NCBI GenBank assembly: GCA_002839645.1
Contig: PGYL01000017.1
Span: 1 to 47,708 of the forward strand
DNA length: 47,708 nucleotides
Reading direction: 5' to 3'
Source of the DNA: Methanomicrobiales archaeon HGW-Methanomicrobiales-2
GTDB taxonomy: Archaea; Halobacteriota; Methanomicrobia; Methanomicrobiales; Methanoculleaceae
The position numbers and the translations under genes were made by a program. Positions within the stretch are counted from its first letter, which is position 1, and every line of letters begins with the position of its first letter. The notes beneath the pieces are model-generated. The model saw nothing but the letters and a program-made list of their open reading frames with translations. It did no database searches and had not been told where the DNA came from. Below, in pieces: positions 1 through 47,708 of this stretch.

Positions 1-99
1 TTCGACACAGCCACAGTCCCCCTCTGCCCCCTCTTCGACACAGCCACAGTCCCCCTCTGCCCCCTCTTCGACACAGCCACAGTCCCCCTCTGCACCCAC
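1..99. repeat. 33-bp tandem repeat, three copies
   Basis: Three head-to-tail copies of a 33-bp unit (1-33, 34-66, 67-99). The first two are identical and the third diverges in its last bases. The unit is a multiple of three, so it adds 11 residues per copy without shifting the reading frame. The array probably continues left of the window. There are no spacers, so it is not CRISPR. Confidence 0.9.
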
Positions 100-145
100 T
101 CCGACACAACCACAACCTCCGCCACGACCCACGCGGCCTGCCTGA
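2..145 (+). CDS. 3' end of a Pro/Ser/Thr/Gln-rich repeat protein (partial)
   Basis: Frame 2 reads STQPQSPSAPS repeated three times, then a Pro/Arg-rich tail, ending at TGA 143-145. The composition (Ser, Thr, Pro, Gln) fits a disordered linker or surface stalk at the C-terminus of a protein whose body lies left of the window. The other two forward frames are also open across the repeat; this one was chosen because its residue content is the most plausible for a low-complexity tail. No function can be read from it. The gene ends 88 bases before the radical SAM gene. Confidence 0.4.
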   Translation, partial: STQPQSPSAPSSTQPQSPSAPSSTQPQSPSAPTPTQPQPPPRPTRPA

Positions 146-233
146 GCGATGAATCTGCATGCTATCCACGCGGCAATAGCCGTTAACACAGGCGGTCTCC
201 AGCGGGCAGCAGGGGTCCGTCGAAACCAGGATT

Positions 234-1829
234 ATGAGAACTGTGAAGGTGACGCACGTGAAGGACGTTAGTTCTGGAACCTATGGAGACCTCCTGGCTA
301 GGGCCACGCAACGTCTGCATGAGATCAGGAGACTGCAAGTTGCAGGCCTTATATGTCATGATGGTGATTTCATTCCGTCAGTTCATTACCCACCCATTAC
401 GCAATATTCTCCCACTACCGAAGAGGAACTCTTTGCTGATTATACTCTGCCTGATGACGGATTACTTGACATATATGTGCATTTTCCTTTCTGCAAGCAG
501 CACTGCGCTTTCTGCCACTATCCGGCCAAACTGGGAGAGCAAACCGAGGAAAAGAACCGTTACCTGGCCGCTCTGGAAAGGGAGATGGACATCTATATGC
601 ACCGGTTGGGCATTGACACTATCTGGGCTCGATCTATCCTGATCGGCGGTGGTACGCCAACCTTCCTTACTCCGGAGCAATTAGAACAATTTCTCCAATT
701 TTTCTGTGAACGGGTTGATTTGACACATTGCAGTCAGTTTAATTACGACGTTGAACCCGGCACGCTTGTAGGGCACTCCGGTCTTGAGCGTTTACGCATT
801 ATGAGGGACTACGGCGTAGACCGCTTGACTATCGGTGTGCAATCACTCAATGACAATATATTGAAGGTAATGAACCGACCCCATAACGCTCAAACTGCAG
901 TTGAGGCTATTGAGAACAGTCGTCGGTTCGGCTATCAACTCAATGTCGAATTAATCTACGGCTACATAGGTGAAACCGTAGAAAACTGGATTGACGTCAT
1001 GGAAAAAGCTGTCACACTGCCGGTGGATGAGATCCAGTTATACCGTCTGAAAGTTCTGCCGTACGGAGATCGTCAGGGCAGCATCTTCCGATTCTGGAAA
1101 AAGGATCCGTCAAGTATCCCGTCGTTTGAGGACACCATGATGATGAAACAGATTGCTACCGACATCCTTAATGAACATGGCTTTTACGAGAATCTTCGCC
1201 GCGTTTATACTAAAAAAAGAGAGCACTACTCTCATTACGCATACAACCAGTGCTGCATGCTATACGATCAAATCGGGTTTGGCATTACGGCATTTAGCAG
1301 CCTGAGGGATAGATTCGCCCTGAATACGCAGTATTTCGACGAGTATTATGCCTGTATTGCAGGGGGAAAACTGCCTGTTAACCGTGGTATTATCCGTAAC
1401 AGAGAGACACAGGCACGCTGGGCAATCATTTTATCACTAAAAAACAGTGAACTTAAAAAGGCACACTTTGAAAAAGTAACCGGCCTCAGCTTCGATAATA
1501 TCTTCAGGGAGAAAGTTAAACGGCTGAAAAAATTCGGTCTGATCGAGGAGGATGCAGATATCGTCCGCCTGACGGAGTTAGGCGCATTTGTTGCTGATGA
1601 AGTGGCTGAGCAGTTCAACTCAAATGAGTTCATGCCGTTCTCAGGCGATGCGTATGCCTATGGGTCCCTGCATCCTTACGCTGATAACACTTCTGAGGAT
1701 GCACTGGGAAGCGATACGCTTCATGGGGAGCCGAAACGTTGCGTTGAACCGGAACACCTAATTACAAAAGATTTACCCGTTGCGGACGAATTGCCGGACA
1801 GCCGTATACCCGGAGGTCACTATGAGTGA
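234..1829 (+). CDS. HemN/HemW-like radical SAM enzyme
   Basis: Radical SAM protein of 531 aa. The 4Fe-4S motif CX3CX2C is at C87, C91 and C94, in the HemN-type context YVHFPFC. A GGGTP motif (SAM-binding Gly-rich strand) follows, with a long HemN-like C-terminal region. The HemN-like group includes coproporphyrinogen dehydrogenase, HemW and class C radical SAM methylases and cyclopropanases; the true substrate cannot be told. The start ATG 234 has an AGGA close upstream. The last 8 bases overlap the start of the next radical SAM gene, so the two are translationally coupled. Placement with a methyltransferase and an exporter argues against a housekeeping haem role and for a modification step on a small molecule (inference). 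Confidence 0.85.
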   Translation: MRTVKVTHVKDVSSGTYGDLLARATQRLHEIRRLQVAGLICHDGDFIPSVHYPPITQYSPTTEEELFADYTLPDDGLLDIYVHFPFCKQHCAFCHYPAKLGEQTEEKNRYLAALEREMDIYMHRLGIDTIWARSILIGGGTPTFLTPEQLEQFLQFFCERVDLTHCSQFNYDVEPGTLVGHSGLERLRIMRDYGVDRLTIGVQSLNDNILKVMNRPHNAQTAVEAIENSRRFGYQLNVELIYGYIGETVENWIDVMEKAVTLPVDEIQLYRLKVLPYGDRQGSIFRFWKKDPSSIPSFEDTMMMKQIATDILNEHGFYENLRRVYTKKREHYSHYAYNQCCMLYDQIGFGITAFSSLRDRFALNTQYFDEYYACIAGGKLPVNRGIIRNRETQARWAIILSLKNSELKKAHFEKVTGLSFDNIFREKVKRLKKFGLIEEDADIVRLTELGAFVADEVAEQFNSNEFMPFSGDAYAYGSLHPYADNTSEDALGSDTLHGEPKRCVEPEHLITKDLPVADELPDSRIPGGHYE

Positions 1830-2823
1830 CCGACAACTACTGGACCTCTTGACCTCCACTGGCGACCTGCAACAGGAGTTGTTCGGGCAGGCAAGGTCAG
1901 TTAGGCATCAACGTTTTGGCGACGAGATAGTATTGCGCGGTGTCCTTGAGATCTCCAACATCTGTCAGAAAGACTGCGATTACTGTGCAATGCGCCGTAG
2001 CAATAATTCTTTGAACCGGTTCAGGCTCGATGTAGAGACAATCATGGAAGTTGCCAGGGGTATTACGGAGGCTGGCATCAACACTATTTTTCTACAGTCC
2101 GGACAGGATACCCGATGTGATCCGGTTCTGGATGAGGTTATCCCTGCAATCGCGAATGACCTGGGGGCAGAGGTTCTTTTAAACGTCGGTGAGCGCAGTA
2201 AAGAGACTTATGAGCGGTTTGCGCAGCTCGGAGCCAGGTCCTTTATAATGAAATACGAGACCTCCGATGCTGCCTTATATAAGGACGTAACGCATGGGCC
2301 ACTGGACCGGAGACTCCAGTGCATGAGATGGATACGGGATGCCGGCATGAAAATTGGAACCGGAAATATTATCGGACTGCCGCATCAATCAATCGAGAGC
2401 TTAGCATCGGATATTCGGCTGGCATTCGAATTTAAACCGGATTTTGTCAGTGCAGCGCCCTTTATCCCCAACCCCGGGACACCGCTTCAACATCAACCTC
2501 TCGGGGACCTTAACCTGACTCTTAACACTATGGCCGTTCTGCGCATTGGGTTAAAGGATGCGTTGATACCATCGGTTAGTGCTCTTGAGTACGTTCGACC
2601 CGGGGGTCAGTTGATGGGGTTAAATGCAGGAGCCAATGTCATGACCATCAATTTCACCCCGCAGCTCTACAGGGAACATTACAGGATTTACTCAAAAGAC
2701 CGTTTTATAGTAACTCTCAACCACGCGATCAACACGGCTAAAATGGCTAACTTAGCGGCAAATCCCGGGGTTAAGTTCAGAACAGAAGCACCTGATTGTG
2801 AATCGTTGACAAATAACTCTTGA
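1822..2823 (+). CDS. HydE/BioB-like radical SAM protein
   Basis: A 333-aa radical SAM protein with CX3CX2C at C48, C52 and C55 (motif CQKDCDYC). It resembles HydE of [FeFe]-hydrogenase maturation: LQSGQDTR, the PFIPNPGTPL segment and a C-terminal NAGANVM stretch match HydE-family landmarks. HmdB of methanogens uses CX5CX2C, so this is not HmdB. ATG 1822 is preferred to an upstream in-frame start because it has GGAGG at 1812-1816 and overlaps the preceding stop by 8 bases. HydE/BioB/PylB relatives do hydrogen abstraction, C-S or C-C rearrangement chemistry. No [FeFe] hydrogenase gene is nearby, so a different substrate is likely. Function in this cassette is unknown. Confidence 0.8.
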   Translation: MSDRQLLDLLTSTGDLQQELFGQARSVRHQRFGDEIVLRGVLEISNICQKDCDYCAMRRSNNSLNRFRLDVETIMEVARGITEAGINTIFLQSGQDTRCDPVLDEVIPAIANDLGAEVLLNVGERSKETYERFAQLGARSFIMKYETSDAALYKDVTHGPLDRRLQCMRWIRDAGMKIGTGNIIGLPHQSIESLASDIRLAFEFKPDFVSAAPFIPNPGTPLQHQPLGDLNLTLNTMAVLRIGLKDALIPSVSALEYVRPGGQLMGLNAGANVMTINFTPQLYREHYRIYSKDRFIVTLNHAINTAKMANLAANPGVKFRTEAPDCESLTNNS

Positions 2824-2841
2824 CATGAGGAGAAATATATT

Positions 2842-4986
2842 ATGCTCAGGGGCAATGACGTAAACACCTCCCTGTTACCGGATGGCACAGATTCGACTTC
2901 CGCCATTACTCTTGATATCCGCTCGAAAGCCTCGGTTATCCATATTGGAAGCCTTGACTCTTTCGACATCACCGAAGGGGGGAAGGCTGCAGCCGGGGAG
3001 ATACTTGGCTATCTGGAAACGGGCAATGCAGAATCACTTAAACGAGCGATAGATATCTACGATGACGTTATTCCCAATGAAAATTTTGGAGGCGAATACA
3101 CAGCGTTGCAGTGGATATGCAGGCTGTTTCTGGCACCGGAAGACAAGAGAATAGATTTTCTTTCTCACCCTCTTGTCGCCAGCTGGGTTGATCTGCTGGT
3201 GAAAGATGATTACGCAAACTTGAGGGAATATTTAAAGAGGAAATACCATCTCGTAGAGGATGAGAACAAGGACCCCATGGCCGGAGTGAAACTTCGCTTT
3301 CTTGAAGACTTTATCCTTTTCAACAATCCTGACCGTGAGCGCTGGGATAAGATCGGTGAGAATATTTATTACCTTGGCCTGAAGGAAGGTAGCAGCGTTA
3401 TAGATTTTGGATGCGGTCCGGGGTATTTTACATTAAAGTTTGCAGACATCGTCGGTGAAAAGGGGCACGTATACGGCATCGAGACAAATGAGCAGCACAT
3501 CAATTTCGTCAAGGACTACATAAAACAATACAATATCAGCAACGTAGACATTTATCAGTACCAGACGGATGGATGGGGTCTGAAGGACCCCATCAAAGTC
3601 GACATGATCTTTCTGTGTTCGCTGTATCACATACTCTATGCGGCCTTTACCGATGGGGAAAGAGATCTCTTTATTGAACACATCAAAAAATACCTCAAAG
3701 ACGACGGTCGCCTTGTCATTGTAGATAACGATCTCGTTGAAAGCGAAGAATTGCCGTATCATGGGCCGTACATATCCCGCGATATGATCGTCAGCCAGTT
3801 ATGGCATTATGGCTTCGAGCTCATTTGCCAGTATCAATTCACAGTCCAGCGTTATATCCTTGAATTTAAAATTACAAATAAAGCGCGAAGCTTGCCTGAT
3901 CCTTCGCTCTTAATTCCGGCGGTGTTTGCCGATGAAAAATCAACTCATGCTATTAAAGTTACTTCACCATTATCACTGATCCGCTACCGTATGATCGGCA
4001 CCTCATCGCAGGGCTACACAATACTGGGGAAGAAAGCTGCCAGGCTTTTCTCTGCGGCGCTTGAAAATAAGGATCAAGGCAGTCTTACAACCGCTCTTAA
4101 TGCGTATAAATCGTTGATCCCCCAGGAGAGAATCGGAGATGAGTACACGGTCTTTGAGTGGTTCTGCACATATCTTCTGGCGCACAAAGATGAGCAGGCA
4201 AAAATGCTTGCCGACCCATTTGACGCTGAATTTTTCCACTCTCTGGCAGATGATGACTTTGCACTGTTGAAAAAATACGTCCGGATAAAGTACGACCTGG
4301 CTCAACCGGATCCTGAAATGCCTGGAGCAGGTGATGCATTTGCAAGCAGGCAGATCCACGATATTGTCTACGAGTATTCGGGAGACGAAGTGAGTTTCGA
4401 TCAGCTCAACAAGTGGAGCGAGTTTATCTCCTTCAATAATCCCAACCGTGAAACCTGGGAGAAGACGGGTGATATGCTCAGTTACCTGGATATTGGCGAT
4501 GGGGAAGTCGTTGCGGATATAGGCTGTGGTTTTGGGTTCTTCTCGTTCAAATTCTCTCAGATGGTAGGTGAAGACGGCAGGGTCTACTCTACCGAAGTCA
4601 ACAGAGACACACTTGCCTATGTGGAGAAAATCCGTGATAAATTCGGACTGAATATACAGACCGTTCAGGCACGTTTAAATGATGCCTGTCTACCCCCCGG
4701 GTGTATTGATACCGTCTTTATGTGCTCGATGTACCACGCTGTCTACATTGCCTCTCTTGAGTCTGTAAAAGACGAGTTTATTGCCAGTCTAAAGAGAGCC
4801 CTGAAGAAGGGGGGAAGACTCGTGATCGTGGATAACGCGATAACTCCTCCGTCTGTTGTGGCCTATTTCGGCTCTGCCATTGCCAGAGAACTGGTTATCG
4901 CTCAATTAGAATACTATGGGTTTCACTTGGTCGATTCAAAGCAGTTTGTTCCCCAGCGTTATGTGCTGGTTTTCCAGCAAGACTGA
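2842..4986 (+). CDS. Double methyltransferase protein with internal tandem duplication
   Basis: A 714-aa protein made of two similar halves. Each half has a helical domain of about 90 residues (about 46-135 and 393-480) followed by a class I SAM-dependent methyltransferase. The SAM-binding loops are DFGCGPGYF near residue 188 and DIGCGFGFF near residue 558. Each half ends with a closely matching block (GRLVIVDN, then a strand ending in RYIL or RYVL). Signature phrases recur in order, such as GGEYTALQW/GDEYTVFEW, FNNPDRERW/FNNPNRETW and CSLYH/CSMYH. Both SAM motifs look intact, so both may be active, or one may bind substrate. GAGGAG at 2827-2832 is a strong ribosome site. The gene sits between two radical SAM genes and an ABC exporter in the same direction. 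Confidence 0.85.
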   Translation: MLRGNDVNTSLLPDGTDSTSAITLDIRSKASVIHIGSLDSFDITEGGKAAAGEILGYLETGNAESLKRAIDIYDDVIPNENFGGEYTALQWICRLFLAPEDKRIDFLSHPLVASWVDLLVKDDYANLREYLKRKYHLVEDENKDPMAGVKLRFLEDFILFNNPDRERWDKIGENIYYLGLKEGSSVIDFGCGPGYFTLKFADIVGEKGHVYGIETNEQHINFVKDYIKQYNISNVDIYQYQTDGWGLKDPIKVDMIFLCSLYHILYAAFTDGERDLFIEHIKKYLKDDGRLVIVDNDLVESEELPYHGPYISRDMIVSQLWHYGFELICQYQFTVQRYILEFKITNKARSLPDPSLLIPAVFADEKSTHAIKVTSPLSLIRYRMIGTSSQGYTILGKKAARLFSAALENKDQGSLTTALNAYKSLIPQERIGDEYTVFEWFCTYLLAHKDEQAKMLADPFDAEFFHSLADDDFALLKKYVRIKYDLAQPDPEMPGAGDAFASRQIHDIVYEYSGDEVSFDQLNKWSEFISFNNPNRETWEKTGDMLSYLDIGDGEVVADIGCGFGFFSFKFSQMVGEDGRVYSTEVNRDTLAYVEKIRDKFGLNIQTVQARLNDACLPPGCIDTVFMCSMYHAVYIASLESVKDEFIASLKRALKKGGRLVIVDNAITPPSVVAYFGSAIARELVIAQLEYYGFHLVDSKQFVPQRYVLVFQQD

Positions 4987-5001
4987 AAGGGCTAGTCTGT
5001 C

Positions 5002-6000
5002 ATGTTGCATGCTATAGAGACAAGCGGGATAACCAAGAAATTTAGTGAGGTTACTGCTGTAAACAATGTCAACATCTCGATCAAGCAGGGAGAGTTGTTC
5101 GGGCTTCTCGGCCCGAACGGTGCAGGGAAAACAACTCTCATAAACATGTTATCCACCATGACCGTGCCCTCAAGCGGAAGTGCCAGAGTATGGGGATTCG
5201 ATGTGGTAGCAGATGCTTCTTTGGTTCGGCAGAGCATTGGTGTAGTCTTCCAGGACATTACGCTTGATGACCGCCTCACCGGTCGGGAGAATCTGGACCT
5301 TCATGGCAGGCTGTACGGTCTTGGTGGCAGGATTAGAAAACAAAGGATTGAAGAAGTCCTCTCTCTGGTTGAGCTCACGGATCGGGCGGACTCTCTGGTT
5401 AAGACGTACTCCGGTGGAATGTTGAGACGTCTTCAGATTGCACGTGGGTTGATCCACAGGCCCCACGTTTTATTCCTGGATGAGCCCACACTGGGCCTTG
5501 ATCCCCAGACCCGGGCTCATATCTGGGAGTATATAATGACCCTGACCAAGGAAGGTGTGACCATTGTGCTCACCACGCACTATCTGGAGGAGGCGGACCA
5601 CCTGTGCAACAGGGTTGCTATCATCGATCGTGGTGAAATTGTTGTAATCGATACTCCGAAGACCTTAAAGAGCAGGCTTGGGGGAGATGTGATTACGCTC
5701 GAGCTGGAAGACTCTGCTGATATTGCACGATTGTACGCCATCTATGAACATGATGGATTTGCAACGATGGTGTCCCGGAGCAGTAACGAGATATCTATGG
5801 CCGTCAGGGATGGTGAGAGCAAGATCCCGCGTGTATTGAACCTTGCTTATAATGCGGGCATCTCAATTCATTCAGTCAGCCTGCATAAACCCGCGCTGGA
5901 CGATGTGTTTCTCTATCATACGGGTCGTGCAATAAAAGATACAGACAACAGCGAACTACAGGGGCTCATGAGATCCAGAAGCCATTCAATGAGGAGATAG
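5002..6000 (+). CDS. ABC exporter ATP-binding protein (DrrA-type)
   Basis: A 332-aa ATPase. The Walker A GPNGAGKTT is near residue 37, the signature is YSGGM, and Walker B is LFLDEPTLGLDP, followed by the switch histidine (TTHYLEEAD). The C-terminal extension of about 100 residues after the ATPase core is typical of DrrA/CcmA-like ATPases of drug, lipid or natural-product exporters. It starts 15 bases after the methyltransferase gene and is followed 3 bases later by its permease, so it is part of the same transcription unit. It powers export across the cytoplasmic membrane; the cargo is presumably the product of the upstream enzymes (inference). Confidence 0.92.
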   Translation: MLHAIETSGITKKFSEVTAVNNVNISIKQGELFGLLGPNGAGKTTLINMLSTMTVPSSGSARVWGFDVVADASLVRQSIGVVFQDITLDDRLTGRENLDLHGRLYGLGGRIRKQRIEEVLSLVELTDRADSLVKTYSGGMLRRLQIARGLIHRPHVLFLDEPTLGLDPQTRAHIWEYIMTLTKEGVTIVLTTHYLEEADHLCNRVAIIDRGEIVVIDTPKTLKSRLGGDVITLELEDSADIARLYAIYEHDGFATMVSRSSNEISMAVRDGESKIPRVLNLAYNAGISIHSVSLHKPALDDVFLYHTGRAIKDTDNSELQGLMRSRSHSMRR

Positions 6001-6003
6001 GGT

Positions 6004-6768
6004 ATGCCGAAAAGGGCGGTTGGGGTCGTCTATGCCATGTGGCTTGGTGAAATGCTGAGGTTCTGGCGTTCAAAATCGCGTATTGTTGGAGCCCTTTCAA
6101 CCCCTTTTACTTTCATGCTCTTTCTTGGTCCCGGTCTCAGTTCCGGGTTTCAATTTCAGGGTGGAGGTGCTGTAGATATCAGCTTCTTTGCGCCGGGTTT
6201 CATAACGATGTCCGTCCTCTTCGCCTCCCTGTTTGCAGGCGGATCCATTATATGGGAACGGGAGTCCGGCATTCTTAAAGAGGTTCTGATCGCACCTGTC
6301 AGCCGTTTCTTCATAGCGCTTGGAAAGGCCGCGGGCGGGGTTACAATTGCCCTGATTCAGGGCATTATGGTGCTGATTTTTGCTGGACTTATTGGTGTGC
6401 ACTATGTCTCCGGTATAGGCGTGCTGGGAGGCATAATTATCATGGGTCTTTCGAGTATCGGATTTATTGGAGTGGGCGTCTCATTGGCTTCCAGGATCGA
6501 GAGTCCGGAGGGGTTTCAGATGATCATGAGTTTCCTGGCGATGCCCCTTGTCCTCCTGAGTGGAGCGTTTTTCCCTATCTCTGACTTGCCTGTCTGGCTA
6601 AAGGGTCTTGTCTACGTCAATCCTCTCACCTACGGTGTTGAGGCGCTGCGCTGGTGCCTCCTGGGGAACTCCACGATCCCGGTTTCGTTGAGCATCGCAG
6701 TGATTACTCTGTTTGCCGTTGCCATGCTTGGAATCGGAGGAAACCTTTTCGGAAGAATAAAGGTTTAG
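6004..6768 (+). CDS. ABC-2 type exporter permease (DrrB-type)
   Basis: A 254-aa integral membrane protein with about six hydrophobic segments and the ABC-2 hallmark near the C-terminus: a hydrophobic segment ending LLSGAFFPISDLPVWL, then NPLTYGVEALRW. It forms the membrane channel for the ATPase encoded just upstream. The ribosome site GAGGAG (5991-5996) lies inside the end of the ATPase gene. This is the last gene of the cassette; the next gene is almost 500 bases away. Confidence 0.92.
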   Translation: MPKRAVGVVYAMWLGEMLRFWRSKSRIVGALSTPFTFMLFLGPGLSSGFQFQGGGAVDISFFAPGFITMSVLFASLFAGGSIIWERESGILKEVLIAPVSRFFIALGKAAGGVTIALIQGIMVLIFAGLIGVHYVSGIGVLGGIIIMGLSSIGFIGVGVSLASRIESPEGFQMIMSFLAMPLVLLSGAFFPISDLPVWLKGLVYVNPLTYGVEALRWCLLGNSTIPVSLSIAVITLFAVAMLGIGGNLFGRIKV

Positions 6769-7262
6769 GTGCTGGTCCCGGAGTGAAGAGATTGCTGATG
6801 CGAAACGTCGTGATCCAACAATACTCTCCCTTCGGATATAGTCTCTAAGTCGCTGGTGGACCTTTGCTTAACACTTGAAACTGGACGCCGGTACTCCCGG
6901 CTCGAGCTTCATGTATCCCCCATACGGCCGCGGAGACTAGTAAGTTATTTATATCATATGTAAATCCTTTACACCGGATCAGTCCTCCGATGCATAGAGT
7001 AGAGATGTCGGTTAGAGTTATAATTCCAGATAACGCAGACAAGCCATTTAAACAACGGAATCAAACTCCAGTCCTTGACAGATTCATCTCATCGTTCGGG
7101 GGTTCCGGTAAAAATGATGGAGCAGGTTTCTTATGATACGATAGACTGCAGGAGAAACGCCATGGCAGATGGAAACCTCATGTAGAAGATCTCCGCATGC
7201 GAACCGGGGGAAAATCTCCCTAAACGATAGCCGGCCTGCTTTACGATCACGGGTGAAGTGAG
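6769..7262. other. Long intergenic stretch after the exporter cassette
   Basis: No convincing gene. Short open frames here lack ribosome sites and family resemblance. An AT-rich TATA-like box (TTATTTATATC) lies near 6945-6956, and there is no clear oligo-T terminator after the exporter. It probably contains the end of the cassette transcript and a promoter for the 7263 gene, whose ribosome site GGTGA is at about 7252-7256. Confidence 0.5.
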
Positions 7263-8672
7263 ATGAGGCAGATGATGTTGTATGTCGTGGTTATCCTGTT
7301 TTCTGTCGCCATAAGTGTCACAACCGGTGTCATTGCGCCCCCGGTGACACCATCTCTTCCTGAACAATGGACCCCTGGCGCCGAAACGTCACCAACAACA
7401 CCCACTTCTCCTGTCCAATGGACCCCGGGCATCGAAACATCGCCGACAACACCGGCTCCCCCCGGGCCACAGGCTACGGGCACCGAAACATTATCCCCCG
7501 CAACGCCGGAATCACAGATTGCTGTCATGGGGATTACCATTAGCCCGGAAGTGTTCATGTATGGGGATACCGGTGTGATCGGGGTCGAGATCAGGAACAC
7601 GGGATCCACCGGCGTTGCCATCAGCGCTGCAAGGTTGTTATCGGACGGAGTAACCGTAGTTAACGATGAGACCTACGATGTGGTCGGCACCGTAGGTCCC
7701 GGAAGCACCATGCAGTTCACCTTCACGGTGAAGGCGGATGTTGCCGACGGTATTTATTACCCGGCATTTTACCTGGATATGCGCGACGGCGGAAGCTTCC
7801 GTTACCACATTCCGGTGCAGGTTTCGGACTCGCAGATCTGGGTTTCCATCCAGAATGCACCGGAGACGTTCCCGGCCGACAGCGAAGATACTGTCATTCT
7901 CTCCGTCGGTAATCCCCGGGAAAATACGGTGAATGGCGTGACGATCATCCCGACGGGGATCGGGTTTACATCCACCCCCAAAGCCGTTTTCCTTGGCAAT
8001 CTCCCGGCCGATATGGTGAGAAGCGCATCCTTCAATATCACCGCATCGCAGGCGACCGATCTCACGTTCATCATCTCCTACCGGAACGGGATTAACCAGC
8101 ACAATGAGACCCTGACCCTCCCGGTTGTGGTCGGCCGGAGGACGGTGGATCCGGAGATGGTGATCAATAACATCGAGATAGCCCGGAACGGTCCTTCGAT
8201 CGATCTGACAGGAGACGTTACCAACGCAGGCCTTAAAGATGCATACTCGGTTCAGGTCACCGTCGGCAGTCCGGCGCAGGCAATCGCTCCCTATCCGGTG
8301 TATGTTGTCGGCAGGCTTGAACCCGACGACTTTTCGAGTTTCGAGATCACATGCAGAGCCGAGGGGGCATCCTCGGTGCCGCTGATCGTCCAGTACAAGG
8401 ACGCTACCGGAAAAACCTATGAGGAGACCGTGACCGTCTCTCTGACCGACACGCAATCCCCGTCGCAGGGGAACACCGGCATTCAATCAGGAGCAGGCTC
8501 GACCTCACCATGGAATGGCCCTGGTGGAGAGAGTATGTCCGGATCCTCTGAAGGCGGATCTGCGCGGGTTCCGATCCTTGAGATCGCCCTCGTGATCATC
8601 GGGGGCGTTGTCGTCGCCATCGCATGGCGGAAGGGGTATTTCGCGAAGATCCGCAAGCGCCCGCCCGGATAG
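7263..8672 (+). CDS. Membrane-anchored surface protein with CARDB/COG1361-type repeats
   Basis: A 469-aa exported protein: an N-terminal hydrophobic signal, then a Thr/Pro-rich stalk with two near-repeats of a unit containing QWTPG-ETSPTTP (about residues 35-75), then three or so beta-sandwich domains of the CARDB/COG1361 kind, a Ser/Gly-rich linker, and a C-terminal transmembrane helix with a basic tail (WRKGYF...). It is probably displayed outside the cell, tethered by the last helix. COG1361 proteins often sit beside MacB/LolC-type ABC permeases in methanogens, as here, where the permease gene starts 33 bases downstream. The ligand is unknown. Confidence 0.75.
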   Translation: MRQMMLYVVVILFSVAISVTTGVIAPPVTPSLPEQWTPGAETSPTTPTSPVQWTPGIETSPTTPAPPGPQATGTETLSPATPESQIAVMGITISPEVFMYGDTGVIGVEIRNTGSTGVAISAARLLSDGVTVVNDETYDVVGTVGPGSTMQFTFTVKADVADGIYYPAFYLDMRDGGSFRYHIPVQVSDSQIWVSIQNAPETFPADSEDTVILSVGNPRENTVNGVTIIPTGIGFTSTPKAVFLGNLPADMVRSASFNITASQATDLTFIISYRNGINQHNETLTLPVVVGRRTVDPEMVINNIEIARNGPSIDLTGDVTNAGLKDAYSVQVTVGSPAQAIAPYPVYVVGRLEPDDFSSFEITCRAEGASSVPLIVQYKDATGKTYEETVTVSLTDTQSPSQGNTGIQSGAGSTSPWNGPGGESMSGSSEGGSARVPILEIALVIIGGVVVAIAWRKGYFAKIRKRPPG

Positions 8673-8704
8673 GCGGGTGTCGTGATCAGGGATGTGGATG
8701 TCGT

Positions 8705-9943
8705 ATGGTCGTCAGGGATATCATCTTTCAACTCTCCGTCCGGAACGTCAGGCTAAATCTCCTCCGGTCTCTCCTCGCTGCACTGGGCATCGTGATCGGT
8801 GTCATAGCCATCGCCTCGATCGGGATGATGGGGGCGAACATGACCCTTTCGGTCACGGCACAATTCACCGATATGGCGAACAAACTCACTGTCACCGGAT
8901 ATCCCGGCGAGGGAGGCAGCATGGAAGGGCCGGTGGGGGGAGGACCGGGCCCTCCTCCTCCAGGCACCGGCGGTTCTTCCACCGATGAGGTGCTGGTGAC
9001 AGAGAACCAGTTCAAAGATATCAAACGAATTGCTGGAAAATATGGGATTGTATATTTTGTCTACCAGGACTCCGATCCGATCGAGGTCGGGTCCGATACG
9101 GGGAGAGCAACGATTTATGGCCTCGACATCGACGTAATCCGGGAGATACTCGCCGTTAAAGAGGGGGAATACCCGGAGAGCCCGAACTCCGTTCTCGTCG
9201 GACCGCTCCTCGCCGAGCGGATGGGTCTCAGGATCGGGAGCCGGATAGACATTGGTGATCCCGCCGAAGGGTCGACGACGGTACGCGTTACCGGAATCCT
9301 TGAGGAACGGGGATTGTCAATGGACATCAACACGGACGTTGCGATCATCGGGAGCGAGAACCTTTTCGTCGACCTCTTCGGCGGTGAAGGTGAGTACGAT
9401 CAGGTCAACATTGCCGTGAACAACGTCGATGATGTCGCTACTGTTAAAACGAAGATTGAAGATGCGTTGAATAAGAAGAAGGATGAGGTTACGGTCCAGG
9501 ATAGCAGCAGGATGGTAGAGAGCATCACATCGACTGTCTCCTCGATGACGACGTTCGTGACGGCAATTGCAGGGATCTCGCTTCTCGTTGCGGCGGTCTC
9601 GATCTTCAACGTGATGATGATGTCGGTGACCGAGCGCGTTCGTGAGATCGGCATCATCCGGAGCATCGGGACGCAGAGGGGTGAGGTGCTGAGAATGTTC
9701 ATCTACGAGGCGGCTATTATCGGGACTGTCGGGGCTGCCATCGGCGCGGTGCTGAGTCTTATCATCGGTTATGTCGTCGTCGAGGGGATGGTCGGCACGT
9801 CGGACTATTTCTTCACCTATGGAAGCCTGATCCATGTCCCGGAGGCCATGCTCATCGGCGTCGCGGTTTGCATTATATCCGGGGTCTACCCGGCATGGAG
9901 GGCATCGAACCTCGACCCTATCGAGGCACTCAGGGCGGAGTGA
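8705..9943 (+). CDS. MacB/FtsX-family ABC permease
   Basis: A 412-aa membrane protein with an N-terminal transmembrane helix (RSLLAALGIVIGVIA), a large extracytoplasmic MacB-like periplasmic core domain with a Gly/Pro-rich insert, and three C-terminal helices with the FtsX signature (RVREIGIIRSIG) and the closing motif YPAWRASNLDPIEALR. The start ATG 8705 is preferred because the FtsX-type N-terminus begins there; an upstream in-frame start would add 27 implausible residues. Such permeases work with a LolD/MacB-type ATPase, but none is encoded next to it. The partner surface protein is encoded just upstream. Confidence 0.88.
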   Translation: MVVRDIIFQLSVRNVRLNLLRSLLAALGIVIGVIAIASIGMMGANMTLSVTAQFTDMANKLTVTGYPGEGGSMEGPVGGGPGPPPPGTGGSSTDEVLVTENQFKDIKRIAGKYGIVYFVYQDSDPIEVGSDTGRATIYGLDIDVIREILAVKEGEYPESPNSVLVGPLLAERMGLRIGSRIDIGDPAEGSTTVRVTGILEERGLSMDINTDVAIIGSENLFVDLFGGEGEYDQVNIAVNNVDDVATVKTKIEDALNKKKDEVTVQDSSRMVESITSTVSSMTTFVTAIAGISLLVAAVSIFNVMMMSVTERVREIGIIRSIGTQRGEVLRMFIYEAAIIGTVGAAIGAVLSLIIGYVVVEGMVGTSDYFFTYGSLIHVPEAMLIGVAVCIISGVYPAWRASNLDPIEALRAE

Positions 9944-10222
9944 ATGAGTAAGGAGGGATTTAACTCTCTCTTCTTCACAATGTTGCGGGTATTGAATGTG
10001 ATCTTGTGAACGGATGAGATTCGGCGTGTTCAGGTTGGGTGTGCAGCCTTTCTGTCACTCCTGGTCCCCCTTGCCAGCCGGGGTGAACACGTCGGTCGCC
10101 GGGATGGCAAAGCATCTGCCTGTCGGTACAATACGCTGGCTGCGGTTATGCGGTCGCCGGACTGTTCCGGCAGCTCTACCCGGCACCGCTTGCACACCTT
10201 CATCGAGAAGCTTCTTTCACCT

Positions 10223-10414
10223 CTAAGGGCCCTCGCCCCAGGGCGATCGACCCGAGACCAGGAACCTCTCCGGCCGGCGCCCTCCCCGACCGGCGTCCTG
10301 CTCCCCTGCTGCCGTCAGGCATTCGGCGCTGCAAAATGGGACATTTCCGGTCGTGGCTTGCCGCTCCGTCAAAATCTCTCGTCCGCAATGTTCGCAATAA
10401 ACAGATTCCGGCAT
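10223..10414 (-). CDS. Small zinc-ribbon-like protein
   Basis: A 63-aa protein with two cysteine pairs in the first half (C7-x2-C10 and C28-x3-C32, motifs CEHCG and CSAEC), a pattern typical of small zinc-binding ribbons. The second half is Gly/Arg-rich and probably disordered. No family name is assigned. It stands alone between the permease gene and non-coding DNA; the bases 9944-10222 beyond its stop hold no gene that I can support. Confidence 0.5.
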   Translation of the reverse strand: MPESVYCEHCGREILTERQATTGNVPFCSAECLTAAGEQDAGRGGRRPERFLVSGRSPWGEGP

Positions 10415-10732
10415 GGTACCTTCACCCGGAGATGGAGGAGGTACGCCGGATGATAAATTTTTCCACCGGCCCGATCGCCTTCATCGTTCTGGATCGTCTC
10501 GACGAACCCGGAGGCGACGCCTGGCGGGAGAAGTGTGGCTTTAACGTGAGGATGCAGGGGCGGCTTCACGCGGCTAAATTCAGCGTGAAGCCGCCCCGCA
10601 CTCCGGTCGGTCCAGCACCCGGTGCCTATCGGATCCGGCAGATCCCCGGCGGAGTCACCCCATCACCGGCACGAAACCAAACCTTCCTAACCCCGGGGGT
10701 CAAACGCCATGCATCGACGGGGATGATCTGGA
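10415..10732. other. Intergenic stretch containing a perfect hairpin
   Basis: No convincing gene. A forward frame from ATG 10450 has a good GGAGGAGGT upstream, but its product looks like random translation. The only clear feature is the inverted repeat at 10557-10597. Confidence 0.4.
10557..10597. repeat. Perfect 15-bp inverted repeat (hairpin)
   Basis: Arms 10557-10571 (GGGGCGGCTTCACGC) and 10583-10597 are perfectly complementary, with an 11-base AT-richer loop. There is no T run after either arm, so it is not a standard archaeal terminator. It could be an RNA stem, an IS terminal-repeat relic or a protein-binding site. Confidence 0.85.
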
Positions 10733-10879
10733 GTGCCGAAGCTGGTACTGATCGATACGGCGACCGGGAGACGGGTCCGGCACCGGATCCGGAGCATAAG
10801 GCAGGCGTTGAAGCAGCAGGAGTGGTACGAGACGGTGCTCGGGCGGCGTGTGCGGATCGAGAAGGTGTTTGAGCGGTAA
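10733..10879 (+). CDS. Possible 48-aa basic small protein
   Basis: A GTG-initiated frame of 48 codons ending in TAA. The product begins PKLVLIDTATGRRVRH and ends RRVRIEKVFER; it is rich in Arg and Lys with a regular hydrophobic pattern, unlike the random-looking frames around it. GGGGA lies about 10 bases before the GTG. It may be a genuine small DNA-binding-like protein or the tail of a decayed gene. No family is recognised. Confidence 0.35.
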   Translation: MPKLVLIDTATGRRVRHRIRSIRQALKQQEWYETVLGRRVRIEKVFER

Positions 10880-11266
10880 CGCTGCTCCGGGCGGGGTTCC
10901 TGGATCAGGATGGTGGGGTTCTGGTCACACTTACCATCGGGAATGTGCGCCGAAAATCCTGTGTGGGAAGGGGTGCAAGCAGCACCTGCTGGTAAGAGGA
11001 ACCCGGCTCCTCATTTATCGGGCCGTGCTGATGATAAGTAACAGATCCTGCAAAGCAGTCGGCACAGTAAACAGGCACTTCTCTGTCCAATATCTATGTG
11101 ATGAAAAGCAGCATGGTTCAAGATTGCAGACCCCAGGTTATTGCCGTGGCCTGTGCATAATTTTATATTCAATTATACATTGTATATACATAGTGAGTAA
11201 GTCCTTCCCGAAACGAATGAGGCTACCATGAGGTAGGTGGGACAAAGTAGGGAAGGGTTCACCCTT
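10880..11266. other. Intergenic stretch
   Basis: No gene supported. Contains an AT-rich patch at about 11158-11195 with several TATA-like words and a small inverted repeat (AAGGGT..ACCCTT) around 11254-11268, near the end of the DUF3800 gene. Confidence 0.4.
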
Positions 11267-11914
11267 TCACTTCTGGCGCCCTTGGAAAAAGTCGAGGGCA
11301 ATCGCGATTCTGGGTTCAATAATCCTGTAGTAAGTCTCATCGTTTTCCCGATACATCTGATGGACTGCGCCTGCCACGAAGTCTGCAGCCTGTATACATG
11401 GTTCCGTTCGAGAGTCAAGATGCTCTATGGCGAGCTGATCGAACGATGTTGCATTGGGGGCACCATTGTCGAACATGCGATACGTGAGATAGTCATCGAA
11501 ATGATCCCGCTCCAGGCTGTATGTCGATTTGTCGATGCAGACATAAATGTGTCCTTCGATCGCATACTGATGAGCAATTTTGGAGATGAGGGATCCTGTA
11601 AGATAATTGTAGATGATCTGCTGTTTATCCCTCAACCGGCTGTGCACCTGATTCTTACGGAGCACCGCATATGTGATGTCGAGATCGCAATCGGCGATGC
11701 ATTGTAAAATCAGGTCTTTTATTAGCCCTTTCGTGTTGTTGAACTTGAACTCGGGCAGATCCCTGAGAGATTTCTTGAGTTTTCTCTGCCGGATCTTCTT
11801 AAAGCACCGCCGAATCTTCTGATCGTCTCGGACTACAATGGCTGCAAGAACAAAATACTGAGATGCCCGTGGTCCAAATCCGAGATCGCCGGATTCATCG
11901 ACGTATACTCTCAC
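11267..11914 (-). CDS. DUF3800 domain protein
   Basis: A 215-aa protein with the DUF3800 landmarks: N-terminal YVDESGD, a conserved acidic CIDKS strand in the middle, and a C-terminal IQAADFVAGAVHQ helix. The acidic residues recall an RNase H-like fold, and this family is often found with mobile or defence genes; its biochemical role is not established. The start is GTG at 11912-11914, giving MRVYVDESG. The gene stands alone and runs in the same direction as the CorA fusion gene 85 bases upstream of it. Confidence 0.8.
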   Translation of the reverse strand: MRVYVDESGDLGFGPRASQYFVLAAIVVRDDQKIRRCFKKIRQRKLKKSLRDLPEFKFNNTKGLIKDLILQCIADCDLDITYAVLRKNQVHSRLRDKQQIIYNYLTGSLISKIAHQYAIEGHIYVCIDKSTYSLERDHFDDYLTYRMFDNGAPNATSFDQLAIEHLDSRTEPCIQAADFVAGAVHQMYRENDETYYRIIEPRIAIALDFFQGRQK

Positions 11915-11998
11915 GCAATACGTAATGGGTCGTTATGGTCATAAACAATGCGAAAAAGGAAGTGGGGTGGATATTATGGACAGTGGTGCTGGCAGTGC

Positions 11999-13480
11999 TC
12001 ACCTGAGCCATCCCAGCCTGTAGAAGACCCACCCGACCACAAGCATCGAGATGATGGTCCAGACGGTCACCTCCCAGAGGTAGAGGCTGAACGGGGTGCC
12101 GAGGATGTTCATCCCGAGCACCTGCCCGATCAGGGTCGGGATGAGGACCAGGGCCGAGAGGACGGCGATTACCCGCATCGCCCGGTTCATCTCGTAGGAG
12201 ACGCTGTTGATGTGGACGTCGATTAAGGAGAGAAGACCCTCCCGGATGTTCCCGGCGGTCTCGTGCAGGTAGTCCGTCTCGTTTGAGAGTGCATCGAAGA
12301 CGCTCTTCTGCCCGGCCCATGATCCTGCGGCGGGAATATCCTTCGCGATGATCGTCGCCACCTCTTTCTGGTGGAAGAGGCTTGAGGCCAGAACGCTGCT
12401 CACCCTCTTGAACTGGAAGACGGTGTCGAGGAAGTTCTTCGGCATCTCCTTGTTGGGAATACTCTCAAGCCGCATCAGTTCCGCCTCCATCTCCGAGAGG
12501 ATCCGGGCGTAATCCTCGTTGATCCGGTCGAGGGACTCGTAGAGAACCCGGGCGTACAGGGGCGCCCCGGTCAGGGTGCTCTCGTCGAGACCTGCCCGGA
12601 TCTGCCCGAAGAAGCGGTCTTCTGCCTTCGAGACGGTGACGATCGTCTTGCCCCGGTTCACGATGATCAGCCCGATGCTCGTCATGACCGGGATCCGCAC
12701 CCCGTTCTTTACCCGGACTGTCCGCTCCGGCTCCTGCACGAAGACGAGCCGGGTGGCGTCGGCAACCGTTATCCCGGGGTGCGATGGTTTCATCAGCCGG
12801 CTCTCGAAGAAGACATCGGGAATCCCGAGCATATCGGAGAGCACCGGGAAATCCAGCCTTGAAACGCCGGAGAGATCGAACCAGGCCTCAACCGAGGGAT
12901 CTGCAAGGTGTTCTTTCACCTCGGCAGGGGTGTATTCCCTGTAGTCGCCTCCGGCATCTCCCACCACGCCCTGGATCCGCATCGTTGAGAACGCCGGTGT
13001 TGCAGGCCCGACATCGGCAATCTCCGGCTCGATCCGGCGTTCCACGGACCTTCCGCCGGCCGCCGCCACCCGGACCACCCGGAGGAGCCGGAGCGTGGGG
13101 GAGGACCTCGCGAGCGTCGAACTGACACCCGGGACCACCTCGAGGACCGGGAGCGTGATGATGACAAGATCGAGAAGATGCCAGCGGTCCAGGAAATGGC
13201 TCACCGGATTCTCTGCAAGGCCCAGTTTGAGGATGTATTCGAGGACGAAGATGGCGATGATCGTGGTATCGACGATATTGAGAAATTCGACTGCCGATTG
13301 CGGCAGAGAAGGGATCAGGAGGGGTATGATGACGATCGGGGCCATAATCAGGCCGAGGAAGATCATCAGGCTGTCCGGGAGGATCCGGTAGACAAGACCC
13401 CTGAGGGCTGCCTTCCTCTCCGGCCGGGTCTCTCCGGTGACGGTATCCCCTTCTTCCCCTGAAGGCTGAATCCTCTGCAT
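11999..13480 (-). CDS. Voltage-sensor-like domain fused to a CorA-type transporter
   Basis: A 493-aa protein. Residues about 20-150 form four hydrophobic helices resembling the S1-S4 part of ion channels: an S2/S3-like acidic DRWHLLDLVII, then an S4-like helix with spaced arginines (TLRLLRVVRV). Residues about 160-490 match the CorA family: an alpha/beta cytoplasmic domain, a long helix, and two C-terminal helices with the hallmark GMN (VLGMNILG). CorA proteins move Mg2+, Co2+ or other divalent ions. ATG 13480 was chosen over earlier in-frame codons because AGGA lies just upstream and the region before it is low-complexity. There is no pore helix between S4 and CorA, so the first domain probably senses voltage or anchors the protein (inference). 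Confidence 0.8.
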   Translation of the reverse strand: MQRIQPSGEEGDTVTGETRPERKAALRGLVYRILPDSLMIFLGLIMAPIVIIPLLIPSLPQSAVEFLNIVDTTIIAIFVLEYILKLGLAENPVSHFLDRWHLLDLVIITLPVLEVVPGVSSTLARSSPTLRLLRVVRVAAAGGRSVERRIEPEIADVGPATPAFSTMRIQGVVGDAGGDYREYTPAEVKEHLADPSVEAWFDLSGVSRLDFPVLSDMLGIPDVFFESRLMKPSHPGITVADATRLVFVQEPERTVRVKNGVRIPVMTSIGLIIVNRGKTIVTVSKAEDRFFGQIRAGLDESTLTGAPLYARVLYESLDRINEDYARILSEMEAELMRLESIPNKEMPKNFLDTVFQFKRVSSVLASSLFHQKEVATIIAKDIPAAGSWAGQKSVFDALSNETDYLHETAGNIREGLLSLIDVHINSVSYEMNRAMRVIAVLSALVLIPTLIGQVLGMNILGTPFSLYLWEVTVWTIISMLVVGWVFYRLGWLR

Positions 13481-13564
13481 ACGATCCTGTCCGCCTGAAT
13501 TACCCGGTGAGTGGCCGCAGCCCGGATGTCCCGACACCGGGCGAGGTGAAGGAGGGTCGTCTTG

Positions 13565-13575
13565 CCTATATAATC
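13565..13575 (-). promoter_or_regulatory. TATA box for the CorA-fusion gene
   Basis: Read on the minus strand this is GATTATATAGG, a good archaeal TATA box, about 85-95 bases upstream of the start at 13480. It implies a leader of about 60 bases. Confidence 0.4.
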
Positions 13576-13814
13576 TGCCTCGACGTTGATGGAGACCGGC
13601 GCAGTCGTCACGGGTGCCCGGGGAAGGCAGCGCCACCGGTTGCCTGCCCGGCGTGTCGCCGCCCCCAGGCGGAATGACCTCTCCCATGCGGTTTCGGATA
13701 CCCCGGCCACACATCCGGCGGAGGAGCAGCCTTATATGCAACAGAACGCCGGATATTCAGACTTGTTAGCAAAATGAGAAACATTCATATTACTAAATTG
13801 ACAACAGGAAACCC

Positions 13815-14330
13815 ATGATGGGATTTTCGGCAAACCGCCTCTTCTGCCTCGTCATACTCCTCATGGTCGTCCCGGTCGCCGCGTCCGGGGCCCCGGTAAT
13901 CCGGAGCCTCTCGACCGCTGAGCCCGGGGCGGGTGAGGTCTTTGATGTCTCGCTCTCGATCGAGGGCGTCGCCCTCGGCGGGGTGGTCGAGACCCTGCCG
14001 GCCGGCTACGCCTTCGCGGGAACCGACCATCCAGACGACCGGGTCCTCGTCAGGGGGCAGCAGGTCGCGTTTGCCGTGATGAACGATACCCGCATAACCT
14101 ACTCGGTCAGGGCCCCCGCTGCCGGGAGCGGGGATATCACCGGGCAGTGGGAGGACTTCCTCGGTGAGTCGGACGGGCAGGTAGGCGCGGCGCACGTCGC
14201 GGTGGACGGCATCGAGACGGCGACGGAGAGCCGCGGGGATAATCCTCCCGCACAGGAGGCCGCCTCACCGTTCGCGGCCCTGGCGGCGGTTGCCGCCCTC
14301 TTCTTTGCCGGCCGGGGTGGTCGGCGATGA
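13815..14330 (+). CDS. Secreted, C-terminally anchored small surface protein
   Basis: A 171-aa protein with an N-terminal signal peptide (LFCLVILLMVVPVAASG), a single beta-rich extracellular domain of about 100 residues, an acidic/Ser linker, and a C-terminal hydrophobic helix followed by an Arg cluster, suggesting a surface protein held by its last helix. It overlaps the binding-protein gene by ATGA (14327-14330) and so belongs to the uptake operon; it may present or hold the substrate outside the cell (inference). An AT-rich TATA-like patch at about 13785-13795 puts the transcript start close to the ATG. Confidence 0.6.
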   Translation: MMGFSANRLFCLVILLMVVPVAASGAPVIRSLSTAEPGAGEVFDVSLSIEGVALGGVVETLPAGYAFAGTDHPDDRVLVRGQQVAFAVMNDTRITYSVRAPAAGSGDITGQWEDFLGESDGQVGAAHVAVDGIETATESRGDNPPAQEAASPFAALAAVAALFFAGRGGRR

Positions 14331-15547
14331 ACCCACGTCACCTCCTCGCCCTCCTGCTCCTCCTGCTCCTCGCCGTCCCGGCATCGGCCTCACCGGGTGA
14401 CGGCATTCCCGGGGACGCCGACGGCGACGGAGTCCTCACCCGTGCCGAGTACGCGTCTGCGGCCCTCACCTACCTGGATGCCGCCTACATGGGCGGCGCC
14501 GGGGAACTCGACCGGGACGACATCCGCGACGCCGCCTGGGTCTCCGCCCGCTGGGACGGGAAACCCCGTGAGATCACCGACTCCACGGGGAGAACGGTGA
14601 CACTCTACCGCCCCCTCCGTCGGGTGGTGACCTTCAGCGGCGAGTCCCTGGAGACCCTGCGGTCGCTCGGGTTCGATATGGAGAAGATCGTCGCCGTCGA
14701 TAAGTACACCGCCGAGAAGAGCACCTTCTTCCCCGAGTGCCGGGAGAAGGCGAACGTCGGGTCGATCTGGTCTCCCGACATGGAGAAGGTCCTCATCCTC
14801 AGGCCGGACACGGTCATCCTCTACGCAACGATCAGCACCGCGGCCTGCGACGATATCCAGCGACGGCTGGAGGCGAGCAGCCCCGGCATCCGGGTATTGC
14901 GGTTCGACTGCTTCAAGCCCGCCACCTACACGGGCGAGATCCGCACGATCGCCTCGATCGTCGACGAACCCGAGCGGGGGGAGGAGTTTGCCTCCTTTTA
15001 CGGCTCGACGATGGACCGGATCCGGGAAGGCACGGCGGGGATCCCGGACGATGAGAAGACCCGGGTCTACTTCGAGTACTGGTTTGATTACACGACCGTT
15101 GCCGCCAGTGCGGGCTACAACGAGAAGACCGAACTCGCCGGCGGGAAGAACCCCTTCGCCACCGGGACGACCGAGTACCCCGTCGTCGATCCCGAGGCGA
15201 TCATCGTCGCGGACCCACAGGTCGTCGTCAAACTGGCCGGGCAGGGCCTGGCCGTCGGTGGCTACGGGGGACACGATCCCGAAGCGCTCGATGCGATCCG
15301 GTCGGCGCTGCTCGACCGGCCCGGATGGTCGAGGATCTCCGCGGTGAAGGACGGCCGCGTCCACGTCATCCACTCCGACATCCTCGGCGGCGCCCAGCAC
15401 TTCATCGGGACGGCCTACCTCGCGAAGTGGTTCTACCCGGACCGGTTCGCCGACCTCGACCCGCACGCCATCCACCAGCGCTACCTCACCGGGTTCCAGG
15501 GGATCGACTTCGACCTCGCGTCTCAAGGGACGTTCGTCTACCCCTGA
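14327..15547 (+). CDS. ABC substrate-binding protein (BtuF/FhuD-type) with EF-hand loop
   Basis: A 406-aa exported binding protein. A signal peptide (LLALLLLLLLAVPASAS) is followed by a calcium-binding EF-hand/dockerin-like loop, DADGDGVLTRAEY (about residues 30-42), then a TroA-superfamily periplasmic binding domain beginning ITDSTGRTVTLYRPLRRVV, a typical start for iron-chelate and cobalamin binding proteins. The long linking helix follows DEPERGEEFASFY. It delivers an iron chelate, haem or corrinoid to the permease encoded next. Its start overlaps the preceding stop by four bases. Confidence 0.85.
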   Translation: MNPRHLLALLLLLLLAVPASASPGDGIPGDADGDGVLTRAEYASAALTYLDAAYMGGAGELDRDDIRDAAWVSARWDGKPREITDSTGRTVTLYRPLRRVVTFSGESLETLRSLGFDMEKIVAVDKYTAEKSTFFPECREKANVGSIWSPDMEKVLILRPDTVILYATISTAACDDIQRRLEASSPGIRVLRFDCFKPATYTGEIRTIASIVDEPERGEEFASFYGSTMDRIREGTAGIPDDEKTRVYFEYWFDYTTVAASAGYNEKTELAGGKNPFATGTTEYPVVDPEAIIVADPQVVVKLAGQGLAVGGYGGHDPEALDAIRSALLDRPGWSRISAVKDGRVHVIHSDILGGAQHFIGTAYLAKWFYPDRFADLDPHAIHQRYLTGFQGIDFDLASQGTFVYP

Positions 15548-15558
15548 CCGGTGCCGCC

Positions 15559-16611
15559 ATGGAACAGAACGTCATCATCCAGGAAGGGTATACCCGGCTG
15601 AAGAAGACCCGTGCCCTCTTCATCGTCGGCCTTCTTTCTGCCCTCGTCATCCTGATCGGCATCGCGGTCACGCTCGGGTCGGCCGGCCTTACCGTGGGCG
15701 AGTCCTACCTTGCGATCCTGGCCGGCCTCTTCCCCGGGATATTCAGCGCCCCTGACCTCGCGACGACCATCGTCTGGGACTTCCGGCTCCACCGGGTGCT
15801 CTTTGCAGTCTCGTCCGGGTTCGGGCTCGCGGTGGCGGGCTGTGTCATGCAGGGGATCCTCCGAAACCCGCTTGCAAGCCCCTTCACCCTCGGGATAGCC
15901 TCGGCGGCCGCCACCGGCGCCTCGATCGCCATCGTCCTCGGCGCCGGGGTCGTCGGCGGGGAGTACCTCGTCATCGGCAACGCCTTCCTCTTCTCCCTGC
16001 TTGCGGCGCTTGCCATCTACGGGATGGCCCGCTACCGGGGGATCGGCTCTGAGACGATGGTCCTTGCCGGCATCGCCCTTATGTACCTCTTCTCGGCGGT
16101 GACGTCGCTTTTGCAGTACGTCGGCAGCGCCGAACAGCTCCAGGCGGTGGTCTTCTGGATGTTCGGCTCGGTGGACAAATCTTCCTGGCCGAAACTCGCG
16201 ATCGTCGCCCTCGTCCTCGCCTGCACCATCCCCTACCTCATCTACCGCGCCTGGGACTTAAACGCCCTCGCGGAAGGAGACGAGGTGGCGGCCAGCCTCG
16301 GGGTGCCCGTCGAACGGTCGATGGCGGTCCACATGATGATCGCCTCCCTGATCACCGCCGTCATCATCTGTTTCACCGGGACGATCGGGTTCATCGGGCT
16401 CGTGGCCCCCCACATCACCCGCATGGTCATCGGCGGGGATTTTCCGACACTCCTTCCCCCCCCCCGCCCCGGGGGGGGTCTCCTCCCCCCTTCGGCCGAC
16501 AGCATAGCGCGGAGCGTCCTTGCGCCGCAGGTCCTCCCCGTCGGGATCGTGACCGCATTCCTCGGGGTGCCGTTCTTCATCTACCTCTTCCTGCACCGGA
16601 GGGGTGCCTGA
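15559..16611 (+). CDS. FecCD/BtuC-type ABC permease
   Basis: A 350-aa membrane protein of the FecCD family with about ten transmembrane helices and hallmarks such as GCVMQGILRNPLASP and GFIGLVAPHITR. ATG 15559, 11 bases after the binding-protein stop, is preferred; earlier in-frame codons lie inside the upstream gene. It imports metal chelate or corrinoid with the adjacent ATPase. Oddity: codons at about 16453-16490 fall in runs of C and G (C10, C4, G8, C6) and encode PPPRPGGGLLPP where the family usually has a hydrophobic/Ala-rich helix. The frame is kept, but this patch looks like sequencing or assembly error. Confidence 0.88.
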   Translation: MEQNVIIQEGYTRLKKTRALFIVGLLSALVILIGIAVTLGSAGLTVGESYLAILAGLFPGIFSAPDLATTIVWDFRLHRVLFAVSSGFGLAVAGCVMQGILRNPLASPFTLGIASAAATGASIAIVLGAGVVGGEYLVIGNAFLFSLLAALAIYGMARYRGIGSETMVLAGIALMYLFSAVTSLLQYVGSAEQLQAVVFWMFGSVDKSSWPKLAIVALVLACTIPYLIYRAWDLNALAEGDEVAASLGVPVERSMAVHMMIASLITAVIICFTGTIGFIGLVAPHITRMVIGGDFPTLLPPPRPGGGLLPPSADSIARSVLAPQVLPVGIVTAFLGVPFFIYLFLHRRGA

Positions 16612-17399
16612 TGGTCCGGCTCTCGGTCGAAGACCTCTCGTTTGCCTACCGGAACCACGAGGTGCTCCGCGGGGTCACCTTCCCGGTGCATGCCGGCGAG
16701 ATCCTCGGGCTCGTCGGGCCGAACGGGTGCGGAAAGACGACGCTCATCCGGTGCGTCGACGGCATGCTCTCCCCAAACGGGGGAAAGGTGATGCTTGAAG
16801 GGAGGGAACTCGGGACGATGCACCGCCGCGAGGTTGCGCGGGCGATGGCCTACGTGCCGCAATCGGCCGGGAACCATACCTCGTCGACAGTCTTTGAGAC
16901 GGTCCTGATGGGGAGGCGGCCCTACCTGAACTGGACGGTGAATCCCGACGACGAAGAGAAGGTGGTTGCGGCGCTCGACCTCCTCGATCTCGGGGATCTC
17001 GCGCTCCGGAAGGTCGGCGAACTCTCCGGCGGGGAGCGCCAGCGGGTGATGATCGCCCGGGCGCTCGTGCAGGAGACGGGGGTGGTCCTCCTCGACGAAC
17101 CGACGAGCAACCTGGACGTCTGCCACCAGATGGGAGTCATGGAAGTCCTCAGCAGCCTTGCCGAGGAGAAGGGGCTCGCGGTCGTCATCGCCCTCCACGA
17201 CCTGAATCTCGCCGCCACCTACTGCCACCGCCTCATGGTGCTCTCGGCCGGGTCGGTCTACGGCTACGGGACGCCGGAAGAGGTGCTCACCGAAGCAATG
17301 CTCAGGAACGTCTACGGTATCGAGGCGGTGGTGAAACGCGACCTCCCGGCACCCTACATGGTCCCGGTCAGGGCCGGGCGGCTGCGGGGAGGGGCGTAA
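16611..17399 (+). CDS. Iron-chelate/cobalamin ABC transporter ATPase
   Basis: A 262-aa ATPase of the FepC/BtuD group: Walker A GPNGCGKTT near residue 36, signature LSGGERQRV, Walker B VVLLDEPTSNLD, and H-loop ALHDLNLAA. ATG 16611 shares its A with the TGA of the permease gene (TGATG), showing translational coupling. It is the energising subunit for the permease and binding protein encoded upstream, and the last gene of that operon; a convergent DUF3303 gene ends 12 bases away. Confidence 0.93.
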   Translation: MVRLSVEDLSFAYRNHEVLRGVTFPVHAGEILGLVGPNGCGKTTLIRCVDGMLSPNGGKVMLEGRELGTMHRREVARAMAYVPQSAGNHTSSTVFETVLMGRRPYLNWTVNPDDEEKVVAALDLLDLGDLALRKVGELSGGERQRVMIARALVQETGVVLLDEPTSNLDVCHQMGVMEVLSSLAEEKGLAVVIALHDLNLAATYCHRLMVLSAGSVYGYGTPEEVLTEAMLRNVYGIEAVVKRDLPAPYMVPVRAGRLRGGA

Positions 17400-17410
17400 A
17401 GGCCCCCCCC

Positions 17411-17671
17411 TCATTCCTTGAGATGCCTCAGCGCCTCTTGTGCTTCCATGACCGGGTGCATCTCCGTGTAGCCGAGGTTGCCCCAGGGATAGCCGGCTTT
17501 CAGGAGGGCTACGGGGTTTTCCACCTCGACCAGCCGGAAGACCGTGTTGCTGCCGAGATCGATCCACTCGTTGATCACGATCATTCCGTTCGGGGTCTTC
17601 TCCGCGGCCCGCATCTCCATCACCTCGCCGGTCTTTCCAGGCTCCCAGGTGAAGATATTCATGAACTGCAT
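17411..17671 (-). CDS. DUF3303-like protein
   Basis: An 86-aa single-domain protein resembling DUF3303 (ferredoxin-like small proteins of unknown function): it begins MQFMNIFTWEPG, carries INEWIDLGSNTVFRLVE, and ends in a helix with MEAQEALRHL. ATG 17671 is chosen because GGTGGT lies 7 bases before it; an in-frame GTG four codons earlier overlaps that ribosome site. A TATA box (TATTTATACC on this strand, 17741-17750) is about 75 bases upstream. Confidence 0.7.
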   Translation of the reverse strand: MQFMNIFTWEPGKTGEVMEMRAAEKTPNGMIVINEWIDLGSNTVFRLVEVENPVALLKAGYPWGNLGYTEMHPVMEAQEALRHLKE

Positions 17672-17683
17672 GGTATGGACCAC

Positions 17684-18026
17684 CTATTCCGTTTCACACC
17701 CCGGCATGCCGGAGCGGACGTTCAGCGTCAATAGTCTCGCGGTATAAATACCTGTGCCGGGCAGAACCATCCGCTACGGCCACCACCCCATCTTCTCTTT
17801 TCGTGGCGGAGGGAGCATGGCAGCGATGACGGAGACCCCCGGGAGCAAACCATATACCGGTCGGCCGTGCCCGGGGGTAAGCGCCGCGAACCCGGCAGGA
17901 GACCGGCACGCCCGGGAATACGGGGCTAAAGGCGGGCACGACATGGGCCGTTCGATCGTCGGCTACCTTCCTCCGGTCTCCTTCTGCTCCGAAAAAGTAT
18001 CCGTTCCCTGGACTCCTCGTCCAGGG
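17684..18026. other. Intergenic stretch with a TATA box and an inverted repeat
   Basis: No gene supported. It holds the minus-strand TATA box at 17741-17750 serving the DUF3303 gene, and a perfect 9-bp inverted repeat (ACCCCCGGG at 17835-17843 and CCCGGGGGT at 17870-17878) flanking a TATA-like CATATACC. A long forward frame crossing this stretch continues antisense through the PRC-barrel gene and is not credible. Confidence 0.5.
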
Positions 18027-18518
18027 TTATCTCCGCCGGGGCCGCGTCTCGACCCGCTCCGTCGTGATGACCTCGGGCGGGGGGGTCTCCTGCCGCTTCA
18101 CGGCCTCCACCTCCTCCCGGCTCGGAGGTGTCATGGCCCCCGCGGACTGGATCAGGCCAAAGTCCGCCTCACGGGGCCAGTTGTCCTCGTCAAAGCCGCG
18201 TTCGTCGTCCAGCCGCTGTTTGTCGATGTTCACGACGAAATTGTCGTCCCCCGGGCGGTAGATCACGGCCTCGGGCGGGATGGCAAACCTCTTTGCCCCA
18301 ACGCCGAGCATGCCGCCGTACTTGAGCACCAGGTACTGCACCTTGCCCTCCGGGAAGGAGACCCGCATATCCGAGATCTCCCCGAGGTCGTCTCCCTGCG
18401 GGTTGATCACGTTCTTGTCCAGGATGTCGTCGGCCGACATGAACCACTCTTCGCCGGCCGTCCGCGTCCTGCGCTCCAGAATTACCTCCGATCTCTCTTG
18501 CATCTTCTTCATCTCCAT
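18027..18518 (-). CDS. PRC-barrel domain protein
   Basis: A 163-aa protein. Residues about 25-105 form a PRC-barrel-like beta domain, read from FMSADDILDKNVINPQG, DLGEISDMRV, VQYLVLKYGG and FAIPPEAV. The C-terminal 55 residues are charged and Pro-rich, ending RPRRR, probably disordered. PRC barrels occur in RimM, photosynthetic reaction centres and many small archaeal proteins of unknown role, where they bind proteins or RNA. ATG 18518 is preferred because the family-like sequence begins soon after it and a G-rich ribosome site lies just upstream. Confidence 0.75.
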   Translation of the reverse strand: MEMKKMQERSEVILERRTRTAGEEWFMSADDILDKNVINPQGDDLGEISDMRVSFPEGKVQYLVLKYGGMLGVGAKRFAIPPEAVIYRPGDDNFVVNIDKQRLDDERGFDEDNWPREADFGLIQSAGAMTPPSREEVEAVKRQETPPPEVITTERVETRPRRR

Positions 18519-18714
18519 CGCCCCCCGGTCAGGAACACCCCCTGAGGTGGGCGTGCAGTGAGTGCCGGAAGTCCTTAAAATGGTTTTGTCCCTGCAGGCC
18601 CGGGACCTAACCGAACCGCCCTGCCCGTTTGCGGCGCAGACGCACGCTCTGTCAAAATTATCCTCAAATTGGCGGTTATATGGGAAAATGTGCATCCACC
18701 TTACCCGGAACAAA

Positions 18715-19056
18715 ATGGATGAAGTTATTACCGGGTGCGTCAATCCCCTCTTCATGGGGCCTACTGTCAGACTGGATCTCACCACGGTCCTCGAGGCAAC
18801 AGGCGAGTTGCAACACTTTCTCGACCTGGGCGCTGCCCGCCTCCGGGCGGAAGGGCCGTTATCGCAAGAAGCGTCTGAGACGCTGATCTTTGGGCTGGCC
18901 GACGAACTTGAGGGCTACCTGCGGGCGATGGGCAGTAAGCGGGGGTCTGCCGGCATCGAGAACCTGCGGGACTGGACCCGGACCTGGATCGACGAGCAGC
19001 AGGGAGCACTCGCGGAAAAACTCTTGCGGGAGGGCGCCCGCGAAACGACGCCCTGA
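18715..19056 (+). CDS. Hypothetical small helical protein
   Basis: A 113-aa protein with no recognised family. It begins MDEVITGCVNPLFMG and is mostly predicted helix with a Trp-rich segment (DWTRTWIDEQQ). ATG 18715 is chosen because a TATA-like box GGTTATATGG at 18672-18681 lies about 35 bases upstream, which fits the short leaders in this genome; a longer in-frame version would start at 18562. It runs divergently from the PRC-barrel gene. Confidence 0.5.
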   Translation: MDEVITGCVNPLFMGPTVRLDLTTVLEATGELQHFLDLGAARLRAEGPLSQEASETLIFGLADELEGYLRAMGSKRGSAGIENLRDWTRTWIDEQQGALAEKLLREGARETTP

Positions 19057-19293
19057 AACGGGATGCAGGGGCCGGGATAGCGAATGCGGCAGGGTGCAGT
19101 GATTCGGGCCCTGTCATGCCGGAACCTTCGGCCGGGACCGATGCGGCGCAACCGCGCACACCCGGAGAGGCCAGGTGGCGTTTGTTCAGCCCGGGGCAGA
19201 AAGGAGCCTCTCCGGCCGGCAAGTAACCCCCTGTTCCGGTGGCCCCCCTCATGAACTGAATATTTATCTCCCCGTATCACCCATGCGGCCCCG

Positions 19294-19788
19294 ATGCCTC
19301 ACTTCGACCTCTTCTTCAAGACCGAAGCGTTGCGGCAGAGGCTTGAGCCGCACCTGCGGCTCATCCCGCCGTTTTTCGGGTTTATGGGCCGGACCGGCCC
19401 GCCGGAGGGCCGCTACTTCGACCAGAAGGACCCAATGTGGAAGGGCTTCCCTTTCCCGGTCCCGGAAAATACCGTCTACGTCTTCGACGACGCGATCCCT
19501 GCCCGGGCGCTTGGAGGCGGGATGGATAAACGGGCGAGCATCCGGGTCACGCGCGAGGACAGGGATGACGAGGCGATCGTCCTCCGCATCTGGCACGAGA
19601 TCCTGCACGCGATCGGGCAGCCGGCGGACGATATGGTCAAGCGAGCGGGCGAGTGGCAGAGCCTGTCTGAGAGGCTGATGTGGGCGGCCTGGCAGTCGCT
19701 CTCCCGGCCTCTTGACGTGCCGCTCTGGCACCGCAAATTCTACGCGTGGCTGACGGAGCGGGCGGCCTCCGGTGCGGGGGGGAGATAG
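19294..19788 (+). CDS. Small HEXXH putative metallopeptidase-like protein
   Basis: A 164-aa soluble protein with a zinc-protease motif HEILH at residues 101-105, preceded by a charged strand and followed by a helix. A third metal ligand cannot be fixed by eye. HEXXH motifs also occur by chance, but here the motif sits in a helix context (VLRIWHEILHAIG) like that of gluzincins and metzincins. No signal peptide is visible, so the protein is cytoplasmic. The TATA box AATATTTATC at about 19260-19269 is about 27 bases before the ATG, so the transcript is probably leaderless. Confidence 0.6.
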   Translation: MPHFDLFFKTEALRQRLEPHLRLIPPFFGFMGRTGPPEGRYFDQKDPMWKGFPFPVPENTVYVFDDAIPARALGGGMDKRASIRVTREDRDDEAIVLRIWHEILHAIGQPADDMVKRAGEWQSLSERLMWAAWQSLSRPLDVPLWHRKFYAWLTERAASGAGGR

Positions 19789-19851
19789 GGGCCGGAACTG
19801 CTGCGGTGGGGCCCCGGCCGTTGTGAATGAAGCCATCGTTGCATTGTCGGT

Positions 19852-21564
19852 GTGGGAATGGATGTAACCGGGCGCGAGCGGGTGGAAGAGGGGCACGAGA
19901 GAGCACTGGAGGAACTGGAACGGCGGGTGGAGGAGCGCACCGCCGAGCTGGCCCGGGTCAATCGCACGCTCAACATTCTCCGCGAGTGCAACCGGGCTGT
20001 CGTGCGGGCCAAGGAAGAGCCTCCGCTTCTGCAGGAGATCTGCCGCATCGTCGTAGACGTGGGCGGCTACCCCCTGGCATGGATCGGGTTTGCCGAACAG
20101 GACGCCGCTCGTGCGGTGCGCCCGGTGGCCTGGGCGGGTTTCGAGAACGGGTACCTCAAGACTGCCGATATCTCCTGGGCCGATGCCGAGCGCGGTCGGG
20201 GGCCGGCCGGCACGGCCATCCGCTCGGGCCAGCCCGATCTCTCGAAAGATATCCGGACCGACCCCCGCTTCGCCCCCTGGCGGGAGGAGGTGGTTCGGCG
20301 CGGCTATATCTCGGCCATTGCACTGCCCCTGCGGGAGAGCGGCCGGGTGTTTGGCGCACTGAGCATCTATGCAACGGTGCCGGATGCCTTTCATCCCGAA
20401 GAGGTGGACCTGCTGATGGAGCTGGCCGACGATCTGGCGTTCGGCATTGCATCGGTGCGGGAACGGGCTGCACGCAACCGGGCGGAAGAGGCGCAGAGAG
20501 AGAGCGAGGAGCGCTACGGCTCCCTTGTGGAACTCATGCCGGACGGCGTCATCGTGTACCAGGACGACGTTATTCTCTACGTGAATCCTGCCGGCGTCCG
20601 GATTGCAGGCGGGAAGGGTCCTGAAGACCTCGTGGGCAGGCCGCTCGATCGGTTTGTCCATCCCGAGGGCCACGATCTCGTCGCCCTGCAGGTCCGTCGG
20701 ATGCAGCAGGAAGGTACGGTTACCCCGCTCTTCGAACAGGAGTTCCTGACCCTCGACGGCCGGACCATCTGGGTCGAGGTCACTGCCGCGCCCATACTCT
20801 ACCAGGGCCTGCCGTCGACGGTGGTTGTCTTCCGCGACGTCACCGGGCGCAAGCAGGCGGAGGAGGCGCTTGTTCGCCACGCCGAAGAACTCGCTCACCT
20901 GCACAGGCAACTGGAGTCCGCGAACCGGGAGGCGAACCTCTACCTCGACATTCTCACCCACGACATCGGCAACACCGAGAATGTCTCGAACCTCTATGCC
21001 GATCTGCTCATCGATACCCTGAAGGGAGAGGAGGTCCGGTACGTGAAGAAGCTGCAGCGCAGCATCCAGAAGAGCATCGATATCCTGCGCACCGTAACCA
21101 CCATCCGCCGGATCCACCAGGCATCGCCGGAGCTCAAACCGATAGATCTCGATGCGGTCGTTCTGGGGGTGATCGAGAACGTTCCGGGCAGGACCATTCA
21201 CTACGATGGGACGCAGTACCGGGTCCTGGCGGGCGATCTGCTCTCCGTGGTCTTCAACAACCTTATCGGCAACGCCGTCAGGTTCGGCGGTCCCGAAGTC
21301 GTAGTCGCCGTCAGGGTTGCGGAGAAGGACGGTTTTGTCCGGGTCTCGGTCGAGGATACCGGCCCGGGCGTGCCGGACGATGAGAAGTATGCGATCTTTC
21401 ACCGTTATGAGCAGCAGAAACGGGGCGTCGGCGAGGGGCTCGGGCTGTACCTCGTGCAGATCCTGGTCGAGCGGTACGGCGGGAAGGTCTGGGTCGAAGA
21501 CCGGGTGCCGGGCCGTCCGGAGGAAGGGGCCGCGTTCCGGTTTACGCTGCGAATCGCTCCGTAA
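19852..21564 (+). CDS. Cytoplasmic sensor histidine kinase (GAF-PAS-HisKA-HATPase)
   Basis: A 570-aa kinase. Order: an N-terminal coiled coil (about 10-40), a GAF domain (about 45-205), a short coiled coil, a PAS domain (about 225-335, ending VVVFRDVTGRKQAEEAL), an H-box of the methanogen kind (DILTHDIGNTENVS, His in HDIGN) near 363-376, and an HATPase domain with the N box (NNLIGNAVRFG), G1 box (DTGPGVPDDE) and G2 box (GEGLGLYLVQ). No transmembrane helices, so it senses an internal signal. The GTG start gives GMDVTGRERVEEG, which itself looks like the tail of a PAS domain, so the gene may have lost an N-terminal PAS module. No response regulator is adjacent. Confidence 0.88.
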   Translation: MGMDVTGRERVEEGHERALEELERRVEERTAELARVNRTLNILRECNRAVVRAKEEPPLLQEICRIVVDVGGYPLAWIGFAEQDAARAVRPVAWAGFENGYLKTADISWADAERGRGPAGTAIRSGQPDLSKDIRTDPRFAPWREEVVRRGYISAIALPLRESGRVFGALSIYATVPDAFHPEEVDLLMELADDLAFGIASVRERAARNRAEEAQRESEERYGSLVELMPDGVIVYQDDVILYVNPAGVRIAGGKGPEDLVGRPLDRFVHPEGHDLVALQVRRMQQEGTVTPLFEQEFLTLDGRTIWVEVTAAPILYQGLPSTVVVFRDVTGRKQAEEALVRHAEELAHLHRQLESANREANLYLDILTHDIGNTENVSNLYADLLIDTLKGEEVRYVKKLQRSIQKSIDILRTVTTIRRIHQASPELKPIDLDAVVLGVIENVPGRTIHYDGTQYRVLAGDLLSVVFNNLIGNAVRFGGPEVVVAVRVAEKDGFVRVSVEDTGPGVPDDEKYAIFHRYEQQKRGVGEGLGLYLVQILVERYGGKVWVEDRVPGRPEEGAAFRFTLRIAP

Positions 21565-21656
21565 ACCCCACCCCGGACCATACAGCAGCTCCCGGGAGGC
21601 GAACGGGGGTGTGCAGGCTCATAAACTATAACGGTCGGGAAAACACACGTAGCTGG

Positions 21657-22193
21657 ATGAAAATAACGCCCATTTCATTCTTCATTGTGCTTGTTCTCGG
21701 GCTGTCTCTTACAACCGCCGGCTGCATACAGGAAAAGCCCGGTATAACCACTTCAACGCCGGGAACTAACGGTACCATATCGCAGGGGCAATATACCTCC
21801 AATGAATCGCTTGTCGCGTTTGTCGAGAGCGCGGTTGCCTATGCAGAGACAAACGGCAAGGATAAGGCTCTCGCTGAATTTAACGATCCTGACGGTTCGT
21901 TTGTCCGGGGTGAACTCTACATCTACGCCTATGACTATAATGGCACCACCCTTGCCCACCCAATCAATCCGGAGACGGTCGGATTAAACCGCGAGGGAGA
22001 CGCAGGAATCTTTGTCCGGGAAATGAGTGCTGTGGTCAGGAACGGGAGCGGCTTTTACCGGTTCACGTATATCAATCCCACACACAACCGGACGCTTGAA
22101 TCGAAACTGGGGTATGGAGTGCAGGTCGACGAGGACTGGTGGCTGGGTTCCGGGATCTATACCGGTCCGGTAGACCTGGAGATATCCGGGTGA
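21657..22193 (+). CDS. Cache-domain lipoprotein
   Basis: A 178-aa lipoprotein. The N-terminal hydrophobic stretch ends in TAGC, a lipobox, so the mature protein is anchored outside the membrane by Cys. After a Thr/Ser-rich linker comes a single Cache-like sensor domain, shown by ALAEFNDPDGSFVRGELYIY, YNGTTLAHP and the closing DWWLGSGIY. Cache domains bind small ligands such as amino or carboxylic acids. It has no signalling domain, so it may be a stand-alone binding protein, perhaps for the kinase encoded upstream (weak inference). ATG 21657 follows a TATA-like ATAAACTATAAC at about 21620-21631. Confidence 0.8.
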   Translation: MKITPISFFIVLVLGLSLTTAGCIQEKPGITTSTPGTNGTISQGQYTSNESLVAFVESAVAYAETNGKDKALAEFNDPDGSFVRGELYIYAYDYNGTTLAHPINPETVGLNREGDAGIFVREMSAVVRNGSGFYRFTYINPTHNRTLESKLGYGVQVDEDWWLGSGIYTGPVDLEISG

Positions 22194-22373
22194 TGCGGGA
22201 GAGACGGTGGCAGGGACCATGCTCCTCCGCGGCATAACCCCCAATGCTCTATCCGGCCTTTGGGTGGCCTTCAGAGCCTCATTTTACAAATATTTTCTGC
22301 GGTTTCCGGAAATCTGCGGCGGTTCATTCCGAAATCCTCAAAAAGCCCGAAGAAAACTTATACTGGTTACCGG

Positions 22374-23978
22374 ATGACCCTTGAACTCCTGATTATCCTG
22401 CTGTACCTCGCAGCGATGCTCGCCATCGGTTTCATCGTCCAGCGCCGGGGAGGCGTCGAGACCTCGAAGGGGTACCTGGTCGCCAACAGAAACGTCGGCC
22501 CTTTCCTCATCGGCGGGACGCTGTTTGCCACGTTCTGGGGCGGCGGCACTCTTCTCGGGGGTGCCGGTGCGGCATACGGGGGCCACATGCTCGCCACCAT
22601 CGCGGACCCCTGGGCTTCGGGCATCACGCTTCTGTTGATGGCAGTCTTCTTCGTGGTCATCCTGCGGAAGATGAAGATCGCGTCCCTCGGCGAGATGTAT
22701 TACCTGCGCTACGGGATGCGGGGTGCGCTTATCGCTTCCGTCCTCTCCCTCCCCACGCTCCTCTTCTGGACCTCGGTGCAGATCCTCGCCATCGGCAAGA
22801 TCCTCAACGTCCTCATCGGCCTTCCCGGCGCCGAGAGCGCCGCCATCGCAGGGTTGATCGTGATCGTCTACACCTACCTCGGCGGCATGCTCGCCGTCAT
22901 CATCACCGATAATATCCAGATGGTGCTCATCCTCCTTGGCCTTGCGTTCCTCATACCGGCGGGCATCGCGTATGTCGGCGGCTTCGACGTGATCGCGGCC
23001 AATACCCCGACGGATTTCTGGTCGATCCTCCCGAGCGACGCTTCCCCGAGCGGGCTCGGGTGGACCGTCACCGGCATCATGGCCTGGTTTGCCGCGTGGT
23101 GCGGCATGGGCCTCGGCAGCCTTGCGTCGCTCGACATCTCGCAGCGGGTCTTCTGCGCCCGCGACGACCGGGCCGCGAAGCAGGGCCTTGTATTCGGCGC
23201 CGGGATGTACTGGGTCGCCGGTCTCGGCCCCATCTTCCTCGGTCTGCTCGGGATCGTGATGGTCAACACCGGCATGATCGACGGCGCCCTCCTCGCCGAA
23301 GACCCCGAACTGATCGTCCCCTTCCTCGCAAAGATGCTGCTCTCGCCCTGGATGATGGCCATCTTCGTCGGTTCCCTGATGGCGGCGATCATGTCCACGG
23401 CGAGTTCCGCGATCTTCGCGTCGGCCGCCGTGATCTCGACCACCATCGTTCACGGTGCGGTCTCCGACCACATCAAGGACGAGAAGTCGGTGCTGCGGTT
23501 CACCCGCTTCCTCGTCGTCGTCATCGGGCTCTTCAGCATCGGGATCAGTTTCGTTGCCCCCGGGCTTTACGACCTGATGATCTTCGGGTTCACCCTGCTT
23601 TTTTCCTGCCTCTTCTGGGCCCTCGTCTGCGGCCTCTACTGGAAGCGGGCGAACGCACCCGGCGCCATCGCTTCGATGCTCGGCGGGCTTCTGACGACGG
23701 TCGCGGGGGCCGTCGTCCTCTCGGTGCAGCAGGGAGCGCCGACCCTCGTCCCGCCGGACAACGAGTGGACGGTATTCTTCACGTTCGCCCCGACGCTTAT
23801 CGCCGGGATCGCGATGTACGCCGTCTCCATGCTGACACAGAAGACGCACCCCCCTGTCCCGCTGAAGGACACGGACGGGGTCATCCTCAAGTGGCCGGAC
23901 CTCGAGACGGCGACCACCGTGACGGAGAAGGGGTATCCTGTGGCCCGGGCTTCGGCGGCGGGCGGCGAAGAGGAGTGA
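22374..23978 (+). CDS. Sodium:solute symporter (SSS family)
   Basis: A 534-aa membrane protein of the SSS family with about 13 transmembrane helices. Family-like segments include GTLFATFWGGGTLLGGAG near the second helix and MSTASSAIFASAAVIS in the sodium-binding eighth or ninth helix. It couples Na+ entry to uptake of a substrate such as proline, pantothenate or another organic acid; the substrate cannot be told. The C-terminus has a charged cytosolic tail. ATG 22374 is chosen because the first transmembrane helix begins immediately (MTLELLIILLY); an upstream in-frame start would add 38 untypical residues. Confidence 0.9.
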   Translation: MTLELLIILLYLAAMLAIGFIVQRRGGVETSKGYLVANRNVGPFLIGGTLFATFWGGGTLLGGAGAAYGGHMLATIADPWASGITLLLMAVFFVVILRKMKIASLGEMYYLRYGMRGALIASVLSLPTLLFWTSVQILAIGKILNVLIGLPGAESAAIAGLIVIVYTYLGGMLAVIITDNIQMVLILLGLAFLIPAGIAYVGGFDVIAANTPTDFWSILPSDASPSGLGWTVTGIMAWFAAWCGMGLGSLASLDISQRVFCARDDRAAKQGLVFGAGMYWVAGLGPIFLGLLGIVMVNTGMIDGALLAEDPELIVPFLAKMLLSPWMMAIFVGSLMAAIMSTASSAIFASAAVISTTIVHGAVSDHIKDEKSVLRFTRFLVVVIGLFSIGISFVAPGLYDLMIFGFTLLFSCLFWALVCGLYWKRANAPGAIASMLGGLLTTVAGAVVLSVQQGAPTLVPPDNEWTVFFTFAPTLIAGIAMYAVSMLTQKTHPPVPLKDTDGVILKWPDLETATTVTEKGYPVARASAAGGEEE

Positions 23979-24086
23979 GGGAGCCCCCACTCCCGGCCGA
24001 CCTGGCCCGGCGGGGGTTATCCTCTCCCCGGAGGGCCCCTTCTGTCGGATCATAACCCTTATTCCCGTGCAAATGACACGTTCTTT

Positions 24087-26129
24087 GTGAAACACGTTCT
24101 TCTGACCTTCCTCCTGATCACGTCTCTCTTCTGTGCCGGATGCATGAATCCCGCCGAAACAGAGGTGCCGGGTAACGTAACGCCGGCCCCGGTGAGGGGT
24201 TCTGATCTCAACGAGTCCGTCCATCCGGGCGACGACTTCTACGCCTACGTCAACGATGCCTGGATGGCGGCGCATCCCATCCCGGCCGATAGGCAGTATT
24301 ACGCCATATTCACCGAGATCAGCGATGGGGTGGATGACGACCTCCGTGCTCTCCTCGAGGATGCGGCGGCCGCGCCGGAGAGTGCGGACAGGAACATCAC
24401 CCTCCTTGGAGATTTCTACCGGTCGGGCATGGATTCCGGGACGATCGACCGGGAAGGGCTCGCCGGTCTCTCCGACCTCCTCGTGACGATCGATGCGATC
24501 GACTCCCGGAGCGGTCTCGCCAACGTCACGATCGTTCTCCTGGACCAGGGATTCTGCCCGGTGTACTATTACTGGGCGGGGGTCAACCCCGAAGACAGCG
24601 CCGTGATGGTTCCGGCCCTCTACCAGGGCGGGCTCGGGCTGCCTGACCGGGACTATTACTTCCGAAACGACACCGAAAGCATTGAGATCCAGGATGCCTA
24701 CCGTGAGCACATAGCCCGGGTGCTGGTGCTCGCCGGCGAGTCCTCAGAACAGGCAGCTGCCGATGCAGAGGCAGTCTATGGCATGGAAAAGGCCCTTGCT
24801 GCGGGCCACCTCGGGTCTGAGGAGTGCCGCGACCCGCAGAAGACCACGAACGTCCATACCCTCGCCGAACTCGAGGAGCGGTACCCCGCGGTCGGGTGGG
24901 AGACCCTCGCCGCCATCCCGGGCTCCGGCCCGGTCAGTGAGGTGCATATCTACCAGCCGGGATACGTGGAGGGACTTAACTCCCTGCTCGAGACCGCTCC
25001 GCTCGAAGACTGGAAGATCTACCTGCGCTACCGGCTGATCGATCAGGCATCCCTCTATCTCAGCACATCCTTCGAGGAGGAGCACTTCGCCTTCTACGAG
25101 ACGGGGCTTTACGGTGTTCCGGAGATGAAACCCCGGTGGCAGCGTGTCGTCAATACGGAGAGCGAACTCCTCGGCGACCTGGTGGGCCGGGCGTACGTCG
25201 CCGAATACGTCGACCCCCGGACCCGCGGGATGGTGTCGGGGATGTTTCTTGCCATCCGGGAGACCTTCGACGAACGGATGGAAAACCTCACCTGGATGAG
25301 CGAACCGACAAAGGTCGCGGCCCGCGAGAAACTTGCCGCCATGGGAGAGAAGATCGCGTACCCCGACCAGTGGACGGACTACTCCGGGCTGAACCTCCCG
25401 GGTTCGTATGTGGAGAATGTCCGCGCCGCGAAAGCCCACTCCTTCATTCACGGGCCGGAAGGGCTTGAGAAGGTCGGCGGACCGGTCGACCCGAGCATCT
25501 GGTTCATTCCCCCGCAGACGGTGAACGCCTTTTACGACCCGGGCCAAAACGAGATGGTCTTCCCCGCAGGCATCCTCCAGCCGCCGATCTTCGACCCCGA
25601 TAGAGACCCCGCCCTCAACTACGCCGCGCTCGGGTGGGTGATCGGGCACGAGATGACGCACGGTTTCGACGACCAGGGAAGGCAGTACGACAGGGACGGG
25701 AACGTAAAGGACTGGTGGACAGAGGAGGATGCCGCGAACTTCAACGACCGGACGGCCCTGCTCGTGGCCGAGTACAACGCGTTCGAGGCGCTCCCCGGCC
25801 TTTACGTCAACGGCAACCTCACTCTCGGGGAGAACATCGCCGACTTCGGGGGCCTGACGCTCGCCTACCACGCGTGGAAGAAGACGGAGAGCGGGTCGGC
25901 CGATCCCGCCGCGGACCGGGAGTTCTTCCTCGCGGCTCCGTACCTCTGGAGGTCGAACGACCGGGAAGATTCGCTCCGGAACCTGGTCCTGACCGATCCC
26001 CATTCCCCGGAGAAGTTCCGGGTGAACGGCGTCCTGTTCAACATCCCGGAGTTCTACGAGGCCTTTCCGGAGATCGGGCCCGACAACGCCCTCTACCGGG
26101 AGGTCGAGGAGAGGCCCGTCATCTGGTGA
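24087..26129 (+). CDS. M13-family metallopeptidase lipoprotein (PepO/neprilysin-like)
   Basis: A 680-aa secreted zinc endopeptidase. A GTG start leads into a signal peptide ending in a lipobox (CAGC), so the enzyme is lipid-anchored outside the cell. The M13 N-terminal domain begins HPGDDFYAYVNDAWM. The catalytic motif HEMTH lies near residue 521 in VIGHEMTHGFDDQGRQYD, and the third zinc ligand is in GENIADFGGL. Length fits the family (about 650-700). It cleaves small peptides. M13 enzymes are mainly bacterial and eukaryotic, so acquisition by transfer is plausible. An oligo-T run follows the stop at 26147-26152. Confidence 0.93.
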   Translation: MKHVLLTFLLITSLFCAGCMNPAETEVPGNVTPAPVRGSDLNESVHPGDDFYAYVNDAWMAAHPIPADRQYYAIFTEISDGVDDDLRALLEDAAAAPESADRNITLLGDFYRSGMDSGTIDREGLAGLSDLLVTIDAIDSRSGLANVTIVLLDQGFCPVYYYWAGVNPEDSAVMVPALYQGGLGLPDRDYYFRNDTESIEIQDAYREHIARVLVLAGESSEQAAADAEAVYGMEKALAAGHLGSEECRDPQKTTNVHTLAELEERYPAVGWETLAAIPGSGPVSEVHIYQPGYVEGLNSLLETAPLEDWKIYLRYRLIDQASLYLSTSFEEEHFAFYETGLYGVPEMKPRWQRVVNTESELLGDLVGRAYVAEYVDPRTRGMVSGMFLAIRETFDERMENLTWMSEPTKVAAREKLAAMGEKIAYPDQWTDYSGLNLPGSYVENVRAAKAHSFIHGPEGLEKVGGPVDPSIWFIPPQTVNAFYDPGQNEMVFPAGILQPPIFDPDRDPALNYAALGWVIGHEMTHGFDDQGRQYDRDGNVKDWWTEEDAANFNDRTALLVAEYNAFEALPGLYVNGNLTLGENIADFGGLTLAYHAWKKTESGSADPAADREFFLAAPYLWRSNDREDSLRNLVLTDPHSPEKFRVNGVLFNIPEFYEAFPEIGPDNALYREVEERPVIW

Positions 26130-26470
26130 CGGGTATTAGAATGCACTTTTTTCTCGCCCCCGGCATCGACCGGCATGATTCGGAGATTCCGGGACACTTT
26201 GAAGGACTACGATAACCGGTGAAATCCCCTCGTCCCGGATCAGGAGTGTTCTTAAGGAACGGTTCTTCAAACCGGGCGAGATCTTCATCACTCTCGCGTC
26301 CGGCCGGCCCTGTCCGGGACAACACGTTTAGGATGAGTTATATACATCTAAATCGACGATATAATATTTTCCTTTGGGAAAAAATCGTTGATTCCGTGGT
26401 ACTGCGGATTCTGAGTGACATTTATCCAGTATTGCCAAAATGGTCAAATTTCCAGGGGCGTGGAACAACA
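26130..26470 (+). other. Intergenic stretch with a terminator and promoter
   Basis: No gene supported. T6 at 26147-26152 is a likely terminator for the peptidase gene. AT-rich TATA-like boxes at about 26336-26346 (GAGTTATATAC) and 26359-26370 precede the next gene. Confidence 0.45.
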
Positions 26471-27475
26471 ATGGCAAATGACGGCAAGGTGAATGAAATT
26501 TTTGGTAAATGCAAGGAGGTCGCATCCGTTGCTGCCGATAAGGCAACCGTGATGATCGACTCTGCATCAGCCAGTGTTTCAGCGGGTGTCAGGGAGATGC
26601 GCGAGGAATCTGCGGCATCTTCGCGTACGGACGACGGCAACCATTCCCGGGACGGCGATGTTCGTGCAGCGGCGGAGACGGGGGAGTGCGTGCTCTCCGG
26701 CGAGCTGGCCGTATCCGGTGCGGCGAAAGATGCAGCGGGGATAACGGTCAGGCATTCTGCGGGCGAGGTCGTGAAAGGATGCGTGCAAAAGAGAATCGGG
26801 GGGTTCAAAAGCGGTTTGCAGAGTAAGAAACTGTTGATGACCGCAGGAACCATGGCTCTGGTCTGGCTGGCCCTGACGATACTTCCGGCCATAGGGTTCA
26901 ATTCGGCGCCCGTACAGTCCCTCTCCTTCCTGACCTTCGCACGGGGAGGTCTCTCCGGCGGTGTGCCAGGATTCCTCGGCGGCCTCATCGGAAAGGGCCT
27001 GATCGCTTACTTCGTGACGCTGCTCGTCGTTGGAGGGATCTCCGGCGGGAGCATCATGTCAAGTGTCCGCTCTCTTGCCGCACAGTTCTCCGGAGGAAAA
27101 TGGGATATGGCGTCGATCTCCCCCCTCCTGGTCGGCGGCGGCGCAGCCCTCTTTGTCTACAACTTCCTCGCGGGAACGTCGACGATCATGAACTGCATGG
27201 TGGGAATCGTGGCATTCCTCATCGCGGCCCGCGGGCTGGCGAACAGGACGGGATGCGTGCGACAGGTCTTTGCCGCGGTCTTTGCGAGAGAAGGCAGGGC
27301 CGATTCAGGACTGATGACGAAGGTGATGGCAGGATGGGCCGGAGGATTTGCTCTCGGCGTCGTCCTCTCCATCTTCGGAGGGTACACCTGTTACATCGCC
27401 GGGTTCCTCCTCCTGGCGGTCGGTGCCGTCCTCATGGTCACCGTTCAGAAGCAGGCAGGAGGTGTCCCGGCATGA
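26471..27475 (+). CDS. Membrane protein with a charged N-terminal region, unknown function
   Basis: A 334-aa protein. Residues about 1-110 are hydrophilic, rich in Ala, Ser and Glu, and probably helical and cytoplasmic. Residues about 115-330 contain five or six transmembrane helices with many Gly. No family is recognised. ATG 26471 is preferred over earlier in-frame codons because the upstream part is AT-rich promoter sequence. The gene ends in ATGA overlap (27472-27475) with the large exported-protein gene, so the two products probably work together at the membrane. Confidence 0.65.
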   Translation: MANDGKVNEIFGKCKEVASVAADKATVMIDSASASVSAGVREMREESAASSRTDDGNHSRDGDVRAAAETGECVLSGELAVSGAAKDAAGITVRHSAGEVVKGCVQKRIGGFKSGLQSKKLLMTAGTMALVWLALTILPAIGFNSAPVQSLSFLTFARGGLSGGVPGFLGGLIGKGLIAYFVTLLVVGGISGGSIMSSVRSLAAQFSGGKWDMASISPLLVGGGAALFVYNFLAGTSTIMNCMVGIVAFLIAARGLANRTGCVRQVFAAVFAREGRADSGLMTKVMAGWAGGFALGVVLSIFGGYTCYIAGFLLLAVGAVLMVTVQKQAGGVPA

Positions 27476-30400
27476 GGCCGATGGCAAAACTTCTGCTCGT
27501 AGTCCTTGCGGCCTTCTTCCTTACCGGGATCGCGGCTGCAAGCTACTCGCTCAGCGATACCAACAGTTACGACTACAAACTGGCGAGCAAGTACATCCAC
27601 AGCATGGAAGGCGACGAATACGTCGTCGAGATGCCGATTGAGGTCTACAAGAAAGGAACGAACGACCTTCTTGCAACCGAGAACACGCTGCTGATCGTCG
27701 GCAACCTCGGGAAGGTAGACCCCGAGGCAGAGCGGCTTGTCCTGACCGAGATTCCCACGGATGTCCATAGTTACACATACACGGGTGAGACGTACGACGG
27801 CCCGAGAACGCTTACGGGAAAAGTCACCGCCGGCCGCTACATGTTCACTGAGTTCGGCATAAACCAGAAGTATAAGACGGTGGGGGAGTTTACCACCTAT
27901 CTGAAGGCGGATCTCGAAAACTCGGTTGCGAGTTCCAGCGCAAGAATTGAGTACGTGGATACGACGATAAGCGGACACCGCGTCGTCGGCGTGCGTGAAT
28001 TAAGGGATAACTCCAACTGGCAGGCCGGCGGCGTCGCTTCGGACGACCATCTGGAGAACAAATTCACCTACTTTGTCGTGCGGGAGGATTTCTACCCGGC
28101 GGGCTCGGGGCTTGCCTACTTCAAGATCAGGGGAAACATCGACTACACGCATAAGAATGGCAGGTCGTTGTCGGACGATCCGTATCCCCCGGCGAGCCAG
28201 GTGGATGCGGCACGGTCCGCGATGAACAGGGCATACGAAGATGGAAACCGGGTCGTGGACTCGGTAATCGCCGATGCGGCGAACGCAAAAGCAACACTCA
28301 TCGTCGGGAACTACAATGAGGTCTTTGGCGGCTACGGCGCCGGCTCATTCTCCCTCAACACGCCGGGCGGGGGCGCGGGCGAGACCGACTACAGCATACC
28401 CCTTGTCGTCGTGACCGGTATCTTCTCCGCGGGAGCCGCACTTGCAGGCGCCGCTGCGGCGGCCGCCGGCGGCGGCGGCAACGGCGGCAGCGAGACGGAG
28501 CGCACCAGCACCTACAAGATGAGGATCCGCAAGGACTTCGAGGATTACATCGTCTGCGGGAAGAGCCCCGAGACCATCTACGCCCAGATGATCGAGACCA
28601 CCGCGGAAGGCGAGGTGATCGAACGTGACGACCTTACCGCAACGCTCTCGATAACCTCCGGCGGCGGGCTCCGGGTCGAGGACCCGACGCTCGCCGGCAG
28701 TTACATGGGAGCGTTCGTATCTGCGGACGAGAACGAACTCGCGGAGGAAGGCATCGTCAGGGTGGCCTACACCGGAATGGGCGGGTCGTTCACGAACAAC
28801 ATCCACTTCCGGATCATCGGCGAGCCGAGGGTCACGTTCCCCGAGCAGGGGGAGGCCATGGACCTGCGGCTGAACGTCCTCTACGGCGACAGCATGACCT
28901 ACGACGTCGAGGTCGAACTCGTCGACTTCATCGAGCCGCCGAAGGAGGTTACGATCACTCAAGCCGACGAGGCGCCGTTCACGAGCTCCTTAGAGAAGAT
29001 CGACGATACACATTACATCGCAAAGATCGTCAACACGAGTCCGCTGCCCGAGAAGGGAGCGCCGGTGACGAGATACGGTGCGAGAGTCATCGCCACCTAC
29101 GAGGATGACAAGAGCGTCGAAGAAGCGTTCACGGTGATCTTCTACCCCGAGGGCATCAGCGTCACCGACATCGTCTACGACGACGAGGGGCACGCCCAAT
29201 TTGCGGCCTACGACGATCTTGACACGGAAGAGGACGACGTTGCAGCGACCGGGTTCATCGTAAACCTCGCCGTCAGGGTGACCGAGAACGGGAAGGAAGT
29301 GGTGAAACTCCTGGACGGGACGGAGTACGCGCCCGAGTTCGGCGAGCTCAAGGGAACCGACCCGAGGACGGAGGTCCTTGCCTCGAGGTTCAAGTACACC
29401 CTCGATAAGAAGCCGGACAACACCAACAAGGCCTACAAGTTCGCCCCCGCCCAGCAGATCGGTGAGGACGAGAGGAACCCGTACTTCCTGGAACTCCCGA
29501 TCACCTGCGAGTACGGTGACGAGACCTACGGCCTCGATCTCCCCATCCGCCTCATCGGCGATAAACTCGGGGTGCGCAAGGACCGCGAGACCGAACTCGC
29601 GAACTTAAAGAAGAGGATCCAGAAGTTCGGTATCAATCCGGACACCGCCCGGTTCCTGCGGGAGAACGTGCAGAATTTCACTGCCGCCGAGCTCCGCCTG
29701 ATGAGCAAGAAGATCGTCTACGACTCGATCGTCTACTACACCCAGGAGTCGGCGGACTTCATGGAGACCGCCGACACCATGGACGACTGGATCACCTTCC
29801 TCTCCATCGTGAAGTGGTTCGGCGACCAGGCGTTCTCGTACCTCATGACCGTCTACACGGGGCCCGCGGGAGAGGCGATCCTCACCCCCACAAAGGAGCT
29901 TACGGTCGAGCTGATCGGCGAGCTCTCGGCCGACCTCTTCATGGGCAACGGAGTGAAGTGGGACGAGATCAAGGTCGGTGTGCACATCTCCGAGATGATC
30001 GAGAACTACACCAAGTCGTGCTTCGAGGATATCGGGAAGACGAACCCGAAGAAACTCGCCCAGGTGATCGCGGGGCTCTGCGTCTTCAACCTGGTGCGCC
30101 ACTACTCCTTCGATCTCGACGAGAACGGCAAACGCAGCCTGTACAACGCGATCATCTCGTCGTTCTCCGACATCTCGCTCGAGTTCTTCTCGAAAAAGTT
30201 CGGCGATTTCCTCAAGGGCAAACTCGACGACCCGAAATCGAGCATTTCCAAGCTCCTGAACTCGTCGGCGGCCAGGATGCTCGAGGACATGATGCCCGAA
30301 GGCAAACTCGCGGTTCCGGGCGTGAACACCCTCACAGAAGACGTAGCGATAGGCCCCATCCTCCAGAAGTACGTGGAGGGGCTCTTCGGCTTCGGTGCGT

Positions 30401-30657
30401 CCTACGTGACGGAGGAGTTAGGAACGGCTGCTGCCGAGACCCTCTATGTGAAGGTGACGGTGGATGTGCCCGGCTCGGAGCGGGAGATCGACTGGTATGT
30501 CGTCATAAACCCGGTCAAAGCGGCCGACAAACTCCTGGAGTACATCTTCACGTCGCTCTACGAGGCGTTCCCGTTCCCGACCGCACAGCTGGGTTCTGCC
30601 TCCGAACTGCGCGACCCGCTCTACATGGACCCGGAGACCAACCGGCGGATCGGATAA
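27472..30657 (+). CDS. Large exported protein of unknown function
   Basis: A 1061-aa protein. A signal peptide (LLLVVLAAFFLTGIAAAS) is followed by a beta-rich domain of about 280 residues, an Ala/Gly-rich hydrophobic segment near residues 305-335 (possible transmembrane helix followed by a Gly linker), two or three immunoglobulin-like beta domains (about 340-690), and a long mainly helical C-terminal region (about 700-1060) without a clear anchor. No catalytic motif or known family is recognised. It has an excellent ribosome site (AGGAGGTG, 27457-27464) inside the upstream gene and overlaps it by four bases. The size and domain mix suggest a large envelope assembly. Confidence 0.65.
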   Translation: MRPMAKLLLVVLAAFFLTGIAAASYSLSDTNSYDYKLASKYIHSMEGDEYVVEMPIEVYKKGTNDLLATENTLLIVGNLGKVDPEAERLVLTEIPTDVHSYTYTGETYDGPRTLTGKVTAGRYMFTEFGINQKYKTVGEFTTYLKADLENSVASSSARIEYVDTTISGHRVVGVRELRDNSNWQAGGVASDDHLENKFTYFVVREDFYPAGSGLAYFKIRGNIDYTHKNGRSLSDDPYPPASQVDAARSAMNRAYEDGNRVVDSVIADAANAKATLIVGNYNEVFGGYGAGSFSLNTPGGGAGETDYSIPLVVVTGIFSAGAALAGAAAAAAGGGGNGGSETERTSTYKMRIRKDFEDYIVCGKSPETIYAQMIETTAEGEVIERDDLTATLSITSGGGLRVEDPTLAGSYMGAFVSADENELAEEGIVRVAYTGMGGSFTNNIHFRIIGEPRVTFPEQGEAMDLRLNVLYGDSMTYDVEVELVDFIEPPKEVTITQADEAPFTSSLEKIDDTHYIAKIVNTSPLPEKGAPVTRYGARVIATYEDDKSVEEAFTVIFYPEGISVTDIVYDDEGHAQFAAYDDLDTEEDDVAATGFIVNLAVRVTENGKEVVKLLDGTEYAPEFGELKGTDPRTEVLASRFKYTLDKKPDNTNKAYKFAPAQQIGEDERNPYFLELPITCEYGDETYGLDLPIRLIGDKLGVRKDRETELANLKKRIQKFGINPDTARFLRENVQNFTAAELRLMSKKIVYDSIVYYTQESADFMETADTMDDWITFLSIVKWFGDQAFSYLMTVYTGPAGEAILTPTKELTVELIGELSADLFMGNGVKWDEIKVGVHISEMIENYTKSCFEDIGKTNPKKLAQVIAGLCVFNLVRHYSFDLDENGKRSLYNAIISSFSDISLEFFSKKFGDFLKGKLDDPKSSISKLLNSSAARMLEDMMPEGKLAVPGVNTLTEDVAIGPILQKYVEGLFGFGASYVTEELGTAAAETLYVKVTVDVPGSEREIDWYVVINPVKAADKLLEYIFTSLYEAFPFPTAQLGSASELRDPLYMDPETNRRIG

Positions 30658-30662
30658 CTCTC

Positions 30663-30669
30663 TTTTTTT
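30663..30669 (+). terminator. Oligo-T terminator
   Basis: T7 six bases after the stop of the large exported-protein gene, a typical archaeal intrinsic terminator. Confidence 0.6.
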
Positions 30670-30767
30670 GCGCGTTCGTCCGGGACCGAAGGCGTGCCGG
30701 CGCTCTCCGGTTTGCGGGGCATCCAATCACACCTGTTTTATGAGCCCTCGCAAAGAATTCATAATCA

Positions 30768-32021
30768 ATGAGACTGCCGCACAGGCCCGGACCCGGGAGG
30801 CAGGAAGGAGGAGTCCCGGGCACTCACCCGGACGAGTTCTCTCGACGCCTTATGCAGACGCAGGCCGAAGCGGAAGCGGTCATCGCTACGGCAGAACGTG
30901 ACCTGAAACGGTTGCAGGCGATGAAGTGGAGCCTCAAGTACACATCGCTCATCCTTGCGGCGGTGGTCGTGATCAACCTGGGGCTCCTGTTTGCGTTCAC
31001 CTGGCGTTTCTACCTCTCCTGGATCATGGCCGCCTTCATCTTCCTGATGGTGAACCCCTTCCTGCTTCTGTTCCCGACCGACCTGGGCGATCTGCGGTCC
31101 TACGTCCGGTACTTCAGAGACTTAAAGATCCGTGAGAAGATGAGCCTGGACGAGATCCGGTCCTGGTCCCGGCCCGGTGAAGGCAGCATCGCCGATACGA
31201 TGGAGGCGCTCAAGGGGCTCACGCGGCAGAGGAACTACCTCTACGAACTCGGGTGGAACCTGTTCTTCATAAACTGCCAGCCCCTTGCCCCGGGTTTTCT
31301 CGTGCTGTTCGCCCTCTGTTCGGTCTTTGCGCTTGCCGGCTGGATGATCGACGGTGAGTTTGAGCCGTATTCCTCCATCATCGTCATCGTTCAGTCCGCT
31401 GCAATCATTGTATTCTACATTGCCATCGTCTATGTGCGGCCGTATTCACGCGGGTTCTTTGCGGGGGTGCTCGGCATGCCCTCCACATTCAAGGAGCGGT
31501 ATACGGCAGCCTGGAGCCAGGGGTTGAAATACGCTCTCACCGCCGCCGTGCTGATCATCGTCACCGGGATCTTCTTTATCGCGGCGATTCTCCTCCCCGG
31601 AGTAACGTACAACAGTTTCGTATCTGCCGAAGCTGACATCGAGATCGGAGCCGGCACGTTCGCCCTCATCTTCCTGGTGCAGATGATCGTTGTACGACAT
31701 CTCCAGGGAAACTACAGCGGGGCGCTCGTGCGTTCCCTTCTATCATCCAGAATCGGGACGATCCGGGAGGAGGTGCTGCCGGCCATCTCAGATCTCGCCT
31801 CAGCATCGCTGCATGACGGCGTGACCCCCCGGATGACCGAAGACCTGAAGAGGATAAGCCTTGATATAACCCGGCACCGGGCGCTGAAGATCGATTACGC
31901 CTCGCTGTTCGGTTACTTCCCCGTCTGCATGGTTACTCCCGACGTCGGTGCCGTAATGAGCATTTCGGGGGCGGCGGGCGGTAGTCGTGGAAGGATCAAC
32001 ACAGGTGAGACGGCGGCGTAA
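30768..32021 (+). CDS. Polytopic membrane protein, unknown function
   Basis: A 417-aa protein with a hydrophilic N-terminus containing a short coiled coil (TQAEAEAVIATAERDLKRL) and about seven transmembrane helices in two groups, with a conserved-looking cytoplasmic loop (REKMSLDEIRSWSRPGEG). A cytoplasmic tail with an Arg-rich segment ends the protein. No family is recognised. A TATA-like TGTTTTATG at about 30734-30742 lies near -28 of ATG 30768, supporting that start; ATG 30852 is an alternative. It stands after the large exported-protein pair but has its own promoter. Confidence 0.6.
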   Translation: MRLPHRPGPGRQEGGVPGTHPDEFSRRLMQTQAEAEAVIATAERDLKRLQAMKWSLKYTSLILAAVVVINLGLLFAFTWRFYLSWIMAAFIFLMVNPFLLLFPTDLGDLRSYVRYFRDLKIREKMSLDEIRSWSRPGEGSIADTMEALKGLTRQRNYLYELGWNLFFINCQPLAPGFLVLFALCSVFALAGWMIDGEFEPYSSIIVIVQSAAIIVFYIAIVYVRPYSRGFFAGVLGMPSTFKERYTAAWSQGLKYALTAAVLIIVTGIFFIAAILLPGVTYNSFVSAEADIEIGAGTFALIFLVQMIVVRHLQGNYSGALVRSLLSSRIGTIREEVLPAISDLASASLHDGVTPRMTEDLKRISLDITRHRALKIDYASLFGYFPVCMVTPDVGAVMSISGAAGGSRGRINTGETAA

Positions 32022-32062
32022 TCCCGGGCATCGTTGCCACACCACCGCACGCCAATGAGGGG

Positions 32063-32566
32063 CTACTCCTGAGAACCCTTAACGTTTAGAACCAGGCTTG
32101 TTAGTCGGCCTTCTGCAAACCTCTTTGCCTCATCGGGGGTGAATGCATACTCGGGCTCGTAGGGGTTGCCGCCAGGACGAAGATGCATCCCGATTCCACG
32201 GAAAAGGCGTCGTCCCTCTACCGTTGGTAATGCAACAACTCCTTGCTCCCTATCGGCAGCGATCGCTGATACTTTCTGCATCAACCGCTTTCCGTAACCA
32301 CGATGCTCCAGTATTACCCCTATGCGGGAGATGTAAATGTTCTGTTCATCCCCGTACCTGGTGCAGAACGATAGGGCTCCAAGTAACTTCCCTTCAGAGG
32401 ATTCAAGGATTAACAGATCCTCGTCGAGATCCGCGATGCCGTCCCACGCATACCGGGCTCCATCGTTCGAACAAACGATATCCGCCCATTCCCGCCCTGC
32501 TCTTTCCAATACTGCCTGCCTCTCCCGGATATTTTTACGAATGCAGGTAACCGTCAGCGCATCCAT
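32063..32566 (-). CDS. GNAT-family acetyltransferase
   Basis: A 167-aa acyl-CoA N-acyltransferase. The acetyl-CoA binding motif A is ISRIGVILEHRGYGKRLMQK, with the Q/RxxGxG/A element as HRGYGK. Later blocks VVALPTVEGRRLFRGIGM fit motif B. The substrate is unknown; GNATs acetylate amines, proteins or antibiotics. ATG 32566 is chosen because GGTGGTGGG lies 4-12 bases upstream and the region before it is not family-like. Convergent with the membrane protein gene to its left. Confidence 0.85.
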   Translation of the reverse strand: MDALTVTCIRKNIRERQAVLERAGREWADIVCSNDGARYAWDGIADLDEDLLILESSEGKLLGALSFCTRYGDEQNIYISRIGVILEHRGYGKRLMQKVSAIAADREQGVVALPTVEGRRLFRGIGMHLRPGGNPYEPEYAFTPDEAKRFAEGRLTSLVLNVKGSQE

Positions 32567-33014
32567 AAACCCACCACCAACCACTATTTTCCGGCGTTCC
32601 TTCTTAAAACCACTCCTTGAGATCGACTTGACGTGGTAAATATCCTCGGTAGGAGCTCCGTTATTGAATGCCTGATGAGGGCCGGCCTGGGGGGGTTCGC
32701 GGGCGACCTGGTGGGGGTGAGCGTTACATTGGAACAGCGGTTTTTGTCTTTTACGTGGGTGTATAAGGGTGAAGTCATATGGGCCCACAGCATTGCCCTC
32801 TGAAATCTGTTTTCTGATGGACCGGATGCGGGAGTTCCTGCTGCGCCTCCCCCGGTACCGCTGCCGCGAACTACTAACGAACTACTAATTACTACTAAAT
32901 TAGTAATTGGGGGATCGGGCCTCTGAGCCGGCTCCCCGGAAGGCCGCCCCTGACCTCCGGAGAAACACCCCGCGCTTGGCCTCTACGGCACCGCTGCGAA
33001 TGGGGTCGGCGGTT
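32567..33014. other. Intergenic stretch with short direct and inverted repeats
   Basis: No gene supported. Around 32870-32908 the word AACTACTAA recurs (32870, 32880) with a further TTACTACTAAA, followed by an inverted repeat (AATTACTA at 32887-32894, TAGTAATT at 32901-32908). This may be an operator or the relic of a mobile-element end, since an IS transposase tail follows. Confidence 0.4.
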
Positions 33015-33110
33015 AAGAAGATTGTTCCACGGTACGAGCGATATGAACACTCGTTCAGGGGATTGATCCACCTGGCATGCGTTATCATGATCGGGAGAGT
33101 ATTGGGATGA
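33015..33110 (+). pseudogene. 3' remnant of an IS5-type transposase gene
   Basis: The frame reads KKIVPRYERYEHSF, then GLIHLACVIMI and a stop, which is the C-terminal end of IS5-family (DDE) transposases. Everything upstream is missing. The right edge of the window (47614-47708, minus strand) carries a homologous tail: about 13 mismatches over about 97 aligned bases, in the opposite orientation. No terminal repeat can be defined here. Confidence 0.75.
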
Positions 33111-33160
33111 CCTCAAAAAGATCCTTCAAAGATATCACTCCCACTAATTCTCATTTACAA

Positions 33161-33191
33161 TATCTATCAAAATGTATCAAACTGATAGATA
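33161..33191. promoter_or_regulatory. Inverted repeat upstream of the fic gene (candidate operator)
   Basis: Perfect 9-bp arms TATCTATCA (33161-33169) and TGATAGATA (33183-33191). A smaller nested repeat (TATCA..TGATA, 33176-33188) overlaps it. It ends 38 bases before the fic start, where a repressor would block transcription. The Fic protein itself has a C-terminal winged-helix-like domain, so autoregulation is possible. Confidence 0.4.
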
Positions 33192-33229
33192 CTGATAATA
33201 AGGATCGAAACAATAGATGAAATTTAAGC

Positions 33230-34510
33230 ATGAAACTCCCTCACACTCCAGAATACTCTCCGGCAGATGTCAAAAAGGCCTGGAAGTATGCGGATACTAA
33301 CGATGTAATCGACGCAGTCTTCAACTATAACAAAAAATACCTGCACTGGGAAGAGCTGAAATGGCGCGATCTTCCGGTAGATCCCCTCTATGTCTGGATA
33401 CTGATGAAGACCTTCAGAGAGAGGGATATGAGATATATACCATTCGATGATCTTCAGCTGAAATATAATCTCCTGGACGATTTTCTCGAAAACCTTCACT
33501 TCCTTGATAAATCAGCAGCGGGAAGTATCTCATCGGGCCTCGATTCACTGCCTCACGACCGGGATCAGTTTATCATCAACTCCCTGATGGAGGAAGCGAT
33601 TGCATCGAGCCAGATCGAGGGAGCCGCAGTCACCAGGACAATTGCAAAAAAGATGCTCCGTGAAAAGAGGAAACCCGCCACTAAAGATGAGAGGATGATC
33701 CTGAATAACTATATCACGATGAAGAGGATCACTCAGATAAAAGATGAAGATCTAACCCCGGAGCTGATTTTACAGATTCACAAGACCATCACCCAGGATA
33801 CGCTCGAAGATCCGAAAGACGAAGAAAGATTCAGAGATAACAACGATATCAGGGTCTTTGATTTAAGAGGCAACATCTTACACACACCTCCCGATTTCGC
33901 GTTAATTGAAGACCTCATCGAAAAGCTCTGTGCTTTTGCAAATAACGACGACGGGCAATTCATCCACCCGGTAATTAAAGGCATTATCCTGCACTTCTTG
34001 ATCGGATACATACATCCGTTCAATGACGGAAACGGTCGGACTGCACGGAGCCTCTTCTACTGGTATATGCTCCGGAAAGACTACTGGCTTTTTGAATATA
34101 TGGCGGTATCGAGAGCGATAAAAGATACGAAGGGACAATATAAACTCGCATATCAGTATACCGAGAGTGATGAAAACGACCTCACGTATTTCATCCGCTA
34201 CAATCTCGCGGCAGTAAAAACCGCGGTCGACAATATCCTGAAATACATCGAGAAAAAGCAGAGAGAGAGCAAACAGGCGCTAAACATTCTTCAGAAGAGC
34301 GAAGGACTGAGTCTCCGTCAGGCAGAGATCATTAAATCTCTTATCAAAAAGCCTGATAAGCCGATCACGATCAAAGAGATCGTTGAGACATACCGCGTGG
34401 CCTACGCGACAGCGAGGAGTGATCTCTTTCATCTCGAAGAATCGGGATACCTGGCGAAACAGAAATCGGGCAAGGAGTACATCTTCCTATTCAGGGGTTT
34501 GAAGGAATAA
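33230..34510 (+). CDS. Fic-family protein with inhibitory motif and C-terminal winged helix
   Basis: A 426-aa Fic protein. The catalytic loop HPFNDGNGRTAR (near residues 261-272) matches HPFx[D/E]GNGRxxR, so AMP-transfer (or related NMP-transfer) activity is expected. An inhibitory helix motif SSQIEG (near residue 125) matches [S/T]xxxE[G/N] and marks a class II, self-inhibited Fic. The last 70 residues form a winged-helix-like DNA-binding domain. The gene runs straight into the dead start of an hsdR gene, suggesting it was once part of a type I restriction-modification operon, where fic genes are common. Full length and apparently intact. Confidence 0.9.
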   Translation: MKLPHTPEYSPADVKKAWKYADTNDVIDAVFNYNKKYLHWEELKWRDLPVDPLYVWILMKTFRERDMRYIPFDDLQLKYNLLDDFLENLHFLDKSAAGSISSGLDSLPHDRDQFIINSLMEEAIASSQIEGAAVTRTIAKKMLREKRKPATKDERMILNNYITMKRITQIKDEDLTPELILQIHKTITQDTLEDPKDEERFRDNNDIRVFDLRGNILHTPPDFALIEDLIEKLCAFANNDDGQFIHPVIKGIILHFLIGYIHPFNDGNGRTARSLFYWYMLRKDYWLFEYMAVSRAIKDTKGQYKLAYQYTESDENDLTYFIRYNLAAVKTAVDNILKYIEKKQRESKQALNILQKSEGLSLRQAEIIKSLIKKPDKPITIKEIVETYRVAYATARSDLFHLEESGYLAKQKSGKEYIFLFRGLKE

Positions 34511-34673
34511 ACCCCTACACATTCACCGAATCTGAAGTCGCAGAGGCTGCCCTTGCGTGGTTCGCCGGCCTCGGCTACGAGTTCCTCTCCGGGCCGGAAA
34601 GCCGGCTGCGGAACGCACCGATTACCACCAGCCGTTCCGCTCCCGGAGAGTCCGGGATTCGCTCTCAGTAACA
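34507..34673 (+). pseudogene. hsdR: 5' remnant of a type I restriction endonuclease subunit gene (hsdR)
   Basis: From 34507 the frame reads NPYTFTESEVAEAAL, then AWFAGLGYEFLSGPE, the standard N-terminus of HsdR. The continuation, AAERTDYHQ then RRVRDSL, is in another frame, so a small deletion near 34600 has shifted it. The rest of the gene (some 3 kb) is gone. The start position reads ATA (34507-34509); if base 34509 were G it would be ATG and would make an ATGA overlap with a fic TGA stop. Confidence 0.75.
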
Positions 34674-34683
34674 TGTGTCTGGC

Positions 34684-35248
34684 ATATCTACTTCTTGTTT
34701 GACCTGGAGGTCTACCGGGCCTGGAGCGGGGGGCCACGGTCTGGCTGGACGACGACCCGGACGACCCCGACGATGGCAGCAGTGCAGCAGATGTGCAGCA
34801 TATGTACAGCAACTGCTGCCAACAAGAGATCGACCGGAGCGAGGAAGATTCCGGAAAAGACGGTCAGGATCCTGATATAGATCGATCTAGGTACGTACAT
34901 GTACAGCAGAATGAGAGAACGGAGAGCATGGAGGATGAAGTTCCGGATGATGACCGGAGTGCCTGTGTTTTCCACACTGCTGTACATGAACCGGGGGATC
35001 CCATGCATCGGGGCGAAAAAACAGATCCAGTCCCGAATATGGCCGCACTCATTGGCAGCACCTGCTGTACATATGCTGCCAACGCTGCCAACATCAACCC
35101 CGCCGACTACATCCCCCTCCCGGTGGAGAGGGACGAGCCCTGCCACGTCTGCGGCCGGCGGCCGACGTCGTCGTTGAAACGGGGCGGCGGGCTCTACCTC
35201 TGCTACGATTGTTTGCGGATGGCAAAGCGGCTGGCGAGGGTGCGGTAG
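34684..35248 (+). pseudogene. 3' remnant of a primase-helicase (rep) gene related to the one at 42413
   Basis: The translated remnant aligns with the C-terminal 250 residues or so of the intact replication protein. YRAWSGG-ATVWLDDD lines up without gaps with YREWVAELAVWLEDE once one missing base is assumed in the G6 run at 34728-34733. Later matches are VQHM..NCCQQEID to LQHL..PCCKGVCK, AANAANINP to NAVANVANN, and a final zinc-ribbon-like CHVCGR...CYDCLRMAKRLARVR to CEICDT...CEGCYARLVREG. The helicase and primase parts are lost. A 151-codon open frame (34793-35248) survives but is not expected to function. It is followed at once by cas1 sequence. Confidence 0.7.
34781..35090. repeat. Cluster of TGTACAGCA motifs
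   Basis: The 9-mer TGTACAGCA occurs at 34803-34811 and 34900-34908, and inverted (TGCTGTACA) at 34978-34986 and 35063-35071. Half-matches (GTGCAGCA at about 34782 and 34792, TGCTGCC at about 34814, 35074 and 35083, GGCAGCA at about 35054) fill the space between. This lies within the decayed rep remnant, at the place where the intact rep gene has its TTGCAA cluster. Confidence 0.6.
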
Positions 35249-35865
35249 ACGCCGTGAACTGCATGCTGAACTACGGCTACTCGCTGCTGGAAGTGGAATG
35301 TTTGCGGGCCATCAACAGCACCGGCCTGGACGCGCACGTCGGGTTCCTCCACGAGATGCAGCCGGGGAAGTACAGTCTCGCCTACGACCTGCAGGAGCCC
35401 TTCAGGTTCCTGGTAGACCTCGCCGTAATCACGCTCATCGAGAGTGAGGCAATGGCGAAAGGTGACTTCATCAGGACCGAGAACTACAACCTCCGCCTCC
35501 GGCCGACCGGCGCACGCAAAGTCACCGAGGAAGTCAACAGGTGGTTTAACAAGGCAGTGGAGTATCAGGGGAAGGAATCCGCATGGAGTTATATCATCTT
35601 CCTTAAGACCAGAGAACTGGCACACTACCTCACCAGGAAGAAACGGAAACTCGACTTCTCAAGTCCCCCCTACGAGATCGACCGGCAGGACTCCGACGAG
35701 ATGCGCCGGAAGATACTTGCGATTCCGTATGCTGAGTGGAAGAAGATGGGGTTCTCCAAGGGGACGCTGCATTATCTGAAGGAAAACGCGCGGGACGGGA
35801 AGCCGTTCACGATGAACAAGCATGTGCGGGAGAGATTGAAGGAGTGGCCTATCTCTCACGATTGA
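35209..35865 (+). pseudogene. cas1: N-terminally truncated cas1
   Basis: From about 35245 the frame carries the catalytic helical domain of Cas1, the CRISPR integrase: VDAVNCMLNYGYSLL, GFLHEMQPGKYSLAYDLQEP with the metal-binding His (H48) and Asp (D60), RLRPTGARKV, and the C-terminal DRQDSDEMRRKI...FSKGTLHYLKENA block. The N-terminal beta domain and the catalytic Glu region are absent. The first dozen codons of the open frame are rep-remnant DNA read in another frame, so the junction lies at the rep stop (35246-35248). No cas2, effector gene or CRISPR array is in the window. It cannot be a working Cas1. Confidence 0.8.
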
Positions 35866-35900
35866 CCTTCCTAATTTTCTATGCAGTCAAACGCTTCGAT

Positions 35901-36416
35901 CTAGAATTTAAAGTCAGGTAATTTGACATCCCATGGATCTTTGGGTTTTGTCGTCTTTTTCTGTTTATTAGCAGGACTCTTTGTTGTTTTCTTTGGGGTT
36001 GAAGTTGCTTTTGTAGCCTTTCCGGCCGTTTTCTTTGGGGTTGGGTTGTCTGAAAGAGACGGAAAATTCTTTCTTTTATATATTTCCAGATCTTGCGTCC
36101 CCATTTTCAGGTTACATCGCGCACAGGTAGGTTCTAAATTTGTTACGCGAATACTTCCTCCCCTTGCAGCAGCTCGTTTATGCGCACAATGAAAATCATC
36201 GTTATAGATGGGTCTGCCACAAACGTAGCACTTTCCCGTTTTCCTAGTTGCAAACCGTTTTTCCCAGACCGCTTTTCTGACCTTTGGGGGTATTTTTTCA
36301 CGTTCTTTTCCGCTCCAAGGTGCTAAAGGGTCGCTGATTTTTATTGGGGTCACTTTAGGCACTGTTATCTTAGGAACTTTTATTATAGGAACACTTATGT
36401 CAAAATCGTTTGGCAT
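35901..36416 (-). CDS. HNH endonuclease-domain protein
   Basis: A 171-aa protein. Residues about 60-120 form an HNH/zinc fold: CYVCGRPI, then HCAHKRAAARGG, then NLEPTCARCNLKMG, giving two CxxC pairs around the catalytic His-Asn-His core. The N-terminus has an unusual alternating Ile/Val/Pro/Lys stretch, and the C-terminal 45 residues are Lys/Thr/Pro-rich and probably disordered. HNH proteins of this size can be restriction enzymes or homing-type or phage nucleases. It is convergent with the truncated cas1. A TATA-like element about 30 bases upstream (36440-36450) suggests a leaderless transcript. Confidence 0.8.
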   Translation of the reverse strand: MPNDFDISVPIIKVPKITVPKVTPIKISDPLAPWSGKEREKIPPKVRKAVWEKRFATRKTGKCYVCGRPIYNDDFHCAHKRAAARGGSIRVTNLEPTCARCNLKMGTQDLEIYKRKNFPSLSDNPTPKKTAGKATKATSTPKKTTKSPANKQKKTTKPKDPWDVKLPDFKF

Positions 36417-36764
36417 AGGTTCCCGATTATCTTAAAGGGGCATAAAACTATCTATTTTCCTGTCCCATCGCCATCTAGGCAATGAGAAATCGGATAGTGC
36501 TCAGAATATAACTGAAAAACTATTTCAGAGAATCTGACCGAATTACGTTGAGCAATAACCCACGTTCATAACAAAAACCCACAGTGAGAGTGGTTCCACT
36601 ATCAGTTGTTTATTAGAGCACTATCTGAAATCGGTGCCCTGCGAACACAAATGTCAGAGTTACCTTTGATATGCCCACAAATAACTCTATATTTTCTAGA
36701 AGCATACATTTATTCCCGCATATTAAAGATAACGTATTTATATTGGCTACACAACCATTTCCTT

Positions 36765-36929
36765 ATGAGAGAGATCATAAGTCTCATTCAAGCCTTCGCC
36801 ATATTCCTTGTCGGGATATATGTTATTTCCAAAATATCTGATACTCTAAATTACGATTTTGGATTTGTCTTTGTTGGAATATTTGCTGTTCTTGGCATTA
36901 TTATACTAATTAAAATGGTGACAGCGTAA
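36765..36929 (+). CDS. Small two-helix membrane protein
   Basis: A 54-aa protein that is essentially two transmembrane helices (ISLIQAFAIFLVGIYVI and FGFVFVGIFAVLGIIILI). ATG 36765 is chosen because the TATA box CGTATTTATATTG (36731-36743) lies about 27 bases before it; an earlier in-frame start at 36606 would place that box inside the gene. Its stop overlaps the start of the next gene by one base (TAATG). No family is recognised. It lies in the AT-rich block, unlike its GC-rich surroundings. Confidence 0.55.
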   Translation: MREIISLIQAFAIFLVGIYVISKISDTLNYDFGFVFVGIFAVLGIIILIKMVTA

Positions 36930-37414
36930 TGAGTGACAATACTGAAACGGTTGGAACCCCGGTTGTCACAAGGAATTATCCAAGCGGAGAGCCAAACAAA
37001 ACTAAAAACATTGAAATAACCCCTAAATACGTATATGATAGACTTGCAGGTTTCTTTTTTAGTACATGCGCTCTCGTCTTTTCAGTTCTGTCATTTGTTT
37101 CGATGGAGAATGACCCTATTCTCGTATACGTGTTTTACTCATTGTTTTTAATTGGAACTGTCGGATATTCCCTGCTACTAGGTGATTTCATTGGTTATTT
37201 TCTATTACATGCTTCTGATAGAATACGTCGGAGTTATGTTATTCACAAGAAGTTCTATGAATATGGGACAGGATGTATCGGGGTGCTTATAGGCTCAACT
37301 ATGTTATACCTTATGATGGGAGACAATATTATCCCAACAATAATTGGAGGGCTTTTCTTCTTATTAGTTAGTCTTTTCTTTGATTGGGTCAGGAAAAGGA
37401 ATTCAAAAGGTTAA
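36929..37414 (+). CDS. Four-helix membrane protein, unknown function
   Basis: A 161-aa protein with about 35 hydrophilic N-terminal residues and then two helical hairpins (residues about 40-85 and 110-155) separated by a basic cytoplasmic loop (RIRRSYVIHKK). It ends with RKRNSKG. It is co-transcribed with the two-helix protein encoded upstream (TAATG overlap). Small membrane pairs like this are found as effectors in defence islands, but no family is recognised here. Confidence 0.55.
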   Translation: MSDNTETVGTPVVTRNYPSGEPNKTKNIEITPKYVYDRLAGFFFSTCALVFSVLSFVSMENDPILVYVFYSLFLIGTVGYSLLLGDFIGYFLLHASDRIRRSYVIHKKFYEYGTGCIGVLIGSTMLYLMMGDNIIPTIIGGLFFLLVSLFFDWVRKRNSKG

Positions 37415-37727
37415 CATCTCATACCTAGGTGGTCACTAAACAGCATACCCTCACTCCATACATTAAGAAGGCCTATGAACAGTTCACCGACTAGGTTGAA
37501 AACTTCAAAACGATTTTTCCTCAATGCAAGTAATATGATTTGGGATTGCATTCCTCCAGCTCGTCATGCTAGGCGTCGGCAGAGACCGGTGCGACCCCGC
37601 CCTCTGCTGATGTGTGGCTTCGTCTCATAAAGGCATTTCCGGATAAATGCCCTGTTATCGTTGTCAATTCCCTTGAGTGCTATGAAAAAGAATTATATTT
37701 TGTTTGAATTATAAATCGTCTCCTCTA
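37415..37727. other. Intergenic stretch with a possible decayed frame
   Basis: No intact gene. A frame starting near 37431 reads VTKQHTLTPYIKKAYEQFTD, a stop, then VENFKTIFPQCK, which looks protein-like but is broken by an in-frame TAG; it could be a transposase or other relic. It also contains a GC-rich patch (about 37555-37620) unlike the AT-rich sequence on both sides. Confidence 0.3.
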
Positions 37728-38585
37728 TTAAGTAAAACCGACCCTCATAAATTGAAATTCAGGTTTGTCAATAACATCATTTAGTGACGAACATCCCGGG
37801 CACAAACCTTCACTGATCTGTTCAAGAAGTTCCTTTTGATGGCGGAGGTTAAATTCACCAGTAAATACCTTATTCATTTCGATAATCAACCTTTCCTCTA
37901 AATAGGCTAGAATAATGCCATAGCTCCCAATCTTAAGATTATAAATGTGATCTAATTCTTCCTTATTAATTGCGACGCCTAAAAGTGCTTTTGTCTCTTT
38001 ATTATCCTTCCAATTGAGGATGTTTTCACCTTTTCTTATGGATTCATATGTTTGAAACAATACCCTACTAATAAATCTTCTATAAACATTGTAAACCCTC
38101 CAGGCCTCATCGTTAATAAACGGTCTAAGTCTAGATTCTTTATCGCTCAATTCACTCAATTTGTATAGGAACTCTTCACGTTTAGGTAACTCTCCTACCC
38201 ACTCCTTTATAATTTCTTGAGTTTTAGGTTCCCTGATTTCCGAATCTAGAAAAATATCGTAGAATGAAAGAGGAGACTGAGACCTCTTCATTTCCATGGC
38301 AAATTCCCAGAGATCTGAAATTGCAGAAATCCTCTTTTTTTGTATCTCATCGCTTGATGATTTATAGATTTGGAGCAGATTTGAAAAGTTCTCCTCGTCT
38401 CTTCTCAAATGTGAACGTAATTCGCTTAACTCCCTTTCCTGCTTTTCTTTCCAAGATCTGTTTAATTTTTCAAGAATACCCTGTCCAAAAAACTTAACGC
38501 CAACACAAATTATACCCAAAGTGATTCCAGAGGATGTAATACTGGTAATTGCTAGGGAGACCTCGTCCATGATTGACTTATGCAA
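37728..38585 (-). CDS. Membrane-anchored protein with a coiled-coil region, unknown function
   Basis: A 285-aa protein. One N-terminal transmembrane helix (residues about 12-35, ITSSGITLGIICVGVKFFG) is followed by a charged, probably coiled-coil stretch (about 40-95) and a mainly helical cytoplasmic domain. Near the C-terminus a single CPGC pair occurs (about residues 262-265). No family is recognised. It is AT-rich and runs in the same direction as the TIR pair 330 bases upstream. ATG 38585 or 38570 (MDEVSL) could be the start. Confidence 0.55.
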   Translation of the reverse strand: MHKSIMDEVSLAITSITSSGITLGIICVGVKFFGQGILEKLNRSWKEKQERELSELRSHLRRDEENFSNLLQIYKSSSDEIQKKRISAISDLWEFAMEMKRSQSPLSFYDIFLDSEIREPKTQEIIKEWVGELPKREEFLYKLSELSDKESRLRPFINDEAWRVYNVYRRFISRVLFQTYESIRKGENILNWKDNKETKALLGVAINKEELDHIYNLKIGSYGIILAYLEERLIIEMNKVFTGEFNLRHQKELLEQISEGLCPGCSSLNDVIDKPEFQFMRVGFT

Positions 38586-38913
38586 TTACTATAATAAAAT
38601 GATATGATCTATGTGTCATACTTTAAGCGTTCATCCTCTATCTCTTGTTTAGATTATACATGCTTTTAGCAATTGTCGTTGAATGCGCTATTATTAGATT
38701 GAGAGCCATGCCTATCTTGGAATATGAAACCCCAAACGAGGAAGAGGAGCAGTCGCCGCACATGCACATGTCCACGGCGGCCTGTGTCGATCGACCATAT
38801 ATGTGGGGGGTCAAATCTGATCTGCAAAATCTGCAGTTTGATTTTAAAAATGTCCCACAGATGGTTTGAGCGAAATATATCAAAATATCAAGTGTATATT
38901 TAGTATTCTCTTA
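38586..38913. other. Intergenic stretch in the AT-rich island
   Basis: No gene supported. It probably holds the promoter of the 285-aa gene. A GC-richer patch at about 38755-38800 interrupts the AT-rich sequence. A 74-codon forward frame across it has no ribosome site or recognisable product. Confidence 0.4.
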
Positions 38914-39087
38914 TTATGGCGAATTAAGCGATCTAATGAATAATTCTGGTAACAGATCAGCTCTATGCATAGACAAGAGAATCTCAAGTGGATAGGCCCT
39001 TTTCTTTTTCTGTAATTCGAGAACAATTGTGTTTCTCTCTTCCTTTATACTGTAACTAGGAAGATACTCTTTCAATTTGTCCATCAT
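38914..39087 (-). CDS. 57-aa partner encoded directly behind the TIR gene
   Basis: A 57-aa protein, MMDKLKEYLPSYSIKEERN onward, ending SLNSP. It is charged, with predicted helices and a short beta-like TIVLELQ segment. Its ATG (39085-39087) follows the TAG of the TIR gene with no gap (TAGATGATG), so the two are translationally coupled. No family is recognised. Its position suggests a regulator, activator or immunity partner of the TIR protein (inference). Confidence 0.6.
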   Translation of the reverse strand: MMDKLKEYLPSYSIKEERNTIVLELQKKKRAYPLEILLSMHRADLLPELFIRSLNSP

Positions 39088-39786
39088 CTATTCAATCTCT
39101 TGATTGGGACCAATTTTTCTAGCAATTAATAATGCAAACTCTTCCGGAGTTTTCCTGTTTAGATCGATATAGCCTGTTGTAGTTCTGATTCCTGGAATTT
39201 CAGTTTGATCAAACCTTGCGGGCAGGATATAGTCCCTTCTTTCTTGGAAAGCTCTCGCTTGCGCACTTTCCCTTTCGTGATTCGTCCATAATTTGTCTTT
39301 ATAATATTGAGATATGAAAATTACAACGTAGTTTGCTTTTTTTTGGTAAACGTCATCTAAGTGAGTATATAGGTTTCTCCCCCAAAGATCTACTTCTGCG
39401 TATTTATCATAGAATACTTTTACTTCTAACTTGATGAGGTATTTAGCAACTTCCTCAACGTAAGATCTGTCTTCACCTGCGAAGGACAGAGCAACATCAT
39501 AGTCGGGCACAACGTATACGGAAGGTTGCTCAGGTAGTGCTTGATAACTCAACTCGACTTTCCTAAGTGTAGCATAGGAAACTCCCAATGCTCCAGCAGC
39601 CTGCTTCTTGCTGCCGCAATCTGCTACAAAATGACCTAATTGTTCTAATGCTTTATCCTTCCCAACCACATTCCCCCACGTTTCCCAGAAAAGAGTCCTG
39701 TATCCAGTGCTCACTTGCCCTCCACCGGTATACTTTTTATGAGATTCGTTAACCATATCTAAAAAAGACCACTTTGGATCAATCAA
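39088..39786 (-). CDS. TIR-domain protein with an N-terminal helix-turn-helix-like region
   Basis: A 232-aa protein. Residues about 48-82 look like a helix-turn-helix (SKKQAAGALGVSYATLRKVE). Residues about 95-225 form a TIR domain: YDVALSFAGEDRSYVEEVA, VFYDKYAEVDLWGRNL, VVIFISQYYKDKLWTNHE and GYIDL. E171 in WTNHE is the likely catalytic glutamate of NAD-cleaving TIR domains. Such proteins deplete NAD+ in antiphage defence. The reading frame starts at TTG 39786; ATG 39756 is the alternative. A TATA-like CTTTATTTAA at about 39810-39819 places the transcript start close to the TTG. The frame stays open upstream without a good start codon. Confidence 0.85.
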   Translation of the reverse strand: MIDPKWSFLDMVNESHKKYTGGGQVSTGYRTLFWETWGNVVGKDKALEQLGHFVADCGSKKQAAGALGVSYATLRKVELSYQALPEQPSVYVVPDYDVALSFAGEDRSYVEEVAKYLIKLEVKVFYDKYAEVDLWGRNLYTHLDDVYQKKANYVVIFISQYYKDKLWTNHERESAQARAFQERRDYILPARFDQTEIPGIRTTTGYIDLNRKTPEEFALLIARKIGPNQEIE

Positions 39787-40211
39787 GTCTTTCAGCCCCT
39801 GATACCGATTAAATAAAGTATAACTGATGCTTGTAAATAAACGGTCGAGAAGATAATCCTTTTGAATTATTTGGATTGATTACTGCCAAAAGATCACTTA
39901 ACAACCTGATTTTGCTGTCCTCTTGTCTCTCACCTTTGGCTTAACAAAATTCTTTGTCCTGTAATCATCATGAACAGTAATCCGCCTGCCCCAGATGATC
40001 TTCATCAATAACCCCCTCAAAACAAAATCCCCACCGGAGGCCTATATCGATCATCCAGGTGCATGATCGTCGGTACTGCACCGTACACGCTGATGATGAA
40101 AAGTCAGTACACCACTTGATCCCCACCCGCGCATCACGATGCCTACTTGGTGATCACGGTCAGGTGATGGATGTCAAATTTTTTCGTGTTACCTATAACC
40201 CAACCTAAAAA
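39787..40211. other. Intergenic stretch left of the att site
   Basis: No gene supported. It contains the promoter of the TIR gene (about 39806-39826), a 7-bp inverted repeat (CGATCAT 40048-40054, ATGATCG 40063-40069), and the T5 run (minus strand) just beyond the tRNA fragment's 3' end, probably the host tRNA gene's original terminator. Confidence 0.45.
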
Positions 40212-40267
40212 TGCGAGGAGAGGGATTCGAACCCGCGAACTCCTTCGAGAGTCGATCTTGAGTCGAC
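40212..40267 (-). other. attachment site: 3' fragment of a tRNA-Leu(CAA) gene
   Basis: On the minus strand the sequence runs from the anticodon stem-loop (GTCGA CTCAAGA TCGAC, anticodon CAA), through a long variable arm and a T-arm containing GGTTCGAATCCC, to the acceptor strand ending CTCGCA. The D-arm and 5' acceptor strand are absent, so it is not a functional gene. A T run follows its 3' end. One T-stem pair is mismatched. The integrase gene starts 9 bases to the right. This is the duplicated target end left when an element enters a tRNA gene. Confidence 0.8.
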
Positions 40268-40275
40268 ACTTACAC

Positions 40276-41478
40276 ATGGCGCAAGACACCTTCAAAAGCA
40301 AGACGCCTGAAGTCTATAAACGAATGGCCCTGGACCCGTACGAAAACAACAACCTCAAGGAACTCGATCAGCTGAACGACCTTGATCCGATAAATCACAG
40401 ACATCTCCAAGGGTACATCCACGACCTGGAACTCAAGCAGCTGAAAGACACAACAGTCCGGCACAAGCTCTGGGGGATATACCCCCTGCTTAAGGCCACT
40501 GCTTTCAAAGATGCCGTGACCATCACACGGATGGACCTCGAAGACTTTGTCATCAGGAGGCGAAGGACGTGCAGTCCCTTCACCCTATACGGCGAGATCC
40601 TTGAAACCAAGTTGTTCTTCCGCTGGCTCGTGCCGGAGAGAGAGAAGGAGTTGTTTAAGAACATCAAGAACGTACGCCCACGCAAGAAACTGCCGGTCGA
40701 GCAGCTCATTGTTCGCGACGACATCAAAACCCTTGTTGGGGCCTGCGACAACCAGCGGGATCGGGCACTCATTATGCTCCTGTGGGACTCCGGGTGCAGG
40801 ATCAGCGAAATACTCTCCCTCAATGTGGGCCGCGTGCAGTTCGACCGATACGGCGCTGTGGTAATCGTCGATGGGAAGACCGGCCGCCGCCGCCTGCGCC
40901 TCATAGACAGCGTTCCCGATCTTCAGCTCTGGTTGAACATGCACCCGCTTCGAACGGACCCGGCAGCCCCTCTCTTCCTGACCAATACCCGATTCGGGGT
41001 CGGTCGCAAGAGGTTGAATTCACGCACCGTCCAGAACCGCCTCAAGTATCTCCAGGAGACATTGAATCTGGGGAAACCCACCAATCCGCATGCCCTCCGA
41101 CACGGCAGGCTAACCGACCTCGCAAAGAAGGGATTCTCCGAGATGGAACTTCGTCTGATTGCCGGGTGGGAGAAGGGCAGTAACATGCCTGAAGTGTATG
41201 TACACCTCAGCGGTGGAGACATTGAAAGGAAGATGCTCGAAAAAGCCGGGTTTGTGGAGGCCACGGTGAATAAAGAACCCAGCCTTCAGCCGCGAGAGTG
41301 CCCCCGGTGCAAGGCCCTGAACACCTATGATGCACTGTTCTGCGCGAAGTGCTCTATGATACTCGTCGAAGAAGTGGCGAGGATGGTGGAGAGCAAGACG
41401 GAGAAGGCACAGCAGAGCTTTGATTACGACGCGGCGATTCAGAAGATGAGAGCAGACCTGGGCCTCCCGGCTCAATAA
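40276..41478 (+). CDS. int: Tyrosine recombinase/integrase with C-terminal zinc ribbon
   Basis: A 400-aa integrase. An N-terminal SAM-like core-binding domain covers about residues 20-130. The catalytic domain has Arg in GCRISEI (near residue 175), HALRHGRLT (HxxR, near 270) and the nucleophile Tyr in PEVYVHLSG (near 307). A zinc ribbon (CPRCKALNTY...CAKC) follows at about 335-360, as in many archaeal integrases. ATG 40276 is chosen because the longer frame upstream (from 40171) is read through the antisense of the tRNA fragment. It presumably recombines the tRNA-Leu att site beside it to insert or excise the element. An oligo-T run follows its stop. Confidence 0.92.
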   Translation: MAQDTFKSKTPEVYKRMALDPYENNNLKELDQLNDLDPINHRHLQGYIHDLELKQLKDTTVRHKLWGIYPLLKATAFKDAVTITRMDLEDFVIRRRRTCSPFTLYGEILETKLFFRWLVPEREKELFKNIKNVRPRKKLPVEQLIVRDDIKTLVGACDNQRDRALIMLLWDSGCRISEILSLNVGRVQFDRYGAVVIVDGKTGRRRLRLIDSVPDLQLWLNMHPLRTDPAAPLFLTNTRFGVGRKRLNSRTVQNRLKYLQETLNLGKPTNPHALRHGRLTDLAKKGFSEMELRLIAGWEKGSNMPEVYVHLSGGDIERKMLEKAGFVEATVNKEPSLQPRECPRCKALNTYDALFCAKCSMILVEEVARMVESKTEKAQQSFDYDAAIQKMRADLGLPAQ

Positions 41479-41489
41479 GACTCCACTCC

Positions 41490-41496
41490 TTTTTTT
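41490..41496 (+). terminator. Oligo-T terminator after the integrase gene
   Basis: T7 run 11 bases after the integrase stop. Confidence 0.55.
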
Positions 41497-41707
41497 AGTA
41501 AAACTCCCTGGGGCTGAATCGCAATGCTGCTTTCTATCGCGCTTGCTCCGTCGTCGTAGCAACTCTGCCGGTCTCCTGTGCAGTTGGCCCATGCACATAC
41601 ACCGAGCGCGGTTCTCGCTTAAATCACCCCTTGCCCACCTATTCTGTGTGTGCGAGAGGCCGACGGCCTAACGCCGATCCCATGGCATCTTCGCACAGGA
41701 GAACTGC

Positions 41708-41851
41708 ATGGAAGAGATCACCCAGGAAGTACTCGACCACATCCCGGACCCCATTGCAAAACTCGTCTGGGAGAAGTGGATCGCCGATGGTAAAGCCAGA
41801 TTGATAACGCCACACAACGAGGGAACGAAATGCAACGCACAGACAGGATAG
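41708..41851 (+). CDS. 47-aa element protein
   Basis: A 47-aa frame, MEEITQEVLDHIPDPIAKLV then a Trp-rich WEKWIADGKARL segment, with the look of a small DNA-binding or regulatory protein. AGGAGA lies 8-12 bases before the ATG. It overlaps the next gene by 22 bases and so heads the element's gene chain. A weak TATA-like TTAAAT lies at about 41619. No family is recognised. Confidence 0.5.
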   Translation: MEEITQEVLDHIPDPIAKLVWEKWIADGKARLITPHNEGTKCNAQTG

Positions 41852-42078
41852 ACGGCAGCCCACGGGATGAAGCGTGCACCAACATCGATTCACACGGGAC
41901 TGCCAACAACTCTTCTCCGTCCGGAGTTATAAGTCCAACTCCCGAGAAGCGAATGGCAGGTGTCGTCCCGCTCTACCTGGTCCAGCAGGTCGTGGCCGCC
42001 GAGATCGGCCGATACGGCCGGGCGGTGCGAGAGATCCACCGTCACAACCCTGACGGGACAGGAGGTGGCCGGCCATGA
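41830..42078 (+). CDS. 82-aa element protein
   Basis: An 82-aa frame with a hydrophilic N-terminal half and a C-terminal half (VVPLYLVQQVVAAEIGRYGR) that looks helical and DNA-binding-like. It overlaps the gene before it by 22 bases and the gene after it by ATGA (42075-42078). ATG 41953 (MAGVVPLYL) is a shorter alternative start. No family is recognised. Confidence 0.5.
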   Translation: MQRTDRIDGSPRDEACTNIDSHGTANNSSPSGVISPTPEKRMAGVVPLYLVQQVVAAEIGRYGRAVREIHRHNPDGTGGGRP

Positions 42079-42416
42079 CTGAACCCGGGACCCTCTCCCA
42101 CAGCACCGGCGGAGCGCTCCACATCGCCGTCGACGCCGAGCACTACCGGATCGAGGCTGAAGACCTCAAGAGCCTGCTCTTCTATGGCCGGGTAATTCCG
42201 ATCACCGAGGATCGTTCACGGACGACCCCCGGCGGGATCCTGGTCAGCGAGGTTGCCATCGAGGGGCACGCGGCGATGAACGCTTCGGGCAAAGCGGTGA
42301 TGCTCCATACCCGTGTCGGCTCCTACATCGTCCCGCTCATCAGTTTTCAGCGGGTCGCCCGCGGAGAGGCCATCTCTGCCCCGCTCTTTCCCCTCATCCC
42401 AGGGGTGACGGGATGA
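42075..42416 (+). CDS. 113-aa element protein, unknown function
   Basis: A 113-aa beta-rich protein (ALHIAVDAEHYRIE, LLFYGRVIPI, KAVMLHTRVGSYIVPL). It is joined to its neighbours by ATGA overlaps on both sides (42075-42078, 42413-42416), so it is made together with the replication protein and may assist it. No family is recognised. Confidence 0.6.
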   Translation: MTEPGTLSHSTGGALHIAVDAEHYRIEAEDLKSLLFYGRVIPITEDRSRTTPGGILVSEVAIEGHAAMNASGKAVMLHTRVGSYIVPLISFQRVARGEAISAPLFPLIPGVTG

Positions 42417-45280
42417 AAGACGCCATCGAGAACGTGGTCAACGTGCTCGCCCCCGACGGCGGCGTGGTCGAGGTCCGGGCGCTCGCCGACGGCGTCACCC
42501 ACTCCGGCTACTTCGACGACTACGAGGCACTCGCCCGGGCCGTCGAAGCGCTCGATGCCGACCCCTCGGTCGCCGGGATCTATGTCACCTTGAACAGCGT
42601 GAACCCGGCGCTCCTCGCCCGCCGGGCGAACCGGATCAAGCTGCGCCTCTCCCGCAAGGATGCCACGACCGCCGACGCCGACATCATTCGCCGGCGCTGG
42701 TTCCCGGTCGACATCGACCCGGTCCGGCCGAGCGGGGTCTCGTCGACCGACGCCGAGCACGACGCAGCGCTCGCTGCTGCGGAGCGGATCGCGGCCTACC
42801 TCGCCGAGCAGGGGTTCGGGGCGCCCATCCGGGCCGACTCGGGCAACGGTGCCCACCTCCTCTACCGGGTGGACCTCCCAAATGATGAGCCCTCGACCGC
42901 GCTTGTGAAGGGCTGCCTCACCACCCTCGATGCCCTCTTCTCCAACGAAGCCGTGACTGTCGATACCGCGAACCACAACGCCGCCCGGATCTGGAAACTC
43001 TACGGCACGCTCTCCCGGAAGGGTGACAATACTCCGGAGCGGCCCCACCGGCGGGCGAGGCTGCTCGCGGCTCCAGCGGAGATAAGTGTTGTTCCCCTGG
43101 AACTGTTGCAACATCTCGCGGGGCTCCTCCCCCGGGAAGAGCCTCCGCGGCAAAAGAAGGCAGGCGGCAACGGCCCCGGTATCGACCTTGCCGCCTGGCT
43201 CCTCGACCACGGCATCGCCGTCCGGTCGACGCGGCCCTACCAGGGCGGCACGCTCTTCACCCTCGAGGACTGCCCGTTCTCGTCGGCCCACAAGGACGGG
43301 GCCTTCACGATCCAGTTTGCAAACGGCGCCGTCTTCGCCGGCTGCCACCACGCAAGTTGCGGTGGAGGGGCGCAGCGCTGGCCGGAACTCCGGGAGATGT
43401 ACGAGCCGAAGAGACAGAGGGCAGAGAAGAAGCGGGAGGAGGCACCCGCCCCTCCCCCGGCCCCGGTGGAGGACGAGCACCGCCGCAGGGCGACGGAGAT
43501 CCTCCGGGACGGCGACCCGCTCGCCTTCCTCCTCGACACCTTCCACAAAGAGCACGTCGGTGACCGGACCGTCGCGGAGTGCCTGGCGATGTCCATCGCC
43601 TCGCAGTCCGTCGCGAACACGAAGGGGCTGCACGTCGCCATCTCCGGCAACTCCGGCAAGGGGAAGAGCCATGCCTGCGTAACGATGCTCAACCTCGTCC
43701 CGGCGGACTACAAACTCACCGGCACTGTGAGCAACAAAGCGCTCTACTACGCCGACGACCTCCGGCCGGGGACGGTGATCCTCTTTGACGACACATCGCT
43801 CTCAGACGACCTGCAGGAGGTCCTGAAGTCGGCCACCTCGTCCTTCCACGAGCCCATCGAGCACCGGACCGTCACGGCCGACCGGCAACTCCGGGTCTGT
43901 GCGATCCCTGAGCGGTGCGTCTGGTGGCTCGCGAAGGTCGAGAACCCCGGTGACGACCAGGTGATGAACCGGATGCTGACGGTCTGGATCGATGACTCGG
44001 CCGAGCAGGACCGGGCGGTGCTCGAGCACCTCAAGGAGACGGAGGCGAGCAGACCTACCAGGGGCGACGACCCGGATGTCCTCACCGCCCGGGCGCTCTG
44101 GTCGATCGTGAAGCAGCAGCGGATCTTCGTCCATATCCCCTTCGCCCGGCGGATAGGGTTCTCGAACGTCGCGAACCGCAGGAACCCCGCGATGCTCTTT
44201 GACCTGATCAAGTGCCACGCAGCGCTCCGGTTCCTGCAGCGGGAGGGGAAGGAGACGGAGGGTGAGGTCCGGATCGCGGCGACCCGGCAGGACTTCGATG
44301 CAGCCGTCCGCCTCTACGCTGCGATCAACCAGGAGGGCGGCGGGCAGGACTCAAAGATGACCCGGAACGAAGCGGCGGCGCTCGCCACCATCGCCCGGAT
44401 GGGCTGGGAGTCGTTTACGGTCCGGATGCTGCAGGAGGCGACGGGGTTGTCGTATCACCAGGTCCGGCGGATCCTGCAGGGCTACACCGCGAGGGGCATG
44501 ACCTACTGCGGGCTCCTGGAGAAGTGTCCTGCCATCAGTGTGGTGGACGCGACGGTCATCGACGAGAGCACCGGGACGACCGTCCGCCGGCACGAGTCCC
44601 ACTTCCAGTTCGACGCCGGGCGCTACCGGGAATGGGTGGCAGAGCTCGCGGTCTGGCTGGAGGATGAGGAAAAGGGGGAGGATGACTCCCCACCGCCTTC
44701 TGGTGACCATTTGCAACATCTCCAACCCTGTTGCAAAGGGGTGTGCAAACATGAGTGCAAAGAGATCGAGGGTGGGAGTTCTCAATGGGGTGAGGGGGAT
44801 TTGATGAACAAAGAGATTCCCGCAGAGATCAATCACGGCGTTCAGGGGTCGTTTGCAACAAATTCCAGATCACACAGTTCACCTGATCCTGCTCCACTGG
44901 AAGAGCACCATGACCTTGTGCAGGGCCGGAGTGTGCCGTGTGTTTCTGGACTTGTTGCAAACGAAACGATCGAAGGTGGCGATTTGACGATGAATCAAGG
45001 AAAATCCAGCGCAACGAGGAGTTCGAGCGTGAAAAGTGTTTGCACTCCTATTTGCACACCCCTTTGCAACGCGGTTGCAAATGTTGCAAACAATGTCCGG
45101 CCGCTCTCCGGGGTGCTTGACCCCAGGACGTTTGCCCGGGTGAAGGTCGACCTCGGCCGGTGCGAGATCTGCGATACCGCAAAAGCGGTCTACCGTTCAC
45201 GCGAGGCACAGACGCATATCTGTGAGGGGTGCTATGCCCGGCTGGTGCGGGAGGGGAACGCGAGGGAGGGGGTGCGGTGA
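42413..45280 (+). CDS. Plasmid/provirus replication protein: AEP primase fused to helicase
   Basis: A 955-aa replication protein. Residues about 60-235 form an archaeo-eukaryotic primase/polymerase: FPVDID (D100, D102), SGNGAHLLY (H148) and VDTANHNAARIWKLYG (D184). A Cys/His patch (about 285-325; CPFSSAHKDG...GCHHASCGG) resembles primase zinc motifs. A P-loop helicase follows, with Walker A GNSGKGKS (about 413-420) and Walker B VILFDD (about 453-458), then a winged-helix-like region (about 650-690). The last 200 residues are low-complexity with a terminal zinc ribbon (CEICDT...CEGC), and their DNA carries many TTGCAA words. ATGA overlap upstream, GTGA overlap downstream. Confidence 0.85.
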   Translation: MKDAIENVVNVLAPDGGVVEVRALADGVTHSGYFDDYEALARAVEALDADPSVAGIYVTLNSVNPALLARRANRIKLRLSRKDATTADADIIRRRWFPVDIDPVRPSGVSSTDAEHDAALAAAERIAAYLAEQGFGAPIRADSGNGAHLLYRVDLPNDEPSTALVKGCLTTLDALFSNEAVTVDTANHNAARIWKLYGTLSRKGDNTPERPHRRARLLAAPAEISVVPLELLQHLAGLLPREEPPRQKKAGGNGPGIDLAAWLLDHGIAVRSTRPYQGGTLFTLEDCPFSSAHKDGAFTIQFANGAVFAGCHHASCGGGAQRWPELREMYEPKRQRAEKKREEAPAPPPAPVEDEHRRRATEILRDGDPLAFLLDTFHKEHVGDRTVAECLAMSIASQSVANTKGLHVAISGNSGKGKSHACVTMLNLVPADYKLTGTVSNKALYYADDLRPGTVILFDDTSLSDDLQEVLKSATSSFHEPIEHRTVTADRQLRVCAIPERCVWWLAKVENPGDDQVMNRMLTVWIDDSAEQDRAVLEHLKETEASRPTRGDDPDVLTARALWSIVKQQRIFVHIPFARRIGFSNVANRRNPAMLFDLIKCHAALRFLQREGKETEGEVRIAATRQDFDAAVRLYAAINQEGGGQDSKMTRNEAAALATIARMGWESFTVRMLQEATGLSYHQVRRILQGYTARGMTYCGLLEKCPAISVVDATVIDESTGTTVRRHESHFQFDAGRYREWVAELAVWLEDEEKGEDDSPPPSGDHLQHLQPCCKGVCKHECKEIEGGSSQWGEGDLMNKEIPAEINHGVQGSFATNSRSHSSPDPAPLEEHHDLVQGRSVPCVSGLVANETIEGGDLTMNQGKSSATRSSSVKSVCTPICTPLCNAVANVANNVRPLSGVLDPRTFARVKVDLGRCEICDTAKAVYRSREAQTHICEGCYARLVREGNAREGVR
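44711..45090. repeat. Cluster of TTGCAA palindromes inside the rep gene
   Basis: The palindrome TTGCAA occurs at about 44711, 44731, 44853, 44955, 45065, 45075 and 45085. TGCA variants occur at about 44744, 44756, 45041 and 45052. The consensus is close to GTTGCAAAC. Two more lie earlier in the gene (about 43107 and 43318). The words fall in the disordered part of the protein, in a GC-rich gene where such an AT-containing hexamer should be rare. They are candidate binding sites for replication initiator or regulator (inference). Confidence 0.7.
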
Positions 45281-45534
45281 TCCCTGTCGATCCTCTCCAG
45301 GGACCGGCGGTGGTGCTTGGTATGGCCGGAGCGGCGCTGGTGGTTTCGCGGTCACAGGGCATCCGGCGGGCAGGGTTCGCGGCTTGGGTTGTGGGAAACC
45401 TGCTGTGGGTAGTGTACGCATCGGTGCAGGAGAACGCCTACATGATGACCCTCTTCGGGTTTTACTGGGTCACGGCAGCATTGGGCTTGATGAACACACG
45501 AGAGAAGGGAAATACGGATCAGTTCGCATCGTAG
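45277..45534 (+). CDS. Small membrane protein of the element
   Basis: An 85-aa protein with three hydrophobic segments; GNLLWVVYAS followed by FGFYWVTAALGLMN recalls small PQ-loop/semi-SWEET-like or PnuC-like membrane proteins, but the similarity is weak. The GTG start (45277-45279) overlaps the rep stop (GTGA) and has a strong GGGAGGGGG just upstream, which decides the start. Fifth gene of the coupled chain. Confidence 0.55.
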   Translation: MIPVDPLQGPAVVLGMAGAALVVSRSQGIRRAGFAAWVVGNLLWVVYASVQENAYMMTLFGFYWVTAALGLMNTREKGNTDQFAS

Positions 45535-45562
45535 AACTTCGTCGGAGCAGAGCGTCATCTCA

Positions 45563-46129
45563 TCAGTACGGGACAAAGGGCACAGCGGTAAACTCACTCA
45601 CCTGCCCCGAGAGGTCTATCACCTCTGGTATACGGAATGAAAGAGTCAGTGTTCCATGATTGGGAGTCCAGAACTCGGCATGGACGGTGGTGTTCGCAGG
45701 TATGGGTTGCTGGAGGGGTAAGGTGAGTTCCATTACCTCACCTGGTTCGAGCGTGTTGATATTGTCTCCGTTTTCTCGAGAGGAGATGGAATACTCTCCC
45801 GGCTCAAGAATACAGAGGTCGCTGCCGTCTGTATACGTGACATGCATCTTCGTGATGTCAATCTCCCGGTCCTGCTCTGGATTGCCGGAGACTATCGCTT
45901 CGGGGGTTACTGTCAGATTGAGGACGAGCATCGTAACCGCTATGCCTGACTCGTCCACTGCAGTTCCCTGATAGCGGATCGGTGGTTCAATCCCAAGTGG
46001 AGAACGAGGGTAGGCATCTGCATGGGCCTGATCGTCACCGGATGACAGAAGCAAAGTGCAGCCAGTGGTCAGGAGGGCCCCGACGATAGAGAGTGCTACC
46101 AGGCATCCACCAACGGTGCGTATCACCAT
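45563..46129 (-). CDS. Lipoprotein with archaellin-like beta domain
   Basis: A 188-aa exported protein. The N-terminal hydrophobic stretch ends in a lipobox (LTTGC), so the mature protein is lipid-anchored outside the cell. The remaining 150 residues form a beta domain whose features recall the outer domain of archaellins: an AVTMLVLNLTV strand, ITKMHVTYTDGSD, a LEPGEVMELTLPL turn and a final strand before IPEVIDL. The family call is by pattern only. It runs divergently from the archaellin gene 178 bases away. Confidence 0.6.
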   Translation of the reverse strand: MVIRTVGGCLVALSIVGALLTTGCTLLLSSGDDQAHADAYPRSPLGIEPPIRYQGTAVDESGIAVTMLVLNLTVTPEAIVSGNPEQDREIDITKMHVTYTDGSDLCILEPGEYSISSRENGDNINTLEPGEVMELTLPLQQPIPANTTVHAEFWTPNHGTLTLSFRIPEVIDLSGQVSEFTAVPFVPY

Positions 46130-46307
46130 GTAGGAGTGTTGTGAAGTCCAATACCAAAAATCTGACGCCGTAAGTCTGTTACAAGTGAGGCAGATTCGGT
46201 CGTGTCATCTTGCTGGATCAAGTGCCATATGTTCAAATAATCGTTTATCAATCCAGTAAATACAGGGACTGAGCAGCAGTGCTGACTTATTGCGGACGGA
46301 GGTGGGA

Positions 46308-46865
46308 ATGAAACCATTTGCACCCGATGACAGAGCGTTTACCGGCCTAGAGGCAGCGATGGTCTTCATTGCCTTTATAGTTGTAGCCTCCGTCTTTGCG
46401 TATGTGGCACTCGGCGCCGGTTTTTTCACGACCCAGAAGACAGAGCACACTGTTTACTCGGCGGTGCAGCAGGTTGGCTCTATTGTCCAGATCGTTGAAC
46501 CAATTATGGTGCAGGCAAGTGCCTCTGGTGACAGCATACGCTATATTGTCATTATGTTGAGGGTTCCTCAGGGCACTGATATTGACGTAGAGCAGATTGT
46601 CATAACAGTATCAACCGCCGAGGCCATGCAGACATACAGGGGAGCAAATCTATGGCATCCCATAGGCAATGACGGGCAAGCGCCGATCTTTTGGACCGTG
46701 CAGATCCCGCTGTATCAGGCCGATGACCCTACAATCCCGGCAGACCTGGTCATCAGTCAAAACCAGAGGTTTTTCGTCGAAATGAAGTCTTCTGAAGCAG
46801 TTCCATGCACAGCAGAGCGCAGAGCACCGGCAGGTATGAAACCTGACAGTTGGTACGATGTATAG
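46308..46865 (+). CDS. Archaellin (flagellin-type) on the integrated element
   Basis: A 185-aa protein with the archaellin N-terminus: a short basic/acidic leader (MKPFAPDDRA), then FTGLEAAMVFIAFIVVASVF and GAGFFTTQKTEH, the class III signal peptide processed by prepilin peptidase followed by the core helix that packs the filament. The outer beta domain ends ERRAPAGMKPDSWYDV. ATG 46308 is preferred to 46290 because GGAGGTG (46298-46304) lies just before it. Only one archaellin and no motor or export genes are present, so the product would have to join the host filament. Confidence 0.85.
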   Translation: MKPFAPDDRAFTGLEAAMVFIAFIVVASVFAYVALGAGFFTTQKTEHTVYSAVQQVGSIVQIVEPIMVQASASGDSIRYIVIMLRVPQGTDIDVEQIVITVSTAEAMQTYRGANLWHPIGNDGQAPIFWTVQIPLYQADDPTIPADLVISQNQRFFVEMKSSEAVPCTAERRAPAGMKPDSWYDV

Positions 46866-46911
46866 ATCAGGTAGCCTGCCTCAAACGCACTCGCCAAGCC
46901 TCTGGAAGGAC

Positions 46912-47175
46912 TTATCGAGATTCTTCGTGCACTTTTCGGGCCGCCTCTAACGCGATCGGCTCCCACTCACGATCCAAGGTGGTGTCATCCCAAGCAAAGC
47001 CCTTGGTGCGAAGCAGGTTCCGAATCTCGACACCTATCCCAAAATGCTGCATAATCAGCCAGTCGGGCTCTCTCGATATCCCTTCGTAAATTTGCAGTAG
47101 TATCTCTCCGGGAATGGCCTCTATGAGATGTTGAATCGCCTTCTCACGCTCTTCTTCACTGATGCAGAGGTACAT
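46912..47175 (-). CDS. DUF6794-like small protein
   Basis: An 87-aa soluble protein. The segment PDWLIMQHFGIGVEIRNLLR resembles the DUF6794 signature (a conserved HFGxGxxIRN), seen in proteins of unknown function. The start has GGAG upstream, and the gene overlaps the membrane-protein gene before it by 20 bases, so they form a pair. Family assignment is moderately sure; function is unknown. Confidence 0.6.
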   Translation of the reverse strand: MYLCISEEEREKAIQHLIEAIPGEILLQIYEGISREPDWLIMQHFGIGVEIRNLLRTKGFAWDDTTLDREWEPIALEAARKVHEESR

Positions 47176-47410
47176 TGTGTCTCCTTGAAGAGATGTACTT
47201 CATCCCAACCCAGACCTGCATCACGAATGTTCCTACCGCCGCGATAATGAGTAGGCAGTACCCCAACGGGAAAATGAACCAGTAACCCAAATCTGGGAAC
47301 AGATATGTCCACTGTGGGCTTACGATGCGTATGAGCATGGCTGCGATGAAAAACCGAAACATCCATTCTGTGGGATAGAGGAGGTCTCTAATGGTTGCCC
47401 CTGGATTCAT
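47156..47410 (-). CDS. Small two-helix membrane protein
   Basis: An 84-aa protein with two transmembrane stretches (about residues 15-35 and 40-70) and a basic end (YISSRRHNVPLHQ). It is the first gene of a pair with the DUF6794-like gene, which it overlaps by 20 bases. Its TATA box about 25 bases upstream points to a leaderless transcript. No family is recognised. Confidence 0.5.
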   Translation of the reverse strand: MNPGATIRDLLYPTEWMFRFFIAAMLIRIVSPQWTYLFPDLGYWFIFPLGYCLLIIAAVGTFVMQVWVGMKYISSRRHNVPLHQ

Positions 47411-47424
47411 AATGAGTCCTATGC

Positions 47425-47440
47425 CACTTAAATTTAAAAG
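47425..47440 (-). promoter_or_regulatory. TATA box for the minus-strand pair
   Basis: On the minus strand the sequence is CTTTTAAATTTAAGTG, centred about 23-25 bases from the ATG at 47410, the usual spacing for an archaeal promoter with a leaderless start. Confidence 0.5.
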
Positions 47441-47613
47441 TTTGTGGCTCCTTGGAAGTAGATTTCTCCGGGGGGTCTTGTCCTCATCATTCCTACAGGC
47501 AGAGTCGGTAGTAGTCGATCTTGGCCATTAGGCGTACCGAGCATGAGAAGATCGCGAGTCTTCGAGGGTGCCGTGCCTCTGGCTGGCGCGGGGGGATCGA
47601 GGGGTGTGGGAGG

Positions 47614-47708
47614 TCATCCCAATACTCTCGCAATCATGATGCTGCATGCCAGGTGAATCAGTCCCATGAATGAGTGCTCATACCGCTCGTATCGTGGAAC
47701 GATCTTCT
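47614..47708 (-). mobile_element. IS5-type transposase, C-terminal part (cut by window edge)
   Basis: On the minus strand the frame reads KIVPRYERYEHSFMGLIHL then ACSMIARVLG and a stop. This is the IS5-family transposase C-terminus, with the upstream part beyond the window, so it may belong to an intact IS. It is homologous to the remnant at 33015-33110 in inverted orientation. The 200 bases left of it (47411-47613) hold a promoter and no other gene. Confidence 0.75.

What the first reader, a model, noticed from the sequence alone, without database searches (positions are those of the whole stretch)
34781..45090. Related rep genes carry different intragenic motif clusters: TGTACAGCA versus TTGCAA
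In the same disordered stretch near the C-terminus, the intact gene has at least seven TTGCAA palindromes in about 380 bases, and the remnant has four TGTACAGCA 9-mers (two in each orientation) plus many half sites. The protein frame around them is shared, but the DNA words differ. This fits iteron-like binding sites that set replication or incompatibility specificity for each element, hidden inside the coding sequence where the protein tolerates change. I know of no description of such motif swapping in archaeal elements.
Basis: partly seen in the sequence, partly recalled or inferred. Interest (0 to 1): 0.75.

Follow-up and report, generated by a model that had tools for sequence, protein, structure and literature searches.

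The report
Self-recognised origin-like array inside rep gene
A replication gene of mobile DNA in methane-making archaea appears to carry, inside its own protein-coding sequence, an ordered set of short DNA tags, and the tag sequence changes in step with the part of the protein that should read it.

Summary
Confirmed and extended. Seven TTGCAA sites (core of an oriented 8-mer, GTTGCAAA) lie in the disordered linker of the intact rep; four TGTACAGCA plus four TGCTGCCA lie in the remnant. Most relatives have their own over-represented linker word: 53/69 at p<=0.05 by synonymous shuffles, controls 10/246. Site order and spacing recur across different words. The word changes with the recognition helix of Rep's winged helix: residue 682 ranks first of 525 columns in tree co-change, and a rule written before the held-out words were computed fitted 29/40 top words (shuffled labels 11.8; 0/20000). 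In a clade of five Reps that stop early, the array runs on past the stop codon, so it acts as DNA. Best reading: an intragenic origin bound by Rep's own winged helix, working like lambda O and PICI/SaPI origins. Binding and origin activity are inferred. Incompatibility gets no support; about a quarter of linkers have no clear word. The protein family probably matches one described in 2014 (arCOG07809); ten paper searches listed no description of the array.

The parts
42413..45280 (+). intact rep gene, 955 aa: AEP-like primase, MCM-like ATPase, winged helix, disordered linker, four-cysteine finger
   Evidence: ORF; models; Foldseek; invariant cysteines
44363..44611 (+). codes for the winged helix (aa 651-733)
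   Evidence: AlphaFold
44453..44479 (+). codes for recognition helix aa 681-689 (YHQVRRILQ); residues 682-683 co-change with the word
44669..45109 (+). disordered linker (aa 753-899) that holds the array
   Evidence: pLDDT about 25
44710..44717 (-). site 1 of the word GTTGCAAA
44730..44737 (+). site 2
44852..44859 (-). site 3, single reverse site
44954..44961 (+). site 4, single forward site, 102 bp after site 3
45063..45070 (-). site 5, right cluster
45074..45081 (+). site 6, right cluster
45083..45090 (+). site 7, right cluster
44744..44761 (+). two partial sites TGCAAA (44744-44749 and 44756-44761)
   Evidence: read; TTTGCA total 11
45039..45056 (-). two partial sites TTTGCA (45039-45044 and 45051-45056)
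   Evidence: read; TTTGCA total 11
45125..45259 (+). codes for the C-terminal finger region (aa 905-949)
34684..35248 (+). rep remnant: end of the winged helix, linker and one finger, with a frame change near 34735
   Evidence: reading; 80% identity over 174 aa to L005 (G000 contig C44)
34774..35081 (.). remnant array: TGTACAGCA at 34803 and 34900 (+), 34978 and 35063 (-); TGCTGCCA at 34774 (-), 34814 (+), 35053 (-), 35074 (+)
42075..42416 (+). 113-aa ORF just upstream of rep, with matches in 39 of 80 fetched loci; no family
40171..41478 (+). tyrosine recombinase upstream; matches in 16 of 80 fetched loci

Best explanation
The array is the binding platform, most likely the replication origin, of the element's own initiator. 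The winged helix of Rep (recognition helix aa 681-689) binds an 8-9 bp word repeated about 7-12 times in both orientations in the DNA that encodes Rep's own disordered linker. The sites form two outer clusters (about one helical turn apart in many relatives) and two single inner sites at fixed distances, an imperfect dyad. I infer that Rep subunits (AEP-like primase plus MCM-like helicase) assemble on the two clusters, melt the DNA between them (an AT-rich tract lies beside the single reverse site in most mapped relatives) and load two helicase rings facing apart. The linker is disordered, so the protein tolerates whatever residues the DNA words impose. When the recognition helix changes, the site set is rewritten at the same positions, giving many Rep lineages a word of their own. 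Shown by sequence: word, geometry, co-change with the helix, persistence outside the reading frame. Inferred: physical binding, melting, helicase loading, origin activity.
For: Own word: 53/69 linkers at p<=0.05 (45/69 at <=0.01) against 10/246 and 3/246 same-length windows upstream in the same genes. Held-out set: 48/64 at p<=0.05. Exact words (chosen from the linkers): 305 in 28.4 kb of linker against 20 in 485.8 kb of the rest of 50 loci; none in the 400 bp before rep in the 43 loci that have that DNA. Geometry: reverse-to-forward spacing 76-80 bp in 27 and exactly 102 bp in 10 of 42 anchored loci, out of 68 site maps. Concerted change at the same positions, TTTACAGCA / TTTTCAGCA / TTTGCAGCA. 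Helix-word link: 29/40 held-out top words fit a rule noted beforehand; 0/20000 label shuffles reach 29. Tree co-change over 85 taxa: H682 rank 1 of 525 (z 5.3), Q683 rank 4, helix mean z 1.9, 0/2000 permutations. Array crosses the stop codon in a clade of 5 Reps that end early: 6-8 sites in 440 bp against about 0.3 in mononucleotide shuffles, words chosen by me. AT beside the reverse site 0.63 vs 0.47, higher in 48/51. Domains.
Against: No binding or replication data. 16 of 69 first-set and 16 of 64 held-out linkers lack a significant word; a group including L020, L023, L026, L095, L096 and L147-L149 has none I could define. Rule failures: 11 of 40 by top word, 5 of 40 (L137, L165, L166, L169, L172) by the top three words. 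L142 (helix YQQ) keeps the CAA word of its YHQ relatives and lacks the single reverse site. YYQ helices go with CCA, TAC or CAA, so three residues do not fix the word. L014 and L021/L044 share the helix but differ at word base 2. The window's own gene has no AT-rich tract (0.50 vs 0.48). An early-stopping Rep of another lineage, L124, shows no clear array. About 15 loci have an Orc1/Cdc6 gene within 4.5 kb of rep (5 of 5 checked confirmed), which could mark another origin. The first co-change test with 50 taxa was not decisive for single columns. Words were assigned by me after I had seen the helices.
Confidence: 0.77

Rival explanations
1. The array is bound by Rep but serves control rather than initiation: a titration or handcuffing site that limits copy number, or a site through which Rep represses its own gene, while the origin lies elsewhere (for example near the Orc1/Cdc6 gene).
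For: Binding specificity and origin function are separate claims; Orc1/Cdc6 genes lie within 4.5 kb of about 15 reps; the window's own array lacks an AT-rich tract.
Against: No exact word in the 400 bp upstream of rep in 43 loci, so promoter repression by the same word is not visible. The clusters with an AT-rich tract in 48 of 51 resemble published PICI origins.
Confidence: 0.14
2. The array is a DNA site for another process of the element, such as segregation or packaging, read by Rep or by a partner protein that varies together with Rep.
For: Two clusters plus single sites would also suit looping or wrapping; no experiment fixes the role.
Against: Co-change is strongest at the recognition helix of Rep itself. 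No partition or packaging gene was identified beside rep in the neighbour survey, which clustered ORFs but tested few against family libraries.
Confidence: 0.06
3. The repeats are a by-product of selection on the linker peptide (for example Cys or Gln motifs) or of codon bias.
For: The linkers show recurring residues such as CCQ, LQQ, VAN, and synonymous shuffles already give 2.5 of the 7 GTTGCAAA sites.
Against: Sites fall in three codon phases and both strands, exceed synonymous shuffles in most linkers, and persist beyond the stop codon in five Reps.
Confidence: 0.02
4. Word-helix matching is mostly shared ancestry: each clade simply has its own word and its own helix.
For: Word classes follow clades in part.
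Against: The tree-based test ranks helix residue 682 first of 525 columns with 14 shared changes against 4.3 expected. The pair L038/L084 is 89% identical in the core yet differs in helix (YQQ/YHQ) and word (AAA/CAA).
Confidence: 0.05

Closest known systems
arCOG07809 prim-pol integrated elements (Mpal_2033 type; PMC4158269, passages read)
   Same: Example from the same order of archaea, same described domain order (primase, helicase, HTH, Zn finger), integrases in several; described as putative integrative elements.
   Different: That paper names the helicase SF1 (DnaA-like AAA in its table); here the fold matches MCM. 'Iteron' and 'origin of replication' do not occur in its main text. Sequence similarity to Mpal_2033 was not tested.
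Lambdoid phage O gene with intragenic ori (PMC7466680, passages read)
   Same: Initiator gene contains its own iterons plus an AT-rich region; extra iterons add residues to the protein.
   Different: Iterons are in the middle of O; here the initiator also carries primase and helicase domains, the array has two clusters and two single sites, and a large family shows helix-word co-change. That O lacks helicase and primase domains is from memory.
SaPI/PICI pri-rep-ori replicons and SCCmec Cch helicases (PMC7581432 and PMC6092414, passages read)
   Same: Initiator helicase (MCM-like for Cch) with a C-terminal DNA-binding domain, primase and rep sometimes fused; several E. coli PICI origins have two iteron sets flanking an AT-rich region.
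   Different: SaPI origins lie directly downstream of rep; here the array lies inside the reading frame, except in five early-stopping Reps where it spans the stop codon.
pRN1 ORF904 (PMC4234260, passages read)
   Same: Archaeal plasmid initiator with AEP primase, helicase and winged helix.
   Different: SF3 helicase; the origin is a stem-loop downstream of the gene.
Archaeal rolling-circle plasmids with a double-strand origin in the 5' coding region of rep (PMC9569500, passages read)
   Same: Origin inside the rep gene of an archaeal plasmid.
   Different: HUH nicking initiator and a single nick site, no iteron array.
Methanothermobacter plasmids pMTBMA4 and pMTB1
   Same: Circular plasmids whose large protein matches aa 381-704 of Rep at 24% identity (E 3e-17 for pMTBMA4).
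   Different: No match to the primase domain was reported; a weak intragenic word GGAAACA follows the winged-helix match (p=0.006 and 0.010 for k=7), but a control window in each gene scores as well, so inconclusive.

Membership tests
arCOG07809-type prim-pol elements | primase, helicase, HTH and Zn finger in one protein | tested here: met
   AEP-like (best Foldseek E 2.7e-3), MCM-like, winged helix, four invariant cysteines
arCOG07809-type prim-pol elements | sequence similarity to Mpal_2033 | not tested
   that protein was not fetched
Iteron-controlled origin | several short repeats of one word in a compact region | tested here: met
Iteron-controlled origin | cognate initiator binds the repeats specifically | tested here: inconclusive
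   only indirect: helix-word co-change
Iteron-controlled origin | adjacent AT-rich unwinding region | tested here: inconclusive
   48 of 51 arrays richer in AT beside the reverse site, but the window's own gene is not
Iteron-controlled origin | drives autonomous replication | not testable with these tools
   needs an experiment
SaPI/PICI replicon | two iteron sets flanking the melting region | tested here: met
   left and right clusters in the site maps
SaPI/PICI replicon | origin outside and downstream of rep | tested here: not met
   array inside the reading frame in the window and most relatives
Lambdoid O/ori | origin-like iterons inside the initiator gene | tested here: met
Lambdoid O/ori | O-type initiator without helicase domain (feature recalled) | tested here: not met
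   Rep has an MCM-like ATPase
   all seven sites extend to the asymmetric 8-mer GTTGCAAA

The most novel reading that the evidence does not exclude
A self-referential, dual-coding origin: the initiator's disordered linker exists largely for its DNA, not its peptide, and serves as its own origin. Across this archaeal family the recognition helix and its seven to twelve sites have changed together repeatedly, giving a natural, partly readable helix-to-word code and a fixed nucleoprotein geometry that outlives the reading frame when the protein is shortened.
Probability: 0.6. Interest if true: 0.87.

Novelty: new variant of a known kind. Interest (0 to 1): 0.77.

Why it matters
It would give a predicted origin and an initiator code for a mobile-element family with matches in 95 of 150 sampled genomes of the order, for which I know of no mapped origin (from memory). 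The many natural helix-word pairs make a ready set for working out how a winged helix chooses its site and how initiator and origin change together without losing function. It also offers candidate origins for plasmid tools in methanogens.

Tried and rejected
Free EM motif search drifted to degenerate motifs and was dropped for seeded words. A first co-change test with 50 taxa was not decisive for single columns; the enlarged test was. Incompatibility by coexisting copies: no support (31 of 102 pairs with the same helix triplet, 36.1 expected; the triplet stands in for the word). No contig end overlaps of 31-200 bases among the loci fetched by then, so no sign of circular contigs. Viral contigs: no relative. 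Profile against PDB sequences: nothing useful. Inverted repeats left of the reverse site: slight excess (stem score 4.29 in 51 vs 3.59 in 102, p=0.002), absent in the window. Methanothermobacter plasmids: inconclusive. Reading of 34501-34668 as a restriction-enzyme fragment: no Pfam match, dropped. Gapped words for the unexplained group: none convincing for the array.

Dropped rows and limits. Of 80 first-set loci and the window, 74 genes had the end of the core; with the remnant and a linker of at least 240 bases, 69 were tested. Because seeds were chosen from the linkers, the density ratio (261-fold) is partly by construction; the spacing and the shuffles are not. Of 68 site maps the script anchored 42; it allowed only 70-110 bp, so only the narrowness of the spacing is evidence, and in L029, L030 and L080 it picked a pair other than the one I consider equivalent. 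For the AT test 16 of 51 anchors were set by hand, two of them equal to the script's. One search prints 'over 50 loci' for the upstream check; only 43 have that DNA. Of 88 further loci (80 fetched, 8 from the own genome) 84 had the core end, 71 were left after removing near-duplicates (>=98%), 64 had a testable linker, and 40 had p<=0.05 and a helix the rule covers. One search printed the first 60 linker residues before I wrote the rule. Paper searches list at most 10-20 papers of sometimes hundreds.
Full report
What is there. The window is contig C51 of a 2.78-Mb, 69-contig genome; the closest rep relatives come from Methanoculleus and other Methanomicrobiales. The intact gene (42413-45280) encodes a 955-aa protein. 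AlphaFold shows an N-terminal domain whose best PDB matches are AEP primase-polymerases (best E 2.7e-3, none below 0.001), a central ATPase whose 50 listed matches are MCM or CMG chains (E from 4.9e-9), a winged helix (651-733) with recognition helix 681-689, a disordered linker (753-899) and a four-cysteine finger. No Pfam or NCBIfam family covers it. The remnant (34684-35248) keeps the end of the winged helix, the linker and one finger. It is 80% identical over 174 aa to a gene on contig C44 of the same genome.

Counts and positions are as stated. The seven TTGCAA are the core of an oriented 8-mer GTTGCAAA, in three codon phases and both orientations. Synonymous shuffling gives 2.5 of the 7 on average; 1 of 5000 shuffles reaches 7. 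The remnant carries two words, TGTACAGCA and TGCTGCCA, four times each.

Most homologues have a word of their own. In 69 linkers (67 relatives, the window and the remnant) the most frequent 7-mer exceeded synonymous shuffles at p<=0.05 in 53 and at p<=0.01 in 45; among 246 control windows of equal length upstream in the same genes the numbers were 10 and 3. In held-out genes it was 48 of 64 at p<=0.05. Examples are GTTGCAAA, GGTTGTAAA, TGCTGCAA, TGCTGCCA, TGCTGTCA, TGCTGTACA, TGCTGAAA, TGCTGTAAA, TGCTGAAGG, GGTGCAAA, TGCGGAAGT and TTGGAAGG. In 50 loci exact words occur 305 times in 28.4 kb of linker and 20 times in 485.8 kb of the rest; since the words were chosen from the linkers, part of this ratio is by construction. 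None occurs in the 400 bp before rep in the 43 loci that have that DNA.

The geometry is conserved while the word is not. In many loci the left cluster has up to four reverse sites and one forward site at 8-11 bp steps; then come a single reverse site about 87 bp on, a single forward site 76-80 bp on, and a right cluster about 75 bp on. Of 42 anchored loci (of 68 site maps), 27 have the reverse-forward distance at 76-80 bp, 10 (the window's clade) at exactly 102 bp and 5 elsewhere. An alignment of eight relatives with three words shows the same positions rewritten together. The 40 bp left of the reverse site are AT-rich (mean 0.63 against 0.47 for the linker, higher in 48 of 51), but not in the window's own gene.

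Who reads the word. Sorting homologues by word lined up with residues 681-683: YHQ with TG-CAA, YQQ/YQP with TG-AAA, YQK with TG-TCA, YYQ with CCA, TAC or CAA, YMG with TG-TAA, YLS with TG-AAA, YSS with TG-CAA, N-G/A with AAG. I wrote this rule down before computing words for new genes, with helices and the first 60 linker residues in view. The top word fitted in 29 of 40 cases against 11.8 for shuffled labels, 0 of 20000 reaching 29; with the top three words 35 of 40. On a tree of the protein core (aa 1-640, 85 taxa, 23 word changes) residue 682 had the highest co-change of 525 columns (14 observed, 4.3 expected), 683 ranked fourth, and no permutation of 2000 reached the helix mean. Residues 694, 732, 710 and 711 of the same winged helix also rank in the first eight, with 283 and 85 from elsewhere. 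Word assignment in that call was mine and not blind; an earlier test with 50 taxa was weaker.

DNA, not peptide. In a clade of five Reps with a shared early end about 45 aa after the winged helix (L053, L145, L101, L142, L106; tails) the array continues across and beyond the stop codon: 6-8 sites with at most one mismatch in 440 bp, against about 0.3 in mononucleotide shuffles, with reverse-forward gaps of 69-77 bp in the four where both single sites are found. The words there were chosen by me. So the array is kept where it codes for nothing in rep. An early-stopping Rep of another lineage (L124) shows no clear array.

Contrary results. About a quarter of linkers lack a definable word, including a group with YHQ or YYQ helices. 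L142 has YQQ but the CAA word; L137, L165, L166, L169 and L172 break the rule even by the top three words. Copies that coexist in one genome do not avoid the same helix (31 of 102, 36.1 expected), so incompatibility as the driver is not supported. Orc1/Cdc6 genes within 4.5 kb of about 15 reps (five of five checked hit Orc1/Cdc6 or Cdc6-lid models, while a sixth AAA gene, beside L040, is a proteasomal ATPase) leave room for another origin.

Known relatives. The protein matches the described domain order of Mpal_2033/arCOG07809 elements (PMC4158269, passages; not tested by sequence); 'iteron' and 'origin of replication' are absent from that text. Iterons inside the initiator gene are known in lambda O (PMC7466680, passages). 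Several E. coli PICI origins have two iteron sets around an AT-rich region (PMC6092414, passages), and SaPI Rep recognises iterons just downstream of its gene through its C-terminal domain (PMC7581432, passages). Archaeal rolling-circle plasmids have an origin in the 5' coding region of rep (PMC9569500, passages). The papers listed by ten searches showed, by title and start of abstract, nothing on such arrays or on helix-word co-change in methanogen elements; lists were capped and subscription papers are mostly not held.

Verdict. A real and widespread feature: an intragenic, origin-like array matched to Rep's own recognition helix. Binding specificity is strongly indicated by sequence; origin function is the best inference. 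It is a new variant of the known iteron-initiator kind.

Noticed in passing
window 35209-35865 (+): C-terminal fragment of Cas1 (Pfam E 8.5e-32) begins right at the end of the rep remnant (stop at 35246-35248), suggesting a junction of two broken genes.
   Followed up: no
window 33230-39786: Around the remnant lie a Fic/DOC protein (33230-34510), an HNH protein (35901-36416, -) and a TIR-domain protein (39088-39786, -).
   Followed up: no
L019, L023-L025, L028-L030, L033, L036, L038, L042, L045, L061, L081, L091: An Orc1/Cdc6-like gene lies within 4.5 kb of rep, about 800-900 bp upstream or downstream on the other strand (five checked by family search).
   Followed up: partly
L038, L084, L072, L075, L087, L024: within 60 bp left of the single reverse site: Palindromic or alternating tracts at the same place with different sequence, e.g. 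GATAGAGAGACGCGTCTCTCTCTC, CCACACACATGTGTGTGT, AGTACATATATATGTACA.
   Followed up: partly
L029, L030: Linkers enlarged by tandem duplication of array units; L030 has 17 exact copies of its word.
   Followed up: no
G033, G040, G043 (single-contig genomes): Eight or nine matches to rep in one chromosome, not all full length.
   Followed up: partly
L174 (pMTBMA4) 1711-2186 and L175 (pMTB1): Weak intragenic word GGAAACA after the winged-helix match of a distant plasmid relative; a control window scores as well.
   Followed up: partly
H1 (Methanomethylovorans hollandica plasmid), H5 (Bacteroides phage): The primase domain alone (aa 5-330) has relatives at 46% and 38% identity on a Methanosarcinales plasmid and a Bacteroides phage.
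   Followed up: no

What the first reader, a model, noticed from the sequence alone, without database searches (positions are those of the whole stretch)
38914..39786. TIR-HTH protein translationally coupled to a 57-aa protein
The TIR domain keeps the likely NADase glutamate (WTNHE). The small gene starts on the base after the TIR stop, a zero-gap arrangement typical of toxin-partner or sensor-effector pairs. The HTH-like part may sense or bind DNA. The small partner is short enough to be missed by usual gene calling, so the pair may be an undescribed defence unit.
Basis: partly seen in the sequence, partly recalled or inferred. Interest (0 to 1): 0.65.

Follow-up and report, generated by a model that had tools for sequence, protein, structure and literature searches.

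The report
TIR gene split by in-frame stop
In a methanogen chromosome, what looked like a defence enzyme with a tiny partner protein is more likely one TIR-domain protein whose own tail was cut off by an in-frame stop codon, so it is not a new two-gene defence system, though the tail domain itself is rare and undescribed.

Summary
The sequence features are real. A 232-codon HTH-TIR frame (39786..39088, minus strand) ends in TAG. The next codon opens a 57-codon frame (39087..38914). A human-gut scaffold (MT838632.1), inside a DpnII restriction-modification/AIPR island, encodes a single-chain TIR protein (200 aa). Its C-terminal ~60 residues are homologous to the 57-aa frame (score 66; best of 200,000 shuffles 61) and align across the junction with no gap. 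The window's TAG falls opposite a leucine codon and its 'start' ATG opposite a conserved internal Met. So the 57-aa frame is best read as the TIR protein's own C-terminal domain, cut off by an in-frame amber stop, not as an independent partner. The genome has no PylS above the family cut-off, so TAG should be a true stop. The only other full-length HTH-TIR homologue found (45%) has no such tail and no small gene behind it. The TIR keeps the WxxxE NADase motif and lies in an AT-rich variable segment beside tRNA-Leu(CAA). Most likely it is an NAD-consuming defence effector truncated at the natural end of its TIR domain. Whether the tail is translated or dead is open.

The parts
39088..39786 (-). 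HTH-TIR ORF, 232 codons, TTG start, TAG stop
   Evidence: start position agrees with G111 homologue
39523..39786 (-). N-terminal helical domain (residues 1-88)
   Evidence: Shared only with G111 in 393 phylum genomes; helices in the model, pLDDT about 70
39559..39615 (-). Fis-type helix-turn-helix-like segment (residues 58-76)
   Evidence: HTH_8, below curated cut-off, in both homologues
39130..39495 (-). TIR domain (residues 98-219)
   Evidence: Pfam TIR_2 2.4e-16; closest solved fold AbTIR 7uxu
39274..39288 (-). WTNHE = WxxxE motif with the putative catalytic Glu (E171)
   Evidence: Aligned to AbTIR WTNYE; E171 invariant in alignments A1 and A5
39088..39090 (-). In-frame amber stop (TAG) that separates TIR from its C-terminal domain
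   Evidence: no PylS above cut-off in the genome
38914..39087 (-). 57-codon frame: homologue of the C-terminal domain of a single-chain TIR protein (L028)
40212..40266 (-). 3' fragment of tRNA-Leu(CAA): attachment-site remnant
   Evidence: 89% identical to the tRNA-Leu of relatives
40171..41478 (+). Tyrosine recombinase (integrase) of an element on the right of the tRNA fragment; the true start probably lies inside this ORF
   Evidence: Pfam Phage_integrase 2.1e-19

Best explanation
The two frames are one gene. The ancestor encoded N-terminal HTH domain - TIR - short C-terminal domain (CTD). An in-frame amber codon now ends the main product right after the TIR domain. Shown here: same frame, homology of the 57-aa frame to the tail of a single-chain TIR protein, no PylS, TIR with the WxxxE motif, a variable tRNA-Leu-linked location. 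Inferred: the product is an NAD+-consuming defence effector. The N-terminal domain senses an infection cue or holds the TIRs inactive; on triggering the TIRs assemble and cleave NAD+ (or make a cyclic ADPR signal), stopping the infected cell. The truncated product has the architecture of the tail-less G111 homologue, so it may still work. The CTD is now either silent or made as a separate peptide by stop-start reinitiation.
For: Same frame, zero gap. The CTD of L028 aligns without a gap through the junction; Smith-Waterman 66, none of 200,000 shuffles reaches it (max 61, Z 9.2); top of 5,250 frames, next 52. TAG stands opposite Leu (TTA), the 'start' ATG opposite a conserved Met. The L028 gene lies in a DpnII/Mrr/AIPR defence cluster. 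PylS: best 28 bits against a cut-off of 178, while the search rings over the cut-off in one control genome. G111 homologue, 45% over residues 2-225, ends after TIR. TIR fold and WxxxE as in the AbTIR NADase (PMC11374754). Relatives carry different AT-rich cargo near tRNA-Leu.
Against: Only one fused CTD relative was found (28% identity in the tail, and an unverified scaffold). The CTD has no solved or curated relative, and the model of it is poor (pLDDT about 50). G111 shows that HTH-TIR without a CTD exists, so the CTD could instead have been gained as a separate gene that happens to be in frame. No expression, NAD+ cleavage or defence data. No second sequence from the same species, so an error in the assembly at the TAG cannot be excluded.
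Confidence: 0.72

Rival explanations
1. Functional split: the amber stop is fixed, and TAG-ATG termination-reinitiation makes HTH-TIR plus a separate 57-aa CTD that still binds the TIR protein, for example as an inhibitor or assembly factor. (It is one of the two fates left open by the best explanation.)
For: ATG ATG directly after the stop; the frame stays open for 57 codons (p about 0.012 at random). A distance of 0 nt lies in the -8 to +10 range taken as predictive of reinitiation in Haloferax and E. coli, and such pairs are enriched in subunits of complexes (PMC10666635).
Against: The ATG is explained by an ancestral internal Met. The commonest coupled distances are -4 and -1, not 0. No other split copy was found in the genomes searched with the TIR or the TIR-CTD query or in the TIR loci of viral contigs. 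A recent stop would leave the frame open anyway.
Confidence: 0.25
2. Pseudogene in the making: a recent nonsense mutation has removed the CTD and the gene is decaying with its island. (The other fate left open by the best explanation.)
For: The island holds a 5'-truncated Cas1 remnant 3 kb away and lies in a high-turnover spot.
Against: The TIR and HTH parts are intact, with the family's invariant residues kept, and a tail-less homologue exists.
Confidence: 0.35
3. Sequencing or assembly error: the living organism has an uninterrupted gene.
For: One base decides; a single genome of 69 contigs is available; no read data here.
Against: Long neighbouring genes (680, 955, 1185 codons) are uninterrupted in the same contig.
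Confidence: 0.12
4. Amber read-through, as pyrrolysine or by leaky termination, yields a full-length HTH-TIR-CTD protein.
For: The frame stays open and homologous across the TAG, and some methanogens use TAG for pyrrolysine (own knowledge).
Against: No PylS above cut-off in a 99.5% complete genome; the best match, 28 bits, is weak like those in most control genomes.
Confidence: 0.04
5. One reading: an independent small gene evolved as toxin partner or sensor of a TIR effector.
For: Position directly after the TIR gene.
Against: Same frame; homology to the tail of a single-chain TIR; absent behind the G111 HTH-TIR gene.
Confidence: 0.05

Closest known systems
Single-chain TIR-CTD protein of MT838632.1 (locus L028, 2104-2706), beside a DpnII R-M system and an AIPR gene
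   Same: TIR domain 50% identical; C-terminal domain homologous to the 57-aa frame
   Different: One uninterrupted chain, no N-terminal HTH domain; defence cluster on a scaffold from human faeces
HTH-TIR protein of genome G111 (L004, 1480-2163), same order
   Same: Same N-terminal domain and TIR, 45% over residues 2-225, same length to the end of TIR
   Different: No CTD and no small gene behind it; W of WxxxE is Y (YPCLE)
AbTIR of Acinetobacter baumannii (PDB 7uxu, 8g83)
   Same: Closest solved TIR fold and sequence; WTNxE motif aligned
   Different: N-terminal coiled coil in place of HTH (own knowledge); no CTD match
Archaeal TIR NADases TcpA (Theionarchaea) and TcpO (Methanobrevibacter olleyae), PMC10937652
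   Same: Archaeal TIR proteins with reported NADase activity
   Different: Longer (327 and 341 aa); sequence relation not tested here
Thoeris ThsB
   Same: Weak TIR-level match (PADLOC 2.7e-7)
   Different: No ThsA found in the island; match limited to the TIR domain
PADLOC candidate PDC-S66
   Same: Best PADLOC match (4e-15), TIR part only
   Different: Only positions 147-239 of 282 match; the rest does not

Membership tests
TIR domain superfamily (Pfam TIR_2) | Score above the curated cut-off over most of the domain | tested here: met
   60.8 bits against a cut-off of 28, profile 1-120/122
Bacterial/archaeal TIR NADases (AbTIR-like) | WxxxE motif with catalytic Glu | tested here: met
   WTNHE aligned to AbTIR WTNYE
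Bacterial/archaeal TIR NADases (AbTIR-like) | NAD+ cleavage | not testable with these tools
   Needs an assay
Thoeris | Adjacent ThsA (SIR2-SLOG or macro) effector | tested here: not met
   No ThsA-type match among the ORFs of the island tested against PADLOC
Toxin-antitoxin or sensor-effector gene pair | Second gene independent of the first | tested here: not met
   Second frame is in the same frame and homologous to the tail of a fused protein
Toxin-antitoxin or sensor-effector gene pair | Pair conserved in related loci | tested here: not met
   Absent behind G111 HTH-TIR and in 393 phylum genomes
HTH proteins | HTH family above cut-off | tested here: inconclusive
   HTH_8 13.9-15.7 bits against a cut-off of 22, same place in two homologues
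Pyrrolysine-containing proteins | PylS in the genome | tested here: not met
   28.3 bits against 178

The most novel reading that the evidence does not exclude
The stop is fixed and useful: a TIR effector has been split into an HTH-TIR enzyme and a trans-acting 57-aa C-terminal domain made by TAG-ATG reinitiation, so that a formerly intramolecular control element became a separate regulator of NADase assembly.
Probability: 0.15. Interest if true: 0.6.

Novelty: new member of a known kind. Interest (0 to 1): 0.27.

Why it matters
It replaces a claimed new two-gene defence unit by a simpler reading, a split TIR protein, and points to a rare, undescribed C-terminal domain of TIR defence proteins seen fused in an R-M island of a gut scaffold and detached in an archaeon. 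It also shows that a zero-gap gene pair should first be tested for a single frame with an internal stop. If the split is functional, it would give a compact case for asking how a TIR NADase is controlled by a tail domain.

Tried and rejected
P0001 alone found no relative: plasmids (best E 7), viral contigs, 100 nearest genomes (best E 0.03, unrelated frames), Pfam, PADLOC, PHROGs and NCBIfam. The L028 tail in phages and plasmids: only chance-level Staphylococcus hits (E about 1) in a bacteriocin-associated membrane protein, rejected. Viral scans with P0002, the L028 protein, A2 and A3: no relatives; with A1: 16 TIR loci, none with the CTD. A wrong Rfam accession (hammerhead) was used once by mistake; it carries no information. 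Archaeal phylum, Lentzea phylum and alphaproteobacterial phylum samples: no TIR with the CTD beyond the window. Bacillota and Bacteroidota, the likely hosts of the gut scaffold (inference), could not be reached by the genome search. The AlphaFold model with TAG read as Leu is reliable for TIR only. I considered a SIR2-like gene in the same spot of relative L085; no Pfam or PADLOC support, not claimed. Viral cargo was considered: the left 32 kb looks chromosomal and the TIR gene lies on the chromosomal side of the tRNA fragment.

Full report
OBSERVATION. The window is the whole of contig C51 of a 2.78 Mb, 99.5% complete genome. On the minus strand an ORF of 232 codons runs 39786..39088 (TTG start, TAG stop). 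Its next codon is ATG, followed by another ATG, and a frame of 57 codons runs to 38914. All stated features are there. What was missed is that a zero gap means one and the same frame: the two ORFs are a 290-codon frame with a single internal TAG.

DOMAINS. TIR_2 covers residues 98-219 (2.4e-16). The closest solved relatives by sequence and fold are AbTIR structures. WTNHE is the WxxxE motif whose glutamate (E208 in AbTIR) is needed for NADase activity (PMC11374754). The N-terminal 88 residues are helical in the model, with a sub-threshold Fis-type HTH at the same place in two homologues. This domain was found convincingly only here and in G111 among 393 genomes of the phylum.

THE 57-AA FRAME. 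Searches with it alone find nothing. It surfaced when the TIR relatives were read to their ends. The TIR protein of MT838632.1 (L028, 2104-2706, 200 aa) continues past TIR into ...VELMKSELQKSLPTYEITVRGRNVRFYSAVEEFDAEYPLSFLMELYKLDMLYDLFILPALVPN. The window reads ...QEIE*MMDKLKEYLPSYSIKEERNTIVLELQKKKRAYPLEILLSMHRADLLPELFIRSLNSP. The alignment runs through the junction without a gap. For the tail alone the score is 66; 200,000 shuffles give mean 24, sd 4.6, maximum 61. An earlier run of 5,000 shuffles against the whole protein gave one at 67. Among 5,250 frames of other fetched loci the next best score is 52 (loci fetched with the 57-aa query itself were left out as biased; with them in, the next best is 60). 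The stop stands opposite a Leu codon, and the ATG opposite a conserved Met. The L028 gene starts 17 bases after a DpnII endonuclease gene, in a cluster with an N6/N4 methylase, an Mrr-type nuclease and AIPR: a defence context for the fused form.

IS THE STOP REAL? PylS in the genome: best match 28 bits against a cut-off of 178; the control set passes the cut-off in one genome, as expected for Methanosarcina acetivorans. TAG should therefore terminate. Only one genome of this species is at hand, so an assembly error cannot be excluded. None of the other genomes of the genus holds a match to the TIR gene.

WHAT THE TRUNCATION LEAVES. The full-length homologue in G111 (45% over residues 2-225) ends just after TIR, with no tail and no small gene behind. 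The amber codon therefore leaves a product of a naturally occurring shape. No other TIR-CTD was seen in the genomes searched with the TIR or TIR-CTD query (232, 393, 396 and 398 genomes, partly overlapping) or in 16 viral TIR loci, so the CTD is rare or confined to groups that could not be reached.

PLACE. The GC content falls to about 37% at 36-40 kb. In relatives G047, G048 and G050, the gene orthologous to window 30768-32021 is followed some kilobases later by tRNA-Leu(CAA), with a Fic gene (partial in G050) in between in two of them and different AT-rich cargo each time. In the window the 3' part of that tRNA remains at 40212-40266, followed by an integrase. So an element has entered the tRNA on the right, and the TIR gene lies on its chromosomal side, in a variable spot with a SoFic-like Fic gene, a 5'-truncated Cas1 and an HNH gene.

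MECHANISM. Most likely an NAD+-consuming, self-sacrificing defence effector: TIR assembly on an unknown cue, NAD+ cleavage or cyclic ADPR production. Only the domain content and the location bear on this; activity is inferred. For the tail, termination-reinitiation at TAG-ATG is allowed by distance (PMC10666635), but the ATG is ancestral and so no sign of selection for coupling. Silent tail and separate peptide are both open.

VERDICT. Observation right, TIR part plausible, partner claim not supported. This is a split or truncated TIR protein with a rare C-terminal domain: a new member of a known kind, of modest interest.

Noticed in passing
window 35209-35865: The ORF is the C-terminal half of a Cas1 (TIGR00287 2e-30, profile 188-324 of 327 only) with the 5' half missing; no CRISPR array seen within 31.5-42.5 kb. 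A short similar piece lies in relative L084 near 12978-13064.
   Followed up: partly
window 40171-47708: An element with a tyrosine recombinase, a 955-aa possible replication protein and an archaeal flagellin/pilin-like gene appears inserted in tRNA-Leu(CAA); its right end and the restored tRNA would lie beyond the contig.
   Followed up: partly
window 33230-34510: Fic protein resembling SoFic (PADLOC 1e-48), 88% identical copy in G048 in the same spot.
   Followed up: partly
window 37728-38585 and L004 2437-3372: Unannotated proteins with an N-terminal membrane-like segment and a coiled-coil-like part (by eye) lie near both HTH-TIR genes; relation not tested.
   Followed up: no
window 34795-35079: 28-nt inverted repeat, 93% complementary, arms 229 nt apart, directly before the Cas1 remnant.
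   Followed up: no
L085 12549-13586: 345-aa protein with the stretch LVILGAGASRAAFPNG in the tRNA-Leu spot of G048, SIR2-like by eye but without Pfam or PADLOC match.
   Followed up: partly
L044-L055: Family of ATPase-TIR fusion proteins recurrent in IMG/VR contigs.
   Followed up: no
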